Shown here: positions 1 to 64,000 of the stretch, piece by piece
How the letters are laid out: the number at the start of each line of letters is the position of its first letter
How positions within the stretch are numbered: the first letter of the stretch is position 1
Origin: Pseudanabaena frigida
GTDB lineage: Bacteria > Cyanobacteriota > Cyanobacteriia > Pseudanabaenales > Pseudanabaenaceae
Reading direction: 5' to 3'
DNA: 64,000 nt
NCBI GenBank assembly: GCA_003242085.1
Contig: QBML01000012.1
Location: 62,001-126,000, forward strand
Notes under the pieces: model-generated
Database searches by the model: none
What the model was told of the DNA's origin: nothing
The model's input: the letters and a program-made list of their open reading frames with translations, nothing else
Made by a program: the position numbers and the translations under genes

Positions 1-415
1 GTATTAGGGGATACACGGCGATCACACCAATAATTACCTGTTTGTAATATGCAGGCTGTGGTGGACTTGGCAATGTACTTTTAGGTAAGGTAAACCAAAG
101 CTCTAGTCCACTTGGTTGATGCTGTTGCGATCGCGTAGAAATAAATTCTTGAGATCGTTGCATCCATTGGCGATAAACAGATGAGGTGAGCCAATCTTTA
201 CAATGTTCGTAATTGTCAAATTTGACGATGACCACATATTCAGGGTATTGACGATCGCGAGGACGAATTACTTCAACCCCCATGAATCCCTCAAACTGTT
301 GGGCTGATTGATTGATCCCTTTTGTCCAATCTTCATATTCTTCTATGAGATTTGGTTCAACAACTTCTGAGATAACCAAAGTAATCGGATCTGAATGCTG
401 TCTAGGTGCCTGCAT
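1..415 (-). CDS. Antibiotic biosynthesis monooxygenase-like protein with membrane tail (3' end cut by window)
   Basis: The gene reads leftward from ATG at 413-415 and runs off the window after about 138 codons, so only the N-terminal part is visible. It begins MQAPRQHSDPITLVISEVVE and shows the dimeric alpha-beta ferredoxin-like pattern of ABM-domain proteins: a first strand, a helix with EEYEDWTKG, FEGFMGVEVIRP, a strand YVVIVKFD, then a helix with W and R residues. The last visible residues (YYKQVIIGVIAVYPLI) are hydrophobic and probably start a transmembrane helix, as in cyanobacterial ABM proteins with a membrane tail. The substrate is unknown and a catalytic role is not shown; such proteins are often named only by fold. 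Confidence 0.7.
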   Translation of the reverse strand, partial: MQAPRQHSDPITLVISEVVEPNLIEEYEDWTKGINQSAQQFEGFMGVEVIRPRDRQYPEYVVIVKFDNYEHCKDWLTSSVYRQWMQRSQEFISTRSQQHQPSGLELWFTLPKSTLPSPPQPAYYKQVIIGVIAVYPLI

Positions 416-463
416 AGAATTCCCACTAAAAATTAATTGGTGGACAAAGCTTTGTGTTGTAAC

Positions 464-567
464 TAAGTAGCTAGGCGCAATTAAATATAAACCTCCAAAA
501 CCTGAGGCGAAAGCTGCGCTTTCGCCTCAGGTTTTGGCTCTGGTTTTTAATTATGCTCAGCTACTTA
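464..567. repeat. Palindromic MITE-like element, family A copy 1
   Basis: About 104 bp bounded by imperfect inverted repeats (TAAGTAGCTAGGCGCAATTAA at the left, its near complement at 547-567, 17 of 21 matching) enclosing a perfect hairpin. A second copy with the same termini lies at 2037-2141, so the two bracket dnaB. No ORF is inside. This looks like a non-autonomous mobile or fold-back element. Confidence 0.65.
495..537. terminator. Perfect 20-bp hairpin, GC-TGC-GC apex
   Basis: Arms 495-514 and 518-537 are exact complements around a TGC triloop. It lies inside repeat element A copy 1 between dnaB and the ABM-like gene. It could end transcription in either direction, but only short T runs flank it. 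Confidence 0.5.
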
Positions 568-594
568 ATTATAAAACTTCAAAGACTATCCCCA

Positions 595-631
595 AAATTA
601 GAGGATGATGCAAAACATCATCCTCTAATTT
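595..631 (-). terminator. dnaB 3' hairpin
   Basis: Arms 595-610 and 616-631 pair over 16 bp with an apex GC-AAA-AC, one change from the GC-N3-GC apex seen elsewhere in the window. The right arm overlaps the dnaB stop codon (630-632). On the dnaB strand the stem is followed by a short T-rich stretch, so a terminator role is plausible. Confidence 0.55.
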
Positions 632-2051
632 AACTGCGGCTAGAAGCCATATTTTCAAATTTAGTTAATCGAGGTTCAAATAATAATTTGACCGTACCGA
701 CAGGCCCATTCCGATGCTTGGCGATAATAATTTCTGCGACACCGCGATCGGGTGTCTCTGGGTTGTAATATTCATCGCGATACAGATTAATTACTAAATC
801 CGCGTCCTGCTCGATCGATCCACTTTCTCTCAAATCCGATAGCATTGGACGTTTGTTAGTTCTTGCTTCTACACCACGACTTAATTGGGATAGAGCGATT
901 ACAGGCACATTTAATTCGCGAGCTAAAGCTTTAAGCGATCGCGTAATTCTAGAAATCTCCTGCACCCGATTATCGGAACCAGAACCTTCCATCAATTGCA
1001 AATAATCAATCAAAATCAACCCAAGAGAGCCGCCTTTTTCTGATTGTAATCGACGTGCTTTTGATCTTAATTCGGTAATTGGTGGATTAGGCGTATCATC
1101 AATAAATAATGGCAATTCCGAGAGTCCACTAATTGCCATAGCAACCGTTCCCCATTCATTCTCGCTAATCTGCCCAGTGCGTAAGCGATTGCTATCAATG
1201 CCCATATCACTAGAACGCACTTTTGATTGACTAGCTAATAGACGATAAACCAATTGCTCCTTTGACATTTCTAAACTAAAAATTGCCACGGGCAATCGAT
1301 GGATATCTGCCATTTTTCGCGCTAGTTCTAAACCGAAGGCAGTTTTCCCCATTGACGGGCGACCTGCGATGATGATCAGATCTGATCGCTGTAGGCCGTT
1401 AGTCATGGCATCAAAGTCATAGAAACCCGTCACGAGTCCCGTTGCCGTAGTGTTGCCAGTGCCGAGTGAGTTAAACCGACTTTCGAGTTCGTAGAAAGTT
1501 TTGGTAAGAATATCGCCTGCGGGGACTAATCCTTGTTGCGCTCGCGATTGGGTAACCGCAAAAATCTTTTGTTCAGATTGATCGAGGAGTTGCGTAAGTT
1601 CAATTTCGTTGCTGTAACTGATCTCGACCACACCTCTTGCCGCTTCAGCAAGTTTGCGCCGTGCATATTTATCGGCAACTAATTGAGCATAAAAATCAAT
1701 ATTGACCGCGCTCACAGTGCGATCGCAAAGTTGGGCAATTTTAGATTGACCGCCAATTTTTTCGAGAAGATCGCGATCGCTGAGCCATGTAGTCAAGCTC
1801 ATCATGTCCGTGGGATTCGATTGATTATGCAACATCAAGCAAGCCCGAAAAATCTCCTGATGTGCCCCCACATAAAACATTTCGGGACGCAAGGTATCGA
1901 GCACTCGCGAAACCGCTTCAGGATCGATCAAGATCCCACCTAAGACAGCCTCCTCTGCCTCAATATTTTGTGGGGGCAAGCGATCGCTGATAGATTCAAA
2001 TTCTTTACTCATATACTTGCTCACTGATTGACTATCTAAGTAGCTAGACAT
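630..2051 (-). CDS. dnaB: Replicative DNA helicase DnaB
   Basis: This is the hexameric 5'-3' helicase that unwinds DNA at the replication fork. The N-terminal domain (about residues 25-130, NIEAEEAVLGGILIDPEA) is followed by the RecA-like motor with Walker A GRPSMGKTA near residue 230, Walker B LILIDYLQLM near 345 and the arginine-finger region LSRGVEARTNKRP. The length of 473 aa is normal and no intein interrupts it. The start is uncertain: the first five codons (MSSYL) lie inside a repeat arm at 2037-2057, and Met14 at 2012 fits the usual N-terminus better. Neither start has a clear ribosome binding site. The upstream gene at 2362 is divergent. Confidence 0.95.
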   Translation of the reverse strand: MSSYLDSQSVSKYMSKEFESISDRLPPQNIEAEEAVLGGILIDPEAVSRVLDTLRPEMFYVGAHQEIFRACLMLHNQSNPTDMMSLTTWLSDRDLLEKIGGQSKIAQLCDRTVSAVNIDFYAQLVADKYARRKLAEAARGVVEISYSNEIELTQLLDQSEQKIFAVTQSRAQQGLVPAGDILTKTFYELESRFNSLGTGNTTATGLVTGFYDFDAMTNGLQRSDLIIIAGRPSMGKTAFGLELARKMADIHRLPVAIFSLEMSKEQLVYRLLASQSKVRSSDMGIDSNRLRTGQISENEWGTVAMAISGLSELPLFIDDTPNPPITELRSKARRLQSEKGGSLGLILIDYLQLMEGSGSDNRVQEISRITRSLKALARELNVPVIALSQLSRGVEARTNKRPMLSDLRESGSIEQDADLVINLYRDEYYNPETPDRGVAEIIIAKHRNGPVGTVKLLFEPRLTKFENMASSRS

Positions 2052-2141
2052 AATTAAAAAACCAGATTCAAAACCTGTGGCGCACGCTGCGCGTGCGCCA
2101 CAGGTTTTTAGGTTTTATATTTAATTGCGCCCAGATGCTTA
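2037..2141. repeat. Palindromic MITE-like element, family A copy 2 (overlaps dnaB start)
   Basis: It has the same terminal repeat as the copy at 464-567 (TAAGTAGCTAGACATAATTAA at 2037-2057, partner at 2121-2141) and encloses a perfect 18-bp hairpin, 2070-2087 with 2091-2108, around TGC. The inner arm sequence differs from copy 1 but remains perfectly paired. The left arm holds the ATG used by the longest dnaB reading. Confidence 0.65.
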
Positions 2142-2275
2142 GGAAAAACGCCTAGAAATTTAGAGGCTAGTTTCAAGTGCATTCATAATCTTAGGTTCTA
2201 ATTGCCATAATGCTTCACTCAAAAAGTAAAGGCAGTCTCCATGCCACTATCTTTGAATTTGGAGATCGCGTCAGA

Positions 2276-2317
2276 CCAAAATAATAGGGTGGCACTTTGC
2301 GCCCCCTACTATTTTGG
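2276..2317. other. Imperfect gene-end hairpin
   Basis: CCAAAATAATAGGG at 2276-2289 pairs with CCCTACTATTTTGG at 2304-2317 with one mismatch; the centre is a decayed GC-TTT-GC apex. The rest of the 310-bp gap between dnaB and the next gene (2142-2275, 2318-2361) shows nothing recognisable beyond the presumed promoter region of the gene starting at 2362. Confidence 0.4.
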
Positions 2318-2361
2318 GTTGGAGATCGCTATAGTGCAGGTAGTAATGATAAGTAATTGAT

Positions 2362-3900
2362 ATGGGATTTGAGGAAGCATTTGTTTTTGTCGTAGCGGGC
2401 TGTATAGCAAGTTATCGTCAGCGATCGCTCCAGCTATCAAAAGATCGGCTGCAAATAATATTTTTGTGGATCTTGGCAGTCGCTTTACCAAGTTTAGCGA
2501 TCGCATGGACAAATCTCAATCAAGCACCCTTGCCAATAGTTTTTATCTCGATCGGCTTTCTTTTATATGTATGGATATATCGCAATTGGCAGCCATCTTC
2601 CGACGCAAACACCAACTTGATCGACCTAACTCCAAGTGAAGAAAAACAAGTTAAAGATTGCTTCCCATCTGCTATTTACCAATTAAAAGGTTTAGAGTAT
2701 CGTCCGCAAGAAATCTACTGTCGCGGTAACCTGCGATCGCAAAATCACAAATATGCCTACGACACGATTAATCAAAATATCCAAAAAGCATTTGGCGATC
2801 GGTTTGTTTGCTATCTAAAGGAAAGCCGATTAGAGAATTTAGGTACAAATTTTGGCGAATCTCAAAACGATCGTCCAAATAATACTAACTATTGTTTTTA
2901 TTTGATCCCTTCTAGCGAACGCCTCCAGTCATTACCCAAAACCTCCTCAATCCCAGACGATTGGCATAGTTGGATTACCAGTGCGATTGGAGCAATCCTG
3001 ACAGCTTTTACCTTATTGGCTGTAGGTGCAAATATCCATAGACCAGAAGATCTTAGTTTGATTAACTTGCAAAAAGGATTTCCCTACTTTTTAGGTGTAG
3101 CTAGCATATTGATATCGAGGGCGATCGCTCAATACTACATCGCCAAGAAAAACAGCCAGCAAATCGATCCACCGCTTTTACTACCCTGTATCGGTGGTTT
3201 TGGTCTACTAGGTATCTTAAATACCAACTTTAGCAAAGAGTTAAATGCAGAGCAAAACCATTCAAATCAGCGAAAAAACCTATTCGATCTAGTAGCAATA
3301 CCAGCCATCGTGGGCTTAACGCTCTCAACAATTTTATTGATTTTAGGCAATTGGGTATTGATTCCTACAACTCCAGCGCTTTCCGCACCTGTAATAGCCC
3401 CATCTATACTCATGCCCAACCTAGCTACTTTCGATTTCAAAACCTCTATTTTCACAAATATATTTCACGGCATATTGCAAGCAATTTCTAACTTAGGCAA
3501 ATCAGGAATTACTGGAATTAGTAATTCAGACTCCATTCCAGGCTTTTCGCCTCTCACATTAGCAGGTTGGACGGGATTAGCTTTGAGCGCTTTACAACTA
3601 ATGCCCTTTGATTTACTTGATGGCGGTAATCTGTCGATCGCCATGTTTGGACATCGTCAAGCAGTCCAAATCGCTCGCATCTCAAGGCTAATTTTACTAG
3701 CGATCGCCTTCCTTACCCAGCCTTGGCTGAGAATTTATAGCTTATTGTTATTTTTATTACCTACTCCTCGCCCACTCATTTTGAATGAAAGTATAGAAAT
3801 TGGCAGAAATCGAGATCTACTTGGCATGATCTTAATTGCGATCGTATTAATAATTATTCTCCCAGTACCAAAATCTTTTTTGTTAGCAAACTCTCTCTAA
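2362..3900 (+). CDS. Site-2-protease (M50/EGY-like) family membrane protein, predicted catalytically dead
   Basis: The layout matches cyanobacterial and plastid EGY-type intramembrane proteases: two N-terminal membrane segments, a soluble domain with LEYRP, CRGNLR and FGDRF (residues about 96-185), then a membrane core with the second metal motif LMPFDLLDGG (413-422) and FGHRQA. The first metal motif HExxH is missing; at its expected place the sequence is SRAIAQYYIAKK (252-263), where the two histidines and the glutamate are R, Q and A. Family membership is therefore well supported but zinc proteolysis is not, as in plant EGY3. It may act as a chaperone or a binding partner. The length (512 aa) is normal. 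Confidence 0.8.
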   Translation: MGFEEAFVFVVAGCIASYRQRSLQLSKDRLQIIFLWILAVALPSLAIAWTNLNQAPLPIVFISIGFLLYVWIYRNWQPSSDANTNLIDLTPSEEKQVKDCFPSAIYQLKGLEYRPQEIYCRGNLRSQNHKYAYDTINQNIQKAFGDRFVCYLKESRLENLGTNFGESQNDRPNNTNYCFYLIPSSERLQSLPKTSSIPDDWHSWITSAIGAILTAFTLLAVGANIHRPEDLSLINLQKGFPYFLGVASILISRAIAQYYIAKKNSQQIDPPLLLPCIGGFGLLGILNTNFSKELNAEQNHSNQRKNLFDLVAIPAIVGLTLSTILLILGNWVLIPTTPALSAPVIAPSILMPNLATFDFKTSIFTNIFHGILQAISNLGKSGITGISNSDSIPGFSPLTLAGWTGLALSALQLMPFDLLDGGNLSIAMFGHRQAVQIARISRLILLAIAFLTQPWLRIYSLLLFLLPTPRPLILNESIEIGRNRDLLGMILIAIVLIIILPVPKSFLLANSL

Positions 3901-4096
3901 AAAAATGCCAGAAAGCATAGGCAGAGCTTCTCGCAAACTCTACTCTTTCCGTTCTATGACTTAATCTTTATTTCGCTTGCTATAAATAATTTAACTTTCA
4001 AGGTGCAAATGTGATTTTGGGATTATTATTAATTTTGGCATTAGGTAGCCACGATTTGTTGCTACTGGTAACATCAGTCAAGTCAACAGTAGAGAC

Positions 4097-4753
4097 ATGT
4101 TCATCCTGAAGCGCCACGACGTTGAAATTGTCAACGTCCAAAACCCACAAAACAAAGATCAACAAATACCGATTTTGCAGTATCAGGGGCAAACATTTCG
4201 GTTACTCAACATGTTTGGCGATAATCGAGATGAGGCTTTAGCACTCTGGCGTGACTTAACTGATAACAAAGGAAAAGCTTGCGTATTATTGGAAGAGCCT
4301 CAGCGTTTTAGCGTATGGGGAAGGGTCAAACTCGACCAGATCCAAACCGTAGCAACTGAAAGTTCTTCTGCGGGTACACATCTCGTACAGGGCTGTTTAT
4401 TGATATTGCAAGCTGTATATCTTGAAGTTGAAGATCTACTTGGCACAAGGCAAGCAGGCTCTTTCAAGCAAGATTTACTCAAGTTTATGCAACAGGGTAA
4501 GTTTGCCCAAAGCGAATCAATTAAATCTCTAGAAGGAATTTTGTCAATTAACCCACTTAACAGTGTGCAAATTCCCAACTGGGATGAAAGCAAATTGCAA
4601 CTTCTTTTAGGTGAACTACATCGGCTAGCATCTTCCTATTTTGGGAATAGCAGTTTTGTTGATAGTGCGCTTGAGGCTCTAAATGAACTGCCTGAATCAG
4701 TATCTGTAACCGCTTGGCTGAAAAAAACGCCTAAAGGTAAGCTTTGGCAATAA
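4097..4753 (+). CDS. Npun_F0813 family protein
   Basis: A 218-aa soluble protein recognised as a conserved cyanobacterial family of unknown function. Hallmarks are the N-terminus MFILKRHDVEI, the segments QYQGQTFRLL and LWRDLTDNKGKACVLLEEP near residues 33-75, and the C-terminal tail WLKKTPKGKLWQ. No signal peptide, membrane helix or catalytic motif is visible. It stands alone: the previous gene ends 196 bases upstream and the next starts 140 bases downstream, both on the same strand. The gap at 3901-4096 shows nothing beyond AT-rich sequence. The function is not known; only family membership is claimed. Confidence 0.8.
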   Translation: MFILKRHDVEIVNVQNPQNKDQQIPILQYQGQTFRLLNMFGDNRDEALALWRDLTDNKGKACVLLEEPQRFSVWGRVKLDQIQTVATESSSAGTHLVQGCLLILQAVYLEVEDLLGTRQAGSFKQDLLKFMQQGKFAQSESIKSLEGILSINPLNSVQIPNWDESKLQLLLGELHRLASSYFGNSSFVDSALEALNELPESVSVTAWLKKTPKGKLWQ

Positions 4754-4893
4754 TTATCAATAATTATAATGCCCTTATTTTTCTGTTTACTTTTGATGTT
4801 ATAGCTGTTGTCGAAATGTTTACTGTAGTTTAGTTGCTATTTTTCGTTATTTAATACTGCATTTCTTATGGTTGTAGCCAAGGTTCAATATAC

Positions 4894-5829
4894 ATGAGTA
4901 GAGCCAAATCTTCTTCCCCATCAGGGATTTCAACACAATCTATTGTTTGGGCAGCGATCGGATGGGCAGCTATAGCCTTAATGTTCTATCTATTTCTTAG
5001 CGCTCCTACTGATGGGCCACACATTGTCAAGCCTGAAGAATGTGACAAGGTAGTAAAAGAATTCATTGTGCGACCAAATTGGTATCGCTATGGGACTTAT
5101 ATTTTCCAGACTGTGGCGATCGCCTGTTCGGGAATCCTATGCTTGCGAAACTGGCGCAGTCCCAAAATTATTAGCGGTCGCAACGTCTGGCTGGGATTAG
5201 GATTAGGGATATTGTCTTGGGGTATTGGAAACTTAATTTTCGGTTATCTAGATTTTCAATATCAAAGTGGTCTAATCGCAGGTGGAGCTAAAGGCGCTAA
5301 AGATCTTGTCAAAACCTTTCCATCGATCGCTGATATTTTCTTCACTGCGACCTACGTATTTTTGTCATGGGGCATGGCAATGTCTGTAATTGGAAGGCGA
5401 CTAAATCTTTATCCTAAGCAATGGGCAATTGTTGGCGCAGTCGGTTTTGTTGGTGTTGGTCTTGCTGCTTATGTAACTTTTGCAGTAGGTGGTGGTTTCA
5501 CCCTAGATACTGGGAAAATCTTAAATATTGTTTATGCCTTGGGAGATATTTGGTTGCTAGTTGTCGCAACAATTCTCTTACTTGCTTTTTGGGGTGGTAA
5601 GGCGGCACAATCTTGGCGATTGCTTGGTAGTGCTGGTATTTCGATGTTTTTAAGTGATTTGTTATTTAACTACAGCATCAATGTTGCCGATATTTGCAAG
5701 GCTAAACCATATCAAAGTGGAGAACCTGCTGAATTCTTTTGGATTCTTGCCTTTATTTTATGGGGTATGGCAGCCGCGCTAGAGTTTGATTTATCTTCCC
5801 GACCAACAACTCGTAGTCGTAGAGGTTGA
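4894..5829 (+). CDS. Conserved hypothetical multi-pass membrane protein
   Basis: A 311-aa protein with about eight hydrophobic segments (roughly 17-36, 67-86, 97-116, 146-166, 177-199, 208-232, 241-262, 279-297) and a basic tail RPTTRSRRG. Between the first two segments is an extracytoplasmic or lumenal loop with one cysteine (EECDKVV), and a later loop has another (ADICKAK). I do not recognise a named family and no catalytic motif stands out. The hairpin at 5832-5872 immediately after the stop suggests a monocistronic transcript. The converging gene on the other strand is a sugar transferase. Confidence 0.65.
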   Translation: MSRAKSSSPSGISTQSIVWAAIGWAAIALMFYLFLSAPTDGPHIVKPEECDKVVKEFIVRPNWYRYGTYIFQTVAIACSGILCLRNWRSPKIISGRNVWLGLGLGILSWGIGNLIFGYLDFQYQSGLIAGGAKGAKDLVKTFPSIADIFFTATYVFLSWGMAMSVIGRRLNLYPKQWAIVGAVGFVGVGLAAYVTFAVGGGFTLDTGKILNIVYALGDIWLLVVATILLLAFWGGKAAQSWRLLGSAGISMFLSDLLFNYSINVADICKAKPYQSGEPAEFFWILAFILWGMAAALEFDLSSRPTTRSRRG

Positions 5830-5831
5830 AA

Positions 5832-5872
5832 AAAGAAGCGGCACTCTACTTATAGTGCCGCTTCTTTTTTTA
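5832..5872 (+). terminator. Rho-independent terminator, bidirectional
   Basis: A 14-bp stem, 5832-5845 with 5854-5867, has an 8-base loop, with A residues on one side and seven T residues on the other. It lies between convergent genes and can serve both. Confidence 0.8.
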
Positions 5873-6565
5873 TTAGTATGCTCCATTTCCTTTAGGAAAA
5901 ATCACTACTAGAACTGTCTTACAAATCAACTTAACATCTAGCCAAAGACTCATGCGCCTAACATAGCTTGCATCCATTTGGATACGCTTTGAGTAAGGAA
6001 TATCATTCCGCCCTGAAACTTGCCATAAACCTGCAATTCCCGGACGAACACTTAGTACTCGATCAATCGCTGAACCGTATTTAATTAGCTCAGCTTGAAC
6101 TAATGGTCGGGGTCCAACCACACTCATATCACCAACTAGAACGTTCCAAAACTGTGGTAACTCATCTAAACTTGTTGTCCTCAAAAACTTACCAATTCTC
6201 GTAATCCGAGGATCGTGCTTAAGTTTAAAAGATGCTTCATATTCAGCACGACTAATTGGGCAAGAATTTAAATAGTCTTCCAGAATTTGATCCGCCCCAT
6301 TGATCATCGTTCTAAATTTAATGCAGTTAAATTCCTGCCCACCTAAACCTACTCTGGGATGAATGTATAAAACTGAACCACGCGAACTAATGAAAACGAA
6401 TATCGCGATCGCTAGGTAAAGTGGAGAAAATACGGTTAGAACAATTGAGGCAAACACAATGTCAAAAATTCTTTTTCCCCAAACTGCATAATGATCTGTA
6501 CGATTTACTACTGATTTCTTTGTATGAAGGCTAGTCTGACTATTTTCTTTGCTTCTAGTAATCAT
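5873..6565 (-). CDS. Bacterial sugar transferase (polyprenyl-phosphate hexose-1-phosphate transferase)
   Basis: This enzyme class moves a sugar-1-phosphate from a nucleotide sugar to undecaprenyl phosphate, the first step in exopolysaccharide or O-antigen assembly at the inner membrane. The catalytic domain is typical: KRIFD followed by one hydrophobic hairpin, a PRVG..G..F...KFRTM segment, DPRITRIGKFLRTTSLDELPQ and the VGPRP motif, then RPGIAGLWQVSGR. It lacks the long N-terminal multi-pass region of WbaP-type proteins. The longer reading begins with GTG at 6586; I prefer ATG at 6565. Its start is only about 40 bases from the divergent holA, so the promoters must overlap. No other polysaccharide genes are in the window. 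Confidence 0.88.
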   Translation of the reverse strand: MITRSKENSQTSLHTKKSVVNRTDHYAVWGKRIFDIVFASIVLTVFSPLYLAIAIFVFISSRGSVLYIHPRVGLGGQEFNCIKFRTMINGADQILEDYLNSCPISRAEYEASFKLKHDPRITRIGKFLRTTSLDELPQFWNVLVGDMSVVGPRPLVQAELIKYGSAIDRVLSVRPGIAGLWQVSGRNDIPYSKRIQMDASYVRRMSLWLDVKLICKTVLVVIFPKGNGAY

Positions 6566-6606
6566 CAAATCTCTACACCACACCACATAGTTGAACTAAT
6601 CATACA

Positions 6607-7590
6607 ATGCCTGTCTACTTTTATTGGGGCGATGACGACTACCAAATAGCACAAGCAGTCAAAAAACTAATTGATACCTATGTTGATCCCATATGGCGCG
6701 ATTTTAACTATGTAAAAATCAATGCTAATGGGGATCTTGAGGTAATGAATGGGCTAAACCAAGCTGTAACTTCACCCTTTGGAATGGGTAATCGATTAAC
6801 TTGGTTGGTAGACACAATGATTGCCCAAAGATGCTCTGAAGCTCTACTAGTAGAGCTAGAAAGAACTTTTAATCACTTGCCTGTAAACTCTTACATCTTG
6901 TTTACATCATCAAATAAACCAGATGGGAGAGCCAAATCTACCAAATTATTGCAGAAGTATGCCCAGACTCTAGAGTTTTCTTTAATTCCACCTTGGAAAA
7001 CTGACGTGATTGCTCAACTAGTTAAACAAGCTGCGGGAGAAATTGACTTAAAGCTAACATCTGATGCAGTTGATTTACTGGTTGATTCAATTGGTAATGA
7101 TACACGTCGTTTAACGATGGAATTGCAAAAATTGCAACTATTACATCATGGAAAAACATATCCTCTTAATGCAAAGGAAATAGCACCACTTGTGCAAGTG
7201 TCTGCTCATAATAGTTTGCAACTAGCTAGTGCAATTCGTACCGCAAATGTTAGTCAAGCACTTTCATTAATTGCGGAATTACTGAGGAATAATGAAGTGG
7301 GTTTGCGGATTTGTGCAACTTTAGTAGGGCAGTTTCGGACATGGCTATGGATTAAGCTAATGCAAGAATCGGGTGAGCGCGATGATAAAGCAATCGCTGA
7401 GGCTGCTGAAATTGGTAACCCGAAGCGAGTATATTTTCTCAAACAGGAAGTGCAAGGATTAAATAGCCAACAGCTAATGCGATCGCTAAGTATTTTGTTA
7501 CGCCTTGAAGCTGATCTCAAACATGGTAAAGAGGAAACGGCGACGCTGCAAACCGCAATCGTTGAGTTATGTCAGGCAATGGCAAAGTAA
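6607..7590 (+). CDS. holA: DNA polymerase III delta subunit
   Basis: HolA opens the beta sliding clamp as part of the clamp loader. The 327-aa protein begins MPVYFYWGDDDYQIAQAV, the usual start of cyanobacterial HolA, where a degenerate P-loop region lies in the AAA+-like domain. The central part (WKTDVIAQLVKQAA, DAVDLLVDSIGNDTRRLTMELQKL) and the C-terminal collar domain (LRICATLVGQFRTWLWIK, NPKRVYFLKQEV) match the family. The length is normal. It is divergent from the sugar transferase and 76 bases before aroB, with which it may be cotranscribed. Confidence 0.92.
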   Translation: MPVYFYWGDDDYQIAQAVKKLIDTYVDPIWRDFNYVKINANGDLEVMNGLNQAVTSPFGMGNRLTWLVDTMIAQRCSEALLVELERTFNHLPVNSYILFTSSNKPDGRAKSTKLLQKYAQTLEFSLIPPWKTDVIAQLVKQAAGEIDLKLTSDAVDLLVDSIGNDTRRLTMELQKLQLLHHGKTYPLNAKEIAPLVQVSAHNSLQLASAIRTANVSQALSLIAELLRNNEVGLRICATLVGQFRTWLWIKLMQESGERDDKAIAEAAEIGNPKRVYFLKQEVQGLNSQQLMRSLSILLRLEADLKHGKEETATLQTAIVELCQAMAK

Positions 7591-7666
7591 GATTATAAAT
7601 CTAGCTTTACAAGATTTGATAACGTGATCGCTGTTACGATAAAAGACAGACGTTTTATCCAGAAAT

Positions 7667-8797
7667 ATGTCCGAATATTCCGCAACAGTTACCGTTGCAC
7701 TCAATAGTGATAGCCAACCAAATCGCAGTTATGACATTGCGATCGCCGCTCATAGTCTCAAAAACTTAGGTGATAAATTATTAGAAATTGGTTTAGGCAA
7801 AAAAAGCAAGAAAGTCCTAATTGTCTCGAACCCAGTCATTTATAAGCATTATGGCGAGACCGTGCAGGCATCCCTAAGCAAAGCAGGTTTTGACATAGCT
7901 CAACTGATTTTGCCAGCAGGTGAACGCTTTAAAACAGCAAATTCACTCCAAAGAATCTATGACGCAGCACTTGCACATCGTTTAGAACGCTCATCGGTAA
8001 TCATTGCCCTCGGTGGTGGTGTTATTGGCGATATGTCGGGCTATGCAGCAGCAACTTGGTTGCGTGGAATCGATCTGGTTCAAGTACCTACCACACTTCT
8101 TGCCATGGTGGACTCGGCGATCGGCGGTAAGACGGGGATCAATCATCCACAGGGCAAAAATCTAATTGGAGCATTTTATCAACCGCGCTTAGTATGGGTC
8201 GATCCTGAAGTATTAAAAACTTTGCCTGCCCGTGAGTTTCGCTCGGCAATGGCAGAGGTAATCAAGTACGCCGTAATCTGGGATCGCGAATTATTTGATT
8301 TATTAACTCAATGCGATCGCCTCGATCGGTTACGCGATGTTTCATCGAAACTACTGCAAACTATCCTGTATCGCTGTGCCAAAGCCAAAGCCGAAGTCGT
8401 TTCTAAGGACGAAAAAGAAGGTAATCTTCGCGCCATTCTCAACTATGGACATACAGTCGGTCATGCGATCGAGTCTGTTACCAATTATCGACTTTATAAT
8501 CACGGTGAAGCCGTCGGTTTAGGGATGCTAATTGCAGGAGCGATCGCTGTCGATCTTGGTATATGGACTGCTGACGATCAAGCCAAACAGGTTACACTTA
8601 TTGTTAAAACCCGTTTGCCACAAACTTTACCTAAAGATATCGATCTTGATGCGATCGTTGATGCTCTATCAACTGACAAAAAAGTTGAAGCTGGCAAAGT
8701 TCGTTTCATTTTACCGACAGCGATCGGATCGGTGACCCTTAGCGATCGGGTAACTTCAGACATAGTTAAACAAAATTTACGACAAATATTGGCATAA
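7667..8797 (+). CDS. aroB: 3-dehydroquinate synthase
   Basis: AroB converts DAHP to 3-dehydroquinate, the second step of the shikimate pathway to aromatic amino acids, using NAD and a divalent metal. The 376-aa protein shows the NAD-binding segment [21 protein letters not shown] (two runs), the [20 protein letters not shown] loop, the metal ligands in [12 protein letters not shown] (Glu) and [12 protein letters not shown] plus [11 protein letters not shown] (His). All key residues are present. The ATG at 7667 follows holA by 76 bases, and infC follows with its own promoter. Confidence 0.96.
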
Positions 8798-8800
8798 TAC

Positions 8801-8829
8801 TTGACACATCAAAGGCTAGTTCGTACTAT
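8801..8829 (+). promoter_or_regulatory. Sigma-70-type promoter of infC
   Basis: TTGACA at 8801-8806 and TACTAT at 8824-8829 are separated by 17 bases, an almost consensus housekeeping promoter. It lies just after aroB and predicts a transcript starting near 8836 with a leader of roughly 140 nt before infC. Confidence 0.7.
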
Positions 8830-8858
8830 ACTTAAACGTTTATGTCAAGCAAAAAGTT

Positions 8859-8908
8859 TGCTAAGCTTAAATATTTCAAACATTTGATTCAAACATTTAA
8901 GCCTAGCA
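8859..8908 (+). other. Stem-loop in the infC leader
   Basis: TGCTAAGCTTAAAT at 8859-8872 pairs with ATTTAAGCCTAGCA at 8895-8908, 13 of 14 matching, with a 22-base loop. It sits in the predicted leader of infC. IF3 genes are often controlled after transcription starts, so a regulatory role is possible, but this is only a structural observation. Confidence 0.4.
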
Positions 8909-8977
8909 TAGACATATTTTTGTAAACCACTAGTAATTTAAACCAATACCCCAAAGAGTCTAGACAACAGAGATTTC

Positions 8978-9502
8978 ATGACTAAAAAGCCAATTAAAGA
9001 CCTCCCTCAAATCAACGAACGTATCAGATATCCAAAAATTCGAGTCATTGATATGGAGGGGGAGCAACTCGGCATCCTGACCCCCAAAGAAGCCTTGAAA
9101 ATGGCTGAGGAAAAAGAGCTAGACCTAGTATTAGTCAGCGACAAAGCCGATCCTCCAGTCTGTCGGATTATGGATTACGGCAAGTTTAAGTTTGAGCAAG
9201 AGAAGAAAGCTCGAGAAGCTCGCAAAAAACAACATACTTCCGATGTCAAAGAAGTAAAAATGCGTTACAAAATTGAAGAGCACGATTACAAAGTGCGAAT
9301 CAATCATGCCGAGCGATTCTTAAAAGAAGGTGATAAGGTCAAGGCAACTGTAATGTTTCGCGGTCGCGAAATTCAACACGTCGATCTCGCTGAAGTTTTA
9401 CTCAATCGAATGGCAAGCGATCTAGAATCTGTTGCTGAAATTCAGCAGTATCCTAAGCGCGAAGGCAGAAACATTACCATGTTGATGGCTCCTAAGAAAT
9501 AG
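8978..9502 (+). CDS. infC: Translation initiation factor IF-3
   Basis: IF3 binds the 30S subunit and checks start-codon selection. The 174-aa protein has the N-domain ([29 protein letters not shown], split over residues 13-41), the [17 protein letters not shown] linker region and the C-domain ([41 protein letters not shown]). The start is ATG at 8978 rather than the rare AUU used in enterobacteria, so the autoregulation known for E. coli infC by its start codon would not apply here. A strong promoter and a structured leader precede it. Confidence 0.96.
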
Positions 9503-9510
9503 TTTACGTA

Positions 9511-9562
9511 AAAACCTAGGTATCAGTGCAGCACAAAGTGCAACGCCACTACCTAGGTTTTT
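9511..9562 (+). terminator. infC terminator
   Basis: AAAACCTAGGTA at 9511-9522 pairs exactly with TACCTAGGTTTT at 9550-9561, enclosing a smaller inner hairpin with GCAC-AAA-GTGC, and is followed by T residues. It starts eight bases after the infC stop. Confidence 0.7.
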
Positions 9563-9568
9563 ATCCTT

Positions 9569-9613
9569 ACCAAATAGTGAAGGCGACGCTTCGCGTCGCC
9601 TTCACTATTTGGT
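9569..9613. terminator. Perfect 21-bp hairpin, GC-TTC-GC apex
   Basis: Arms 9569-9589 and 9593-9613 are exact complements around a TTC triloop. It lies between the convergent infC and lipoprotein genes, directly after the infC terminator, and belongs to the GC-N3-GC hairpin family. Confidence 0.55.
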
Positions 9614-9623
9614 GTCAATGAGT

Positions 9624-10466
9624 TTATTGAGGAGGAACTAGAAATGGAATGTTCAGCGGAGTAGCAGTCGGTTGAGGAGCAGCAGTTGGTTGAGGAGCAG
9701 CTTGACTGCCGTCTGTAGATGCAACTACAGGTGCGCCTACTGGGCGCAATACCTCAACTCCATTTTGTTGCAATACAACAATCGGTGGTTCAGAATTTGT
9801 GTCAATTCGCTTAACTAATACTCTACCGTTAGAGATCACCTGCCCCGCCTTAACATAGCGTGAGGATGACTCCCCAGAAGCTTTTAAGATGGCATAAACT
9901 GTGCCTGTGACCTCAACTGTGCCAGTAACTTGCGTCCCTTCAGCAGCTTTAGTGTCAGGTGGAACAAAAACCGTACGGTTAGATGTTCTAACAACCACGG
10001 CTGCTCTTAGATTTGGTGGTTCTTTGGGCTTAGCCAAAAGAGTTTCCAATTTTGGGACTGGGTTAATTACAGTGCTAGTAAAAGGGTCGCGGGCTTGTTT
10101 AGAATCAGCGTTGATTTTTTTCTCAAGCTCTTGCACTCTAGCTTGTTTATCAGTTGTAGCGATAAGCTCCTGCGATTTTTGTCCAGCGACAAAAGGAGTC
10201 TTAAAAGCTTCTTGAGGAGGAGTCGCTACAGCTTTTGGTGGAGCATTTGTAGTGGTTACATCAGCAATGGTAGGCAGAGGCTTACCTTCTTCCGCAAGCC
10301 TTCTCATCGCTTCGCAATCAGTACCTGAGGCAAATTTTGCACTTTTAGTGACACCTTGCCTGAGTTCTCTGGTAGTGCTGATCGTACATTCGGTTGGTTC
10401 ACCACCGCAAGCACTAAGGATTGTAGTAACGCTAAGAATCACGCCAGCTAGGTAATAGATACGCAT
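9624..10466 (-). CDS. Predicted lipoprotein, PilP/GspC-like
   Basis: A 280-aa protein with a lipoprotein signal: MRIYYLAGVILSVTTILSAC, where Cys20 would be lipidated. The middle is low in complexity, and residues around 120-130 hold ARDPF, the motif that begins the folded part of many PilP-type pilus proteins. The C-terminal part (VKAGQVISNGRVLVKRI, PIVVLQQNGVEVLRPVG) resembles the small beta domain shared by PilP and GspC, which links inner-membrane pilus parts to the secretin. The tail is rich in Pro, Thr and Ala. No other pilus genes are in the window, so a role in type IV pili or secretion is a guess from fold features. Confidence 0.6.
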   Translation of the reverse strand: MRIYYLAGVILSVTTILSACGGEPTECTISTTRELRQGVTKSAKFASGTDCEAMRRLAEEGKPLPTIADVTTTNAPPKAVATPPQEAFKTPFVAGQKSQELIATTDKQARVQELEKKINADSKQARDPFTSTVINPVPKLETLLAKPKEPPNLRAAVVVRTSNRTVFVPPDTKAAEGTQVTGTVEVTGTVYAILKASGESSSRYVKAGQVISNGRVLVKRIDTNSEPPIVVLQQNGVEVLRPVGAPVVASTDGSQAAPQPTAAPQPTATPLNIPFLVPPQ

Positions 10467-10634
10467 AAAAAGTTCCTCTGCTGCCTACTTGTTTTTCGGT
10501 ACAGCGTCATCCGATTTTTGTCGATTTTGACTGCAAGATATTAAAGCATTATGGTAATTTTGGCAATCATTAAAAATATGGAGGCAGCTTCAAGTCCTCT
10601 ATACTTTTAGTGATTGCTATTGACGGAGAGATGT

Positions 10635-11297
10635 ATGGAAATTGCACCTGAAGTTTATCAAGGTCAGTTTGGAGAATTCACAATTACCAAAGACGATCGC
10701 CTTAGCGTAATTATCTATCGCAGCGCTTTGGCGATCGCTGCTTTATGTTTTAGCTTAGGAGTGGTTTTAGTCCTATTGCAGCCTAGTAATCCCGAATTTG
10801 TAAACTGGTTGACTTGGCTATATGTTGGCTTTTCCATCGGTTTAGGTGTAGCTCTATGGACGATTCATATTTATTTGGAGCTTTTACATCGTGTCTTGCA
10901 GATTTTTTGGGCGATCGGTGCGATCGCTTCAGTGGGCATTGCTTTATATTTCCCCGAACCTTTGGCGATCACTATTTACGAACACCCGATCGCGTTAATT
11001 GGTGTGGGTTTTAGTTTTGCTGCTTTGACAGGCATTTTTTTCAAAGAGACTTTTTGTTTTAATCGCTTTGAAACTAAGTTTTTAGTACCTTTAGTCCCTG
11101 TACTGATTCTTGGGCATTTAGTGAATTTTTTACCTGTAGCGATCGAGCAAGGTTTCTTAGCTGCTTGGGCGGTTTTGTTTGCGATCTTTGCGATTCGAAA
11201 AGCAACTCAAGAAATCCCCTCAGACATAGGCGATAAATCAGTATTTGCCTATCTCAAAGCTCAAAAGCAACAAGCAGTTTCTAATAAGCGAATCTAG
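10635..11297 (+). CDS. DUF2301 family integral membrane protein
   Basis: A membrane protein of 220 aa with about six hydrophobic segments, recognised as the cyanobacterial DUF2301 family by the start MEIAPEVYQGQFGEFTITKDD, the segment EHPIALIGVGFSFAALTGIFFKE (two runs) and the loop CFNRFETK. A longer reading begins with TTG at 10614, but the ATG at 10635 has GGAG about eight bases upstream and matches the family N-terminus, so I use it. The function is unknown. The next gene starts nine bases after its stop, so they may share a transcript. Confidence 0.8.
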   Translation: MEIAPEVYQGQFGEFTITKDDRLSVIIYRSALAIAALCFSLGVVLVLLQPSNPEFVNWLTWLYVGFSIGLGVALWTIHIYLELLHRVLQIFWAIGAIASVGIALYFPEPLAITIYEHPIALIGVGFSFAALTGIFFKETFCFNRFETKFLVPLVPVLILGHLVNFLPVAIEQGFLAAWAVLFAIFAIRKATQEIPSDIGDKSVFAYLKAQKQQAVSNKRI

Positions 11298-11306
11298 TCA
11301 ACCTAC

Positions 11307-11897
11307 ATGGTGGGAAACAACCTAATGATTGCTACTCCTGTTAAGACTTACACACCTGAAGAATACCTAGAGTTAGAGACTACAGCAACAACTCGTAACG
11401 AATATCGCAACGGAGAAATCATTCCGATGACTGGTGGCACACCCACACACAACGAGATTATTGGTGCTTTGACCGTAATTCTTAGGCTGGCGCTCAAAGG
11501 TAAACCATTACAAGTATTTGTAACCGATCAACGCCTATGGATTCCTGAACGTCAAATCCATACTTATCCTGATGCAATGGTTGTACCTCGTCCGATTTTG
11601 TTACAAGAAGGGCGAAAAGATACTGTGACTCAACCAATTTTCATCGCTGAAGTATTATCCAATTCCATAAAAAATTACGACCGTAGCGAAAAATTCAGCG
11701 ATTACCGCACAATTTCTAGCTTTCAGGAATATTTGTTAATCGATCAGGTAAAACCCCATGTAGAGCGTTACATTAAGCAATCGGAAAATCAATGGTTGTT
11801 TATCGAGTATGACCATTTAGACGATCGGTTTATGCTCGCATCGATTGGTGTTGAAGTTAGTTTGGCAGATCTTTATGAAGGCGTTGAGTTTAAATGA
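11307..11897 (+). CDS. Uma2 family endonuclease-like protein (DUF820)
   Basis: A PD-(D/E)XK-fold protein of the Uma2 family, which occurs in many copies in cyanobacterial genomes. Visible features are YTPEEYLELE, EYRNGEIIPMTGGTPTHNEIIG, the acidic residue in YPDAMVV, the strand with PIFIAEVLSNS and the late segment YDRSEKFSDYRTISSFQEYLLID. Glu in IAEV and Asp in PDA match the expected active site. Biological role is not established; transposon or defence links have been proposed for the family. Met7 at 11325 is an alternative start. It overlaps the next gene by four bases (ATGA), indicating translational coupling with the methyltransferase. Confidence 0.88.
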   Translation: MVGNNLMIATPVKTYTPEEYLELETTATTRNEYRNGEIIPMTGGTPTHNEIIGALTVILRLALKGKPLQVFVTDQRLWIPERQIHTYPDAMVVPRPILLQEGRKDTVTQPIFIAEVLSNSIKNYDRSEKFSDYRTISSFQEYLLIDQVKPHVERYIKQSENQWLFIEYDHLDDRFMLASIGVEVSLADLYEGVEFK

Positions 11898-12589
11898 ATA
11901 AAGCTTTTACTTCTCAGGCTGATGAATGGACAGAGGCGATCGCTATGGTGCAGAAGCGCTACGATCGCGAATATCGGAATGAGGCTTTTGACTTGCCAGC
12001 AGAGGTCGAGTCGATGCCACTGTTTCGAGAATGGGTGAGTCATACTTTGGCTAGCAAAATTGCTTCACCTTTTTGGGAATTAGCCCAATTTCAAAAAAAT
12101 CAGCGTTGCTTAGACATTGGCTGTGGGGTCAGCTTTTTAATTTATCCTTGGCGCGACTGGGAAGTATATTTTTACGGGCAGGAAATAAGTTTTGTGGCTA
12201 AAGAAGCACTTAACTCAAGAGGTTCGCAGCTTAATTCCAAGTTGTTTAAAGGCGTTCAGCTTGGGGCAGCGCACAAGTTAAGTTATGAGAATGGATTTTT
12301 CGATCGCGTGATTGCAACTGGGTTTAGTTGCTATTACCCTTTGGACTATTGGAAATTAGTTTTGCGTGAAGCAAAGCGGGTATTAAAACCAAATGGGGTA
12401 TTGATTTTTGATGCGATCGCTCCAGATTTAGAATTTGCGGAAAATTGGGCGATTTTAGAAACCTATTTAGGCTCTGAAGTATTTCTAACGGCGCTTAGTG
12501 AAATAACTGAGCTGGTGCAGTCGATGGGTGGCAAAATTACTGCGAAAAAAGATGGCTTACTGTCTTGTATGTACCGCGTTCAGTGGTAG
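11894..12589 (+). CDS. Class I SAM-dependent methyltransferase
   Basis: The 231-aa protein has the Rossmann-fold methyltransferase core: motif I CLDIGCGVSFLIYP near residue 75, a region around FFDRVIATGFSCYY that corresponds to motif IV, and LREAKRVLKPNGVLIFDAIAP typical of the post-motif strand (methyltransf_11 type). The substrate cannot be told from sequence. It overlaps the Uma2 gene by four bases and precedes the DUF4090 gene by 59 bases. The closest named behaviour would be small-molecule methylation, since no RNA- or protein-binding extension is visible. Confidence 0.85.
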   Translation: MNKAFTSQADEWTEAIAMVQKRYDREYRNEAFDLPAEVESMPLFREWVSHTLASKIASPFWELAQFQKNQRCLDIGCGVSFLIYPWRDWEVYFYGQEISFVAKEALNSRGSQLNSKLFKGVQLGAAHKLSYENGFFDRVIATGFSCYYPLDYWKLVLREAKRVLKPNGVLIFDAIAPDLEFAENWAILETYLGSEVFLTALSEITELVQSMGGKITAKKDGLLSCMYRVQW

Positions 12590-12648
12590 CTTGTTGAAGG
12601 TGATGCAAAGCATTACTTTTAACAAATATTCGTATTTTACTTATTTTT

Positions 12649-12936
12649 ATGGCTGATAATTCAACAACAACAGGTGCTGATGCGATTGACGTAGCGATCG
12701 CTCAGGGCATTGATTTTGATGGCACACCGATCGATCCGAAAAAACTCGATCTCTATAGCAGCGTTATGGCGCTTGAAGCAGGTCGTCAGCGCAGTGGCGT
12801 AACTAACACCATGCGATCGCGCATTGTCCGTATTGGCGCAAAGCATATCCCTCAAGATGAACTCAATCAAAAATTGTTGGACGCAGGCTTTGCCCCACTT
12901 AAAGACAAAGATATCGCCTATTTTTATAACAAATAA
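12649..12936 (+). CDS. DUF4090 family small protein
   Basis: A 95-aa protein with the conserved cyanobacterial sequence pattern DAIDVAIAQGIDFDGTPI, ALEAGRQRSGVTNTMRSRIV and IPQDELNQKLLDAGFAPLKD ending in IAYFYNK. I recognise it as DUF4090, a family of unknown function. It is soluble, slightly basic in the middle and has no cofactor motif. It may be cotranscribed with the methyltransferase upstream; a strong hairpin follows 16 bases after its stop. Confidence 0.7.
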   Translation: MADNSTTTGADAIDVAIAQGIDFDGTPIDPKKLDLYSSVMALEAGRQRSGVTNTMRSRIVRIGAKHIPQDELNQKLLDAGFAPLKDKDIAYFYNK

Positions 12937-12952
12937 CTTTATAAGTACCCAA

Positions 12953-12999
12953 AACCCATAGAGAGTTGCGGCGCTTTGCGCCGCAACTCTCTATGGGTT
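12953..12999 (+). terminator. Perfect 22-bp hairpin after DUF4090 gene, GC-TTT-GC apex
   Basis: Arms 12953-12974 and 12978-12999 are exact complements around TTT, followed by GTTTAAGGTTT. Probably a terminator; a member of the GC-N3-GC family. Confidence 0.6.
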
Positions 13000-13094
13000 G
13001 TTTAAGGTTTGCTTTATGAACCTTTTTGTTATCTACAGCCTTTTGGCGTATTTCAGCCAAGTTTTGGGCATACTTGCTGATACGCAACCTTCCA

Positions 13095-13604
13095 ATGAAT
13101 ATGGTTAAGTATCGACAAACTATATCCAGTCTTTTCGCCACCGCTTTATTACTAGCGGGAGTTGGCGGTTGGATTAATTTAATTAACTTAGATGGAGCGA
13201 TCGCCCAAACTCGTAATGTTAATAGTCGAGATATTCAGCGCTTAAAGCGATCGGGACAACGTTGGATCGAGATTAATCGGCGTAGCCAAACCCTCACAGC
13301 ATGGCAAGGCAATAAACAGGTTTATGCAGTGATTGTTTCTACTGGCAAAAGTGATACACCAACGCCTACAGGCATTTTTAACATTCAAGCTAAATATCCC
13401 ACCGCAAGAATGCAGGGTGAGGACTATAACGTACCTGATGTACCGAATGTAATGTACTACAGTGGCAACTACGCCATTCATGGGGCATATTGGCATCGTA
13501 GCTTTGGGATTCCCATCAGTCATGGCTGTACTAATGTCGCGCCCGATCATGCAGCTTGGCTGTATAAGTGGGCTTCTGTGGGTACGACTGTCGTCGTCCG
13601 TTAG
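13095..13604 (+). CDS. L,D-transpeptidase (YkuD family), exported
   Basis: YkuD enzymes make 3-3 crosslinks in peptidoglycan or attach proteins to it. The catalytic signature is intact: IHGAYWHRSFGIPISHGCTN, with the active cysteine in SHGC. The upstream part WIEINRRSQTLTAWQGNKQV and TPTPTGIF is typical of the family. The longest reading starts at TTG 13026; ATG 13095 (or 13101) gives a normal signal peptide, MNMVKYRQTISSLFATALLLAGV, ending near AIAQ, and is preferred. The protein is short, one catalytic domain without a binding repeat. Its stop codon forms part of a downstream hairpin. Confidence 0.88.
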   Translation: MNMVKYRQTISSLFATALLLAGVGGWINLINLDGAIAQTRNVNSRDIQRLKRSGQRWIEINRRSQTLTAWQGNKQVYAVIVSTGKSDTPTPTGIFNIQAKYPTARMQGEDYNVPDVPNVMYYSGNYAIHGAYWHRSFGIPISHGCTNVAPDHAAWLYKWASVGTTVVVR

Positions 13605-13637
13605 CAAAAAAGGATACAAAGCATCCCCTTTTGCTAA
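13601..13637 (+). terminator. Imperfect hairpin at the transpeptidase stop codon
   Basis: TTAGCAAAAAAGGATAC at 13601-13617 faces GCATCCCCTTTTGCTAA at 13621-13637 with a few mismatches around AAA. The TAG stop codon (13602-13604) is inside the left arm. The apex AC-AAA-GC is one change from GC-N3-GC. Confidence 0.45.
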
Positions 13638-13750
13638 ATAAAACTTAACGAGTTAGAAATAGACAGAGGCGATCGCCTCACAGTAACCTAGAGACGATAT
13701 CTGTAATCATTTTATTTTTCATTACAGTCTTTAGGAATAAGGATAAAACT

Positions 13751-13942
13751 ATGGCAGTTGCACGTGGTTCTAAGGTTCGCATTTTGCGTAAAGAGTCCTA
13801 CTGGTATCGCGAAGTCGGTACTGTGGCTTCTGTTGATAAGAGCGGCATCATTTATCCAGTGATCGTTCGTTTTGACAGCGTAAACTACTCCAACATCGCA
13901 ACCAATAACTTTGCGATCGACGAAGTTGAAGAAGTCGCCTAG
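13751..13942 (+). CDS. psaE: Photosystem I reaction centre subunit IV
   Basis: PsaE is a small SH3-like stromal-side subunit of photosystem I that helps dock ferredoxin. The 63-aa product [53 protein letters not shown] matches the family over its entire length. The GC content and codon use look highly expressed (frequent AAC, GTT, CGT). A strong terminator follows within 14 bases, so the transcript is probably monocistronic. Confidence 0.97.
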
Positions 13943-13955
13943 ATTCTTCTAACTC

Positions 13956-13998
13956 AAAAAAGGTACAATCTTTGCTACGCAAAGATTGTACCTTTTTT
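13956..13998 (+). terminator. psaE terminator
   Basis: A perfect 20-bp stem, 13956-13975 with 13979-13998, has a TAC triloop, six A residues at its base on one side and six T residues on the other: a strong rho-independent terminator. Its apex is GC-TAC-GC. Confidence 0.85.
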
Positions 13999-14024
13999 AA
14001 TGTGAGCGCAACGCGCTGTAGATA

Positions 14025-14894
14025 ATGCCCGAATTACCAGAAGTTGAGACAGTTCGTATTGGTTTAAATCAAAATACGTTGGGTTGGCAGATTGAAGGTG
14101 GTGAAATATTACTACCCCGCGCGATCGCCTATCCCGATCGTCCAGAGGCTTTTTTAGCTGCTGTCATTGGTACTGATTTCACAGAATGGCAGCGACGGGG
14201 GAAATATTTAATTGCAAAACTTTCACAGGGCAATCAACTAGGAGTTCATCTACGGATGACGGGGAGTTTGCTCTGGTGCGATCGCGATGCACCTGTGGGC
14301 AAACACACTCGCGTGAGGCTGTTTGTAAAGGAAAAGGGAAAAAGGAAAAAGGAAAAAGGTGTCAGCCAGAAAGAGCTGAGATTTGACGATCAAAGAACTT
14401 TTGGCAAAATGTGGTTAGTTCCATCGGATCGATCTACAGAATCGGTGATTACGGGGTTGCAAAAGTTAGGTTTAGAGCCTTTTGCTCCTGAGTTCACACC
14501 GCAGCATTTAGAATCTAAACTCAGCCGCACTGGTCGCCCGATTAAAACGGTATTACTCGATCAAGAAACCGTTGCAGGGATTGGCAATATCTACGCAGAT
14601 GAGTCGTTATTTCTTGGCAAGATTCATCCCCAAAAAGCGGCTAATTCTCTTAATTCGGAGCAGGTCAAAGATTTACATCAAGGAATTATTCGCTCGCTTA
14701 GTGATGGCATAGCCAAAGGTGGGACTACGTTTAGCTCTTTTCAAAATGTGGCTGGACTTAAAGGAAACTACATCGATACGGCTTGGGTATTTCGGCGCAC
14801 GGGGCAACCTTGTAATATCTGTGGCACGGTAATTTCACGGATGAAGCTTGGTGGGCGATCGACGCATTTTTGTCCGCAATGCCAAATCCTATAA
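14025..14894 (+). CDS. mutM: Formamidopyrimidine-DNA glycosylase
   Basis: MutM (Fpg) removes oxidised purines such as 8-oxoguanine and cuts the abasic site. The N-terminus PELPEVETVR holds the catalytic proline and glutamate. Later parts include HLRMTGSL, LRFDDQRTFGKMWLVP, the helix-two-turn-helix region LDQETVAGIGNIYADE and the zinc finger CNICGTVISRM..GGRSTHFCPQCQ. All key residues are present. Between KHTRVRLF and ELRFDDQRTFG there is an extra lysine-rich stretch, VKEKGKRKKEKGVSQK, encoded by an A/G-only repeat (about 14327-14359); most homologues have only a short turn there. The end of the gene runs into a decayed repeat element. Confidence 0.95.
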   Translation: MPELPEVETVRIGLNQNTLGWQIEGGEILLPRAIAYPDRPEAFLAAVIGTDFTEWQRRGKYLIAKLSQGNQLGVHLRMTGSLLWCDRDAPVGKHTRVRLFVKEKGKRKKEKGVSQKELRFDDQRTFGKMWLVPSDRSTESVITGLQKLGLEPFAPEFTPQHLESKLSRTGRPIKTVLLDQETVAGIGNIYADESLFLGKIHPQKAANSLNSEQVKDLHQGIIRSLSDGIAKGGTTFSSFQNVAGLKGNYIDTAWVFRRTGQPCNICGTVISRMKLGGRSTHFCPQCQIL

Positions 14895-14896
14895 TA

Positions 14897-14970
14897 ACTA
14901 GGAAAAATTAAAACCCAAATAGAGGCGGCGCGAAGCGCCGCCTCTATTTGGGTTTTATATCAACTTTCAT
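14897..14970. repeat. Family B palindromic element, left end decayed
   Basis: The core is a perfect 22-bp hairpin, 14910-14931 with 14935-14956, around GAA, with the AAAACCCAAATA arm start shared by the elements at 36951 and 40239. The right flank CTTTCATTGCT matches their terminal repeat; the left terminal repeat is not preserved. It follows directly after the mutM stop and probably also ends its transcript. Confidence 0.6.
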
Positions 14971-14974
14971 TGCT

Positions 14975-15013
14975 CTATAAAGCGAGCAGTGCTTCGCACT
15001 GCTCGCTTTATAG
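14975..15013. terminator. Perfect 18-bp hairpin at the response-regulator 3' end
   Basis: Arms 14975-14992 and 14996-15013 are exact complements around TTC. The right arm contains the stop codon of the response regulator (15008-15010) on the minus strand. It has the GC-TTC-GC apex and separates convergent genes. Confidence 0.6.
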
Positions 15014-15673
15014 AAAATCATTTTGCATAGCGATCGCGATCGCTTGTTTGCGATCGCTTACTTCAAACTTATGCAAAATTGCATGGATATGTACGCGCAC
15101 TGTACCTGAAGAGATATAGAGCAAATCGGCAATTTCTTGATTGGTTTTGTTCTCAGACATCAACATCAAGATTTCTTTCTCGCGCCGAGTCAAAGTATTA
15201 ACTTTTGCCCCACCTGAATCATCGACGGTTAGTTCATTTGTCTGATTTTGAAAAATATTATGAATTTCAGCAGTAGCGGTGGCATCCCACCAAGAAGCAC
15301 CCGCAATTATCGATCGCATGGCAAGAATTAATGTCTCGGCAGCAACTCCTTTTAAGCAATAGCCCTGTGCGCCCACAGACACTAAGCGTGAAATCAGCGA
15401 TCGCTCGTTGCGCGAAGTTAAGATCAAAATTGGTAAGTTGGGATGATTGAGTTTGAGTTGACGGCAAGTCTCCATACCCCCCAGTCCTGGTAAACCAATA
15501 TCCAGTAGAACTAGATCGAAGGGTTGTTGCTTTGCAAGTTCGATCGCTGTTTCACCATCATTTGCCTCAGCCAAAACTTCAATTTTAGTTTCTTGTTGCA
15601 ATCGCACTTGTAAGCCCAGACGAAATAGCTCATCGTCTTCAACTAAAAGGATTTTGATGCGATCTAAGGTCAT
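15008..15673 (-). CDS. NarL/LuxR-type response regulator
   Basis: A 221-aa DNA-binding response regulator. The receiver has the acidic pair in LLVEDDELFRLG, the phosphoacceptor Asp in LVLLDIGLPGLGG, the switch Thr/Ser in ILILTSR and the Lys in YCLKG. The C-terminal LuxR-type helix-turn-helix is LTRREKEILMLMSENKTNQE followed by IADLLYISSGTVRVHIHAIL. It follows a sensor kinase on the same strand by 35 bases, with which it surely forms a two-component pair. Target genes are not apparent. Confidence 0.92.
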   Translation of the reverse strand: MTLDRIKILLVEDDELFRLGLQVRLQQETKIEVLAEANDGETAIELAKQQPFDLVLLDIGLPGLGGMETCRQLKLNHPNLPILILTSRNERSLISRLVSVGAQGYCLKGVAAETLILAMRSIIAGASWWDATATAEIHNIFQNQTNELTVDDSGGAKVNTLTRREKEILMLMSENKTNQEIADLLYISSGTVRVHIHAILHKFEVSDRKQAIAIAMQNDFL

Positions 15674-15682
15674 TTTTTAGAT

Positions 15683-15711
15683 TAGAGTATGGTGCGAAGC
15701 ACCTCACTCTA
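15683..15711 (-). other. Hairpin between kinase and response regulator
   Basis: TAGAGTATGGTGC at 15683-15695 pairs with 15699-15711 (two mismatches) around GAA. It overlaps the kinase stop codon region and has the GC-GAA-GC apex. It could tune the ratio of regulator to kinase, but this is inference. Confidence 0.4.
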
Positions 15712-16803
15712 TATGATATCTTGCGATGAATAGGGCAAAGCAGGCAAACGAAATCCAAAGATTGCACCTTGAGGAGTACGATTTTCTGCCCAGATTGTAC
15801 CGCCATGTGCTTCGACAATTTGGCGGGATAGGTATAAGCCCAGTCCTGAACCGCTAGCTTGGCGATCGCTTTGACCTTGATAAAACCTTTCAAATAAGTA
15901 TGGTTTTTCATCTGGTTTAATCCCCGCACCAAAATCAATCACTTGGACTATCTGATGCGATGACTCTGTCTCCAGTACTACCTCGACTTTAGCCCCCCTC
16001 GGTGAATGATTAATGGCATTGGCGAGCAGATTTGAAAAGACTCTCCGCAATTGGAAGTCATCACCATTCACCCAAAGAAATTTACGAAATTCAGAATCAC
16101 CATAATGTAAAGTCAAATAAACGCTGCGACTAGTCGATAGTGGAAGCAGTGAGGTGGCCACTTCTTCTGCTAAAGTTGCCAAATTAATTGGAGCTAATCT
16201 CAATTGCAAGCCTTCCGTTTCATTGCGATAGACATCAAGAAGGGTCTCAACTAAGCGCAAACTGTTCTGATGACTGCGAATCATCGTTGCTAATACTATT
16301 TTTTGTTTAAACTGAATACTCCCAAACTGTTCGCGTTCGAAGGCTTGTAGAGTTTCGATCGCACCTAGTAAGGGCGTTTTTAAATCATGGGCTAAAGTAG
16401 AAGCAAAATCTTCACGCACATTCATGATTTTTTCTTGAGCCTGTAGTTTTGCCTGTTGCTTTACCAAGGTTTGCAGTGTTAGGTGATGGCGATCGCTTAA
16501 AATCCCAGTTAAGATCAAAGCAAATACAGTCACCAAACGATTTACCACCATTGAAGCGTGAATTTCCCCATTGGGGGGAACCCAGATATTGAGTAACGTC
16601 AAAATTACCGCAGCTAAGATGATTTGAAATATAGCAACACGGCTCAATCGAGAATTAGCGATCAAGATTGGGCTGACGTAGAGATAACTCATTACATAGT
16701 CTGGCGGGGTGGAGAATTCTAAAGTAAATACTATTCCAAATAGCCCTGCAATTATCCAAAAGAAGGGCGATCGCCAAGATGGTTCTAATAATTGTTTGGA
16801 CAT
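15709..16803 (-). CDS. Membrane-bound sensor histidine kinase
   Basis: A 364-aa kinase with about four N-terminal membrane helices (residues 12-115, DYVMSYLYVSPILIANSRLS between them), a short coiled segment, a HisKA domain with the phosphorylated His in TLAHDLKTPLLGAIETLQAF, and an ATPase domain with N-box NLLANAINHSPRGA, G1 VIDFGAGIKPDE and G2 SGSGLGLYLSRQIVEAHGG. There is no separate periplasmic sensor, so it probably senses within the membrane. It pairs with the regulator just downstream. A 120-bp stretch of this gene (16488-16607) recurs at 25875-25994 as a fragment. Confidence 0.92.
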   Translation of the reverse strand: MSKQLLEPSWRSPFFWIIAGLFGIVFTLEFSTPPDYVMSYLYVSPILIANSRLSRVAIFQIILAAVILTLLNIWVPPNGEIHASMVVNRLVTVFALILTGILSDRHHLTLQTLVKQQAKLQAQEKIMNVREDFASTLAHDLKTPLLGAIETLQAFEREQFGSIQFKQKIVLATMIRSHQNSLRLVETLLDVYRNETEGLQLRLAPINLATLAEEVATSLLPLSTSRSVYLTLHYGDSEFRKFLWVNGDDFQLRRVFSNLLANAINHSPRGAKVEVVLETESSHQIVQVIDFGAGIKPDEKPYLFERFYQGQSDRQASGSGLGLYLSRQIVEAHGGTIWAENRTPQGAIFGFRLPALPYSSQDII

Positions 16804-16830
16804 ATATTAAGCCCTATGTTTCTCTAACAT

Positions 16831-17060
16831 GATCGCACCTCATCCCAAATCAAACTGCGATCGCCTATTTTCTCAGACACATTAAAACGATCGCCCTCTC
16901 ATTCCAAAAACCAACGATCTCAACTTATCTCAAATCAAACAGCGATCGCCTATTTTTGTCAGACACACTAAATGATTAAGGCGATCGCCCTCTCATTCCA
17001 AAAACCAACGATCTCAACTTATCTCAAATCAAACAGCGATCGCCTATATCCATCATCACG
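16831..17060. repeat. ~94-bp tandem repeat array, left of toxin-antitoxin pair
   Basis: About two and a half units follow the kinase gene; unit starts at 16888 and 16982 are 94 bases apart and a partial unit precedes them. Each unit reads CGATCGCCCTCTCATTCC, then CAAATCAAACAGCGATCGCC (fixed blocks separated by variable stretches), giving two HIP1-like sites per unit. No ORF is convincing here. This array fills most of the 324-base gap at 16804-17127. Confidence 0.8.
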
Positions 17061-17133
17061 AATTAGCAAGGCGATCGCATAAATATCTCTACGCAGCTAT
17101 AATGAGTTTAATGAAATTCAGGAGGGTATGGTT

Positions 17134-17529
17134 ATGAGTACTCCAGTTTTAGAAGCGGATCTCACTGTTAGCTCGGTAGTAAAATCAGCAGTAAATGTGT
17201 TTGTAAAAAGTGAAGCTAATGGCAAGGTTAGTGCTATGGTCTTGGGATTGCCAGAATATCGCGTAGAAAGTCGCGATCGCCAATCTGCTCTGGCTGATTT
17301 ACAAAAACTAGTTACAGCGAAGCTTATAGGTGCTGAAGTTGTTTCATTAGAAATCGAAATCCCTCAACCTGAAAATCCTTGGCTCCGTTTTGCAGGAATT
17401 TTTAAGGATGATCAGTCTTTTGATCGAATGCAAGAAGATATAGCTGAGTATCGTCGCGAAAAGGATGCTGAGTTAGAGAGCTACTATCATCAAATTGAGA
17501 TGGAAGAATCTAAGGAACAGGTTCTATGA
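17134..17529 (+). CDS. Putative antitoxin of a PIN toxin-antitoxin pair
   Basis: A protein of 131 aa that precedes and overlaps the PIN-domain gene by four bases (ATGA). The middle (SAMVLGLPEYRVESRDRQSA followed by LADLQKLV) resembles the small beta-alpha fold of HicB-type antitoxins, and the acidic tail with NPWLRFAGIFKDDQSFDRMQ resembles the toxin-wrapping tails of VapB-type antitoxins of cyanobacteria. Start choice: AGGAGGG lies at 17120-17126, seven bases before ATG 17134; the ATG at 17128 is too close. The pair sits between two arrays of the same 94-bp repeat. Confidence 0.7.
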   Translation: MSTPVLEADLTVSSVVKSAVNVFVKSEANGKVSAMVLGLPEYRVESRDRQSALADLQKLVTAKLIGAEVVSLEIEIPQPENPWLRFAGIFKDDQSFDRMQEDIAEYRREKDAELESYYHQIEMEESKEQVL

Positions 17530-17945
17530 CTTTATTGATTCTTGACACCGATCACATATCTTTGTATCAGCGAGGAGATCTGAATGTCATTAATCGACTG
17601 AGTTCGGCTAATTCCAAAAATCTAGCGGTTACGGTTATTTCGCTTGAGGAACAGATGTATGGAAGACTCAGTGAAATTAAGAAAGCTACTTCCGCTATCT
17701 CTTTGATAACTGCTTATTCGAGATTAGAAATCACTCTCGACTATTTCAAAAGTGTTCAAGTTTTGCCATTTGACCAAAATGCTCATACAACTTTTGAGAG
17801 TTTGATACGTCAAAAGTTGCGAGTTGGAACTCAAGATTTACGCATTGCGGCGATCGCTTTGTCTGTAAATGGGATAGTTGTACCTCGCAATCAAAAGGAT
17901 TTTGATAAAGTGCCAAATCTACAAGTAGAAAATTGGGCAGCTTAA
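17526..17945 (+). CDS. PIN-domain RNase toxin (VapC-like)
   Basis: A 139-aa PIN nuclease. The four acidic residues expected in the family are visible: LDTDHISLYQRG (first Asp pair), the Glu in SLEEQMYGRL, Asp in GTQDLRIAAIAL, and Asp in RNQKDFDKVPNLQVENW. It would cleave RNA (in VapC proteins usually tRNA or rRNA) when freed from its antitoxin. ATG at 17526 overlaps the antitoxin stop. Codon use is slightly more AT-rich than neighbouring housekeeping genes. No further gene follows before the repeat array. Confidence 0.85.
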   Translation: MTLLILDTDHISLYQRGDLNVINRLSSANSKNLAVTVISLEEQMYGRLSEIKKATSAISLITAYSRLEITLDYFKSVQVLPFDQNAHTTFESLIRQKLRVGTQDLRIAAIALSVNGIVVPRNQKDFDKVPNLQVENWAA

Positions 17946-17962
17946 CAAATAAAAATAGAAAC

Positions 17963-18228
17963 GCGATCGCCCTCTCATTCCATAATCTAACGATCGCAAC
18001 TCATCTCAAATTAAACAACGATCGCCTATTTCCTCAGACCCAATAAATGTTCAAAGTGATCGCCCTCTCACCCCACAAACCAAATGAATGCAACTCATCT
18101 CAAATCAAACAACGATCGCCTATTTACTCAGACAAGCTAAATGTTCAAAGCGATCGCCCTCTCATTCCACAAACCAAGGATCTCTTATTTCCCAAATCAA
18201 ACAGTGATCACCCCACACTGACCACAAA
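17963..18228. repeat. ~94-bp tandem repeat array, right of toxin-antitoxin pair
   Basis: Three units start at 17964, 18057 and 18151 (93-94 bases apart), the last one degraded. They share the blocks of the array at 16831-17060: GCGATCGCCCTCTCATTCCA, CTCATCTCAAAT, AACGATCGCCTATTT and CTCAGAC. They fill most of the 347-base gap before the end of the Roc-COR gene. Small ORFs here are repeat artefacts. Confidence 0.8.
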
Positions 18229-18292
18229 CTCAATCACCTATCCATGCTTCCCGTAAACTGCGATCGCAAAGAAAAGTTGAGGATCTTAATCA

Positions 18293-21064
18293 CTAACCTT
18301 CTAGAAAACCTTTGATTGTAGCAATTACAATTTTTGCAACTGGATGATTAATCGCTTCTTCTAATGCGGTAACGCTACCTTCTTTGAGAGCTTCTACAAT
18401 TTTTTGCTGAAGTGGAGAATCTTTTTTGATTGCATTGACAGCTTCATCTTTCATTAGATTTTGCCCCTTTTCGGTATTGGGATTGTATTCTTCAGAAAGT
18501 TGATCGAGTAGCTCTTTGATTTCTTTGGCGGCTTCGGCAAGGTTTTGAGAATTGTTGGTTTGTAGACCGATTTTATCGCTGCTCACATAGTCGCCCCCGA
18601 AGCTGTATTGTTGATTGCTCATAGTTTGCTCTGGAATTGGCGTATTCGTAATATTGATATTGACGGGAAATGGTTGGCTTTGTTGTCTATCTCCATCTCT
18701 AACGTACAGGTTTGACCTTTCGCCTACATCGTCAATCAGACTGAGAATATCGACATTTTCATAGCTAATTTCGCATAGAATAGTGCGTACACGATTTTCG
18801 TAGCGGCGTTTGAGGTTGGCGAATTCGTAGAAATGGGGATTTTGACTACCTCCACAGGTGTTGCAGTTGCAGGGGATGAGCTTTTGATATTTGTCGGCGA
18901 GGCGCTTGTAAGAGTTGTGGATTTTGTCGAGTTCGTGGGTGACTACTGTTAATAGGTCGCGCTTGTTTTTGCCAGAGACGCGGATCTTGATTTCGCGCTT
19001 GCCGTAGTTTTCGATGACTTCAGCGCGGGTATGGGGATATTCGCGCTTATGGATGATTACGCCGCTACGCCAGACATTTTGGGCTTCGATGTTTTCGTGT
19101 ATGGCGACGATAAACTGACGCACGATGCCTTTTGGCATGAAGTCGTAGGTATATCGCAGGATCAGGTTTTCGGATTCATCCCAAGCATATTCAGGTTGGT
19201 TTTCGGTGAGGAGTTGGGGGGCGATGTAACTGCCTTTTTCTTGCGGGATTTCGTAGCAGAGTTGAAACTTTTTCATTAGTTCTAGTAAGCCGCTATGCAT
19301 TCCTGTATATTCTTCTGCGCTCCAGATTTGAGCAAGGGCTTTGTTGCTAAAGCGTCCAAAGTTACGGATTACTTCGGGATTGTCGAGAACGGCGTATGCG
19401 GCATCGGTTCCCCATTTGGGTATGAGGATGACGATTTGATAGAGGGGCGACATTTCATCGTCTTGAAAGTGTAGACAGATGCCGAGGTCATGGAGATAGT
19501 CGCTAAGTTGCAATGCGTTTTTACGTTCTTTAAAACCATTTTCCTCACAGATTTGAACATATTCATAGAGACTGATGTAGTTGCGCGGATGGTTCTCTAG
19601 GGCATGGCGGACTTTGACCCACGTTTTTGGGAGGGTTTGACCGATGTGGGGGAGTTGACTGAGTTGATGTTGACATTCGGTCAGGATTTTATCTAAATCG
19701 CGGTTGGTGGCGAGATTGGTGGCAAGGACATCTTTAAAACTGCCAAATTCTCCGCGCAATTGGTTGACATTAATAATTTCCCGTTGACGGTCTTGTTTTT
19801 CGTTTTTGATAATTAGAATGGGGCTGTTGTCGCTGAGGAGTTCGATGACGTTGAGCCAATAGTAAAAGTCGGTGTCTTCTTTACGGGTATCGGCAACGAT
19901 GAGATAGAGGGAGCGTTTGGTAAGGAAATATTGATGGGTGGAGTGGTAAATTTCTTGTCCGCCGAAGTCCCAAATATTGACATTAAATTGATTGCCGTCG
20001 CTACGGAGAAATGACCAATGTAAGACTTCGATGCCTTTGGTGCTGTCTTCTTCGCAGAGTTGGTAATCGGGGTTAATGATTTTATTAGCAAGGGAAGTTT
20101 TGCCTGCGCCACCTTCACCGACAATCAGAAGTTTTGCTTCGTAAAGATAGTCTACGCCTTCGGTTTCTAATTGTTTGAAGTATTGGCGAATGTCTGCGAT
20201 GCCTTTTTTGACGATTTCTAAGGGAGGCTCTTCGATCGGATTGTCATCTAGATTTAGATAGGAAAGATTAGTTAACCTCGTAATCGAGTCTGGAATAGCG
20301 CTGAGACTGTTGTAGCCAAGGTTCAGGGATTGGAGATTAGTTAACCTCATAATCGAGTCTGGAATAGCGCTGAGACTGTTGTAGCCAAGGTTAAGGGATT
20401 GGAGATTGGTTAACCTCATAATCGAGTCTGGAATAGTGCTGAGACTGTTGAAGCTAAGGTTAAGGGATTGCAGATTAGTAAACATTGAGATGGCTTCTGG
20501 AATCTCTCGGAGACTATTGTTACTTAGGTCAATGAATTGTAGATTAGGAAGCTCAAACATCTCATCTGGAAAAGCTGTTAGATTTTGATTAGACAAATCA
20601 AGGCTTATAGAGTTATTTTCTAAAGCAAGTTTAATCAACTCTTTATATTGAGAAGATAAAGATCTATTTATTGAAGATATGATGGGAAGAGGTGGATAAA
20701 TATTTCTTTTTTGTAGAGTCACTTCACAACTTACAGACCTAATAGGTGTTCCCCATTGATTTACAAAAACTACTGAAAGCGAACCATCCCTTTCTTTTGT
20801 ATCCGCCTCAAGCAAAAACTTTGCATTCCCATAAGTCCCACCAAACCGATGTAACACGATCGCAGGTTCACCAACAGATGTAACAGTAAAGAGATTCCCA
20901 GCATTTACCATGCAGTAAATTAGATACTCTTCCTCCTCATACTGCCACTCAAACCCAGACTCAGGCATCTGCAAATCGATTTCCATCAGATATGTCTTGC
21001 CAACCTCCGCCTCCTTGGGGTAGCTAATCACAGGCTGAATCGATAGCGGTAAATTATCAGTCAT
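18293..21064 (-). CDS. LRR-Roc-COR GTPase with conflict-system adaptor ends
   Basis: A 923-aa Roco-type signalling GTPase. In order: a beta-rich N-terminal domain (about 8-120), leucine-rich repeats (150-275), a Roc GTPase with P-loop GEGGAGKTS (316-324), switch DFGGQE (366-371) and NEKQD (421-425), a COR dimerisation region (480-700) with a small cysteine cluster CNCNTC (732-737), and a C-terminal helical domain (840-923, EAAKEIKELLDQLSE, EAINHPVAKIVIATIKGF) of the type that recurs at the ends of cyanobacterial NTPase and caspase-like proteins. It is the last gene of a five-gene operon and overlaps the CHAT gene by eight bases. Probable role: sensing and switching in a defence or programmed-death system. 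Confidence 0.9.
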   Translation of the reverse strand: MTDNLPLSIQPVISYPKEAEVGKTYLMEIDLQMPESGFEWQYEEEEYLIYCMVNAGNLFTVTSVGEPAIVLHRFGGTYGNAKFLLEADTKERDGSLSVVFVNQWGTPIRSVSCEVTLQKRNIYPPLPIISSINRSLSSQYKELIKLALENNSISLDLSNQNLTAFPDEMFELPNLQFIDLSNNSLREIPEAISMFTNLQSLNLSFNSLSTIPDSIMRLTNLQSLNLGYNSLSAIPDSIMRLTNLQSLNLGYNSLSAIPDSITRLTNLSYLNLDDNPIEEPPLEIVKKGIADIRQYFKQLETEGVDYLYEAKLLIVGEGGAGKTSLANKIINPDYQLCEEDSTKGIEVLHWSFLRSDGNQFNVNIWDFGGQEIYHSTHQYFLTKRSLYLIVADTRKEDTDFYYWLNVIELLSDNSPILIIKNEKQDRQREIINVNQLRGEFGSFKDVLATNLATNRDLDKILTECQHQLSQLPHIGQTLPKTWVKVRHALENHPRNYISLYEYVQICEENGFKERKNALQLSDYLHDLGICLHFQDDEMSPLYQIVILIPKWGTDAAYAVLDNPEVIRNFGRFSNKALAQIWSAEEYTGMHSGLLELMKKFQLCYEIPQEKGSYIAPQLLTENQPEYAWDESENLILRYTYDFMPKGIVRQFIVAIHENIEAQNVWRSGVIIHKREYPHTRAEVIENYGKREIKIRVSGKNKRDLLTVVTHELDKIHNSYKRLADKYQKLIPCNCNTCGGSQNPHFYEFANLKRRYENRVRTILCEISYENVDILSLIDDVGERSNLYVRDGDRQQSQPFPVNINITNTPIPEQTMSNQQYSFGGDYVSSDKIGLQTNNSQNLAEAAKEIKELLDQLSEEYNPNTEKGQNLMKDEAVNAIKKDSPLQQKIVEALKEGSVTALEEAINHPVAKIVIATIKGFLEG
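20266..20472 (-). repeat. Three near-identical 69-bp LRR-coding repeats
   Basis: Units begin at 20266, 20335 and 20404. Units one and two differ at about two positions, and unit three at a handful more. Each encodes a 23-residue repeat LNLGYNSLSAIPDSIMRLTN plus three residues. The outer repeats of the same protein are far more diverged, so the inner three were copied recently. Confidence 0.85.
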
Positions 21065-22382
21065 CGGTCTGTCCTCCTGATGGCGTAAGTCGGAGTACGG
21101 TCATTGGATTACCGTAATAGACATACATAAAAGTGTATATGAAAGCCGCTCGATTGGCTTCAGTGTCTTTGTTTGCTAAATCTGCTGCAACCTGAAAACG
21201 AATATTTCGTAGTAAAGTCGCCACAGACAAACTAGAAGAGCCTATACATGGCTGAATCAAATTCTCAGCGATTTTCGCTGCATATTCGTTTCCTACTGCT
21301 CCTAAAGTACCGATCACACCTCTAGCTCCTTTTCTCAAAAAAAGCTCGACAAACCCAATTTGGTAATTGCTAGAACTAGAAATACGACTATGAGGTTTCT
21401 GTCTCGCAGAATGACAAGTATTAATAAAAACAATTCCAGAAGACTTTTCAAGGAGCTTAAGATCACAAAAATATAAGTCACTAAGCTTCAGTTGTTGTTT
21501 TGTATCATTGAGTGAGCCGAATGAAATATTTTGATGACCTTCACCAAATTTTCCATGTGCAGCAATATAAATTAACCCATATTCTTTATCATCCTCCTCT
21601 TGTAAATGATTTTGAAATTTCGTAATGTCGTTGTAAGGAGTTACACTAAGTTGCTCGAATATTGATTGTTCTATCTTTAAATTGAGTTCTTTGTTGGCAT
21701 AAGCAATTAAACGACCAGTGCATTTGTCCGATTTATTATCAGACTTCATATCCAATGTCAAAAAATCTCCATTCTTCCCATTCTTTTGTACTTGCCGCCA
21801 GCGCACAGTTGTAACCAAAGCTCCTAAATATTTAGTGCCTGCCTTACTAGGTAAAAGTTCTAACATTTCCCAAGGAATTTCATAACTTGTCTGGTCAACA
21901 ATAATCAGACATAAATTACGGTCATGTTTCTCGTATAACTTATTCAACCAATCCAAAATTTCTATATTATTTCTTTCAAGCTCACCAGAAAAATAATTTA
22001 TATCGACACGAATATCGTTAGGCTCTAAACGTCCATTTTCTCCCGCTACTGAATTACCTATAGAAATGTTTGGGTTCATAAAAGGTTTTGTTACATCCAG
22101 TTTGATTTCAGCATTTCCACCCATTAGTTTAAAGCTATTATCTCCTTCTACTTGAACGTACAGAATTGCAACCTCATTAGGATATTTTTCGGTAATATAA
22201 ACCTTGCTATGTGGAAATATTTCCGCTTCGGTTACTTTAGCTTCAGCAATAACTGATGCGCTAGCAGCTTCAGCAATAACTGATGCATTAAATTGACTAT
22301 TACCTAGATTAGGTAATTTGCCTTGTTTAGGCATCCCACCAGAGAATATGCTTTGAAACCATGACTTCTTAGGTTCAGGCAT
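21057..22382 (-). CDS. CHAT-domain (caspase-like) protease
   Basis: A 441-aa protein whose C-terminal half is a CHAT peptidase of the caspase/separase fold. The catalytic pair is intact: His276 in IYIAAHGKFGEGH and Cys323 in VFINTCHSA, followed by FVELFLRKGARGVIGTLGAV. The N-terminal half (60-260) is a conserved partner region without a known domain, including YEIPWEMLELLP, a segment common just before CHAT cores. Residues 32-49 carry a short tandem repeat (ASVIAEA twice). It overlaps the vWA gene by one base (TAATG) and the Roc-COR gene by eight, so it is produced together with them. Probably the protease effector of the operon. Confidence 0.9.
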   Translation of the reverse strand: MPEPKKSWFQSIFSGGMPKQGKLPNLGNSQFNASVIAEAASASVIAEAKVTEAEIFPHSKVYITEKYPNEVAILYVQVEGDNSFKLMGGNAEIKLDVTKPFMNPNISIGNSVAGENGRLEPNDIRVDINYFSGELERNNIEILDWLNKLYEKHDRNLCLIIVDQTSYEIPWEMLELLPSKAGTKYLGALVTTVRWRQVQKNGKNGDFLTLDMKSDNKSDKCTGRLIAYANKELNLKIEQSIFEQLSVTPYNDITKFQNHLQEEDDKEYGLIYIAAHGKFGEGHQNISFGSLNDTKQQLKLSDLYFCDLKLLEKSSGIVFINTCHSARQKPHSRISSSSNYQIGFVELFLRKGARGVIGTLGAVGNEYAAKIAENLIQPCIGSSSLSVATLLRNIRFQVAADLANKDTEANRAAFIYTFMYVYYGNPMTVLRLTPSGGQTDD

Positions 22383-24301
22383 TATTTCACCTCCACCAAT
22401 TTCTCTGGAATCACCAATACCCCAGCCCCCAACTTCTCAGCCAACTGCAAAGGCAAATCAGCATAAATCTTCGGTTGCGGATTGAGTAAATAAGCCTTCA
22501 CCCCATCCAACTCCCCAATCTGCGCCGCTACCTGCAAAGCATCCTCAATTCCCCTCTGCTTCACAGGCAAAAACGCCTTAATATCCCCCACCCGACTTGC
22601 CTCTAGTGGCACATTTCCCCTTCCATCTGTAATTACCACCAACACAGCCTGTTTCACCTTACTCCGTCCATGTTGCAAAGCATGACGCAAAGTTTGCAAA
22701 GCCAACTCCAAACCATGCGCCAACGGCGTAGCCCTTCCCATTCCAGACTCCAAACCAGCATTAATACGCGGCACAAGTACATTCTGCGCCTCAATCCGCA
22801 CCGCCCGTAACTCATGCTTCGCATCCGCCGCCCCCACCTGTATCAGACAAATACAAGCCCGTTCCACATACGCCCAAGTCAAATAGGGCAGCAAAGACTC
22901 TTGCCAATTGCGATCGCGCAGACAAGTATAGTCCAACACCATCATCAACATTTGCTCAGCAACAGGAGCGCGACGATAACTCCGTAAATCCGTTGGCAAG
23001 ATCACAAAACCATTACTTCCATTGGCTGAACCTTGACGAATAGACTGAAACTTCGCCGCCTCCAAAATCGTACTCACCCAAGCAATATCACGAGCATCCG
23101 TAGCCCTCTTGACCCCGATCGCCACACCTCGCGCCGCATTTGCCGTCCTAAAACGCTGCATCGGCAACCGTAACGAACCCGCCTCTCGTTCTATAGGTGC
23201 AGTATCTTCTGGATAGGGCTTTGTCGAATTGCCAATATCGTCAAGGGCAAACGACTCCGTATCCCCTGCATCGATCGTGTCTGATTGATATACAGGCTCT
23301 TTAACCTCATTCGTTCCAAAATCACGCGATGAATTATCCAAATTTCTATCAAAATCGGAATTGGATTGAGATTCTGGAATTGGTGTAGATTTAGACTCAG
23401 TGCGATCTCGCTCAGTCGATGATGAACTAGGACGCGATCGCAAAGTCTGCAATCCCATCACCTGAGCCGCCCGATCCACATGCTCGATCGCTACTTCTGT
23501 CACCCCATCCAACCGCGCCAAAGCGATCGCCAACCTTGCCAAAGCCAGATCGCGACGAGGACTATAGCGATCCGAAACCGTCACATATTCCAAAATGCGA
23601 TCGCTAGCCTCCCCTGTTAGTTTAGCTCTCACATCCACTGCCGCCCGTATTTGAGCAATCAGCCCATCAGGTAATTTAACAGAATGCTCCAAATCTTCTG
23701 AATTTTGATCGCTACTCAGCCAATCCAACAAGCGTGTTACTTTTGCAGCATCCGTTTCCACAGTTGGCGCGACTCCACTCCGCAATCGCAAAGCCAAGCG
23801 ATCGAGCAAATGGGTTGACACCATCCCTACTTTGTTGCGATCGCAGCCCACTAACCAACACAAATTCGGTTGCCAAGACTGCTGCTGTCCATAACGCTCT
23901 AAATGTCCCACATCCGCAGACATCAGCATCACACAAGCCCTAGTCGCCGCCAAACTCAAGCGCGTCAAATCAGGAATCACAACTAAGAGCAAATCACGAT
24001 CTCGATTTACCAACAAGCCTGACTGCCACTCAAACGGAAATCCATCAGAGTTAGCATGAAGCCCTAAATTACCCCACAGATCGTCCTCAGAAGCGATCGC
24101 CCCCAAGGTCACTTTCTCAACTTTTTGGCTTGTTACCACTTCCAACATTTTCGCGATCGCCTCAGCCGCAAATTGCAAGGTTGCGCGATCGGCATCAAAT
24201 ACCAACACACTTCGCAGACTCGGCGCGATCGCAGCACAAGCAAGTCCCCGCATCAGAGGATCGTAAAAAAAATCCGTTACCCTACCTTCAGACTCAGCCA
24301 T
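22382..24301 (-). CDS. ChlD-like protein: dead AAA domain plus vWA domain
   Basis: A 639-aa protein laid out like magnesium-chelatase subunit D: an N-terminal AAA-like domain (1-285), an acidic, Ser-rich linker (286-375) and a von Willebrand A domain (about 385-620). The nucleotide P-loop is absent (VLVFDADRATLQF stands where GxxGxGKST is expected). The metal site of the vWA domain is partly changed: DYTCL (456-460) in place of DxSxS, while Thr525 in GRATPL and Asp559 in VVITDGRGN are kept. It overlaps the AAA+ gene by eight bases. Context with CHAT and Roc-COR genes argues against chlorophyll synthesis and for a scaffold in a conflict system. Confidence 0.85.
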   Translation of the reverse strand: MAESEGRVTDFFYDPLMRGLACAAIAPSLRSVLVFDADRATLQFAAEAIAKMLEVVTSQKVEKVTLGAIASEDDLWGNLGLHANSDGFPFEWQSGLLVNRDRDLLLVVIPDLTRLSLAATRACVMLMSADVGHLERYGQQQSWQPNLCWLVGCDRNKVGMVSTHLLDRLALRLRSGVAPTVETDAAKVTRLLDWLSSDQNSEDLEHSVKLPDGLIAQIRAAVDVRAKLTGEASDRILEYVTVSDRYSPRRDLALARLAIALARLDGVTEVAIEHVDRAAQVMGLQTLRSRPSSSSTERDRTESKSTPIPESQSNSDFDRNLDNSSRDFGTNEVKEPVYQSDTIDAGDTESFALDDIGNSTKPYPEDTAPIEREAGSLRLPMQRFRTANAARGVAIGVKRATDARDIAWVSTILEAAKFQSIRQGSANGSNGFVILPTDLRSYRRAPVAEQMLMMVLDYTCLRDRNWQESLLPYLTWAYVERACICLIQVGAADAKHELRAVRIEAQNVLVPRINAGLESGMGRATPLAHGLELALQTLRHALQHGRSKVKQAVLVVITDGRGNVPLEASRVGDIKAFLPVKQRGIEDALQVAAQIGELDGVKAYLLNPQPKIYADLPLQLAEKLGAGVLVIPEKLVEVK

Positions 24302-25277
24302 CCTTTAAAACTGCTTCTAAACCTAAAACTGAAGCAACTTGTTCACTGTCCGCATTAGTCCAAATCACCTCATTACCCTGAGATGCTTCAGGACGACGAT
24401 GTTGCAACGCCATCGCCGCCACTGCCCAAACATGATCTTGAGTCACCTGCCCTTCACCCTGTAATGCAGCATAGGCACGAGCCGCCAAAGCCATCACATA
24501 GTCACCGCGATTACCCTGCACTTGAAACTCTTTAGTCAACTTCACACAGCTTTCCACAACATCAGCAGGTAACTTCACCTCATAAAATTTCTTCTTTGCC
24601 GTTACCAGCCTTTGCTTGTAAGCCTCATCTTCTACCTTAGCTTTTGTCAGCAATTCAGGCAAAGAATAAGATGGGCGATCGCGCAACTCAGACCAAACCT
24701 CATCAAAGGCCAATACCGTATTTAAAATCTCGCGCCGTCGATCTATCTCTGTTTCTGTGACTACACTAACCATCAACCCAAAGCGATCGAGCAACTGAGG
24801 ACGCAAACCACCTTCTTCTGGGTTCATCGTTCCCACTAACGTAAATGCTAAAGATACTTCTTCGCTTTTCCCCTCACGCTGGATCACTAATACACCCGTT
24901 GAAGTCACATCCAAAATAATATTGACAATGTGATCGTCCAGCAAATTCACTTCATCAACATACAGCAACCCTCTGCGATCGGCTTCCACCAGCAAACCAT
25001 CTTGCCAATCTGGTTTACCCTTCATCAACTCATCAATTTTCCAACCACCCACTACCCGATCTTCCGTAGCATTGATCGGCAAAGTCACAGGCAATTGCCC
25101 ACGCATCATCTGTGCAAAAGCTCTCACCGCCGTTGACTTACCCGTACCCCGCTGACCACTAATCAACACACCACCAATACGCGGCGCAATATAAGCCAGT
25201 TCCAAGGCAAGCTTTAATTCCCTCTGACCCACAATCCGCGTGTAAGGCAAAACCTGATTAATTGTTGGCTGACTCAT
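24294..25277 (-). CDS. ChlI/MoxR-like AAA+ ATPase
   Basis: A protein of 327 aa with Walker A GQRGTGKST, the helix-2 segment LPINATEDRVVGG, Walker B GLLYVDEVNLLDD, sensor 1 LVGTMNPEEGGLRPQLLDRF and a lid with RGDYVMALAARAYAALQGEG. It closely follows ChlI in motifs but lacks the long insert normally found between Walker A and the ATEDRV segment. A longer start at 25298 exists; ATG 25277 overlaps the upstream stop as ATGA and is preferred. It would form a ring with the ChlD-like protein. The pairing with a CHAT protease and a Trypco1 protein suggests regulated assembly or unfolding, not pigment synthesis. Confidence 0.88.
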   Translation of the reverse strand: MSQPTINQVLPYTRIVGQRELKLALELAYIAPRIGGVLISGQRGTGKSTAVRAFAQMMRGQLPVTLPINATEDRVVGGWKIDELMKGKPDWQDGLLVEADRRGLLYVDEVNLLDDHIVNIILDVTSTGVLVIQREGKSEEVSLAFTLVGTMNPEEGGLRPQLLDRFGLMVSVVTETEIDRRREILNTVLAFDEVWSELRDRPSYSLPELLTKAKVEDEAYKQRLVTAKKKFYEVKLPADVVESCVKLTKEFQVQGNRGDYVMALAARAYAALQGEGQVTQDHVWAVAAMALQHRRPEASQGNEVIWTNADSEQVASVLGLEAVLKDG

Positions 25278-25630
25278 GGTTTCTTCTCTGATTTCCATTT
25301 CATGACTACTTCTAACTGCGCTCCCGCACTTACCTTAGCAATTACAGCACCCATCTCAGAGTCCAACTTAATCGCTAACTTTAACTCAAACTCATCAGGA
25401 CGGCTCGCCTCATTAATTGACTTGATCCCCGATACCGCCTTCACCGCACAGACGCGAACCAACTGCATCGCATCACCAAACGTATCAACAACTGCCTCCA
25501 CTGCCTTATTAGCAACATCTCCACCTCGTAGATCATCGTAGGGACTCGCCGCCGCAGGAAGTTGCTCCACTTCAACAAAAATAGTGATTTCTTCACCATC
25601 AATAGTTTCTGTTTTCTTAATAACTGGCAT
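25274..25630 (-). CDS. Trypco1 (CU044_2847 family) protein
   Basis: A 118-aa protein beginning MPVIKKTETIDGEEITIFVE with a short N-terminal beta unit, a helix around residues 40-68 (ANKAVEAVVDTFGDAMQLVR) and a C-terminal strand pair ending SAGAQLEVVMKWK. I recognise the trypsin-co-occurring domain 1 family, small proteins found beside proteases and NTPases in bacterial conflict systems. It is the first gene of the operon and overlaps the AAA+ gene by four bases. TAAAAT about 20 bases upstream could be a -10 box. Its likely job is to recruit or tether effectors; the molecular detail is not known. Confidence 0.82.
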   Translation of the reverse strand: MPVIKKTETIDGEEITIFVEVEQLPAAASPYDDLRGGDVANKAVEAVVDTFGDAMQLVRVCAVKAVSGIKSINEASRPDEFELKLAIKLDSEMGAVIAKVSAGAQLEVVMKWKSEKKP

Positions 25631-25827
25631 AAAAATCTCTAAATTTTAATTTTACCAGATAAATACATTCTAGAAAGATAGCTATAACGTTTAGCACAAA
25701 GGTAAATAGCATCAACTTAGATATACTCAATTCTTTTACGACCAGCATCCATCTACATTAAAGTTCAAGATTATCGGCTCACTAAAACTCAGCGATCGCC
25801 ATCGACTTAAAAAGAAGAATTTTCACC

Positions 25828-25883
25828 ATACTAAAAGAATGGATTCAGATTGGACTGAGATTGTTAATGATTGAGGCGATCGC
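25828..25883 (+). pseudogene. kdpA 5'-end-like fragment
   Basis: Fifty-six bases align without gaps to the first codons of kdpA at 30287 with about 75% identity; the translation ILKEWIQIGLRLLMIEAIA compares with [19 protein letters not shown]. The resemblance stops at a GCGATCGC octamer shared with the next fragment. There is no start codon or downstream frame, so it is a relic. Confidence 0.5.
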
Positions 25884-25994
25884 TTAAAATGCCAGTCAAG
25901 ATCAAAGCAAATATAGTCACCACACGATTCACCTCCATTGAAGCGTGAATTTCTCTATTGGCGGGAACCCAGATATTTAATAAAGTCAAAATTA
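25875..25994 (-). pseudogene. Histidine-kinase gene fragment
   Basis: These 120 bases align without gaps to 16488-16607 inside the sensor kinase gene, about 90% identical by my count (12 differences). The translation keeps LTLLNIWVPANREIHASM and VVTIFALILTGILSDR. There is no start, and a stop follows shortly. The 389-base gap 25631-26019 otherwise holds the presumed promoter of the conflict operon and no gene. Confidence 0.75.
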
Positions 25995-26019
25995 TAAAGT
26001 GTGAAGGAGAAGATTTGCA

Positions 26020-26622
26020 TTACCTTAACAGTAGATGACTTTGCCTTGACCAACACAAAAAACCTTCTTGATGCAGTTGCTTCATCAGTCGAGTAACAGT
26101 AACTCGTGATGTGGCGATCGCCTCAGCAATTTGATCGTGGGTTAAATGTAAATTGAGTTGCTTTCCTTCTTTAGTATCCTGTCCAAAACGATAAAACAAC
26201 CATTTCAAAAAAAGGATCAGGCGTTTTTTGACCATTTTTTGTTGCGTTATCTGAAGAAAATCTTCCATTCGTTTGACATGCGCGAGTAATGCAGAAGTTG
26301 GACAAGCTGTAAAGGGATGGAGAATAGTTGCTTCAACTTCTGTCAAGCACTCAATTTGATAGGGAACAATATCAGAAAGCCTGCTACCAACAATATCCCC
26401 AGCACTCCAAAATCCTAATGAAATTAAGATCCCATCCTCATCGAGAGTAGAAACTCGAACTATCCCTTTGCTGATATACCATAAGGAACTGCTGTAAGGT
26501 TGGATTAATTCCTGACGCTGAAATTTATATGTTTTTCCTTGGGGTAAATTGAGCGTGGGATCGGAAATATTGTCTACAGATATTACTTTAGCAAGCTTTT
26601 CGTCTGAAGTTAAAACAAACAT
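26020..26622 (-). CDS. Crp/Fnr-family transcriptional regulator
   Basis: A 200-aa regulator with an N-terminal cyclic-nucleotide-like beta barrel (about residues 25-110: LPQGKTYKFQRQEL, SLWYISKGIVRVSTLDEDG, GFWSAGDIVG) and a C-terminal winged helix, LHLTHDQIAEAIATSRVTVT followed by RLMKQLHQEGFL. The cAMP-binding PRSAxA-type signature is not evident, and there is no Fnr cysteine cluster, so the signal is unknown. The longest reading starts at TTG 26694; ATG 26622 (MFVLTSDEK) is more likely. It follows a glycosyltransferase-like gene on the same strand by about 77 bases and may be cotranscribed with it. Confidence 0.82.
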   Translation of the reverse strand: MFVLTSDEKLAKVISVDNISDPTLNLPQGKTYKFQRQELIQPYSSSLWYISKGIVRVSTLDEDGILISLGFWSAGDIVGSRLSDIVPYQIECLTEVEATILHPFTACPTSALLAHVKRMEDFLQITQQKMVKKRLILFLKWLFYRFGQDTKEGKQLNLHLTHDQIAEAIATSRVTVTRLMKQLHQEGFLCWSRQSHLLLR

Positions 26623-26698
26623 TTGATTATCCCTACTTTTAGGTTTTAGGTAGATGTGACGCAAGATTCGACATCTACTCACTGCGTAAGCCAATGAA

Positions 26699-28147
26699 TT
26701 AATTTACTGATTTAGCACCATTTCTGGTCTTGAGCTTTTGATTGTCAACTCGAATCTGTGGTAAATCCTGTTTATCTTTTTGGAAGTAACAGATTTCCAC
26801 CAATGTTGGCCAGATCTCTAGAGCAGCATGAAACTGACTCACGACATCATCGATAATTCTGGAAACATTTTGCTGAAAGAAGTCTGGCTCGAATCCATAG
26901 AAGACTCTCGATAAATTTGCGGCAAAGAGTTGTAGCGATTCCTTACGATCTTGATCTTGAGCCTTTTGTGCAGCTTTGACGATCTCGGTATGGGTCGCCG
27001 TAATTTTTTGTAAGATTTCCTCGGAGTCTTGCAAAGTCACATCTCCGTTATAGCCAAATTTGATCGTTAAATCATCGAGGTGATAAAGACTATCTTTAAT
27101 CTTCCGCTTCAGCAAGTTAGAGATTTCCTCATTAAAAATCTCACTCACCAAGGGGCTACGCATATAGTTATTGCGATTGTGATTTTGCACGGCATCGACA
27201 TGAGCCGCCACAACGTTTTCTTGCTGAATCCAAAGCCTGTAGATGTAATCCTCAAATCGCAATCTGGTCGGGAAGAATGGAGGTAAACCCAGTCGATTGT
27301 CATAGCCAGCGACACCACAATCCATGCGCCAGTTTTTGTTAGTGATAACGGGTCGAAAATTGACTAGAACATACAATTCATTCAAGTCATCTGGATTGAT
27401 TTGGCTGTCGTTATTGAGATACATCTGTACAAAGTCCAAAGTGTCAATGTCATTGGTTCCTGTACGGAAGGTTTGAGCCATTTTTACGATCGCATCTTCG
27501 GAAATATGTCCCGATCGCAATAGAAGCGAACTTTCCCGAAAATAACCTTTGGTAGTGTTGGTTTCCAGATCCATTGTGCTGTCCACAACAAGCTCACCAA
27601 TCTCGTAGTTCTCGGGAATTTGGCTGACTTTTTTACCCAAGACATCTTCAAAGGCTGTGAGTAAATCAAAGGAGCGATGCACATATCCGCTTTCATCTTT
27701 ACGAAACAATTTACCTCGGCAAATTTCATCGCTGGATAAGGATTCTGGACTAGTTTCGATGAGGGCATCAGGTCGCATATCATCATCAGAACTGACCATC
27801 AAATGCCCAAGGGTATACCTCAGCGTAAAGTTACGATTGCCACCATAGCTAGGACGGAATAGATTTCTGACTAAGGAATCAAGCTTTTTATCGCGTAAGC
27901 GATCGCTCAAAAGCGTAATAAACTGTTCTTTTTCACGGGGACCAACGTAAAAAATGTCATTGACAGTTTTGGTTTGTTCTAGAAGTGGATAGTACTTCTT
28001 ATAGTTAACCAAACTTGAATCGTCAAAAATGATCATTTTAGGAGAATGTCCATTTGCCCAGAAATTACGATCGTATTCCTCGATAGTTTCGGCGACATCT
28101 CTCAAGCGATAGGTGGGAATGACAAAAAATGTTTCTTTCGGTTTCAT
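26699..28147 (-). CDS. Glycosyltransferase-like protein (GT-A fold)
   Basis: A 482-aa soluble protein. The N-terminus FVIPTYRLRDVAETIEEY and MIIFDDSS is the nucleotide-binding start of family-2-like glycosyltransferases, and LMVSSDDDMRPDAL looks like the metal-binding DXD motif. The middle and C-terminal parts (THTEIVKAAQKAQDQD, a helical end) do not resemble a family I can name. The acceptor is unknown; a compatible solute or a surface glycan would both fit. It overlaps the upstream 67-aa gene by four bases, so the two are coupled, and a Crp-type regulator follows. Confidence 0.65.
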   Translation of the reverse strand: MKPKETFFVIPTYRLRDVAETIEEYDRNFWANGHSPKMIIFDDSSLVNYKKYYPLLEQTKTVNDIFYVGPREKEQFITLLSDRLRDKKLDSLVRNLFRPSYGGNRNFTLRYTLGHLMVSSDDDMRPDALIETSPESLSSDEICRGKLFRKDESGYVHRSFDLLTAFEDVLGKKVSQIPENYEIGELVVDSTMDLETNTTKGYFRESSLLLRSGHISEDAIVKMAQTFRTGTNDIDTLDFVQMYLNNDSQINPDDLNELYVLVNFRPVITNKNWRMDCGVAGYDNRLGLPPFFPTRLRFEDYIYRLWIQQENVVAAHVDAVQNHNRNNYMRSPLVSEIFNEEISNLLKRKIKDSLYHLDDLTIKFGYNGDVTLQDSEEILQKITATHTEIVKAAQKAQDQDRKESLQLFAANLSRVFYGFEPDFFQQNVSRIIDDVVSQFHAALEIWPTLVEICYFQKDKQDLPQIRVDNQKLKTRNGAKSVN

Positions 28148-28347
28148 TGCTGAGTTATACGGTGGGTTTTAATTCCTAGTTGTCGTAGCGTGTTGAGAAC
28201 TTTCTGTTTGTGAATTACAGTGAATCTTTGCCCATCTTGAATAATATTCAAGTAGTGAGCAATTTTTTCCAATAGTTCTTCATATTCTGCTTCTGAATGA
28301 GTATGGCGCAGTTCCTTTGCCCGATTTCTCAAATAAGCGATGCTCAT
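28144..28347 (-). CDS. Small hypothetical protein coupled to the glycosyltransferase-like gene
   Basis: A 67-aa, helical, basic protein: RNRAKELRHTHSEAEYEELL, YLNIIQDGQRFTVIHKQKVL and ending GIKTHRITQQ. It overlaps the following gene by four bases (ATGA), which supports that it is translated. No family is recognised. It may be a partner of the glycosyltransferase-like protein. Confidence 0.55.
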   Translation of the reverse strand: MSIAYLRNRAKELRHTHSEAEYEELLEKIAHYLNIIQDGQRFTVIHKQKVLNTLRQLGIKTHRITQQ

Positions 28348-28376
28348 ACCAAACCATCAGGTCTTTATTCGTGGAG

Positions 28377-28613
28377 TTAGGAAGTTTGCTCGGTAATGTG
28401 TAGCTGTTGGCTTGCTGACTCGAATTTTGTCCAAAGAGCTTTGATTTGCTCGTAGGAATCTTCGGGAGAGATTTTGCCGCCCGTTTCTAAACTGGCAATA
28501 TAGCCAACACGATTAGCAAATTCCTGTAAATTGTCGTTAAACAACAAGTTCTCAGGGGTGAAGTGACCGTAATAACGCGATCGCGGGCATAAAAAATTGT
28601 CTTTAGTGATCAT
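28377..28613 (-). CDS. DUF7219 family small protein
   Basis: A 78-aa protein with the pattern DNFLCPRSRYYGHFTPENLL, NLQEFANRVGYIASLETGGK and ISPEDSYEQIKALWTKFESA, which I recognise as a conserved cyanobacterial family (DUF7219) without known function. It is upstream of the 67-aa gene by 29 bases on the same strand, so the four genes 28613 to 26020 may form one unit. Confidence 0.7.
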   Translation of the reverse strand: MITKDNFLCPRSRYYGHFTPENLLFNDNLQEFANRVGYIASLETGGKISPEDSYEQIKALWTKFESASQQLHITEQTS

Positions 28614-28645
28614 TTGTTTCTGTGCTTATTTTGGTAATAATGACC

Positions 28646-30016
28646 TTAGCCAAAGTAGTTGTCTTCATCTTCATCTTCATCTTCATCTTTGTCACTATTT
28701 TGAAAATCATCATTCTTTTTTAAAATGGCTCTTCGCCTGTTCTCTAAAACTGCCAACCCCACTAAGCCTGTTATTCCTGCAGTCAAGCCAAGAATTATTT
28801 GATTGTTCTTTGCAGAATCAATACCTGAAGAACGAGGCGCACTAAGCGTAAAGATGATGATGCTCAAGCAAAATGATAGACTAGCGATCGCCACACTACC
28901 GAAAAAAGTACCGATACCTACAATCAACACACGCTGCACTAAGGGAAGCGATTTAAGGGAATCTAGATCGTCAGCGAATAGTGGAATTTCTTGATCTGCG
29001 GTATCGTCTGCTAGAAGTAGTGGACTGACCGAAAAATTTGATTTGCTTGGAATCGTTGTACTCCGATCTGAATTCTCTATGTTGCTTACAGAGGATATTA
29101 GATTTATAGGAATATTCTTTTTAACCTGTCCCTCAGTCATTGATGAAGCATTGAGATCGATTAATACTTCAGTTGCTGATTGGTAACGCCGCCTGATGGA
29201 TGGTTGCAACAATTTATTGAGAATAGCTTTTAGGTCGGGACTGATAGGCTGCGATAGATAAGCTTGCCATTTCCAGTCATTCTCCACGATGTCATACAAA
29301 TCAAATGGCGAGGTTTGCGTTAACAAATACAAGCAAGTCACGCCTAAACTGTATAGGTCACTGGCGAAGACTGCTTTACCTTTGATTTGTTCGGGAGCCG
29401 CGTATTCCACACTACCGATCATCGTTCCTGTATAAATCGGTCTGATGTTAATGAGTTGTTTGGCTGCACCAAAATCAACCAGAACCAGTTGCCGATCACA
29501 CTTTCGTCGAATGATATTGTCAGGTTTAATATCGCGATGTACGATCTGGCGATCGTGGAGATATTGCAAAACAGGTAGTATCTCTTGCAAGACCTTTCGC
29601 ACTTCTATTTCATGGAATGGAATAGTACCCGCAACCTCCTGTTGTAATGTCCATCCATCGATCCATTCTTGCACGATGAAACTTTCTCCATCCTGCTCAA
29701 AGCTATCCAGCAATTTAGGAATTTGAGGATGTTCCTCTAATTGAGCAAGTCGCTGTGCTTCTTGTTGAAAGAGCGTTTGAATCTTTTGTCGATGAATTGA
29801 ATGATTGGGGAGAAGTTGTTTGACAACACAGAGGAGCGGCGATTGCAGCTCATCAATAGCAAGAAAGGTTCTACCAAATCCTCCTTCGCCTAGAAGATTG
29901 AGGATACGATAGCGTTCGCGGATTAGATTAGATGGATTGAAAGGGAAATGATTGTCGCTTATCAATGGATACCCAGATGGATGTCTATTGAGAGGTGGAT
30001 AAGAGCAGATATACAT
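28646..30016 (-). CDS. Serine/threonine protein kinase, membrane-anchored
   Basis: A Hanks-type kinase of 456 aa: glycine loop LLGEGGFGRTFLAID, catalytic loop IVHRDIKPDNIIRR, DFG in LVLVDFGAAKQL, and the activation segment with GTMIGSVEYAAPEQIKG. After the kinase domain (about 30-285) there is a linker and two hydrophobic segments (about 365-392 and 405-425). The extreme C-terminus is an acidic DEDEDEDED run encoded by a TTCATC hexamer repeat near 28662-28690. The target is unknown. It is divergent from kdpA, sharing a 270-base intergenic region. Confidence 0.92.
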   Translation of the reverse strand: MYICSYPPLNRHPSGYPLISDNHFPFNPSNLIRERYRILNLLGEGGFGRTFLAIDELQSPLLCVVKQLLPNHSIHRQKIQTLFQQEAQRLAQLEEHPQIPKLLDSFEQDGESFIVQEWIDGWTLQQEVAGTIPFHEIEVRKVLQEILPVLQYLHDRQIVHRDIKPDNIIRRKCDRQLVLVDFGAAKQLINIRPIYTGTMIGSVEYAAPEQIKGKAVFASDLYSLGVTCLYLLTQTSPFDLYDIVENDWKWQAYLSQPISPDLKAILNKLLQPSIRRRYQSATEVLIDLNASSMTEGQVKKNIPINLISSVSNIENSDRSTTIPSKSNFSVSPLLLADDTADQEIPLFADDLDSLKSLPLVQRVLIVGIGTFFGSVAIASLSFCLSIIIFTLSAPRSSGIDSAKNNQIILGLTAGITGLVGLAVLENRRRAILKKNDDFQNSDKDEDEDEDEDNYFG

Positions 30017-30117
30017 AGCATAAGTACGTCAGGGAGCACTGAATTGGGCTAACCTACTCAATTGATGTGTCAAACTCTAGCACTGCAAATTTCCATAAAT
30101 CAATATATCTGAGATAT

Positions 30118-30175
30118 AGAAAGTGTTTAAGCCATCTAAACACTTTCTAAACGTTTTCTAAACGCCTCTAACTGA
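30118..30175. promoter_or_regulatory. Candidate operator between STK and kdpA
   Basis: TCTAAAC occurs at 30136, 30147 and 30158, and TCTAAC at 30168, a spacing of 11, 11 and 10 bases, one helical turn each. In addition AAAGTGTTTA (30121-30130) and TAAACACTTT (30138-30147) form a perfect inverted repeat. Phased direct repeats fit an OmpR/PhoB-type regulator. This lies 110-170 bases before kdpA. No other feature was seen in the gap 30017-30286. Confidence 0.45.
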
Positions 30176-30286
30176 GAGTATTGCTAATTAAGATAAATCA
30201 GCCTAAACGCAAAGTTATACCTGTACAAAGCTTCTAAAACAACCGATGATTTATTCATCCAAGCTATTTCTAGATGGAATTTATCG

Positions 30287-31996
30287 ATGCTACAGGGATG
30301 GATACAAATTGGACTGACACTGGTGCTGATTGTAGCGATTGCTCCAATCTTTGGCAGCTATATCGCACGAGTGTTTCTAGGACAAAAGACAATATTAGAC
30401 TCAGTTTTAAATCCATTGGAAAGTTTGATTTTCAATCTCAGTGGAGTTAAGGCTGAAAGCCAAATGACAGGATGGCAATATGCTCGCGCTGTCTTGTATA
30501 GCAGTTTTGCTATGTCAATACTGGTATTCTCGCTCATCATGTTTCAGGGAGCGTTACCGCTAAACCCAACATCTCTGAGCGCACCAACTTGGGATACAGC
30601 GCTACATACCACGATTTCGTTTATCACAAATACCGATCAACAGCATTATTCAGGGGAAACCACGCTCAGTTATGCTTCACAGACGCTGGGACTTGGTTTC
30701 ATGTTTTTTACGTCCGCAGCAACAGGGCTGGCTGTGGGGATCGCATTTATTCGCGGTTTAACTGGTAGGGCTTTAGGTAATTTCTACGTCGATCTAACCA
30801 AATCAATTACTCGTATTCTGTTACCAATTAGTATTATCGGCACGATCGCCTTTATCGCCGCAGGTGTTCCTGAAACTCTTTCAGCTCCATTAGTCGTGCC
30901 GACTTTAGAAGATCCTAATATTAGTCAGGCGATCGCCTTGGGGCCAGTTGCCCACTTCGAGTTCATCAAACAACTTGGCGAAAACGGCGGCGGCTTTTTC
31001 GCAATTAACTCCGCCCATCCCTTTGAGAATCCCAATGGTTTCTCTAATCTGCTTCAGACTTTGGCGATGATCTCGATTCCAACGGCGTTGATTCATACCT
31101 ATGGAATAATTGCCAATAATCGCAAACAAGCTTGGCTATTGTTTGGCATGGTGTTTATTCTCTATGTTGCTTTCATTATTGTTGTAGGGATTGGAGAATA
31201 TCAGGGAAATCCCCTTGTAAATACCTTGCTCGGCACGCAGAGTCCGAATTTAGAAGGTAAAGAAGTTAGATTTGGTTGGGCGCAGTCTGCTCTATTTGCA
31301 GTGACAACTACTGGAACCATGACGGGCGCAGTTAACTCTTTGCATGACTCGTTTATGCCAAACGGTGGTTTTGTCACTCTATCGAATATGTTTCTACAAA
31401 TTATTTGGGGTGGACAAGGAACGGGAACCGCTTATCTATTTGCCTACTCGATTTTGGCGGTATTTGTGACAGGGCTAATGGTTGGTAGAACACCAGAATT
31501 TCTAGGAAGGAAGATCGAGAAAAATGAGGTGGTTTTAACCAGTTTCTTAATTCTGCTCGTTCACCCAATTGTGATTCTGATTCCTGCGGCGATCGCCTTA
31601 GCATTTCCCGACCAATTGGCAGGCATCAGTAACCCTGGATTTCATGGAATTTCTCAAGTAGTTTACGAGTATGCCTCAGCTGCGGCAAATAATGGTTCTG
31701 GCTTTGAAGGTTTAGCTGATAGTCAACCCGCCGCAACAGGACTCTGGTGGAACCTCAGTACCTGCTTTAGTCTGTTGGGTGGTCGCTTTGTCCCAATTAT
31801 TGCCTTGCTGTTATTAGCAGATGGAATGTCGCGCAAGCAGCCAGTTGCCATGACGACAGGTACACTTCGCACCGATACAGTTCTATTTACCACTGTCACC
31901 GCAGGTGTGATTGTGGTTATGGGTGCATTAACTTTTTTTCCCGTACTTGCGCTAGGTCCAATTGCCGAAGCATTTCTGATCGCCAGAGGCGGCTGA
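30287..31996 (+). CDS. kdpA: Potassium-transporting ATPase subunit A
   Basis: KdpA is the channel-like, K+-selective subunit of the high-affinity KdpFABC pump. The 569-aa protein begins [20 protein letters not shown] and has the four repeat pore motifs: [49 protein letters not shown] and [17 protein letters not shown]. About ten membrane helices are visible and the length is normal. It is the first gene of the kdp operon, induced by K+ shortage or osmotic stress in other cyanobacteria; the phased repeats upstream may be the control site. Confidence 0.96.
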
Positions 31997-32010
31997 TCTT
32001 TCAAGTCTTT

Positions 32011-34197
32011 ATGAAACAAAGTTTCGATAAAAATTCTCTAGAGTTGGATCGCAAAGCGCTACAGGGCAGCAATAGTTCTCTTTTAAAATCTATGAACAAC
32101 AATACAAAAAGCAACTTGTCATCTCAACCCAAACAGGCGCTTGGCAGCACTCGCGAATCCCGTAGACATACGCCAAAAGCATCTATGTCTGGACTATATC
32201 AACGCGCCGTTCGTGATGCTTTCCGTAAACTCGATCCGCGCATTGCTGTTCGCAATCCTGTCATGTTTATGGTTTGGGTTGGTACGATTGTCACCTTACT
32301 CGTCACCATCGATCCCAACTTATTTGGAACCGTACAAGCCGATCCTAATTCCCAGCGCACACTCAATGGCTTGATTACCGTAATTCTCTTTTTTACAGTA
32401 ATATTTGCCAACTTTGCAGAGGCGATCGCTGAGGGACGTGGTAAAGCCCAAGCAGACTCATTGCGAACTACGCGATCGGATACGATCGCTCGTAAAGTCT
32501 TGCCTGATGGTTCGATTCAGGAAACGAGTTCCACCGAATTACGTCGTGGCGATTTAGTAAAAGTGAAGATCGGTGAATTAGTTCCCTCCGATGGGGAAGT
32601 AATCGCTGGCATCGCTTCAGTCGATGAGTCAGCGATTACAGGAGAGTCGGCTCCAGTTCTCAAACAACCAGGGACGGATATTTCCAGTTCAGTTACGGGC
32701 GGAACTCGTGTAGTTTCTGATGAACTGACGATCAAAATTACGGCTGACCCCGGACAAGGATTTATCGATCGCATGATCGCTCTTGTGGAAGGAGCGGAAC
32801 GCACAAAAACACCCAACGAAATCGCCTTGACGGTTCTGCTGACTGTGCTTACACAGGTATTTCTAATCGTCGTCGCGACGATTCCACCGATCGCTAATTA
32901 TGTCCAAACTCCGACAACGATCGCCATCTTGATTTCACTGGTAGTCGCCCTAATTCCGACGACAATTGGGGGGCTGCTGAGTGCGATCGGCATTGCAGGC
33001 ATGGATCGGGTCGCGCAGTTTAACGTGATTGCCACATCAGGTCGCGCAGTCGAAGCTTGCGGCGATATCAATACTTTAGTACTTGATAAAACAGGCACAA
33101 TTACCCTCGGCAATCGCCTCGCCGATGAGTTTATCCCTGTGAATGGACATTCCCTCGCCGAAGTCGCTAGTGTTGCTCTTGCGGCAAGCATCTTTGATGA
33201 AACGCCCGAAGGTCGCTCAATTGTCCAGCTAGCCGAACAATCAGGAGCAGTCACTAAATTCGATCGCACTCTAGCCAAAGGGATTGATTTCTCCGCACGT
33301 ACCCGCATGAGTGGCACTGATTTACCCGATGATATCGAGGTTCGCAAAGGTGCAGTTGATTCTATCAGAGGTTTTGTGCGATCGCGTTCTGGGGAAGTGC
33401 CACCAGAGTTTGAGGCCGCCTATGAGAAAGTGTCTAAACTTGGTGGAACACCTTTGGGAGTGTGTTTAGGTGGCGATTTGCACGGCGTAATTTATCTCAA
33501 AGATATTGTCAAACCAGGTTTGCGCGAACGATTCGATCAACTACGGCGGATGGGCGTTCGCACGATCATGCTTACGGGGGACAACCAGATTACGGCTTCC
33601 GTAATTGCGGAAGAAGCAGGTGTCGATGACTTCATTGCTGAAGCCACACCCGAAGATAAAATCGAAGTAATTCGCCGCGAACAGTCTCAGGGTAAGTTGG
33701 TAGCCATGACAGGCGATGGTACAAATGACGCTCCTGCTCTGGCACAGGCAAATGTCGGTGTAGCGATGAACTCAGGTACTCAAGCCGCCAAGGAAGCTGC
33801 AAATATGGTGGATTTGGATAGCGATCCAACGAAGTTAATCGATCTAGTGGCGATCGGTAAGCAATTACTGATTACACGCGGAGCCTTAACTACTTTCTCG
33901 ATCGCTAACGACATCGCTAAATACTTTGCAATCATTCCTACGATCTTCGCTGCCGCAGGGATTGGGGCGTTGAATGTGATGGGTCTAAAAAGTCCCCAAT
34001 CAGCAATTCTCTCCGCCTTAATCTACAACGCTCTTATCATTCCTGCACTAATTCCTCTAGCTCTCAAAGGAGTGAAATTCCGTCCTCTCACCGCCGATCA
34101 ACTCTTGCAGCGTAATATTCTGCTTTACGGTCTAGGCGGCGTTATCGCACCATTTATCGCGATCAAACTCATCGATATTCTATTGCCAATTGCTTAA
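32011..34197 (+). CDS. kdpB: Potassium-transporting ATPase subunit B
   Basis: KdpB is the P-type ATPase that powers K+ import. Motifs: TGES in [13 protein letters not shown], phosphorylated Asp in [25 protein letters not shown], and [20 protein letters not shown]. The M4 region has [15 protein letters not shown]. The first 60 residues are Ser/Asn/Gln-rich and poorly conserved; ATG 32092 ([11 protein letters not shown]) is an alternative start that would shorten the tail to the family's usual size. It follows kdpA by 14 bases and precedes kdpF by two. All catalytic residues are present. Confidence 0.96.
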
Positions 34198-34199
34198 TC

Positions 34200-34463
34200 A
34201 TGAAAAAATCTCTCTCCCATGTTTCCACCGATTTTCCTATCGAAGACCTGAAAGGGCTTTGGCAACTCTCAAATAAAAAGCAATATCCAAAATATCTATT
34301 TCTCGCGCTTTGCTTTAATTTGATTGTCGCTCCCGCAGTCTATGCCGCTAATGCTGATAGCTTTACTCGCACACAAGCCTATGCATTAGGACTTCTAGGA
34401 ATCGTCACAGTCTGCTTCTCGATTTATCTATTTGTCGTGATGTTTCAACCTGAAAAATTTTAA
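34200..34463 (+). CDS. KdpF-like subunit of the potassium pump
   Basis: An 87-aa protein with two hydrophobic segments (about 29-47 and 62-82), the second ending SIYLFVVMFQPEKF, the typical KdpF signature (single helix then F.PEKF). Cyanobacterial versions carry this extra N-terminal part, and an equivalent gene lies between kdpB and kdpC in Anabaena (there called kdpG, from memory). It probably stabilises the KdpABC complex. ATG 34200 lies two bases after the kdpB stop. Confidence 0.82.
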   Translation: MKKSLSHVSTDFPIEDLKGLWQLSNKKQYPKYLFLALCFNLIVAPAVYAANADSFTRTQAYALGLLGIVTVCFSIYLFVVMFQPEKF

Positions 34464-34465
34464 AT

Positions 34466-34493
34466 TAATTACGAATTACGAATTACGAATTAC
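34466..34493. repeat. Short tandem repeat between kdpF and kdpC
   Basis: ATTACGA repeated about four times (AATTACGAATTACGAATT...). It fills most of the 39-base gap before kdpC. Such heptamer arrays are common in cyanobacterial intergenic DNA. Confidence 0.75.
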
Positions 34494-34502
34494 CTAAAAA
34501 CT

Positions 34503-35138
34503 ATGAACGAAATTATTAAAGCTATTCGCGCCACTCTTGTTCTCTGGGTTCTCGTTGCTGTGATTTATCCTTTTGGAATGTTGGCGATCGCGCAATTGCC
34601 CTTCCTCTCAAATCAAGCTAATGGCAGCCCGATCCGTAATGCTCAAGGACAAGTAGTTGGTTCGGCTCTCATTGGACAACCATTTACCAGTGACAAATAT
34701 TTCAACAGTCGTCCTAGCACCACTAGCTACAGCACCGCCGATCCTAAAAAAGATGATGCTGGTATTCTCAAAACAGGCGTTTCAGGAGCAAGTAACTTAG
34801 CGCCAAGTAATTCCGATCTCCTCAGTCGCATCAAAGGCAAATCCGATCCCGATCCTAGCAAGGCGATCGTGGGAGATTTGCCAAGACTACAAACAGCAGG
34901 AATCAAACCAACCGCAGATCTGATTTATACATCTGGTTCTAGCCTTGACCCGCATATCACTCCTGAAGCTGCCCAAGCTCAAATTCAAAAAGTCGCTCTA
35001 GCTCGCAAAGTTGAACCCAGTCAACTAGAATCACTCATTCAACAAAATACCGATCGCCGCTTTCTTGGTATCTTTGGCGAAGATGGAGTAAATGTATTGA
35101 AGTTAAATCTAGCATTAGATTCTTTATCAAAAGCTTAG
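34503..35138 (+). CDS. kdpC: Potassium-transporting ATPase subunit C
   Basis: KdpC is a single-span subunit that assists assembly and ATP binding of the Kdp pump. The 211-aa protein begins with one membrane helix (IRATLVLWVLVAVIYPFGML), then has GSALIGQPFTSDKYFNSRPS, the conserved DLIYTSGSSLDPHITPEAA and the late VNVLKLNLALD. Length and motifs are normal. It follows kdpF after a short repeat array and is followed 72 bases later by a nuclease-fold gene. Confidence 0.95.
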   Translation: MNEIIKAIRATLVLWVLVAVIYPFGMLAIAQLPFLSNQANGSPIRNAQGQVVGSALIGQPFTSDKYFNSRPSTTSYSTADPKKDDAGILKTGVSGASNLAPSNSDLLSRIKGKSDPDPSKAIVGDLPRLQTAGIKPTADLIYTSGSSLDPHITPEAAQAQIQKVALARKVEPSQLESLIQQNTDRRFLGIFGEDGVNVLKLNLALDSLSKA

Positions 35139-35210
35139 AGCAAAGTAAGGGCAATTTATGAATTGCCTTTATCTAAATAATGAGACTAATCAAGTATTTA
35201 CAATCAAAAC

Positions 35211-35837
35211 ATGTCATATAACAATTACAAAAAGATTGATGAAGTACTTCGAGAATTTGATATTAGCTATGCTGAACACAACTTTGTGCAAATGTCAGAG
35301 ATCCAAGTTTCCGAATACTTTGAATCTGAGATCGAACTAACCTTGAGCGAAGGATTGTATAAAAGCTCAGAATCAGCGATCGGTGAAACATTAATCTATC
35401 CCGTCCTTAGAGAGATTTGGAAACTTTATAAAAAAGATTTGCAACTATGGAGTCATCAACCCCTTCATTATGACGATAACTACTTTGTAGTTCCAGATTA
35501 TTTAATTGCCAGGCGATCGCACATGGGCAATATCTTCTTAGATAAACCAAGCCTAATAATTACTGGTGTCAAACATGAAAACTTTGAAGAGGCATGGATT
35601 GATTGTATTTCCGATATGATGGCTGCGCGTAGAAGCAATCGCATATCAACTCATGAATCCACTTTTGCTCCAATTTTTGGAATTGTATCTAATGGCGTAA
35701 TTTGGGAATTTGGTATACTTGACACCAGCTACTTCATTAAGGAAGCTACTATATACACTATTCAAAATCTAAAACTCCTTTTATCTGCCATTGGGTATAT
35801 GTTTGAGCAGTCTAAATTAGTAGTTTCGCTATCATAA
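35211..35837 (+). CDS. PD-(D/E)XK nuclease-like protein between kdpC and kdpD
   Basis: A 208-aa protein of a widespread cyanobacterial family. The pattern ESAIGETLIYPVLREIWKLY, YFVVPDYLIARRSHMG, then a strand with KPSLIITGVKHENFEEAWID fits the core of restriction-endonuclease-like folds, where D in PDYL and an E-x-K pair are expected. Here the E position reads G (TGVK), so nuclease activity is doubtful. The end has FGIVSNGVIWEFGIL, also a family trait. It ends three bases before kdpD, so it is part of the kdp transcript. No role in K+ transport is known. Confidence 0.65.
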   Translation: MSYNNYKKIDEVLREFDISYAEHNFVQMSEIQVSEYFESEIELTLSEGLYKSSESAIGETLIYPVLREIWKLYKKDLQLWSHQPLHYDDNYFVVPDYLIARRSHMGNIFLDKPSLIITGVKHENFEEAWIDCISDMMAARRSNRISTHESTFAPIFGIVSNGVIWEFGILDTSYFIKEATIYTIQNLKLLLSAIGYMFEQSKLVVSLS

Positions 35838-35840
35838 AAA

Positions 35841-36944
35841 ATGATCAAAGCCCATCGTCGCGGCAAGCATAAAATATTTATTGGCATGAGTCCTGGTGTA
35901 GGCAAAACCTATCGGATGCTAGAAGAAGGACATCGACTGCGTTCTGAAGGGATTGATGTCGTGATTGGCTTATTAGAAACTCATAATCGTGCCGAGACTG
36001 CGGCAAAAGCACAAGGATTAGAACTAATTCCACGCCAACAAATTAGTTTGGAAGCAGTCACACTTACGGAAATGGATACGGAGGCTATCCTCAAGCGACA
36101 GCCACAATTAGCTCTAGTAGATGAATTAGCCCATACTAATGTCCCTAATGCAGAACGAGAAAAACGCTATCAGGATGTGGAAGTTCTCCTTGAAGCAGGA
36201 ATTGATGTCTATTCCACTGTGAATATCCAACATATCGAGAGTCTCAACGATACGGTAGCCAAAATTACGGGAGTCATTGTAAGAGAACGAATTCCCGATC
36301 GCGTTTTAGAAGCTGCCGATGAAATTGTAGTTGTCGATGTTACGCCTGAGACTCTTCAAGAAAGGTTACGTGACGGCAAAATCTATGCACCTGAAAAGAT
36401 CGATCAATCTCTCAATAACTTTTTTCAGCGTCGCCATTTGATTGCATTGCGCGAGTTAGCCCTGCGAGAAATAGCTGACAATATTGAAGGCGATCTAGAA
36501 GCTCACGATCGGTCAGACTCTTCCGCAAAGCTCGTTTGCAATATTCACGAACGGGTGTTAGTCTGCGTTTCCACCTATCCAAATTCGCTCCAATTGTTGC
36601 GAAGAGGAGCGAGAATCTCAGGATATATGCACGCTCAACTTTATGTTTTATTTGTGGACAATCCCGATCGCTTCTTGACCAAAGCCGAAAGCTTACATAT
36701 TGAAACCTGCGAGCGTCTCTGTAAAGAGTTTGAAGGTACTTTTATTCGGGTGCGCGATAGTCATGCTTTAGAGGCGATCGTGCAAACTGCACAGAACTAT
36801 CGGATTACACAGATTGTTATGGGTGAAAGTCAGAAGTCGCGCTGGCAAATTTTATTTAAGGGATCGCTAACCCAAAGGATTTTACGACTACTTAAAAATG
36901 TTGATATTCACATAATTTCTACCAGTAAACAATCTAATTTTTGA
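35841..36944 (+). CDS. kdpD: KdpD N-terminal sensor protein (no kinase domain)
   Basis: A 367-aa protein matching only the cytoplasmic N-terminal part of KdpD: RGKHKIFIGMSPGVGKTYRM (Walker-like), LLETHNR, LVDELAHTNVPNAEREKRYQ, YSTVNIQHIESLND, followed by a USP-like domain (ERVLVCVSTYPNSLQLLRRG, ITQIVMGESQKSRW). Membrane helices, HisKA and ATPase domains are absent and the stop is clean, so this is the short form known from Anabaena, not a truncation by frameshift. A partner kinase and a KdpE are not in the window. A palindromic element follows. Confidence 0.92.
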   Translation: MIKAHRRGKHKIFIGMSPGVGKTYRMLEEGHRLRSEGIDVVIGLLETHNRAETAAKAQGLELIPRQQISLEAVTLTEMDTEAILKRQPQLALVDELAHTNVPNAEREKRYQDVEVLLEAGIDVYSTVNIQHIESLNDTVAKITGVIVRERIPDRVLEAADEIVVVDVTPETLQERLRDGKIYAPEKIDQSLNNFFQRRHLIALRELALREIADNIEGDLEAHDRSDSSAKLVCNIHERVLVCVSTYPNSLQLLRRGARISGYMHAQLYVLFVDNPDRFLTKAESLHIETCERLCKEFEGTFIRVRDSHALEAIVQTAQNYRITQIVMGESQKSRWQILFKGSLTQRILRLLKNVDIHIISTSKQSNF

Positions 36945-36950
36945 TTTCTA

Positions 36951-37062
36951 TAGCAATGAAAGAGATAGCTAGGACAAATCAAAACCCAAATAAATATAGG
37001 TGGCGCTTCGCGCCGCCTGTATTTATTTGGGTTTTATGTCCTAAGCAAAACTTTCATTGCTA
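36951..37062. repeat. Family B MITE-like element, 112 bp
   Basis: Perfect 12-bp terminal inverted repeats TAGCAATGAAAG / CTTTCATTGCTA enclose a second, inner hairpin (36981-37006 with 37010-37035, loop TTC, G.T wobbles only). The outer TA on both sides could be a target duplication. An element of equal length is at 40239-40350. No coding capacity. Confidence 0.75.
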
Positions 37063-37065
37063 TGC

Positions 37066-37106
37066 AAAAAACTAGGAGTGTCGCTCTGCGACACTCCTAG
37101 TTTTTT
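37066..37106. terminator. Bidirectional terminator between kdpD and the P-type ATPase
   Basis: A perfect 19-bp stem, 37066-37084 with 37088-37106, around TCT, with six A residues on one side and six T residues on the other. It separates the convergent kdpD and ATPase genes and has the GC-TCT-GC apex. Confidence 0.8.
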
Positions 37107-37118
37107 GTTCTAATTTGC

Positions 37119-40055
37119 TTATGTGGAAACTGCTATACTCCGTCGTCGATTGCGAAGGAATAATTTACGAAGCTCTTCTGCACCAAGTAAAACTGGTGGG
37201 CAGATTAGGAGAAATGACCATTGCCATACTGTTAGTGGTGAAGTTGAGAAGACTTGCCGCAACTGAGTAACTTCAATTATTGATACGATCAAAACCCATT
37301 CTGTTGCAATTCCTAACCAGATGAAAGGATTGGAAAAGAATCCTAATCGAAAAATTGAAGTTCTTTCAGAGCGACAAGCAAAGACATTTCCATCTTGGCA
37401 AGCAACGATAATCGCTAAAGTCATCGTAGTGGCTTGAGCGTAAATGAAAGTAATCTCTGGATTAGCAGTACGAGAAAGAATTGTGGGCGCGATCGCTTGT
37501 AATGATGCAAAATCATACCCATAGCTTCGCCAAACCCAGAAGAAGCCAATCATCGCCAATGTTGCCTCGATTAATCCAAGAAAGCAATATGCCCGTAACA
37601 GCAAAGAGCGATCGAGTAATTGTTGTGATTTTGCGCGTGGCGGTAATTGCATCGTTCCTAACTCGGCACGCTCGGTTCCTAACGCTAGCGCAGGTAAAAT
37701 GTCAGTACCCAAATCAACGATCAGAATTTGCATGATGATCAGTGCAGGAGGGATCTTGAAGATCACCATCATAAGAAATGGTACGAGTTCGGCAACGTTA
37801 GACGCCAATATGTAGGTCATAAACTTACGAATATTTTGATATACCGATCTCCCTTGCTCGATCGCTACGACAATCGTGGCAAAGTTATCATCGGTCAGCA
37901 CGATATCGGCAGCTTCTCTTGCTACATCCGTTCCGTTCTGTCCCATCGCAATCCCAATATTTGCGGCGCGTAAAGCGGGAGCATCGTTCACTCCATCACC
38001 TGTGACAGCAACAATTTCACCGATATCTTTATAGGCTTGCACCAATCGCAATTTATGTTCGGGCGACATTCTCGCAAATACTAAACCAAAGCGATATTTC
38101 ACCACCTGTCGTAGTTGTGCATCTGAGAGATGCCCCATACTTTCGCCCGTAACTACGCGCACCTTGCCGCTAACTAATCCAATTTGACGAGCGATCGCCT
38201 CAGCAGTTAGTCCATAATCCCCCGTCACCATCGTCACCTTGATCCCTGCTTGGTGACATTGGGCTATTGCCTTTGGCACTTCTTCACGTGGTGGATCGAA
38301 CATGGCAACTAGCCCGATGAAAATCAGATCTTGCTCCAACTCTTGAGCCTTGAGATCGAGCAACTCCTGTCCTCCCTGACGCGCCGCCAAACCGAGCACC
38401 CGAAATCCTTGTCTTGCTAAATCATCATTAGCTTTAACGACTTCATCCCAATAGTCATGGGTTAGCTCCTGAGATTGACCATCGCACAAAATCAGGTGGC
38501 AATGTTTGAGCACTTCCAATGGTGCGCCTTTAGTAAAGGCAAGATTAGGAGAAGTACTAGACCATAGCTCTGAATCTTGCCAATTCAATACCACCGTCAT
38601 CATCAAGCGGCGAGAGTCAAAGGGAATTTCCCGCAAGCGTTGATACTGCTTTTGCAGATCTTCTAAATTCAGTTCTGCTTTTCCTGCCGCTACTAATAGT
38701 GCTGCCTCCGTGGGATCGCCAATTTCTTGCCAACGACTCGGCGCATTGAGATGCACCAATCGAGCATTAGAACAAAGTGCCGAACCAATCAACAGAACTT
38801 TGGCTTTCCAAGCAATTTCAGAATCAGAGGGAATATTCACCTTCCCATTGGTGGGATCGTAGCCTGCTCCCGTAACTTCAATCAAGGCTTTATTTAGATT
38901 GTCATTTAATGGATCGGGATTCGGATTCGTAGGATCTGGTTGATGGGGTAGCCATAGATAACGCACCGTCATTTCATTTTTGGTCAATGTGCCTGTTTTA
39001 TCCGTACAAATGACCGTTGTGGCACTCAGAGATTCCACGGCTGACAGCCGCCTTACTAGTGCATTCCGTCGTGCCATCCGTCGCACACCGATCGCTAATG
39101 ATAAGGTGACGGTTGGTAATAGTCCTTCTGGTACAAGGGCGACGATGATCCCGATCGCAAAAATGAAACTTTCTTTTACATCTATACCTACCAAAAAATA
39201 TGCCAGCAAAAAGATGATTACGCCCATACTGACGGCGATCGCGGTAATGATTCGCACTATCCGCGTCACTTGGATTTCTAAGGTACTCGGTTCGCGCTTC
39301 ACCACCGTAGTCAAATGCGCTACCCGCCCAAACTCAGTCTCTGCACCCGTCGAATAAACTACTGCCACACCTCTTCCTGCTGCCACAGTCGAACCAGCTA
39401 ATACGAGATTGGCAATTTCCGATGGATTTACCTTTTCTTGCATCGGTTGCTCGCCTTGCCGCAACATCGTTTTCCCCCCACGTACCGAAACCGCTTCGCG
39501 TAACCTCACAGGATAAGGACTTCGCGCTACAGGCAAAGATTCCCCCGTCATTACCGATACATCGAGATATAAACTCTCTGCTGATATCAAACGCGCATCT
39601 GCGGAAATGCGATCGCCTTCTTCCAATTGCATAACATCACCGCGCACCAGTTCTCTAGCAGGAATCTGCTTGAGTTCGCGATCGCGATAGACTTTCACTT
39701 GCATCGGTAAGACTTTTTTTAAAGCAGACAGAGCTTTTTCCGCTTGAAACTCCTGCCAAAAGCTAAAGATGGCATTAATCCAGACTACTGACCAGACTGC
39801 CCAGCCAAGTTCGGGTGTTCGCGAAATAAAGGCAAGAATCCCTGCGACCCAAAGCAATAGAGCCATGAAGTGAGTTAGTTGATCGGCAAACCTCAGCCAC
39901 AATGGACGATGAGCGGGTTCAGGCAATTCATTTGCGCCAAACTTCTCTAATCGAGCTTGTGCCTCGTCCTGCGATAATCCGTCAGCAGCAGTACCTAAAG
40001 ACTCATAAACCTCTTCAAAGGATAACGCCCATAGTGGCTGGTGAAGTGATGCCAT
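37119..40055 (-). CDS. P2-type cation-transporting ATPase (Na+/K+-like group)
   Basis: A 978-aa P-type ATPase: cation-ATPase N-terminal domain (WALSFEEVYESLGT), TGES at 170-173, PEGLLPT in M4 (309-315), the phosphorylation site DKTGT (352-356), and TGDGVNDAPAL in the hinge. The M6 signature LIVDLGTDILPALALGTE resembles Na+/K+-ATPase-type pumps (DLGTD) more than SERCA-type Ca2+ pumps (NLVTD). The ion cannot be proven from sequence; Na+ or Ca2+ export is plausible. It ends convergently with the kdp operon. The 310-base region upstream (40056-40365) holds a MITE-like element and no gene. Confidence 0.88.
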   Translation of the reverse strand: MASLHQPLWALSFEEVYESLGTAADGLSQDEAQARLEKFGANELPEPAHRPLWLRFADQLTHFMALLLWVAGILAFISRTPELGWAVWSVVWINAIFSFWQEFQAEKALSALKKVLPMQVKVYRDRELKQIPARELVRGDVMQLEEGDRISADARLISAESLYLDVSVMTGESLPVARSPYPVRLREAVSVRGGKTMLRQGEQPMQEKVNPSEIANLVLAGSTVAAGRGVAVVYSTGAETEFGRVAHLTTVVKREPSTLEIQVTRIVRIITAIAVSMGVIIFLLAYFLVGIDVKESFIFAIGIIVALVPEGLLPTVTLSLAIGVRRMARRNALVRRLSAVESLSATTVICTDKTGTLTKNEMTVRYLWLPHQPDPTNPNPDPLNDNLNKALIEVTGAGYDPTNGKVNIPSDSEIAWKAKVLLIGSALCSNARLVHLNAPSRWQEIGDPTEAALLVAAGKAELNLEDLQKQYQRLREIPFDSRRLMMTVVLNWQDSELWSSTSPNLAFTKGAPLEVLKHCHLILCDGQSQELTHDYWDEVVKANDDLARQGFRVLGLAARQGGQELLDLKAQELEQDLIFIGLVAMFDPPREEVPKAIAQCHQAGIKVTMVTGDYGLTAEAIARQIGLVSGKVRVVTGESMGHLSDAQLRQVVKYRFGLVFARMSPEHKLRLVQAYKDIGEIVAVTGDGVNDAPALRAANIGIAMGQNGTDVAREAADIVLTDDNFATIVVAIEQGRSVYQNIRKFMTYILASNVAELVPFLMMVIFKIPPALIIMQILIVDLGTDILPALALGTERAELGTMQLPPRAKSQQLLDRSLLLRAYCFLGLIEATLAMIGFFWVWRSYGYDFASLQAIAPTILSRTANPEITFIYAQATTMTLAIIVACQDGNVFACRSERTSIFRLGFFSNPFIWLGIATEWVLIVSIIEVTQLRQVFSTSPLTVWQWSFLLICPPVLLGAEELRKLFLRNRRRSIAVST

Positions 40056-40238
40056 GATCGTCTACTCCTCAGATTTTTTACATTACAAAAATCTATTCAG
40101 ACTAAAACTATCACCAGACGCTTTACCGAAATCTTAAAACTACTAAGGGAGTTTTTACATCGCCTAGGCGATCATAACTTGACTTAATAGTAATTCTAAA
40201 TCACTTGAGAGAGGCTTCGTCTCCCCTCAGCCAGCGTA

Positions 40239-40350
40239 TAGCAATGAAAGAAATAGCTAGGACAAAATCAAAACCCAAATAAATAGAGGCGATGCAAAGC
40301 ATCGCCTCTATTTATTTGGGTTTAATGTTCTAAGCAAAACTTGCGTTGCT
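40239..40350. repeat. Family B MITE-like element, second copy
   Basis: It is 112 bp long, like the copy at 36951. The left end TAGCAATGAAAG is identical; the right end has two or three changes. The inner hairpin 40271-40295 with 40299-40323 is perfect, but the sequence near the apex (GCGATGC-AAA-GCATCGC) differs on both arms from the other copy. Confidence 0.75.
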
Positions 40351-40365
40351 TTAGCCCATTGTTGT

Positions 40366-40602
40366 TTAGAAAACCTGTTCGATTTCATCAATTTCAGGAA
40401 TTTCTTCCTTCAATTTACGTTCAATACCCATTCTCAAAGTCATTGCTGAACTAGGGCAAGAGCCACAAGCTCCTTGTAAACGCAATCTAACAACTGGCCC
40501 TTCAATTTCAACTAGTTCCACATTGCCACCATCAGACATTAGGTAGGGACGCAACTCGTCCAAAACATTCTCTACATTTTCTGTTGTAAGAGTCAAACTC
40601 AT
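40366..40602 (-). CDS. nfu: NifU-like iron-sulfur scaffold protein (Nfu)
   Basis: A 78-aa protein that is only the NifU C-terminal domain: [40 protein letters not shown] with the cluster-binding CxxC, then [20 protein letters not shown]. Cyanobacterial and plastid Nfu of this size are homodimers that carry [4Fe-4S] or [2Fe-2S] clusters to photosystem I and other targets. It lies 81 bases downstream of sufR on the same strand, next to the suf genes, fitting its role. Confidence 0.93.
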
Positions 40603-40649
40603 ATCTTTTCCTTTATTTATCTACAAGACTACTAATTATCTATGCTAGC

Positions 40650-40694
40650 AGAATAATTGAGAGCTAACGCGAAGCGTTAGTTCTCAATTATTCT
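40650..40694 (-). terminator. sufR 3' hairpin
   Basis: AGAATAATTGAGAGCTAACGC at 40650-40670 pairs with 40674-40694 (one mismatch) around GAA. The right arm encodes the last codons and stop of sufR on the minus strand. Apex GC-GAA-GC. Confidence 0.55.
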
Positions 40695-41394
40695 GAATCA
40701 AATATCCACAACGATGCTCACCGTCAACCATCCAATGTGTCCGCTCCACAGGACAATCTAGCACTGTGGCAAACATTTCTAATTCATGTCCACACACACT
40801 TGGAAATGATTCGGCAACATGGGCGATCGCACAGTTATATTCCGTAAAGATAAAACTTTGATTTTCTTTATCTGTCCCATCCACAGGAAACCACTCCGTT
40901 ACATAACCCTCAGCCCGACGAATTTCTGCTAATTTTTCTAATCGTTGCCTGAGCGAACCAATACCAAGCTGCGATTTATAATGCTGAGACTTGCGCTGCC
41001 ATTGCTTATGCAATACCTCAGCTACTTGCTCTTTGCCTAATGTATCGATTAGCGTATCTAAAAAATTTACAGCAAATTGGTTATAACTATCGGGAAAGCG
41101 ATCGCGTCCCGCTACCGTCAACGCATACACAAATTGAGGTCTCCCCATACCTACCTGCTCAGCCGTGTGATAAATCAGCCCTTCAGTTTCAAGATCCTTT
41201 AAATGCTTACGAATCGCTTGAGGACTAATATCAAGCCTTTCTGCTAAATCTTGGGCTGTCACTTCGCCACGCTTTAGCAAATGCTGCAAGATATCTTGCT
41301 TAGTGTCATGTTTGGATTCATGCTTCGCATCGACTTTAATATCTAGCTTTAAGTCTGGCGTAATCATCTCAGTAACGCCGATGGGAGTTTTCAT
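40684..41394 (-). CDS. sufR: Iron-sulfur cluster-sensing repressor SufR
   Basis: SufR represses the suf operon when it carries an Fe-S cluster. The 236-aa protein has a winged-helix N-terminus (DILQHLLKRGEVTAQDLAER, LDISPQAIRKHLKDLETEGL, GMGRPQFVYALT) and the C-terminal cysteine region: Cys in EYNCAIA, SVCGHELEMF, VLDCPVER and HRCGYLIQNN. The cluster ligands are present. It is divergent from sufB, with an exact CAAC-N6-GTTG site in the gap. A 30-residue Lys/Asp-rich N-terminal leader precedes the DNA-binding part and varies within the family. Confidence 0.95.
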   Translation of the reverse strand: MKTPIGVTEMITPDLKLDIKVDAKHESKHDTKQDILQHLLKRGEVTAQDLAERLDISPQAIRKHLKDLETEGLIYHTAEQVGMGRPQFVYALTVAGRDRFPDSYNQFAVNFLDTLIDTLGKEQVAEVLHKQWQRKSQHYKSQLGIGSLRQRLEKLAEIRRAEGYVTEWFPVDGTDKENQSFIFTEYNCAIAHVAESFPSVCGHELEMFATVLDCPVERTHWMVDGEHRCGYLIQNN

Positions 41395-41450
41395 GGAATT
41401 AGCTCCTGATGGCAGTAGACTTTGCTCAAGTTGAGAAAAAATGACTTTGA

Positions 41451-41464
41451 CAACTTGTATGTTG
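41451..41464. promoter_or_regulatory. SufR operator in the sufR-sufB gap
   Basis: CAACTTGTATGTTG is an exact match to CAAC-N6-GTTG, the inverted repeat described for SufR binding in Synechocystis. It overlaps a candidate sufB promoter (TTGACA at 41447-41452, TAACCT near 41471), so binding would block RNA polymerase. A weaker repeat, AACAAGTAAGTTGTT, is at about 41491-41505. Confidence 0.75.
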
Positions 41465-41578
41465 TTAATGTAACCTACAATTAGTAAAGAAACAAGTAAG
41501 TTGTTTTAATAATATTTTCTTCATCAATGTCATTAAGTGCCATTGATCGAGCCTTATCTATCAGGAGCCTTAACTGAC

Positions 41579-43015
41579 ATGACTGCAACGGTTCAAGCAC
41601 TTGTCAACCAACCATACAAATACGGATTTGTTACGTCTATTGAGTCGGACACTATTCCTCGCGGTCTCAGCGAAGATGTTGTCCGCATGATTTCGGCTAA
41701 GAAAAACGAGCCCGAATACATGCTGGAATTCCGCCTCAAAGCGTATCGCCAATGGTTAAAAATGCAAGAACCAACATGGGCACATGTCGAATATCCTGCG
41801 ATCGATTATCAAGATATCGTTTACTATTCTGCTCCCAAGCAGTCAAAGAAGAAGGCAAGTCTTGATGAGGTCGATCCCGAACTACTCGATACCTTTGAGA
41901 AATTGGGCATTTCCCTATCGGAGCAAAAGCGCCTTGCTAACGTTGCTGTAGATGCCATCTTTGACAGCGTTTCTGTAGCGACTACATTTAAAAAAGATTT
42001 AGCAAAAGTCGGCGTAATTTTCTGCTCGATATCGGAAGCGATGCATGAATATCCCGAACTAATCAAAAAGTATTTAGGTAGTGTTGTCCCAATCGCTGAT
42101 AACTATTACTCAGCCCTAAATGCGGCTGTCTTCAGCGATGGTTCCTTCGTTTACATTCCTAAAGGTGTGAAATGTCCGATGGACTTGTCCACTTATTTCC
42201 GCATTAACAATGGCGATTCAGGACAGTTCGAGCGCACCTTAATCGTTGCTGAGGAAGGTAGCTATGTTAGTTATCTCGAAGGTTGCACCGCACCGATGTT
42301 TGATACCAATCAACTGCACGCCGCAGTTGTGGAATTAGTTGCTCTAGAAGATGCTGAAATCAAATATTCCACCGTACAAAATTGGTACGCTGGCGATAAA
42401 AACGGCAAGGGTGGCATCTATAACTTCGTAACCAAGCGTGGCTTATGTCAGGGTAAAAACTCAAAAATTTCTTGGACTCAAGTAGAAACAGGTTCCGCAA
42501 TTACTTGGAAGTATCCTAGCTGCGTCCTCATCGGTGAAAATTCTGTTGGTGAGTTCTACTCTGTAGCGCTTACAAACAACAAGCAACAAGCCGATACAGG
42601 CTCTAAAATGGTGCATATTGGCAAAAACACCCGCAGCAAAATCGTTTCTAAGGGTATCTCCGCAGGTGGTTCGCAGAATAGCTATCGCGGACTAGTCAAG
42701 ATTTCACCAAAGGCAGAAGGTGCGAGAAACTATTCTCAATGTGACTCAATGCTGATCGGTGATTGCTCACAGGCAAATACTTTTCCCTATATCCAAGTCC
42801 AAAATAATACGGCAAGGGTCGAGCATGAAGCATCAACTTCTAAAATTGGCGAAGAACAACTCTTCTACTTCCAACAACGCGGTATTGCGGTTGAAGATGC
42901 AGTTTCCATGATCATTAGCGGCTTCTGTAAAGAAGTATTTAATGCTTTGCCAATGGAATTTGCAGTTGAGGCAGATAAGCTCTTGGCTTTGAAGTTGGAG
43001 AATAGTGTGGGTTAA
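41579..43015 (+). CDS. sufB: Fe-S cluster assembly protein SufB
   Basis: SufB is the scaffold on which SufBCD builds Fe-S clusters. The protein of 478 aa starts [20 protein letters not shown], a normal cyanobacterial N-terminus; an upstream GTG at 41537 gives a longer reading that is not supported. Key segments are [37 protein letters not shown] and the late [40 protein letters not shown]. The conserved cysteine and the histidine/glutamate regions are present. It is the first gene of sufBCD under the SufR operator. Confidence 0.96.
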
Positions 43016-43045
43016 AATAAAGTTGACGCAGAGTCAACTTTATTT
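43015..43045 (+). other. Hairpin after sufB
   Basis: AAATAAAGTTGAC at 43015-43027 pairs exactly with GTCAACTTTATTT at 43033-43045, loop GCAGA. It begins with the sufB stop region. It may reduce read-through to sufC or stabilise the sufB end. Confidence 0.55.
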
Positions 43046-43060
43046 GTGTATTACAGAATT

Positions 43061-43295
43061 ATGGAAGAACTCATAGAACTGCGATCGCTAATTCAGAAAG
43101 GAGATACACAGTGTGCTCTGTTGCCGAAGCGATCGCGAACTTAGAGAAATCCTCGAAGATGCATATGATCGCCCTTTAGACAATGCTCGACTAGAAGCTT
43201 TTGGTGGTGCTTATGATGCGATCGCCCTTGGCAAAATGGTGAATCAAAATGCAATACTCGATGAGGCTACGCAAATGCTAAATAGTTCTCTTTAG
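43061..43295 (+). pseudogene. Frameshifted small gene between sufB and sufC
   Basis: An ATG at 43061 opens MEELIELRSLIQKGDTQCALLP and stops at 43144. The next frame continues with SDRELREILEDAYDRPLDNA and LEAFGGAYDAIALGKMVNQN up to 43295. The two pieces read as one protein of about 78 aa if one shift near a CGATCGC at about 43127 is allowed. No family is recognised. It separates sufB and sufC, which normally sit closer. It could instead be a real short ORF starting at GTG 43113. Confidence 0.4.
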
Positions 43296-43358
43296 TGATT
43301 ACGTATCTACATCGATCTAAAAGCATTACAATTTAAGTTAACTGTTAAGAAAAAAGAA

Positions 43359-44141
43359 ATGATTGTCGAAAATAGTGAAGTAATTTTATCAGTCAAAGAT
43401 TTGACTGCGGAAGTTGATGGAGTCCAGATTCTCAAAGGACTAAATTTAGAAATAAAGGCTGGTGAAGTCCATGCAATCATGGGACCAAATGGATCTGGTA
43501 AAAGTACTTTCTCGAAAGTCCTAGCAGGACATCCCGCTTATACCGTAACTGGTGGTGAGATTTGGTATAAGGGGGGAAATCTATTAGATTTAGCACCTGA
43601 AGTTAGATCTAGAGAAGGGATATTTTTAGCTTTCCAATATCCTCTAGAAATTCCAGGGGTGACTAATTCTGATTTCTTGCGATTGTCCTATAACAACTTG
43701 CGGAAGCATAAGGGTTTAGAAGAATTAGATCTTATTGATTTTAATGACTTTATCCAAGAGAAGCTAGAAATCGTAGAGATGAATCCTTCATTTTTAAGCC
43801 GTAGTGTCAATGAAGGTTTTTCGGGCGGTGAAAAGAAGCGTAATGAGATTTTGCAAATGGCAATTCTCGATCCGACTTTGGCGATTCTTGATGAGACTGA
43901 TTCGGGCTTAGATATTGATGCTTTACGAATTGTAGCTGGCGGCGTAAACAAACTCTCAACTCCCGCCAACTCTTCGTTGGTAATTACTCACTATCAGCGC
44001 TTGCTAAATTACATCATCCCTGACTTTATCCATGTAATGGAAAATGGCAAGATTATCCTTACAGGTGGCAAGGACTTGGCTTTAGAACTTGAAGAAAAAG
44101 GCTATGACTGGCTTAAAGAAGAAGAGGCGGTGTTGGCATAA
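43359..44141 (+). CDS. sufC: Fe-S cluster assembly ATPase SufC
   Basis: SufC is the ABC-type ATPase of the SufBCD complex. The 260-aa protein has Walker [18 protein letters not shown]-loop [13 protein letters not shown], signature [20 protein letters not shown], Walker [17 protein letters not shown] and the H-loop VITHYQRLL. All match. It overlaps sufD by one base (TAATG), so the two are translated together. Confidence 0.96.
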
Positions 44142-45535
44142 TGGCTATTCAAGTTTCCGAACAATTGGAAGATCTAACTCAAGAATTTAAGGGTGCTACC
44201 AGCAATCGCAGTCGATTGGCAGTTGATAGCAATAAGTTTATTTCACAAATTGTTAATTTACGTCCCAATACTGATAGCTTCGGTACAGACACCAATGAGT
44301 TTGTCAGCGAGCTAAGACAAGTAGCTAGCGATCGCCTATCTAAACTTTCTTTTCCTACAACTAAGGACGAAGAATGGAAATATACCGATATTTCCTCTCT
44401 AGGAAGTTTAACTTTCGCCAATCAAGCAGCTATTTCAGTAGATGTAGAAGCATTAATTGCTAAGCACTCTGCCCCTGAAGCTTCTGGCAACTTGATTGTG
44501 TTTGTGAATGGAGAATATAGCGAGAAGTTCTCAAATACAACTACTACAGAACAAGGATTAGTTATAGGCACATTAGCAACCCTTGGCGATCGCGTTTTGC
44601 CAAAGTTGCGATCGCATCTCGCCCAACATCCTGATGCTAATGATTATTTTGCTAGCCTCAATACAGTCTGTATGGCAGATATTGCAATTATCCTCGCACC
44701 TAAAAATTTGGTAGTTGAAAATCCCGTTCAACTTCTTTTTATATCTGCACCTCAAACTACGGATACAAATTTAGTAAATCAGCCGCGCTGTTTAGTAATT
44801 GCCGAAACCCATAGCAACTTGTCCTTAATTCAAACATTTGTTGGTGAAGACAATCACCCCTATTTATCAAATTCCGTAACAGAAGTTTGGCTTGCTGAGG
44901 GCGCACAAGTAAATCATACAAAGGTACAGTGGCAAGGGAATGAGGCTGTGCATATCAATACGACAGCGATCGCTCAAGCTCGAAACAGTGTTTATAAGAA
45001 CCAATCAATTAGCTTTGGAGCAAAAATCTCGCGCCAGAATTTAGTTGTACGTCAGATGGCAGAACAAACCGAAACTTCATTAACAGGGCTGGCGTTTATT
45101 GATGGCGACCAGTTAGCTGATACGCATTCATGCATTTCTCACAACTATCCGCATGGATCGAGTAAGCAATTACATAAATGTATTGCTAATGGACGTTCTC
45201 ATGCCGTCTTTAATGGCAAGATTCAAGTTGCAAAACTCGCGCAGCAAACCGATTCAGCACAACTCAGTCGCAACTTATTGCTATCTAGCAAAGCGCGGAT
45301 TGATACAAAGCCTCAATTAGAAATTTTTGCTGATAATGTCAAGTGTGCTCACGGGGCAACTGTCAGTCAGCTAGATGCTGAGGAAATCTTTTATCTACAA
45401 AGTCGAGCGATCGATGCTGAGAGTGCGGCAAATCTGCTCACTTATGCTTTTGCATCGGAAGCGATCGCCCAAATCCCGATTATTTCAGTGCAACGACTAC
45501 TAAGTGATTTTGTTCTAGAAAAAACGAAACCATAA
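44141..45535 (+). CDS. sufD: Fe-S cluster assembly protein SufD
   Basis: SufD partners SufB and helps acquire iron. The 464-aa protein contains FPTTKDEEWKYTDISSL, NGEYSEKFS, the beta-helix core with LTGLAFIDGDQLADTHSCIS, HNYPHGSSKQLHKCI, and the C-terminal DNVKCAHGATVSQLDAEEIF followed by FYLQSRAID. The conserved His/Cys of KCAHGA are present. The gene ends the visible suf operon: sufS, usually next in cyanobacteria, is not here. A 246-base gap (45536-45781) follows with only an inverted repeat (45635-45645 with 45673-45683). Confidence 0.95.
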   Translation: MAIQVSEQLEDLTQEFKGATSNRSRLAVDSNKFISQIVNLRPNTDSFGTDTNEFVSELRQVASDRLSKLSFPTTKDEEWKYTDISSLGSLTFANQAAISVDVEALIAKHSAPEASGNLIVFVNGEYSEKFSNTTTTEQGLVIGTLATLGDRVLPKLRSHLAQHPDANDYFASLNTVCMADIAIILAPKNLVVENPVQLLFISAPQTTDTNLVNQPRCLVIAETHSNLSLIQTFVGEDNHPYLSNSVTEVWLAEGAQVNHTKVQWQGNEAVHINTTAIAQARNSVYKNQSISFGAKISRQNLVVRQMAEQTETSLTGLAFIDGDQLADTHSCISHNYPHGSSKQLHKCIANGRSHAVFNGKIQVAKLAQQTDSAQLSRNLLLSSKARIDTKPQLEIFADNVKCAHGATVSQLDAEEIFYLQSRAIDAESAANLLTYAFASEAIAQIPIISVQRLLSDFVLEKTKP

Positions 45536-45781
45536 CGATGCATTGTTACTAGATATTGATGCGATTTTTTGTTTTCCTTAATTTATATTCAGTTACGTAA
45601 CATTATTACCATTACTAGTAGAATAAACCCTGAAATCCAACAAATAAAAAGCGGCAAAAAACTCCACTTCTCATTTGTTGGATAACTGCTGTAGAACACT
45701 TGACAGAAGGATTCTGCTTTGGGTGTGTAAGCCATAACACTTAAAAAATGTTAATATTCTTGGCATTAAGAACGTATCGGG

Positions 45782-47941
45782 ATGAAAAAATTAATGCGTT
45801 GGTCAATTGTACTGATGCTCAGTGCTACGTTAGTGGGTGCTAGCGCCCCACTAATTACAGCTTCTTCTGAGTCCGATCTTGCTTTAAACGCAAGCTTAGC
45901 GAATAACCGAGACGACAAGACCTTTGATCCTCTTACCTATACTCCAATCGATCAAAGACTTGCAAAATTAGAGACTCAATCTCAACAACAGAATCCTAAT
46001 ATCGATCGATTCCGCGCACGGTTCGTTCTGGCCGATATCTATCTCAATAATCGCAAGTCCCGTGAAGCGATCGCCGTCCTTGATAAATTGGAAATAGAAT
46101 ATCCAATTTTGGCTGATTATGTTCTACTCAAGCGCGCACAAGCACAAACCCAACTTCGCGATCTGCAATCTGCAAAATCAACTTGGGAAACTATTTTAAA
46201 AAACTTCCCTGATACTCCTGCGGCGGCAGAAGCACTGTTTATATTAGGACAAAACCAAGAGCTTTTAGATAAATTTCCTGCCCATCCCCGATCTCAAGAA
46301 GTTGCTCTACGTTTATTAGCTCAATCGCCAAATCGAATCGATCTAATGGCGCTAATGGCGACTTATTTTGGTGACTACAAAGAGATCGTCCCAATTTTAG
46401 ACCGTTTAGTCGCTAGTTCTCCCTCTCTGACTGCCGAGCAATGGTGGGCGATCGCTGATGCCTATTACGACAAATTTGAATTTAGTAAATCTGCTAACGC
46501 CTATACGCGGGCTACTGTAAATTCACTTACTGCCTACAAATATGCGCGTAGCCTACATCGTGGCAAACAAATTGATTCGGCGATCGTGGCTTACAATCGC
46601 GTAGTCCAGCAGTTTCCTCAAAGTCCTCAAGCTCCTCGCGCCCTAATTCGGATTACGCAAATTGACTCGCCTGAGGCAGCGATCGGGGCTACGGATCGGA
46701 TTGTGGCAAATTATCCCGATACAGCAGGCGAAGCACTAGCAATTAAGTCGTCAATTCTCGAAGATAAGCTCGATAGCCCTAAAGCAGCAAGTGGCGCACA
46801 GAATCTGTTACTAGATCGCTATGGCAGCAGTGCGGCAGCAGGACAATTGCGCTGGCGCATTGCTAAAGGACAAGGGCGAAGTGGACAAATAAATAATGCG
46901 ATCGCCACTGTTGATGCATTGGTTGCAAGTAGCCCCGATAGTGATGCTGCTGCTGAAGCTAGTTTTTGGGCAGGCAAGTGGGCTAATCAAATCGGAGACA
47001 AGGCTAAATCCAAGAAATTTTTTGAATTTGCAATTCGTCAACATCCCGATTCTTATTACGCTTGGAGATCGGCTTCTTCACTTGGTTGGCAAGTTGGCTC
47101 TTTCACCACAGCCCGCTATACCACACCTGCAATCTCCATACCTAGCGCTAGGCAAACCTTACCTGCGGGTTCTCCAAAACTGCAAGAGCTGTATATTCTC
47201 GGTCTCGATCGAGATGCGCGATCGCAGTGGCGGACGGAATTACATGGAAAGCGTAATCTCGAACCCAATGAAATTTTCACTGATGGGGTTTTGCGTGTAG
47301 CTGTTCAAGACAATCTTATTGGGATCAAAACTCTTGAAAGCCTAGATTTGATTGATGTTCCCATTTCTCAAAAAGCAGAAATTGCCAAACTCAAACAGCA
47401 TCCTGCTTATATGCAGTCGCTCTATCCTTTCCATTATTGGGATTTAATTTCCAATTGGTCACGCGAACGCAAACTATCTCCCGCCCTCGTAATTGGTCTC
47501 ATGCGTCAAGAGTCACGATTTGAAGCCCAAATCCGTTCGCGTTCTGGGGCGATCGGTTTGATGCAAATCATGCCAGAAACAGGCTCATGGATTGCTAATA
47601 AAAAAGGCGTAAATAATTACAATCTTGACAAGCCTGATGACAATATCAGTTTTGGAACTTGGTATCTGGACTATACCCACAGTCGGTACGGTGATAACTC
47701 CATGCTTGCTGTGGCTAGCTACAATGCAGGTCCTGGGGCTGTTGGCAGATGGGTAGAGAGTCGCGGCGTTGGCGATCCTGATGAGTTTGTAAATAGTATT
47801 CCTTACGAAGAAACTAGAGATTACGTGTCCAAGGTTTTGGGTAATTACTGGAACTATTTACGATTGTATTCTCCTTCAGTACAGCAGCAAATTGCATCTT
47901 TACAGCAGACCAGCAATATCAACGCTTCCAAAAACTTCTAA
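45782..47941 (+). CDS. slt: Soluble lytic murein transglycosylase (Slt-like)
   Basis: A 719-aa exported enzyme that cleaves peptidoglycan glycan strands. A signal peptide (MKKLMRWSIVLMLSATLVGA) leads into a long alpha-superhelical region of TPR-like repeats (about 60-460) and a C-terminal SLT domain: catalytic Glu577 in LMRQESRFEAQIRSRSGAIG, LMQIMPETGSWIA and ASYNAGPGAVGRWV. Domain order matches Slt70. It stands alone downstream of sufD and ends before a hairpin shared with the convergent adaptor gene. Confidence 0.93.
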   Translation: MKKLMRWSIVLMLSATLVGASAPLITASSESDLALNASLANNRDDKTFDPLTYTPIDQRLAKLETQSQQQNPNIDRFRARFVLADIYLNNRKSREAIAVLDKLEIEYPILADYVLLKRAQAQTQLRDLQSAKSTWETILKNFPDTPAAAEALFILGQNQELLDKFPAHPRSQEVALRLLAQSPNRIDLMALMATYFGDYKEIVPILDRLVASSPSLTAEQWWAIADAYYDKFEFSKSANAYTRATVNSLTAYKYARSLHRGKQIDSAIVAYNRVVQQFPQSPQAPRALIRITQIDSPEAAIGATDRIVANYPDTAGEALAIKSSILEDKLDSPKAASGAQNLLLDRYGSSAAAGQLRWRIAKGQGRSGQINNAIATVDALVASSPDSDAAAEASFWAGKWANQIGDKAKSKKFFEFAIRQHPDSYYAWRSASSLGWQVGSFTTARYTTPAISIPSARQTLPAGSPKLQELYILGLDRDARSQWRTELHGKRNLEPNEIFTDGVLRVAVQDNLIGIKTLESLDLIDVPISQKAEIAKLKQHPAYMQSLYPFHYWDLISNWSRERKLSPALVIGLMRQESRFEAQIRSRSGAIGLMQIMPETGSWIANKKGVNNYNLDKPDDNISFGTWYLDYTHSRYGDNSMLAVASYNAGPGAVGRWVESRGVGDPDEFVNSIPYEETRDYVSKVLGNYWNYLRLYSPSVQQQIASLQQTSNINASKNF

Positions 47942-47986
47942 TTAAGCTTCTCTACATACTTCCTAGAGACTAAACTAGAGATTAGG

Positions 47987-48017
47987 AAAGAGGCAGCGCG
48001 ATGAGCTGCCTCTTTTT
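47987..48017. terminator. Terminator between slt and the RND adaptor gene
   Basis: AAAGAGGCAGC (47987-47997) pairs with GCTGCCTCTTT (48005-48015), followed by TTTTTATT on the slt strand. It lies between convergent genes and can act on both. Confidence 0.75.
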
Positions 48018-49284
48018 ATTTGGGAGGAGCGTCAGGCATTGGTGCGATCGGTGCGCCATTCTGTAATTGGAGAATACCTGCAACAACGATCTTGTCGTTG
48101 GGCTTTAAACCTTCTAATACCTCTTGTTTGTTCCCAGTAATTTTGCCAAGTTTGACTGGCTTTTGATTGGCAATTAGGGACTTGCCATCAGTAGGACTAG
48201 TCTCCGCAACAAATATAAAGTCCTGACCGCCAAGGCGTGAAATTGCTGAAGTTGGTACTAATACACCAGAACGAGAAGACCAGATTAATCGCGCTCTTAC
48301 AAACTGATTTGCTTTTAGTTGATTGGTTCCATTATTAAAATTAGCTTTTACTAAAACAGCTTGAGTTTGAGCATTGATACTCGGTGAAATAAAAGCGATA
48401 CTTCCCTTTACAAGGGGTTTATCCTGAGAATCTAATAACTCCACTGATTGACCCATTTTCAAACGTGGGGCATTCTCAATGGGAACCGAAATCTGTACTT
48501 CTAATACCTGATTTTGGGTAACTGTTGTTAGCTGTGTGGTGTTATTCACATTGTCGCCAACCTTAATCGGAATGTCGCCAATAATGCCAGCAAAGGGAGC
48601 TGTCACTGTGTAAAAGTCTAGTTGCACTTCTTCTTGAACTGCACCAGCACGAGATGCTTCTATTCTTGTAGCAGCACTATTAATACTTGCTTGTTGAGCC
48701 GATATCTGGGCATCAATTTTACCTAGCTCAGCTCTAGCATTTCTTAAATTATTAGAAACCTCATCAAGCTTTTGTCTAGCGATCGCTCCCTGTGAGGTCA
48801 AATCAGAATAGCGTTTGTATTCTTTTTGATTAAAATCAAGACTGGATAAAGTCGATTCTTTACTGGCGCGTAATTGAGCAAGGGTGGCTCTAGCATTTTC
48901 AAAATCAGCTTGAGAAGTTGCTACCTGTGCTACCGATTGTTGCACGACAGCCTGTTGTCTGGCAGGATCGATTCGCAAAATGGGTGCTCCAGCTTCCACA
49001 CGATCGCCAGCTTTGACATAAATCTCTTGCACATAGCCATCAACCCTTGGCTGCAATGTCACAGATTGGCGCGATTGCAAGTTAGCTACGTAATCTGAAC
49101 TGTCAGTCACTATACCTGACTCAACAGTCGAGATCGGTACAGGAACCGCACGTACCCCGCCACTTTTAGGCGCGGCTGAACAAGAAACTAGCAAAACACC
49201 AATTACAGCACCTAATGCCTTGCTCAATGATTTATCTAATATAGCGATCGGCGATCGCTGTCTGCGGACTTGGCTTTTAATCAT
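48016..49284 (-). CDS. RND efflux periplasmic adaptor (membrane fusion protein), lipoprotein
   Basis: This 422-aa protein would link an inner-membrane RND pump to an outer-membrane channel. It has a lipobox (GVIGVLLVSC), a first barrel half SRQSVTLQPRVDGYVQEIYV, lipoyl-like KAGDRVEAGAPILRIDP, a long alpha hairpin (about 130-235, coiled coil) and the second barrel GQSVELLDSQDKPLVKGSIA, then LVPTSAISRLGGQDFIFV. The longest reading begins with TTG at 49296; ATG 49284 is preferred. The pump and channel genes are not adjacent, which is unusual but not rare. The 222-base gap to chlG has only a 3' hairpin. Confidence 0.9.
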   Translation of the reverse strand: MIKSQVRRQRSPIAILDKSLSKALGAVIGVLLVSCSAAPKSGGVRAVPVPISTVESGIVTDSSDYVANLQSRQSVTLQPRVDGYVQEIYVKAGDRVEAGAPILRIDPARQQAVVQQSVAQVATSQADFENARATLAQLRASKESTLSSLDFNQKEYKRYSDLTSQGAIARQKLDEVSNNLRNARAELGKIDAQISAQQASINSAATRIEASRAGAVQEEVQLDFYTVTAPFAGIIGDIPIKVGDNVNNTTQLTTVTQNQVLEVQISVPIENAPRLKMGQSVELLDSQDKPLVKGSIAFISPSINAQTQAVLVKANFNNGTNQLKANQFVRARLIWSSRSGVLVPTSAISRLGGQDFIFVAETSPTDGKSLIANQKPVKLGKITGNKQEVLEGLKPNDKIVVAGILQLQNGAPIAPMPDAPPK

Positions 49285-49477
49285 GAATATTGGCAAACTC
49301 TCTGATGTGTCGATTTTCTTTGCGTATTGATGACTGCAATATTCATCATCACTGAATTTGTACGGCTGACTAAAAAGCGATGGGATTACATTTTACAGCC
49401 ACAGAAAAAGTAATTTTCTCACCACCATAGCAATAAACAAATTTTCGATAAATCACCCTATAGGAGCTATTTCATAG

Positions 49478-49520
49478 AAAGCATAAAAAAGGGACGCTTT
49501 GCGCCCCCTCTTTATGCTTT
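49478..49520 (-). terminator. chlG 3' hairpin
   Basis: AAAGCATAAAAAAGGGACGC at 49478-49497 pairs with 49501-49520 (two mismatches) around TTT. The stop codon of chlG (49519-49521) overlaps the right arm. Apex GC-TTT-GC. Confidence 0.55.
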
Positions 49521-50505
49521 AAATTCCCGCATGTCCCATTGCAATACCAGCAACTAACATCCCAATTACGAGAAAAGGTTGAGCGCTAGCTTGATATTTC
49601 ACATCATTTTTGAGTGGATCGCGCAAGAAGTACATATCTTGGAAAGTAATCTGCGGAATTACCAACAACACGATCAAACTAGCTAATAGTTGTTCGCCAA
49701 CTGTAACTAGATAAACGGCGATGCCAATTTGGAAGACATCAATCGCAGTTGCCGATAAAAGTGCAGCCTTCTGTACACCAAACATGACTGGTAGAGATTT
49801 CAATCCCAATTCGCGATCGCCTTCAACGCTCTTAAAGTCGTTAACCACGGCAATCCCTAAACCTGCAAAGCTGTAAATCAAAGTGACAACTACGACTGTC
49901 CAGTTGAGATGTCCATAGAGTGCATGACCAGCCCACCAAGGTAAGGCGATATAACTGGCTCCGAGAGCATAGTTACCCAACCAACCATTCTGTTTGAGTT
50001 TCAAAGGTGGCGCGGAGTAGATATAAGCAACCAATGAGCCACCAAGGGCTAACTTGGTCATGATGAAGTCTGCATGACCAGCAGTGATATCGAGGATTGC
50101 CGCTACCGCTATACCGCCAAGAAACAAAATCCAAATCTGAGCAATGACTTGATTGAGGGGAATTGCTCCCGATGGAATCGGACGATAGGGTTCGTTAATT
50201 GCATCAATTTCGCGATCGTAGTAATCGTTAATCGTCTGGGTATAGCCTGTCAGTAGGGGCCCTGACATGAGCATACAAAGTAGCGATCTAAATACATTCT
50301 CAATCGACCAAGTAAAATCACCAGAGGAAGCTGCACCACAAAGTACGCCCCACATCAGGGGTATCCATGTAATCGGTTTCATCAGTTGCAGGCGGATCTT
50401 CCAGATTGAAGCTCCTTGTACGTCCGCACCTTTCATTCCGAGCATTTGGCGGGTACGGGCTTCGCGAGACTCGCTCGCTGGTACGTCAGGGGTTGGAGAC
50501 GACAT
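49519..50505 (-). CDS. chlG: Chlorophyll synthase
   Basis: ChlG attaches the phytyl or geranylgeranyl tail to chlorophyllide, the last step in chlorophyll a synthesis, in the thylakoid membrane. The 328-aa UbiA-family protein has the first Asp-rich site TQTINDYYDREIDAINEPYR, the second site IAVVNDFKSVEGDRELGLKS, and about eight to nine membrane helices (LMKPITWIPLMWGVLCGA is the first). All Asp residues of both sites are present. It is alone on the minus strand; the promoter lies in the 206-base gap before the next gene. Confidence 0.96.
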   Translation of the reverse strand: MSSPTPDVPASESREARTRQMLGMKGADVQGASIWKIRLQLMKPITWIPLMWGVLCGAASSGDFTWSIENVFRSLLCMLMSGPLLTGYTQTINDYYDREIDAINEPYRPIPSGAIPLNQVIAQIWILFLGGIAVAAILDITAGHADFIMTKLALGGSLVAYIYSAPPLKLKQNGWLGNYALGASYIALPWWAGHALYGHLNWTVVVVTLIYSFAGLGIAVVNDFKSVEGDRELGLKSLPVMFGVQKAALLSATAIDVFQIGIAVYLVTVGEQLLASLIVLLVIPQITFQDMYFLRDPLKNDVKYQASAQPFLVIGMLVAGIAMGHAGI

Positions 50506-50711
50506 ATTTACAAAAATTTATAGACTTGCGGTTGATTATAGCTTTTAGGCGATCGCCCATTAGTCATAAAGCTCTAAAGAATTTAATTGTTAGTCTAATT
50601 TAAAGCTGTTCTAAAGCTTTTAGTGCATTGCTGAAGTATGTCTAGATATATTGATCAATGTTTACTTTTAAGCTAAAAAATAGCTAAAAACAATAGGATT
50701 AGAAATGGTTT

Positions 50712-51332
50712 ATGACAAATCAACTTGCCCCAATAAGTTTGTATTTTGTTTATTTTTTATCTTTTACGGGAAATCCTTTAGTCGTTCAAGTCATTCTTTG
50801 CCAAATGACATCAATTCATATAGCTCGCCGAGCCGAAAAAAATCTGGCGCTAACTTTTGGGGACGATCGTGATGAGGGATTTAAAGAATTTACGTCAGCC
50901 CGTTGGTTTGATTCCACGAATGGATCTGCATACACTTACTTTGAGATTCTTGGTCAACGCTTAGGATTAATAAATAATTACAGGCAAGATCCAAAGCCTG
51001 AAGATTACTCGCTCATAATTGAAGATATTCAAAGCAAAATTACCAACAATCAGTTTGAGTTTTCTGAAAATGCTATCGAGCAGCCAATCTCTCGTCCAAT
51101 CGGATTGAATGAGATTATAGAGGCGATCTCCAATGGTCAAATCATTGAAGATTTCCCAAATGACAATGATGAGCCTAGTTATCTCATTTGCGGCTTGAGT
51201 AGTACTGGAAAAGCTATTCATGTGCAATGTAGTTATCCCAGCAGTCCATTGCTTAAAATCATGGCTGTGTATGAGCCCGATCCACAGAAATGGAATAGTG
51301 ATTTTACAATCAGGAGAATGAATGATGAATGA
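50712..51332 (+). CDS. DUF4258-domain protein with N-terminal extension
   Basis: A 206-aa protein. The last 95 residues (DYSLIIEDIQSKITNNQFEF, NEIIEAISNGQIIEDFPNDN, AIHVQCS, LKIMAVYEPDPQKWNSDF) fit the DUF4258 family of small, possibly RNase-like toxins. The usual histidine after the first helix is Asn (SENA). The first 110 residues (IHIARRAEKNLALTFGDDRD, AYTYFEILGQRLGLINN) are not recognised. ATG 50805 is an alternative start. No antitoxin gene adjoins it. Function unknown. Confidence 0.55.
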   Translation: MTNQLAPISLYFVYFLSFTGNPLVVQVILCQMTSIHIARRAEKNLALTFGDDRDEGFKEFTSARWFDSTNGSAYTYFEILGQRLGLINNYRQDPKPEDYSLIIEDIQSKITNNQFEFSENAIEQPISRPIGLNEIIEAISNGQIIEDFPNDNDEPSYLICGLSSTGKAIHVQCSYPSSPLLKIMAVYEPDPQKWNSDFTIRRMNDE

Positions 51333-51385
51333 TGCTTAAGAACAATTTGTAGAGAAGCGAGTAACTTACACGTTATTAGCGATCG

Positions 51386-52033
51386 CTATAACTTGGATTT
51401 CAAGTATGAAACTATAAACTGACAATATTCATCGTAGAATCCGTTTTCATCTTTTGTATTCAACCTATCTATTTCTTTCTGCACTGTAATTTTAGCCCAA
51501 GTTTTATTTGGAAATTTTTCATCAAGTTTCCGAATTACCACATCAAGAGCAGCTTTTCGATTTTTCTTCAAAAAATCAAGATTTAGATTTAAAGTCTCGT
51601 TCAAGTCACGATTGATAGATACATCATCGGAGTAAATTTTACCGTCAGGACGATATCTGATTAGGTTTTCACAGTTTTTGTCACCTTCTATTGGATTGAT
51701 AGTGAGTTCACTATCTCCTTTTTTGGTATCACAATGCTGTTTGGAAGGACGCGCTCCCTCATTGCCCTTACAAACACCTAAAAGGTTTTGGTAGTCCAAT
51801 CGTAAAGATTCATATTTGGTGTACGGTTTCCAATGTTCTATCTTCATTCGCTCTAGATCTAATGTGATACGGCTCATACAATAGCAACACAGATATCCTT
51901 GTTCTTTGAGCAAAGATTCTCTGAGCTTATCCTTGTCTGGATAATTGTCATAGTTAGCATTTTCATTTGCGCGTTGTTTTATCCGATGTTCTACAAGAGA
52001 TCTTGGTTCTGATTGTTTAATGATCTTTTTCAT
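51386..52033 (-). CDS. HNH endonuclease-like protein (PtuB/TIGR02646-like)
   Basis: A 215-aa HNH nuclease with YLCCYCMSRI (zinc cysteines), KIEHWKP (first His), LDYQNLLGVCKGN (Asn and Cys) and KQHCDTKKGD (last His and Cys). The TIGR02646 pattern with H-C-D-xKKGD is known from the HNH partner of retron and Septu systems. The active-site residues are present. It overlaps the upstream ATPase gene by four bases. A retron reverse transcriptase is not in the window, so the pair looks like a Septu-type (PtuAB) defence system that cuts invading nucleic acid. Confidence 0.82.
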   Translation of the reverse strand: MKKIIKQSEPRSLVEHRIKQRANENANYDNYPDKDKLRESLLKEQGYLCCYCMSRITLDLERMKIEHWKPYTKYESLRLDYQNLLGVCKGNEGARPSKQHCDTKKGDSELTINPIEGDKNCENLIRYRPDGKIYSDDVSINRDLNETLNLNLDFLKKNRKAALDVVIRKLDEKFPNKTWAKITVQKEIDRLNTKDENGFYDEYCQFIVSYLKSKL

Positions 52034-53355
52034 TTCACCTTAGATAAAAAACTAATCAGAGTATTTGCCTTAACAATTTCTGAGTCGTTATGACCGAGTA
52101 AATCAGATAATTCATGCAGTAATATTTTTGCCTCTTCGATTTGACCATCATCAATTTTGTATAGGCATTCTGTTAGTTTGTTTTGAACGTCTATAGGTCT
52201 TTCAGAAACCCCCATCAATTCTGATAAAATCGAGTTGCTATCACGCCCAAAAGTATAGGCATCAGCAGGATAAACTTGAAAATCTTCAACAATAAATACG
52301 TTCTCTTTTTTGACGTTGCTAAGAACTTGAGGTGAGTGTGTTGTAACAATAAATTGACAATTTGGGAAAGTACTTGTAAGGCGTGGAATAATGTCACGTT
52401 GCCACTGAGGATGCAGATGTAATTCTATTTCATCAATTAGAATAATCCCTTCACCTTCCAATGCATTTTCAAGACTAGGATTAGCAAGGGCAAGTCTTCT
52501 AGCTATATCAGCAATCATTGCAAATAAGTTCTTTTCTCCACTAGAAAGCTGATTAACAGTTATTTCTTCACCTTCTTTTGTCATGGTCATACGAATAGGA
52601 GAAGATCGTTTTACTCGCAAATTGGATAATTGGGGTAAAAATGACGGTGTAGCATCTCTAATAGTTTGCAATTGATGATCTATATAATTAGTATCATTAT
52701 CTAGTCTAATTTCATTTTCTAAGTCTTCCTGATTTCTATACCATGTAAAAAAATCAGCGAAATCAACTTTTTTAGTTATTGCACGATCATACGCTAACAA
52801 TTGATGATTTAAATATTCTTTATCACTTTCTAATGGGGTTTCATACACCATTCTATCTGTTGGATAGTAAATCATTATGGGTAAACTATGATTAGGATCG
52901 CTAGAGAATTTCTCAAGTAGAATTTGATGAAATTCTTGAGTCACCTTCATAAGGGCATCGTTTGATTCAGCATAGTTTAGATTGTGAAATATAAATCTTG
53001 GTACACCTTCAGTAGGAAGTTTTGTTAAAGCGGACTTCTCTTGGGCTGACTTTCTAGCTAGTGTGAATGGCAACCTAAAACTTTTTGAATTAAAGGCAAT
53101 ATCGATTTGATTATGAGTCTCATTATAGCCAGTTTTAATGTCAATCTCTAAAAGGCTTGGAGGTTCAGAATTGTTTAAATCACGGAAAGTTCTAATTGAT
53201 GTGGTAAGTATAGACAAGAACAACGCACAACAATCAAGAACACTTGATTTACCAGAACCGTTCACACCAATAAAAACTGCAAGATTTGATGGAAAATCTA
53301 TAGTGACATCTTTGAAGCCCCTAAAGTTTTGCATCCGCAACTTTTCTATATGCAT
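52030..53355 (-). CDS. AAA/ABC-type ATPase of a Septu-like defence pair (PtuA-like)
   Basis: A 441-aa ATPase of the OLD/RecF-like group: MHIEKLRMQNFRGFKDVTID, Walker A IGVNGSGKSSVLD, signature VNQLSSGEKNLFAMIADIAR, Walker B GIILIDEIELHLHPQWQRD and the H-loop FIVTTHSPQVLSN. The middle contains a coiled region of about 150 residues. It does not carry a TOPRIM domain at its end, so it is not a typical OLD nuclease. With the coupled HNH gene it forms a probable PtuA-PtuB complex in which ATP hydrolysis or nucleotide depletion controls DNA cutting. Confidence 0.85.
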   Translation of the reverse strand: MHIEKLRMQNFRGFKDVTIDFPSNLAVFIGVNGSGKSSVLDCCALFLSILTTSIRTFRDLNNSEPPSLLEIDIKTGYNETHNQIDIAFNSKSFRLPFTLARKSAQEKSALTKLPTEGVPRFIFHNLNYAESNDALMKVTQEFHQILLEKFSSDPNHSLPIMIYYPTDRMVYETPLESDKEYLNHQLLAYDRAITKKVDFADFFTWYRNQEDLENEIRLDNDTNYIDHQLQTIRDATPSFLPQLSNLRVKRSSPIRMTMTKEGEEITVNQLSSGEKNLFAMIADIARRLALANPSLENALEGEGIILIDEIELHLHPQWQRDIIPRLTSTFPNCQFIVTTHSPQVLSNVKKENVFIVEDFQVYPADAYTFGRDSNSILSELMGVSERPIDVQNKLTECLYKIDDGQIEEAKILLHELSDLLGHNDSEIVKANTLISFLSKVK

Positions 53356-53478
53356 AGCTGCTTTAAACCACTAGACTTGATTTTCTATTTATTGTAACGA
53401 TATCTGAGAAAAATTAGACTAAATCACCTGAGAGCAATCTTGCCAGTATTATGAATAGTAGTAAGACTTTAAAACATT

Positions 53479-53811
53479 ATGACGTTAGTAGTTACTGCCG
53501 AACCAGTTCCACTCAAAACTGATGCCGATGGCGTAGTGCGCGTTGGCAAAACCCGCATCACCCTTGATACAGTCATCAAAACTTTTCAGAATGGTGCAAC
53601 GGCTGAAGAAATTGTTTATCGTTATCCATCACTGAAACTAGCCGATGTCTACACCACAATTAGCTTTTACCTCAATCATCAGCAAGAAGTTGAAACATAT
53701 TTACAAAAAAGGCACAATCAAGCGCAAACAATCCGCAAAATGAACGAGGCAAGGTTTGATCCTCAAAGATTACGAAACAGACTAATTCTCGCAAGCCTTC
53801 CTTTGACATAA
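53479..53811 (+). CDS. DUF433 antitoxin-like protein, no toxin partner nearby
   Basis: A 110-aa protein of the DUF433 (VapB-like winged-helix) family: VRVGKTRITLDTVIKTFQNG, ATAEEIVYRYPSLKLADVYT and TISFYLNHQQEVETYLQKR. Such proteins usually precede a DUF5615 PIN-like toxin gene; here the next bases hold a broken Uma2 gene instead. It may be an orphan antitoxin or act as a plain regulator. ATG 53479 is the only reasonable start. Confidence 0.82.
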   Translation: MTLVVTAEPVPLKTDADGVVRVGKTRITLDTVIKTFQNGATAEEIVYRYPSLKLADVYTTISFYLNHQQEVETYLQKRHNQAQTIRKMNEARFDPQRLRNRLILASLPLT

Positions 53812-53828
53812 GCAAGCAGGAGTTTTAT

Positions 53829-53972
53829 ATGTCATCGATCGCACTCTCAACCCCAACAACTAAGAAAATCTGGACAGATGCCGAACTAATAGCATTAACA
53901 GATGGAAAATGTTACGAACTTGTTAATGGAGAACTAATTGACAAAAGATATTATTCTAAGCATAGCGCCTAA
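53829..53972 (+). pseudogene. Truncated Uma2 endonuclease gene (5' part only)
   Basis: Starts MSSIALSTPTTKKIWTDAEL, continues with LIALTDGKCYELVNGELI, a clear Uma2 N-terminus, then runs into a different sequence and stops after 47 codons. The full family length is near 190 aa, and the catalytic part is missing. This is a remnant left by deletion. Confidence 0.7.
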
Positions 53973-54004
53973 AACACACTCAATTATTTAGAGGGAATCA
54001 GATT

Positions 54005-54271
54005 ATGGGAATGCCTTGTGAAGTTAATAGTATTCTCAAGTTAAAGCCATCTCAGGGATATCCCGCACAACTTGAGAAGGGCAAACGATATCAAGCTCGC
54101 AAAGAAGGCTATCGAATTATTCCGATAGATGTGCCAATTCCATTAGTCGATAATAATTGGTTTGCTCATGCCGATATTAAAATTTGCCGACTAGTTTGGG
54201 AAGATGGTGTGACTACATTAGATTTTGAAGTTGATAGAATTTATCAAACCCCATTTTTAACGAAAGAATAG
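54005..54271 (+). CDS. DUF2584 family protein
   Basis: An 88-aa protein with MGMPCEVNSILKLKPSQGYP, EGYRIIPIDVPIPLVDNNWF and AHADIKICRLVWEDGVTTLD, diagnostic of DUF2584, a cyanobacterial family of unknown function. It is probably soluble, mostly beta. It lies between the Uma2 remnant and lysS; the 210-base gap before lysS (54272-54481) has two HIP1 sites and a likely promoter but no gene. Confidence 0.85.
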   Translation: MGMPCEVNSILKLKPSQGYPAQLEKGKRYQARKEGYRIIPIDVPIPLVDNNWFAHADIKICRLVWEDGVTTLDFEVDRIYQTPFLTKE

Positions 54272-54481
54272 AGCGATCGCCTCAACACAGAGTCATTGCG
54301 ATCGCGTAATTTCAACAGGCTAAGTTTTTTGAAATTTAAATCGCCTATTTTACAAGCGGCTGTAAGGATAATGTAATCCAACTTAACATTGCTGTTAGAC
54401 TAGTTATTGTGCGAAATTGTGTAACCCCACAACTTCATGCACCAAACCTAACACTTGAAAGACTTTCGGATATTTACCACT

Positions 54482-56077
54482 ATGTTTTGGGCGGATAAAA
54501 TTGCAGCAGATGCAAGCGGCGATCGCATTATTGTTAACGATTCCAAAACCCCTTCTGGGCGAGTGCATGTAGGCTCATTGCGGGGTGTAGTAATTCACGA
54601 TGCCATTTATCGCGCCCTCAAACACGCAGGCAAACCCGTCACCTTTACCTACGGCGTTGATGACTACGACGCTCTCGACACCGTCCCCCATTATCTAGAC
54701 CAAGAAAAATTTGCCCCCTACTTAGGCTATCCTCTCTGCAATGTTCCTTCACCTGAAGCTACTGCCCCCGACTACGCCAAGTACTTCATGGGCGAGTTTC
54801 TAGAAGTATTTGAGCATTTAGGCGTGCGTCCAGAAATTTATTACCTACGCGACCTCTATCGTTCGGGCAAAATGAATCAATATATTGATTTGTTCTTGAA
54901 CAATGCTCACCTCGTGCGCGAAGCTTACAAAGAAGTCAGCAAAGCCGATCGCCCCGATAATTGGTATCCTTTCCAGACCATTTGTGAAAACTGTGGCAAA
55001 ATTGCTACTACTGTTGTGACCGACTACAAAGATGGTAAGGTCTTCTACACTTGTAAGCCAAATGCAATGGAGTATGTCAAAGGTTGTGGGCATACAGGCT
55101 GGGTGTCACCCTTTGATGGAAATGGCAAATTACCTTGGAAAGTAGAATGGGTAGCAAAATGGGAAGTCGTGGGCGTATCAATTGAACTTGCTGGTAAGGA
55201 TCACTCGCAAAAGGGTGGTTCTCGCGATGTCGCCAACTCTATTTGTCGCAAAGTTCTCAAGAAAAATCCACCAACCCATGCACCTTACGAGTTTATTTTG
55301 GTAAATGGAACTAAGATGAGTTCCTCTAAGGGTGTTGGTTCTAGCGCTAAGGAAATCGCCGATCTTTTGCCGCCTGAATTACTACGATTCCTAATCCTGA
55401 GAACTCAACCTCGCAGCGTGATCAACTTCATGCCCAACTATGAGACAGTGACGCGCCTCTTCCGCGATTACGATACTTTGATTGACAAATATCAGTCAGA
55501 CACAGTTAAAGATGAAAAAGCTCAAGAAGAACTAGTTCCTCTGATCTACTCACAATTGAATACTGACGAGAAAGTAGAAGGTTATCAAGCCTTTGACTTT
55601 AGTACTCTGATTTCACTTCTACAAATTCCACACCTCGATCTCGAAGCTGAGATTGCCGCAAGGAGCACAAACCCCTTAAGCGATCGCGATTGGGCAGTAG
55701 TCCGCGATCGCATCAGAGTTGGCAAAAAATGGTTACAGGACTACGCTGATGAAGAAGAAAAGCTGGTTCTTTATCTTGACTCAATGCCCGAAAAGGTCAA
55801 TACCCTCACACCCGAGCAGGTAAATTATCTTGAAGCATTAGTAACCAATCTCGAAGCTGATATTAATTGGGAAGGTGAGGAACTGCAAACATTACTGTTT
55901 AGCACATCTAAGCAAATCGAAATCTCCCAGAAGAGTGCTTTTGCAGCAGTTTATTTCACGTTCTTGAATAAGGAGCGGGGTCCAAAGGCCGGTAGTTTAT
56001 TGTCTTGTTTGGAGAAAGATTTTGTGATTCAGCGCATTAAAGATGCGATCGCCTTAAATCTTACGCCTACTGTGTAA
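54482..56077 (+). CDS. lysS: Lysyl-tRNA synthetase, class I
   Basis: This is the class I (archaeal/spirochaete-type) enzyme that charges tRNA-Lys, not the class II form of most bacteria. The 531-aa protein starts MFWADKIAADASGDRIIVND (ATG 54482 is preferred over TTG 54455), then SKTPSGRVHVGSLRGVVIHD with the HIGH-like site, GVDDYDALD, a zinc-type CENCGK and KGCGH region, and the KMSSSKG loop in NGTKMSSSKGVGSS. All catalytic motifs are present, so it is functional. The hairpin at 56082 ends its transcript. Confidence 0.95.
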   Translation: MFWADKIAADASGDRIIVNDSKTPSGRVHVGSLRGVVIHDAIYRALKHAGKPVTFTYGVDDYDALDTVPHYLDQEKFAPYLGYPLCNVPSPEATAPDYAKYFMGEFLEVFEHLGVRPEIYYLRDLYRSGKMNQYIDLFLNNAHLVREAYKEVSKADRPDNWYPFQTICENCGKIATTVVTDYKDGKVFYTCKPNAMEYVKGCGHTGWVSPFDGNGKLPWKVEWVAKWEVVGVSIELAGKDHSQKGGSRDVANSICRKVLKKNPPTHAPYEFILVNGTKMSSSKGVGSSAKEIADLLPPELLRFLILRTQPRSVINFMPNYETVTRLFRDYDTLIDKYQSDTVKDEKAQEELVPLIYSQLNTDEKVEGYQAFDFSTLISLLQIPHLDLEAEIAARSTNPLSDRDWAVVRDRIRVGKKWLQDYADEEEKLVLYLDSMPEKVNTLTPEQVNYLEALVTNLEADINWEGEELQTLLFSTSKQIEISQKSAFAAVYFTFLNKERGPKAGSLLSCLEKDFVIQRIKDAIALNLTPTV

Positions 56078-56081
56078 AAGT

Positions 56082-56128
56082 ATAAAAGCACAAGAGGTGG
56101 CGCAATGCGCCACCTCTTGTGCTTTTAT
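56082..56128. terminator. Bidirectional terminator between lysS and a sensor kinase
   Basis: A perfect 22-bp stem, 56082-56103 with 56107-56128, around AAT. It starts five bases after lysS and its right arm overlaps the kinase stop codon on the other strand (56125-56127). Apex GC-AAT-GC. Confidence 0.7.
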
Positions 56129-57918
56129 TTATTCACTTTAATTAAAAAATAAAATGTTGCTCCTTGGGTAACTGTATCAGCTTGCCAATTTAGAGGAGGG
56201 TCACCGCCAACATACCCAAAGCTCTCAACCCAAATTCTCCCTTCCATTAGTTCGACTAGTCGTTTACTAATTGCTAAGCCTAAGCCAGTACCACCATATT
56301 TCCGACTAGTCGAAGCATCAGCTTGAGTGAATGGTTTGAATAACTGCGCTATGAGATCGCCTTGAATGCCAATACCAGTATCAGTAACTGCAAATTTGAG
56401 TTCGTACTTGTCATCTTCTCTTAATTGGTTCCCGCTAACTGAGATTAGGACATCTCCCTGTGGTGTAAATTTAAGCGCATTACCAACCAGATTTATAAGC
56501 ACTTGACGTAACCGAGAGCTGTCACCAATGAGCTTTAAAGGCACATCGGGATCAATCAAGCATTGTAAATTGATTTGCTTATCTCTAGCTTGGCTATTCA
56601 TCAAGCTGCAAACCGAACCCAAGACATCTCCTAAAATAAATTCCCTCTTTTCTATTTTTAACATTCCCGATTCAATTTTAGAAAAATCAAGAATATCGTT
56701 GATCACTGCCAAAAGGACATCACCACTATCGATAATAGTTTGGACAAATTCATGTTGGTCTTCTGTAAGTTCAGTTGTCGCAAGTAACTGCGCCATGACT
56801 AAAACTCCATTCATTGGCGTACGAATTTCATGACTCATGTTGGCTAGAAATTCACTTTTAGCTCTAGTTGCTGATTCTGCGTCTTCCTTAGCTTTCGCCA
56901 ATGCAATTTCCGAAAGTTTACGTTCTGTGATATCCCGTGAAATTTGAATAACTGTATCTTCAGATAAAGGCGAAATATTTGAACCAAACCATATTTCTCT
57001 ACCATCAATTTCTAGACTATAGTCACAACTCACGATTTGCCTAGTCAATAAGGCTTTTTGAATTGTTTGTAAAATAATACTCGCTGCCTGCTCTGGCAGT
57101 TCTTCATAAATTGGCTTACTCAGAACTTCTTCACGAGTTCCCTTTAAATTCACATTCTTAGTGGTCGCAATCTTTAGACAACGTCCCTCTGAATTACGAA
57201 TTAAGACCACATCGGTTAGCGCCCTAAACATGATACTCAGTTCAGTATAGGCATCTTTAAGTTGAGCTTTACTCTCTCGCAGGTCAGTTTCCGTCTTTAT
57301 GCGATCGCTAATATCTAGAGAGATCCCAGCCATTGCATAAATTTCACCTTGGAGGTTACTAAGAGGGAACTTAGTTGCAAAGAAGGTATGGATTCCATCG
57401 AAAAACTCTAGACTCTCTTCGATATGGATAGTAGATTTTTGGGAAATTGCTCGATGGTCGTTTGCCCGAAAATTCTCGGCAACTGCGAAAGGGAGGAAGT
57501 CATAATCAGTTTTACCTAAAATTTTTTCCTGAGTGATATCCAAGACTCGTTCAAATTCTCTATTAATAGAGATGTATTTGCCTTCTAGATCTTTGATATA
57601 GATAACAGCTGGCGCATTATCAAGCAAAGTCTGCAATCTTGACTCATTTTCTCTGAGAGTGAGTTCAATTTCTTGGCGAGTAATCCATCGAAAGATTGAC
57701 AAGCCAGTTCCTGCTGAAACAATTAATATCAGACCACATAATAGAACTATAAAATTAATGTTTGTTTGAATCTCGGCTGCTAACTGACTACTACAATAAG
57801 AAAAATAGACTATGAGTCCCACTAGCCCAACAACTTGCACCAAGAAAGGAATGAGTAACATCCAGTGAAAGGATGTACTATTCATTAAAAACCGTTTATT
57901 GAGGCCATGAGAAGACAT
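56125..57918 (-). CDS. PAS-domain sensor histidine kinase
   Basis: A 597-aa kinase: two membrane helices near residues 15-80, a PAS domain (LQTLLDNAPAVIYIKDLEGK), a second PAS-like domain (FRALTDVVLIRNSEGRCLKI), a HisKA helix with ANMSHEIRTPMNGVLVMAQL, and an ATPase domain with NLVGNALKFTPQG, DTGIGI and GTGLGLAISKRLVELMEG. There is no receiver or Hpt domain, so it needs a separate response regulator, which is not adjacent. The signal could be redox, light or a small molecule; PAS residues do not decide this. Confidence 0.92.
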   Translation of the reverse strand: MSSHGLNKRFLMNSTSFHWMLLIPFLVQVVGLVGLIVYFSYCSSQLAAEIQTNINFIVLLCGLILIVSAGTGLSIFRWITRQEIELTLRENESRLQTLLDNAPAVIYIKDLEGKYISINREFERVLDITQEKILGKTDYDFLPFAVAENFRANDHRAISQKSTIHIEESLEFFDGIHTFFATKFPLSNLQGEIYAMAGISLDISDRIKTETDLRESKAQLKDAYTELSIMFRALTDVVLIRNSEGRCLKIATTKNVNLKGTREEVLSKPIYEELPEQAASIILQTIQKALLTRQIVSCDYSLEIDGREIWFGSNISPLSEDTVIQISRDITERKLSEIALAKAKEDAESATRAKSEFLANMSHEIRTPMNGVLVMAQLLATTELTEDQHEFVQTIIDSGDVLLAVINDILDFSKIESGMLKIEKREFILGDVLGSVCSLMNSQARDKQINLQCLIDPDVPLKLIGDSSRLRQVLINLVGNALKFTPQGDVLISVSGNQLREDDKYELKFAVTDTGIGIQGDLIAQLFKPFTQADASTSRKYGGTGLGLAISKRLVELMEGRIWVESFGYVGGDPPLNWQADTVTQGATFYFLIKVNK

Positions 57919-58046
57919 TGATATATCGCCAGTGCAACAAAACCTTAGACTTAAAAAGAATTTTTCTCATCTTACCTTGATGTCATGTTAATCGCTAATA
58001 AAAAATTGTAAAACAGAATTTTATCTAGGCTCTTCCTTCAATCTAT

Positions 58047-58670
58047 TTATGCTGGACGAACAAACCATAAACTTCGCTTACCATCATGGGAAATGCAATC
58101 AAGAATCATATTCTTGATCCTAATTGGCAATCGTCCATTTTTTCGAGCGCGTCGTAAACTACTTGGTGAACATTCCAAAATTTTAGCGATTTCAATAGTT
58201 GTCCATAGTCTAGTAAATAAATCGTCTGGGAATGAGGACATACTCTGAGCTAGTTCTTTCCATGTTTGAACATAAGCTTCAGTTGCCTCAGTATGCTGGA
58301 TTACTGTTTCACTGTCATTGCTATGCTCAATTTCTACTAGAGCAGGAGGACGTGGATCTAACTCACCGTAAATATCAGTGTCAATATAGACTTGGACATT
58401 AAAAATATCATCCCAACTTTTAAGAAAGTCAGCATCATTTTCTACTTCTAAATTGCCTGGATAGTTTGTTAAAGCTTGATTTTTTAACGATGAATAATCT
58501 ATACCTTCTTTGGTAGTAGAAATTAGATGTCTTAGAGCATCCACTATCTCTTTTTTATTGAGATGATATTGGTAGAGATTAATAATCTCTCGGATAATTA
58601 ACGCAAGCTCATTTGGTACGGCTAGCGTTTCCGTATCTGATTGCTGTTTTGATAGCGAGGGATCGACCAC
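58047..58670 (-). CDS. Hypothetical protein with C-terminal helix-turn-helix-like region
   Basis: A 207-aa protein starting with GTG at 58670 (no good ATG nearby). The C-terminal 60 residues (FTRLWTTIEIAKILECSPSS, LRRARKNGRLPIRI) resemble a small winged-helix or MerR-like DNA-binding head, and the final stretch ends KRSLWFVRPA. The rest is acidic and unrecognised. It could be a regulator of its neighbours. The gaps on both sides (57919-58046, 58671-58801) hold no feature I can name. Confidence 0.5.
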   Translation of the reverse strand: MVDPSLSKQQSDTETLAVPNELALIIREIINLYQYHLNKKEIVDALRHLISTTKEGIDYSSLKNQALTNYPGNLEVENDADFLKSWDDIFNVQVYIDTDIYGELDPRPPALVEIEHSNDSETVIQHTEATEAYVQTWKELAQSMSSFPDDLFTRLWTTIEIAKILECSPSSLRRARKNGRLPIRIKNMILDCISHDGKRSLWFVRPA

Positions 58671-58801
58671 AGGAAAAACCCAAGTAAAATTGCTGTGGAA
58701 TTATGCAAGATTTCGAACAAATCCGTAATTTTAAAAGTATAACCTTAGTCTCTATGGAGACAACAACTATTAATCAGATTTGGAGATAAGCCAAAGTACG
58801 T

Positions 58802-59752
58802 ATGTTTACATCTAACTTTTCGAGCGCCTCAACATCCATTAATAAATTTCCGATAATCTATTCCGAAAGTTTTCTGGAACACGATACTGGCATTTATCAT
58901 CCTGAAAAATCTGGTCGATTAACCGCAATCGTTAATACATTAAAAAACTCATCGATCGCCCCATATTTAGTTTGGCAAGAACCAACTGTTAGACAAAACA
59001 TCCTACAAGAAGTGCGCCGCTTTCATAGTTCAGAATATATCGCTGCTTTGCAAGATCTCACTGAGCAAGGTGGTGGTTATATTGATGGTGACACGATCGC
59101 CTCACAACGGACTTATGATGTTGCACTTTTAGCAGTAAGTGCTTGGCTCGATGGTGTCGATCTTGTTTTAGAGTCTGGTCGCCCTGCTTTTGTGCTGGCA
59201 CGTCCCCCCGGTCATCATGCGCGCGCTAACTCAGGGATGGGATTCTGTATTTTTGGGAATGCTGCGATCGCGGCGATGTCTGCTTGCGATCGCCTAAATC
59301 TCGATCGTGTCGCTATTCTTGATTGGGATGTGCATCATGGTAATGGGACGCAGGACGCGGTTTGGGATCGCCCAGACATTGCTTATGTCTCTACGCATCA
59401 AGCACCGTTTTATCCGATGACAGGTCGCAAGGATGAAACGGGTTCATATAACAATATTTTGAATATACCGATGCGAGCAAATTCGGCAATCGCCGAATAT
59501 TTACCTGTATTTGAGAATCGGATCGTACCGTTTTTGCGAAATTTCAATCCCGATCTATTAGTTGTCAGCGCAGGATTTGATGCAAATGCTGACGATCCTT
59601 TAGCAAGTATTTTGCTAAAACCAGAGGATTTCGGTACGTTTACGAAACTCTGCCTAGAGGTAACTCCTAAGATTTTATTTGGCTTAGAAGGTGGATATGA
59701 CTTTAATAGTTTGTCGCGATCGGTAATTAGTGTCATCGAACAATGCTTATAA
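58802..59752 (+). CDS. HDAC-family (arginase-fold) deacetylase
   Basis: A 316-aa protein of the histone deacetylase / acetoin-utilisation superfamily. Zinc and catalytic residues are present: ARPPGHHARANSGMGFC (His pair), LDWDVHHGNGTQDA (Asp, His), VVSAGFDANADDPLA (Asp) and the LEGGYD segment near the end. Substrate could be acetyl-lysine or acetylated polyamines; family members in bacteria do both. The N-terminus (MFTSNFSSASTSIN) is variable. Its stop codon lies inside a perfect 24-bp hairpin. Confidence 0.92.
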   Translation: MFTSNFSSASTSINKFPIIYSESFLEHDTGIYHPEKSGRLTAIVNTLKNSSIAPYLVWQEPTVRQNILQEVRRFHSSEYIAALQDLTEQGGGYIDGDTIASQRTYDVALLAVSAWLDGVDLVLESGRPAFVLARPPGHHARANSGMGFCIFGNAAIAAMSACDRLNLDRVAILDWDVHHGNGTQDAVWDRPDIAYVSTHQAPFYPMTGRKDETGSYNNILNIPMRANSAIAEYLPVFENRIVPFLRNFNPDLLVVSAGFDANADDPLASILLKPEDFGTFTKLCLEVTPKILFGLEGGYDFNSLSRSVISVIEQCL

Positions 59753-59795
59753 CAATAAAGAGAGCCGCAAAGCGGCTCTCTTTATTGTTATAAGC
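59745..59795. terminator. Perfect 24-bp hairpin at the deacetylase stop
   Basis: Arms 59745-59768 and 59772-59795 are exact complements around AAA. The last codon and TAA stop of the deacetylase gene (59747-59752) are within the left arm. It separates convergent genes and has the GC-AAA-GC apex. Confidence 0.7.
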
Positions 59796-59820
59796 AAAAG
59801 ACATTTTGTGCCTTTTGTTT

Positions 59821-60048
59821 TTAACCTTCTTTGTTGATGAAGGGCAACAAAGCAACTACACGAGCTTGTTTAATTGCTGTCGTCAATGCACGCTGTTGCT
59901 TTGCAGTTAAACCTGTAATGCGGCGGGGCAAAATCTTGCCGCGCTCAGTGATGTATTTACGCAGTAATTCGACGTCTTTATAGTCGATTTTGGCAGCAGG
60001 CGCGATCGGGGAGAGGCGCTTACGGTAAAAAGAGGAGTTCATTGCCAT
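59821..60048 (-). CDS. rpsR: 30S ribosomal protein S18
   Basis: A 75-aa ribosomal protein: [60 protein letters not shown] and [10 protein letters not shown], an exact fit to cyanobacterial S18, which binds the 30S platform near S6. It follows rpmG by 37 bases on the same strand, the usual cyanobacterial order, so the pair is cotranscribed. Nothing unusual is visible. Confidence 0.97.
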
Positions 60049-60085
60049 GATGGGATTATGCGGTTTTAGTTATGGGATTAACGGA

Positions 60086-60280
60086 CTATTTGATTTCTTT
60101 GTGAACGGTGTGAGAGTTGCAATGAGGACAGAACTTTTTGAGTTCTAATCTTGCAGTGGTATTACGACGATTTTTCATGGTCGTATAACGAGACACTCCA
60201 GGAGATCGCTTATTGGCATTGGTGCGACATTCGGTGCACTCTAGCGTAATAACGAGACGGACACCTTTGTTTTTAGCCAT
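60086..60280 (-). CDS. rpmG: 50S ribosomal protein L33
   Basis: A 64-aa ribosomal protein with [14 protein letters not shown] (first Cys pair), [19 protein letters not shown] and [14 protein letters not shown] (second Cys pair), the zinc-binding C+ form of L33. It is the first gene of the rpmG-rpsR unit. The C+ form matters because zinc-free paralogues exist in many bacteria under zinc stress; here both CxxC motifs are intact. Confidence 0.96.
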
Positions 60281-60352
60281 TTTTTTAGTTGTGAGATTAC
60301 TTAAAAGTGCGATCTACAAGTATTACATAAAACTAGCCTATAAATTTACCAA

Positions 60353-60407
60353 ATAAACTCAAAAAGTAAAGGCGGCACTTCGCGCCGCCTTTACTTTTTG
60401 AGTTTAT
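60353..60407. terminator. 26-bp hairpin between rpmG and the DUF3326 gene
   Basis: Arms 60353-60378 and 60382-60407 pair with a single mismatch (A.C) around TTC. It overlaps the DUF3326 stop codon (60404-60406) on the minus strand and lies upstream of rpmG, so it should insulate the ribosomal genes. Confidence 0.6.
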
Positions 60408-61435
60408 CTTAAGCTGTGTGGGTTAACTCCTGCTTTTAGAGCCGTAAGTACCCCGATCGCTTCCCAATAATTCTTCACCTGAATCCCTCTTAATCCCAAC
60501 ATTTCAGGCGTAACATTTAGCGCAGTTTGATTTTCTCTAACAAAAATAGTCTGCACATGAGGAAGTGGATTTAGTGCTAGTAAACCTGCACCACCGCAGG
60601 CGCTGTAAGGTGTAACGATCGCACTAATATCATCAGCCGTAATATCATCTGACTTAAGTAAATCGCGATTTGCAATAATTTTTGGAGCGCGACTTAGACC
60701 TACTAAAACGCAAGGCAAAAATGTATAGCCTAATTCCTCTGCCGCCGCACGGGGCGACACACTCGGATCGAGGGGTAATGGTTGCAAGGCCGGAGCATGG
60801 GCACAGGGTATCGCAAATTCCCGCACGATCGCATGACTAATTACAGCTTCGGCTCCTGCGAGAGCATCAACGCCTTTACCTTGACGATAGTTTTGTAATG
60901 ACTCACTATCAGGATCGTCGGGAAATCTTGCCACGACTGCGATCGCTTCAACCTTAGAGACTTTAATCAATTTCTCGGCAGCTCTGAGTAAACTATCGAG
61001 ATTTGCAATCGTTCCCCATGTCGCACCCGAATCTCCCGATCGCAGTTCCACTCCCAGATCGAGATCGGTAACTAATACATCGGTAATGTTTAAACCTAAT
61101 GTTGCTTGTGCTGCTGATATTGCTTGACGGTGGCGTAATTCTAAATCTGGTTCCATGCCGCGATCGAGAATCACACCAATCCGATTCGATCTCACAGGAC
61201 GCAATCCCCAATCCCCCTTTGCCATGCGATCGATCGCATAACCCTCTGTATATAAAACATTTGGCATCGACCAATATAAACTCGCGCCGTTTAAGACATT
61301 GGGATGCGTAATTAAGTTATCAGCAACTGATGCGATCGCTCTCGCCACTGGCAATGCATCCCCCGCATAACCACCAATTGCAGCATTAATACCCGTCGGC
61401 ACTAGTAGTAAGACATTAAAAGATTGTAGCTGCAT
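60404..61435 (-). CDS. DUF3326 family protein
   Basis: A 343-aa protein conserved in cyanobacteria: LLLVPTGINAAIGGYAGDAL, VIAV-like strand AIAVVARFPDDPDSESLQNY, RQGKGVDALAGAEAVISHAI, IPCAHAPALQPLPLDPSVSP and IVTPYSACGGAGLLALNPLP. It looks like a soluble alpha/beta enzyme with conserved Cys, His and Asp in the loops, but no reaction is known. It ends the visible group before the YefM-YoeB pair, five bases away, on the same strand. Confidence 0.8.
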   Translation of the reverse strand: MQLQSFNVLLLVPTGINAAIGGYAGDALPVARAIASVADNLITHPNVLNGASLYWSMPNVLYTEGYAIDRMAKGDWGLRPVRSNRIGVILDRGMEPDLELRHRQAISAAQATLGLNITDVLVTDLDLGVELRSGDSGATWGTIANLDSLLRAAEKLIKVSKVEAIAVVARFPDDPDSESLQNYRQGKGVDALAGAEAVISHAIVREFAIPCAHAPALQPLPLDPSVSPRAAAEELGYTFLPCVLVGLSRAPKIIANRDLLKSDDITADDISAIVTPYSACGGAGLLALNPLPHVQTIFVRENQTALNVTPEMLGLRGIQVKNYWEAIGVLTALKAGVNPHSLR

Positions 61436-61440
61436 GAAAT

Positions 61441-61695
61441 TCAGTAATGATAACGAAGTTGAGCAACTAGCAAAGAATCGGCTTCAGCTTTGTAAATAAT
61501 GCGATGCTCGTCAGTAATACGTCTTGACCAATATCCCGAAAACCCATGTTTTAAAGCTTCAGGTTTACCAATACCTTCATAAGGAGTGCGTTGAATTTCC
61601 TTGATTAGTGTATTAATGCGTTTAAGGATTTTTGGATCGGTACGTTGCCAGTAAAGATAGTCTTCCCATGCATCATCAGAGAAAGTTATAGTCAT
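61441..61695 (-). CDS. yoeB: YoeB/Txe family toxin
   Basis: An 84-aa RelE-fold ribosome-dependent mRNA interferase: TFSDDAWEDYLYWQRTDPKI, INTLIKEIQRTPYEGIGKPE, ALKHGFSGYWSRRITDEHRI and LRYHY, with the Glu, Arg and terminal His-Tyr of YoeB. It overlaps the antitoxin gene by four bases. All catalytic residues are present, so the toxin should be active. Confidence 0.94.
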   Translation of the reverse strand: MTITFSDDAWEDYLYWQRTDPKILKRINTLIKEIQRTPYEGIGKPEALKHGFSGYWSRRITDEHRIIYKAEADSLLVAQLRYHY

Positions 61696-61943
61696 TCGAC
61701 AAGTTCTCTCTCCTTGCCCTTCCCAGATTCTAGATCGGCGATCGCCCTAATTAACCTCTGAGCATTCTTTGGGCTACGCAACAAATAAGCTGTTTCAGCA
61801 AGAGCTTCGTAGTCCTCAAGTGACATAATCACCACCGAATTTTGATTTTGGCGGGTCACAATTACAGGATCGTGATCATCACAAACCTTTTCTAATGTTT
61901 TCGCTAGATTGTTTCGAACATAGGTGTAAGTAACTGCATTCAT
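61692..61943 (-). CDS. yefM: YefM/Phd family antitoxin
   Basis: An 83-aa antitoxin with the Phd/YefM fold: VTYTYVRNNLAKTLEKVCDD, DPVIVTRQNQNSVVIMSLED and YEALAETAYLLRSPKNAQRL, followed by an acidic tail that wraps the toxin. It would bind its own promoter; the segment upstream contains TGTACA at 61978-61983. Together with YoeB it forms a complete, probably functional module next to DUF3326 and the LivG-type ATPase gene. Confidence 0.94.
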   Translation of the reverse strand: MNAVTYTYVRNNLAKTLEKVCDDHDPVIVTRQNQNSVVIMSLEDYEALAETAYLLRSPKNAQRLIRAIADLESGKGKERELVE

Positions 61944-61977
61944 AACTAGTCACCTTGTGATTACATCTACATTACAT

Positions 61978-61983
61978 TGTACA
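61978..61983. promoter_or_regulatory. Candidate YefM operator core
   Basis: TGTACA lies 35 bases upstream of the yefM start. The same hexamer forms the core of the operator described for YefM-YoeB in E. coli. One copy only is seen here, next to TGTAATGTAGATGTAAT, which has weaker half sites. Confidence 0.4.
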
Positions 61984-61986
61984 TAT

Positions 61987-62757
61987 CTACGAACCCAAAT
62001 ATGCTTCTAAAACTTTAGGATCGGTTTGAATTTCGGAGGGTGAGCCATCGGCGAGATTGTGACCTTCGGCTAAGACCCAGACGCGATCGCATAGGGACAT
62101 AATCACATCCATATTGTGTTCGATAATCAAAAAGCTCAAGCCTTCTTGATTTAACTTGTGGATAAGACTACAAATCTCTTCAATCAAAGCAGGATTTACT
62201 CCCGCCGCAGGTTCATCTAGCAAGATTAATTTTGGGTCAGTCATTAAGGCGCGAGCGATTTCTAATAATTTGCGCTGACCACCCGACAGACAACCTGCAT
62301 AGTCATCCGCCATCCTGATTAAGCCTACTGATTCAAGAATATGCCTCGCTTTCTCGCGATTTTCCCGTTCCTGAGTCGCAATTTTTTGCCCTTGAAACCA
62401 AGTATTCCAAAACTTTTCGCCCACTTGCTCTTGTGCTGCTAGCAGCATATTTTCTAGCACCGATAGTCGTGACAGCACACGAGGTACTTGGAAAGTGCGA
62501 ATCATCCCAAGTTTGGCGATCGCATGGGGGGGCTTTCCTTGAATCGGCATTCCATTAAACTGCACCGTACCGCGATCGGGTTTGAGAAAATTAGAGAGCA
62601 ATCCAAAAAATGTAGTTTTCCCTGCCCCGTTGGGACCAATTAATCCAGTGATACTTCCCGCAGGGACTTCAATCTGAGCATTACTAACGGCATGAATGCC
62701 GCCAAAGGATTTAGAGATATTTTCAGCTTTGAGGATTGGGAATTGGGAATTGGTCAT
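61987..62757 (-). CDS. livG: Branched-chain amino acid-type ABC transporter ATPase (LivG/NatA-like)
   Basis: A 256-aa ABC ATPase of the HAAT class: Walker A GLIGPNGAGKTTFFGLLSNF, Q-loop IRTFQVPRVLSRLSVLENML, signature GCLSGGQRKLLEIARALM, Walker B KLILLDEPAAGVNPALIEEI and H-loop LIIEHNMDVIMSL. The long helix after the Q-loop is typical of LivG/UrtD. In cyanobacteria the closest system is the neutral amino acid transporter Nat. Permeases and binding protein are not in the window, so the substrate remains open. Confidence 0.9.
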   Translation of the reverse strand: MTNSQFPILKAENISKSFGGIHAVSNAQIEVPAGSITGLIGPNGAGKTTFFGLLSNFLKPDRGTVQFNGMPIQGKPPHAIAKLGMIRTFQVPRVLSRLSVLENMLLAAQEQVGEKFWNTWFQGQKIATQERENREKARHILESVGLIRMADDYAGCLSGGQRKLLEIARALMTDPKLILLDEPAAGVNPALIEEICSLIHKLNQEGLSFLIIEHNMDVIMSLCDRVWVLAEGHNLADGSPSEIQTDPKVLEAYLGS

Positions 62758-62865
62758 TGAAAATTTAGGAGTTGAATGATTAGTAATGGGTAATGAAAAT
62801 GGTCATAAGTTTTCGGTAATTTATTTTATCAGCCTAACTAAAGTCCATCATCAATTACCAATCAT

Positions 62866-64000
62866 CTAAACCGACATTGCTTGAACAGACTCAGCGATCG
62901 TTCCAGCTATTGGTAACTCACAACGATCTTGATAGACACTCAAGTCAAACCAGAATGTAGTACCAACACCGACCTCACTCTTGATATGGATCTCACTGTG
63001 ATGCTTTTCGACAATATTGCGAACAATCGATAGACCTAAGCCCGTGCCTTCAAGGGTATGGACTTTATCCTCAACGCGGAAAAACCGATCGAATACGCGA
63101 TCGCAATCTTCAGCAGGAATACCCCGACCAGTATCTTCAACCTCGACTCTCACATAATTGACAGTTCGATGGGGTTGAGTAGTGGTTTGGTCTTGCCACG
63201 GATAGATCCGAATGATGACTTTGCCACCAGATTCAGTAAATTTGAGGGCATTGCCAACTAAGTTTGATAAGACCTGCAAAATTAGATCGTAATTACCCCA
63301 AATGCGCTCGAGGTTCGGTTGAATATCATGAATTAGCTCGATCCCCTTAGAAGACGCATTAAGCTTATAAGTTCGCACCGTTTGCTCAATTGTCTCTGAT
63401 AAATCGATCGCTGAGAAATGATATTGGCGACCTGACTCCAGACGCGATAGGTCGAGGACATCATTGACCAATCGCGTTAGGCGATCAGTTTCACTATTGG
63501 CAGTACCGAGAAATTCCTTTTTCTGATCGTCGCTTAATTCATCGCCATATTCGTGCAAAGTCTCAATAAAAGACTTGATGTTAAACAACGGCGTACGTAA
63601 TTCATGGCTGACATTACTAATAAACCGACTCTGGGCAGCATTTAGCTCCACTTCGCGGGTGATGTCCTGAATCGTAATTGCAATCCCTTTAATGGCATTA
63701 CTCGAACTTAAAACGCTGGTAATCCAGATCCTAAAGGCATGGGCAAGCACCGAATCTTTATCCCCCGAAGCCATAATCCGAAATTCACCACCCTCGCGAT
63801 CGCCAGTGGCAATTTGCATCAGCGATCGCCCCAAATCGGCACTAAGTCGCTCTGGCAAAATATTCAAAATACTTTTGCCTTGCCACCCATTTTTTTCCAA
63901 ATCCTGATCCCAACCCATAATCTTGATTGCCGCAGGATTAGCCAGCACAATCCGCATATCAGAGTCGAGTAACAACGCCCCATCCGCGATCGTTGAAACT
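62866..64000 (-). CDS. nblS: NblS (Hik33)-type sensor histidine kinase, 5' end beyond the window
   Basis: The visible 378 residues enter in frame from the right edge with VSTIADGALLLDSDMRIVLA, the start of the PAS domain, then HisKA with FISNVSHELRTPLFNIKSFI, the conserved continuation TANSETDRLTRLVNDVLDLS, N-box NLVGNALKFTESGGK and G2 GTGLGLSIVRNIVEKHHS. This sequence is characteristic of NblS/Hik33, the essential cyanobacterial kinase for high light, cold, osmotic and nutrient stress, which works with RpaB. The membrane and HAMP parts must lie beyond base 64000. Confidence 0.88.
   Translation of the reverse strand, partial: VSTIADGALLLDSDMRIVLANPAAIKIMGWDQDLEKNGWQGKSILNILPERLSADLGRSLMQIATGDREGGEFRIMASGDKDSVLAHAFRIWITSVLSSSNAIKGIAITIQDITREVELNAAQSRFISNVSHELRTPLFNIKSFIETLHEYGDELSDDQKKEFLGTANSETDRLTRLVNDVLDLSRLESGRQYHFSAIDLSETIEQTVRTYKLNASSKGIELIHDIQPNLERIWGNYDLILQVLSNLVGNALKFTESGGKVIIRIYPWQDQTTTQPHRTVNYVRVEVEDTGRGIPAEDCDRVFDRFFRVEDKVHTLEGTGLGLSIVRNIVEKHHSEIHIKSEVGVGTTFWFDLSVYQDRCELPIAGTIAESVQAMSV

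Follow-up and report, generated by a model that had tools for sequence, protein, structure and literature searches.

The gene pair that lies between two arrays of 94-bp repeats in the window (the whole stretch of 64,000 nucleotides of Pseudanabaena frigida DNA analysed here) is probably a single cassette belonging to a mobile cassette system found in Pseudanabaena, in which cassettes are bounded by repeats and would be moved by homologous recombination between these direct repeats. An initial annotation of this DNA had proposed that a cassette was inserted into, or captured by, the array. This proposal gained support from arrays elsewhere that enclose other genes, and comparison with relatives revealed features that go beyond it: long multi-cassette arrays, a fixed orientation of the cassettes, free reordering and movement between species.

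TRF detected 94-bp tandem arrays in the window at 16831-17047 (2.4 copies, score 314) and at 17963-18177 (2.3 copies, score 304). With an HMM of the unit these spans were lengthened to 16831-17079 for the left array (about 2.5 units, HIP1-rich) and to 17960-18241 for the right array (about 3 units), both of type a and both on the plus strand. The right array matched a single unit of the left array in the same direction with E values of 1e-14 to 1e-20, which is far beyond chance; the longest identical stretch between the two arrays was 20 bp. Each unit contains two full HIP1 sites (GCGATCGC) and a degenerate third one. In the sequence and the listing of array edges, the left array stops at the HIP1 at 17071-17078 and the repeat restarts at the same unit phase at the HIP1 at 17963-17970, so that the break and the restart coincide with the same HIP1 of the unit. 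The same-direction repeats on either side of the pair and the two HIP1-like sites per unit, as described in the initial annotation, were thereby confirmed. Its statement that nothing else lies between the arrays was also correct, as only the two ORFs of the pair were found there and no transposase was present in the interval. A repeat search for transposon features around the pair yielded inverted matches that were only weak or HIP1-based. The arrays are not CRISPR, again as claimed, since the units (94 or, in a shorter type, 53 bp) follow each other in tandem without spacers and no Rfam match was obtained within the window. The claim that the units are free of ORFs held in so far as no gene-like signs were seen; mechanically, a 69-aa ORF (18047-18256) can be read through the right array. 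Folding of the 94-bp unit, examined for a hairpin site, was no better than that of shuffled sequences (z -0.8 on both strands). The 53-bp type formed only HIP1-HIP1 stems of 7-8 bp (z -7.6/-6.1), because palindromes must pair in this way.

The first gene of the cassette (17128-17529, plus strand) is a candidate antitoxin ORF of 133 aa, taken from the ORF list and from the paired homologues elsewhere. It matched no Pfam or NCBIfam family; its protein is 94-97% identical in four other records, where the PIN gene is always situated downstream. The second gene (17526-17945, plus strand) overlaps the stop of the first and encodes a candidate PIN-domain (VapC-like) toxin of 139 aa. Its profile matches were weak, with an E value of 7.8e-4 for PF01850 in Pfam and of 2.3e-16 for NF047863 in NCBIfam, the former below the cut-off and the latter below the curated cut-off. 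Acidic residues are found in PIN-like positions (D7/D9, E41/E42, D104 and D125/D127). On this weak PIN/VapC match the pair is a predicted PIN/VapC-like toxin-antitoxin operon. Alignment of the window with the genomes G003, G012 and G018 and the locus L163 delimited a segment common to unrelated chromosomal contexts, 17093-17971 on the plus strand, of which the left edge reads CA(G/A)CTATAATGAG and the right edge is the first HIP1 of the right array.

On the left the arrays are flanked by a sensor histidine kinase gene (15709-16803, minus strand), identified by profile search and comparison of homologues. A homologue was present in 19 other genomes of the genus, mostly without an array; only G009 has an array there. 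In G009 a contig end (L107) is located close to this array. Such arrays probably break draft assemblies, and cassette counts in draft genomes are therefore likely to be too low. The right flank is an LRR-Roc-COR (ROCO) gene (18293-21064, minus strand; Pfam), which faces the array with its 3' end. In G003 and G021 the array adjoins a gene that shares solely its N-terminus with the ROCO gene of the window. The N-termini of the array-facing genes (18293-21064 in the window, L063:10707-12479 and L073:8409-9428) are common with 67-81% identity and their C-terminal parts are wholly different, the window gene carrying LRR-Roc-COR. Perhaps effectors are swapped beside the array at these three genes. 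The ROCO gene contains a 69-bp tandem repeat (20265-20575) that encodes leucine-rich repeats, and it is adjoined by a CHAT-domain gene at 21057-22382.

The strict 94-bp unit was found only once in its own genome, at the window locus. The other loci of this genome contain a shorter relative of about 53 bp, type b. At C33:113.4-114.3k (L096) type b arrays enclose a DUF433/DUF5615-like pair, at C5:~210k (L098) related repeats enclose a PIN-like pair, and other pairs of small genes are bordered by decayed arrays. When the entire locus was used as a DNA query, matches were obtained in all 26 genomes of the genus, mostly as short repeat clusters 0.6-1 kb apart. The type b repeat occurred in 25 of the 26, with only weak matches elsewhere in the class. 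Confinement of the unit to this place thus applies to its strict 94-bp form within its own genome and not to its type b cousin, of which arrays occur elsewhere in that genome and genus-wide. In the relatives, successive cassettes of small genes are parted by 94-bp or 53-bp arrays, with up to about 20 cassettes in a row. Mapping yielded 150 cassettes, defined as the intervals between arrays, with 271 ORFs in 45 loci at 36 chromosomal sites in 15 genomes; the median interval was 636 bp and the median array 147 bp. The initial annotation had suggested a search of the genome and its relatives for the unit with and without cargo and a check on whether other arrays enclose different genes. They do, in L096 and L098 as well as in the genus, and arrays without cargo exist too (L069 and L150).

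The mapped loci were selected by repeat similarity, and ORF calls and the grouping of sites were made with in-house scripts. Sites were grouped by the nearest flanking gene, as grouping by any common flanking gene chained most loci together. Because related genomes are not independent, orthologous loci (three of them between G023 and G025) were merged. In complete genomes the mapped loci are chromosomal. The arrays had no match in phage records and a few matches in Pseudanabaena plasmids.

The cargo consists mostly of toxin-antitoxin genes, in operons of about 0.5-0.9 kb. Counted over the 25 most frequent Pfam families, some of which overlap, the 96 cargo family representatives included ParE (10), DUF433 and PIN (5 each), DUF5615, YoeB, DUF6883, DUF4926 and Phd/YefM (4 each), and YhaV, BrnT, HicA, HicB, PemK and RelB (two each). 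Among 92 flanking genes ParE was found 5 times and DUF433 and TumE 3 times each. Toxin-antitoxin genes are clearly enriched in the cargo over the flanking genes, and some of the flanking matches may themselves be cassettes with decayed repeats. Pairs of DUF6883 and DUF4926 genes recur as cassettes in many array loci (e.g. L080:5784-6383 and L070:4587-5200), and one is carried by a mobilizable Pseudanabaena plasmid (L173); they look like an undescribed toxin-antitoxin pair.

At each of the 45 mapped loci all repeats are on one strand. Relative to the repeats, every gene family present at at least two sites (61 of 61) held a single orientation, 30 families the same as the repeat and 31 the opposite. 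Neither the 131 comparisons at the gene level nor the 78 at the cassette level, which covered 33 cassette types, gave a contrary case. This count used ORF clusters at 60% amino-acid identity, at which all families were consistent; a threshold of 35% merged subfamilies with each other and gave an appearance of inconsistency in four families. The nearly equal numbers of same and opposite families imply that no functional bias sets the orientation. The order of the cassettes was random between non-orthologous loci (121 pairs the same versus 136 different), and shared adjacencies numbered 2 versus 5.9 expected. Exchange between repeats that are direct and asymmetric should leave the orientation constant and the order free, as was observed. 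Because HIP1 is palindromic, it would not fix the orientation by itself. Cassette edges typically fall at a HIP1 site; at least two HIP1 phases occur, and every pairing of left and right phase is represented (AA 33, BA 23, BB 20 and AB 14), as is expected for homology anywhere in the unit.

These regularities bear on the view that a local minisatellite merely grew to the left and right of a toxin-antitoxin pair with which it has nothing to do, as HIP1-rich intergenic spacers expand. HIP1 is common in cyanobacteria and the arrays L069 and L150 lack cargo, as such a coincidence would allow. It is nevertheless scarcely probable in view of the regular spacing of 0.6-0.9 kb, the single strand at 45 of 45 loci, the constant orientation in 61 of 61 families and the enrichment of toxin-antitoxin genes over the flanking genes.

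The operon of the window was encountered in five unrelated contexts (the window, G003, G012, G018 and L163); its named matches are Pseudanabaena sp. FACHB-1998, Pseudanabaena sp. M085S1SP2A07QC, Phormidium tenue FACHB-1050 and a MAG labelled Coleofasciculaceae. In G012 the shared sequence begins near 17093 and ends at the right array's first HIP1, and the operon is without array copies of its own. Conversely, the same site holds different cassettes in L062, L074 and L159, and likewise in L061 and L066. The genomes G023 and G025, which are 98-99% identical around L143/L145, differ there by one 2.1-kb cassette. The cassette-free array starts as the left array does, with one mismatch over about 117 bp, and ends as the right array does, with few differences over about 200 bp; its middle matches neither. 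From this alignment the breakpoints are placed within the repeats, gain and loss of the cassette being alike possible. In 229 gene pairs from different sites and species, cassette genes had a mean nucleotide identity of 93.7% versus 80.5% for the histidine kinase gene, with the cassette gene above the histidine kinase gene in 210 of the 229; the size of this gap is approximate, as the yardstick is mainly this one gene. With a second yardstick, in G000 (the genome of the window) versus G012, the operon was 95.1% and mutM 82.4% identical. A cassette identity above that of chromosomal genes indicates that the cassettes move horizontally. At the level of sequence comparison, these loci demonstrate that cassettes have come or gone, changed their order and passed from one species to another; they were never found inverted relative to the repeats.

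A constant orientation would also be explained by common descent, if the loci were ancient clusters that are inherited vertically, change by gene loss only and contain nothing that moves. Some orthologous loci of G023 and G025 do share most cassettes in order. This explanation is very unlikely, since order is random between sites, cassettes at different sites in different species are far more alike than chromosomal genes and the operon of the window has five unrelated contexts.

If homologous recombination between direct repeats is the basis, the portable homology would lie in the repeats. Crossing over of two directly repeated arrays would excise the cassette, perhaps as a circle, and this circle, or incoming cassette DNA flanked by some repeat sequence on either side, could recombine into a resident array elsewhere. 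The orientation would be set by the directional sequence around each HIP1 and not by the palindromic HIP1 itself. Number and sequence of the units would turn over fast via slippage or unequal exchange, and the cassettes would probably be exchanged by the cell's general machinery for homologous recombination (RecA). Toxin-antitoxin genes, being addictive, would be the ones retained best in such arrays, as their loss carries a cost. Orientation, breakpoints inside repeats and several junction phases all agree with homologous recombination. Identical stretches between arrays of different loci had a median of 22-23 bp and reached up to 64 bp. Within a locus, however, the identity of the arrays is modest: the longest identical stretch had a median of 18 bp, near the lower limit for RecA-type exchange, and reached 25 bp in 15%. 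Repeats beside the same cassette at different sites resembled each other barely more than random repeats do (0.71 vs 0.71 on the left, 0.76 vs 0.74 on the right), which suggests either a fast turnover or that repeats are not carried along. The idea that repeats travel with the cassette is not supported by this similarity.

A dedicated site-specific recombinase, or a HIP1-directed recombination or cutting activity, that used a site within the unit would not be hindered by the scant homology of some arrays to each other. Cassette edges typically coincide with HIP1, and a link of HIP1 with site-specific recombination has been suggested and, in another cyanobacterium, reported (PMC4390886). However, a site consisting only of HIP1 is palindromic and should give both orientations, whereas none of the 78 cassette-level comparisons showed an inversion. 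The edges are moreover spread over at least two HIP1 phases in every left/right combination, none of the 25 Pfam families most frequent in the cargo is a recombinase family, and a search of the loci for dif-like sites with up to 2 mismatches was negative. Such an activity is unlikely as the explanation, though a dedicated recombinase that recognizes the asymmetric unit may be at work.

In other cyanobacterial families (L166, L169, L170 and L171), HIP1-rich tandem arrays of 27-28 bp were found beside toxin-antitoxin-like pairs. The neighbours are HicAB-like, XisH/XisI-like and a YoeB-like gene that resembles a recurrent Pseudanabaena cassette, and the pairs seemingly obey the same orientation rule, as judged by eye. 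On account of these similar arrays and this seeming rule, the cassette system may be phylum-wide. We tentatively propose, as somewhat less than an even prospect, that, across cyanobacteria, mobile toxin-antitoxin cassettes dock in directional arrays of tandem HIP1 minisatellites, which would constitute an independent gene-capture system that differs from integrons and depends either on general recombination together with DNA uptake or on a recombinase that recognizes the asymmetric unit. The arrays provide an integron-like cassette pool without integron sites, alongside true integrons within one genus, and raise the question whether direct repeats alone suffice for a cassette array or a dedicated integrase is required. 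They also offer a concrete route for toxin-antitoxin genes to spread and accumulate in cyanobacterial chromosomes, and a testable role in recombination for HIP1-rich DNA. The literature searched contained no description of such arrays, which is weak evidence of novelty as many subscription papers fall outside its coverage.

Integrons do coexist with these arrays. A true IntI above the cut-off was detected in 13 of the 26 genomes of the genus, and classical attC sites are present. True integrons with IntI and classical attC are located in L085, L086, L087, L088, L091 and L093, L086 having about 20 attC matches; no paper on Pseudanabaena integrons was found in the literature searched. The own genome of the window has a broken intI (G000:C11:80732-81160, L092:9688-10164), of which only the two ends of the model match, and one weak attC-like site. 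With an attC covariance model built from the integrons of the genus itself, dozens of sites were found at intI loci and none in the window or the 44 array loci, except for two in L144 that are outside the repeat arrays and adjoin a true integron. In this locus of G023 (L144:5215-6103 and 7374-10289) the true integron array ends immediately next to a HIP1 repeat array. An attC pattern scan gave 0 sites in 66.8 kb of arrays. The model and the scan rule out integrons and CALINs as the identity of the arrays.

That the arrays are integrons or integrase-less attC clusters (CALIN) with cassettes moved by IntI has, consequently, a negligible probability, even though the anatomy of the cassettes, the toxin-antitoxin cargo, the one-way arrays and the IntI in 13 of 26 genomes would all fit. 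Besides the lack of attC, no such arrays were found beside the mapped intI, repeat arrays are abundant in genomes without an intact IntI, cassettes face either way relative to the repeat, and the cargo pools are distinct, integron and repeat-array cargo having no close relatives (42% identity or less). Like chromosomal integrons and CALINs, the Pseudanabaena loci are long one-way arrays of small, exchangeable and often toxin-antitoxin cassettes with a repeated element in between, a shuffled order and horizontal spread. Unlike these, they are without attC, attI and adjacent integrase, their spacers are multi-unit HIP1 tandems of 53 or 94 bp, about half of the cassette families face each way, many separate arrays occur per genome, and the cassette pool is a different one.

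The dif modules (pdif, XerC/XerD) of Acinetobacter plasmids are likewise mobile, often encode toxin-antitoxin systems, are bounded by short sites and are shuffled (PMC13141974). They are plasmid-borne and their sites permit inversions (PMC13141974), whereas the Pseudanabaena repeats are all direct within a locus and the loci mapped in complete genomes are chromosomal. A search of the loci for dif-like 28-bp sites gave none within 2 mismatches, the best having 3 mismatches and occurring once in all loci; a reading as XerCD modules was rejected, as no dif-like sites flank the cassettes. In the neisserial dRS3/RS arrays and minimal mobile elements, according to the parts of the account consulted, intergenic repeats are thought to promote recombination with incoming DNA (PMC3898611). 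The Pseudanabaena arrays resemble these mosaic elements in that intergenic repeat arrays are tied to gene exchange. The neisserial dRS3 is described there as a 20-bp repeat with inverted ends that is mixed with RS units and linked to surface genes, and those parts describe no long ordered arrays of toxin-antitoxin cassettes (PMC3898611). HIP1, finally, is known as an abundant dispersed octamer of cyanobacteria (PMC4390886); here it forms the core of every Pseudanabaena unit, within directional tandem units that bound cassettes.

Follow-up and report, generated by a model that had tools for sequence, protein, structure and literature searches.

How did pieces of two unrelated genes come to be joined at a single copy of HIP1, the abundant palindromic octamer of cyanobacteria, and did HIP1 act there as anything other than a common word? 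The question is raised by a short intergenic relic in Pseudanabaena frigida, which lies in a 64-kb stretch of one contig (the window) where a kdpA-like fragment on the plus strand meets a histidine kinase fragment on the minus strand (Table 1). To our knowledge HIP1 has no agreed function, and a part in recombination has been suggested for it for decades. A scar whose parents and ancestral order are known, and for which the expected use of HIP1 can be counted, offers a model for a genome-wide test.

The intergenic gap that holds the relic extends from 25631 to 26019. When positions 25631-26030 were compared by BLASTN with the rest of the window, two matches stood far above all others: 25875-25994 agrees with 16488-16607, inside an intact histidine kinase gene (HK), at 108 of 120 positions (E 1e-42), and 25828-25884 agrees with 30287-30343, the start of kdpA, at 43 of 57 (E 1e-5). 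Searched against the genome of 5.39 Mb in 67 contigs, the query gave only one other strong match among those listed, that to the kinase; the 39 others were short, with E values of at least 0.01. We also built nucleotide profiles, one from 19 related kdpA 5' ends (the aligned rows of 20 relatives minus G004) and one from 14 HK 5' ends, the window's own HK among them. Besides the intact genes, nhmmer placed the kdpA profile at 25800-25883 (E 4.6e-18) and the HK profile at 25994-25875 (E 1.9e-34) in the window, and the two matches overlap at GCGATCGC only, plus at most one flanking base.

Table 1. Features of the window that bear on the kdpA-kinase joint (positions in the window; a dot marks features given without strand).
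Feature	Position	Strand	Evidence
LuxR-type response regulator (RR) paired with HK, within the conserved RR-HK / kdpAB layout	15008-15673	-	
Intact histidine kinase (HK), donor of the right half; donor stretch 16488-16607, HIP1 at 16489-16496	15709-16803	-	BLASTN; HisKA, HATPase_c
Small gene	25274-25630	-	Trypco1 domain
Second HIP1, adjoining the left edge of the kdpA relic	25792-25799	.	nhmmer edge at 25800
kdpA relic: 28-bp leader and first 19 codons, start codon now ATA	25800-25883	+	nhmmer; 43/57 to own kdpA start; alignment of 22 leaders
Histidine kinase relic: 39 complete codons, open frame, without start, 90% identity to the intact gene	25875-25994	-	BLASTN; nhmmer; tree
HIP1 GCGATCGC common to both halves (junction)	25876-25883	.	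Sole overlap of the two profile matches; sequence check
Crp-like regulator	26020-26694	-	
Intact kdpA, relative of the left half; HIP1 variant GCGATTGC at 30335-30342	30287-31996	+	BLASTN; Pfam scan; sequence check
Gene taken to be kdpB from its position after kdpA; downstream member of the conserved RR-HK / kdpAB layout	32011-34197	+	

A preliminary description of this locus had placed the kdpA-like fragment at 25828-25883. The fragment is present, but its true start is at 25800, with the leader included, and the profile E value puts the resemblance to kdpA well above background. The kinase fragment of the same description was recovered with the limits that it had given, as were the octamer shared by the two halves, the same octamer in the kinase gene and a one-base variant in kdpA. 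The Ser/Thr kinase next to kdpA, considered as a kinase donor, did not match; the fragment derives from the two-component histidine kinase.

Homology reaching beyond both pieces was rejected on shuffle scores: to the left of 25800, similarity to the kdpA upstream region was not above that of shuffled sequences (59 of 200 score as well), nor was similarity to the HK 5' region to the right of 25994 (180 of 200). In the profile search 25789-25808 also matched HK faintly, with reversed orientation and an E value of 0.21; we took this as chance. The second HIP1, at the left edge, has no HIP1 at the equivalent place in the aligned related kdpA leaders. The kdpA-HK joint was not found in the 25 other genomes of the genus and had no match in plasmid records, and an exact-match pattern across it gave 0 matches in a genome contig collection from which the own genome or very near ones may be missing. 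Since no relative has the same joint, the event is seen once.

We then looked at the octamer in the two parents. At the homologous place of kdpA, HIP1 is found in 17 of 20 related 5' rows (one of the 17 being a relic in G019, described below), the exceptions being G021, G008 and G018. As this is the common state, the GCGATTGC of the own kdpA, one base off HIP1, looks derived. In HK the octamer is carried by the own gene and by 11 of 12 related rows, all but that of G002. Its presence in the own HK and in most related HK and kdpA genes indicates that it most likely stood in both parents before the join. The homology shared at the joint amounts to 8 bp, or to 9 if the next T, common to HK and to the kdpA of G000 and G019, is counted. 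By arithmetic from the G000 counts, a random blunt join of HK and kdpA would fall inside a shared word of at least 8 bases about 2 times in 10,000, and short homology was thus very probably used in making the joint.

These results bear on an alternative in which the resemblance is due to chance or HIP1 arose later by substitution at a blunt joint. HIP1, the commonest octamer of the genome, is indeed very frequent here (105 copies in the 64 kb, against 0.84 expected from shuffles), and the title of one cited study has HIP1 spreading by substitution. The E values of the two profile matches speak against chance resemblance, however, and the octamers at the homologous place in both parents of most relatives, being older than the joint, speak against a late HIP1. 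We regard this alternative as extremely unlikely.

Can the relic still encode anything, and how did it arise? A functional chimeric gene was rejected. The kdpA part now starts with ATA and runs into a stop one codon past the joint; the HK piece has an open frame and no start codon. Three of the four private changes of the HK piece are nonsynonymous. With the start lost, the kdpA frame stopped and these changes in the kinase part, the relic is without coding function, and it is probably functionless altogether. Relaxed selection on the HK piece is only suggested by these changes, because private changes in the intact genes are nonsynonymous as well, 4 of 7 in the own HK and 3 of 7 in that of G019. 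Over its 120 bases the HK piece is identical to the own HK at 108 and to the G019 HK at 108 (own versus G019, 105), and to the HK of G020 at 103, G021 at 103, G002 at 98 and G009 at 90. A small tree grouped it with the own and G019 genes (support 0.88), the support for the own rather than the G019 gene as its nearest relative being 0.14. The piece, nearest to these two, thus arose within this lineage. The HK of G009 (G009:C535, locus L013) is itself uneven, with an identity to the own HK of 71-86% over the first 400 bases and 88-95% thereafter; it looks like a mosaic, as if recombined.

The surroundings of the parents proved to be conserved. Nineteen relatives in the genus carry this HK. In ten of them (G004, G005, G010, G012, G013, G014, G017, G021, G023 and G024), HK on the minus strand and kdpA on the plus strand are divergent neighbours about 0.2-8.4 kb apart. 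In G002 about 62 kb separate the two genes on a single contig; in G019, G020, G008, G011, G016, G018 and G025 they are on separate contigs, and the sole kdpA found in G009 is a distant one (48% identity) on a different contig from HK. In the window they hold the same divergent orientation with 13.5 kb between them, and the relic sits in this interval, the kdpA piece preceding the HK piece on the plus strand. At the joint the parental order is therefore reversed, between the parents and in the same orientation, as in a tandem-duplication junction. Both the divergent-neighbour parents and this placement had been overlooked in the preliminary description.

We think it likely that an old local tandem duplication, running from HK to kdpA and made through short homology at HIP1, left the relic as its decayed joint. 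The ancestor would have had HK and kdpA as divergent neighbours on the minus and plus strands, with HIP1 inside each coding sequence. A short-homology exchange between the HIP1 of HK and that at codons 17-19 of kdpA, by slippage, template switching or end joining, would have duplicated the HK-kdpA interval and given the order HK - kdpA(5') / HK(5') - kdpA, with a single HIP1 at the joint. Unrelated genes on both sides would then have overwritten the rest and isolated the joint, leaving it to decay to about 195 bp. No short word common to both loci is as abundant as HIP1, which probably explains why it served at the joint. Against a duplication stands the fact that the predicted second copy is missing and the rest of the unit is absent on both sides of the joint, and for this reason we file the relic only as a remnant resembling a tandem-duplication joint.

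Two other courses could have left such a remnant. A larger tandem duplication, producing a second HK-kdp locus, followed by a deletion between the HIP1 of the first kdpA and that of the second HK, would yield the same joint and position. Copies of kdp existed in the lineage, as the sister genome G019 has an extra kdpA 5' end beside HK and an intact kdp operon elsewhere, and a HIP1-associated deletion has a precedent in smtB, according to excerpts of PMC6331805. This course requires two events, however, and neither BLASTN nor the profiles revealed anything more of a second kdp 5' region in the window; we hold it to be rather unlikely. We give still less weight to ectopic capture, the insertion here of an excised circle or of a pair of gene fragments that had been joined as filler DNA. 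A circle excised between two HIP1 copies would hold the same kdpA-HK joint, and neither flank of the relic has genes related to the HK-kdp unit; but chance would have to place it, correctly oriented, between its own parents, and by arithmetic from the genome length a copy random in place and orientation would fall there in about 0.13% of cases. Ectopic capture is thus very unlikely.

Against the local duplication it also counts that its joint is seen once and that the kdpA side of the interval must have changed since. The relic retains the leader that is common in relatives, whereas the own kdpA has a shorter one, as does G004, which means that the region upstream of the own kdpA was altered later. 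The short leader common to the own and G004 genes lacks about 24 bp relative to the other relatives. From the relic to kdpA the window carries the Crp-like, p482 and Ser/Thr-kinase genes. In G004 (locus L082, 7455-9106), as in the window (28646-30286), HK and kdpA have a Ser/Thr kinase gene between them, and the two kinases are only 62% identical.

Is HIP1 special in this process? Between the HK and kdp loci of seven genomes, HIP1 lies within 12-26% of the maximal exact shared words of at least 8 bases and within 20-36% of those of at least 9. With such a share of the words of 8 bases or more, its use at the joint needs no further cause. The preliminary description had proposed a microhomology join at HIP1: two unrelated gene pieces are indeed joined in a short homology that is HIP1, but the idea that HIP1 as such drives joins finds no support, a single use being expected from abundance. 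The test proposed with it, whether ends of partial duplications coincide with HIP1, gave a slight excess in a small sample: a shared HIP1 lay at 2 of 194 ends, versus 3 of 1439 interior windows. The ends belong to 97 low-copy partial duplications in 1.48 Mb (four stretches outside the window), kept from 1182 matching pairs as low-copy and 50-1500 bp long, the rest being multi-copy or of other length. In the stretch of the window 3 of 15 pairs were kept, and its single HIP1 end is the relic itself, which stands outside the 194. Indels gave 0 of 8 at HIP1 in about 116 kb of aligned relative pairs, again a small sample, in which two or more pairs among G020, G002 and G021 may show one and the same event. 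Neither of the two other partial kdpA 5' copies among the 26 genus genomes ends at HIP1. Samples this small leave room for a modest HIP1 effect.

These counts bear on recombination specific to HIP1, in which a cyanobacterial enzyme or methylation state would favour exchange there and the relic would be one of its products. The junction falls precisely at HIP1, a second HIP1 adjoins the other edge of the kdpA piece, and the duplication ends show the slight excess just given. Against this, HIP1 already makes up its large share of the common words, 192 of the 194 ends, all 8 indels and both other kdpA 5' copies are not at HIP1, and one cited study, judging by its title, had similar excision frequencies in E. 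coli and Synechococcus. We consider such a mechanism improbable. That HIP1 is a true hot spot of the genus, where genes are duplicated and cut beyond what its abundance accounts for and of which the relic is one of many scars, we find marginally less probable again. The present answer leans to HIP1 having been used through being common; if a large census found an excess, the palindrome would be linked to genome rearrangement.

In bacteria, short-homology tandem duplication doubles the stretch between two short direct repeats and leaves one repeat at the joint. The relic differs from such duplications in general in that its repeat is an over-represented cyanobacterial palindrome and in that the duplicated copy has since been lost. 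It is a further case of HIP1-associated rearrangement, a class already in print. Excerpts of PMC6331805 name smtB of Synechococcus PCC 6301 as the place where HIP1 was originally discovered and mention the proposal that it promotes gene rearrangements, and the reference list of that paper gives Gupta et al. 1993 for a deletion involving HIP1. Both smtB and the relic are rearrangements associated with HIP1 sites; as far as these excerpts go, smtB is a deletion in a cadmium-tolerant strain, whereas the relic is the likely joint of a duplication, old, decayed and known from comparison alone. The excision and recombination studies of Robinson et al. 1997 and Akiyama et al. 1998, as cited in PMC4390886, likewise concern exchange between DNA segments at HIP1. 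By that citation they are experiments with cloned sequences and plasmid recombination, and the relic is a single chromosomal event deduced from sequence.

The genus genomes appear strongly rearranged in the stretches compared. The whole-stretch comparison of G017 and G023 gave about 12.5 kb collinear of 356 kb, and that of G020 and G002 gave 115 matching pieces of at least 80 bp, the larger ones chiefly in a single block of about 25 kb. Little gene order is shared by genomes whose kdpA genes are 95-96% identical (G017:C1 and G023:C1; G020:C4 and G002:C1), which may reflect much rearrangement or exchange of kdp.

At 16823-17051 and 17945-18220 the window contains multiple copies of HIP1-rich repeats, each about 90 bp long, flanking two small genes (17128-17945) that we presume to be a toxin-antitoxin pair, and most genomes of the genus have related stretches. 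G019 has an independent kdpA 5' relic (G019:C54:16351-16458; locus L036, 16351-16458) that comprises codons 1-36 and directly follows HK; its end, after codon 36, lies in a palindrome with kdpA sequence in one of the arms, and the intact kdp operon of that genome lies on a different contig. In G006 (G006:C383:4761-4916; locus L024, about 1395-1550) a copy of the kdpA promoter, leader and six codons stands in frame before another long ORF (locus positions 1529-3046, 506 aa to the end of the locus), a possible capture of the kdp promoter.
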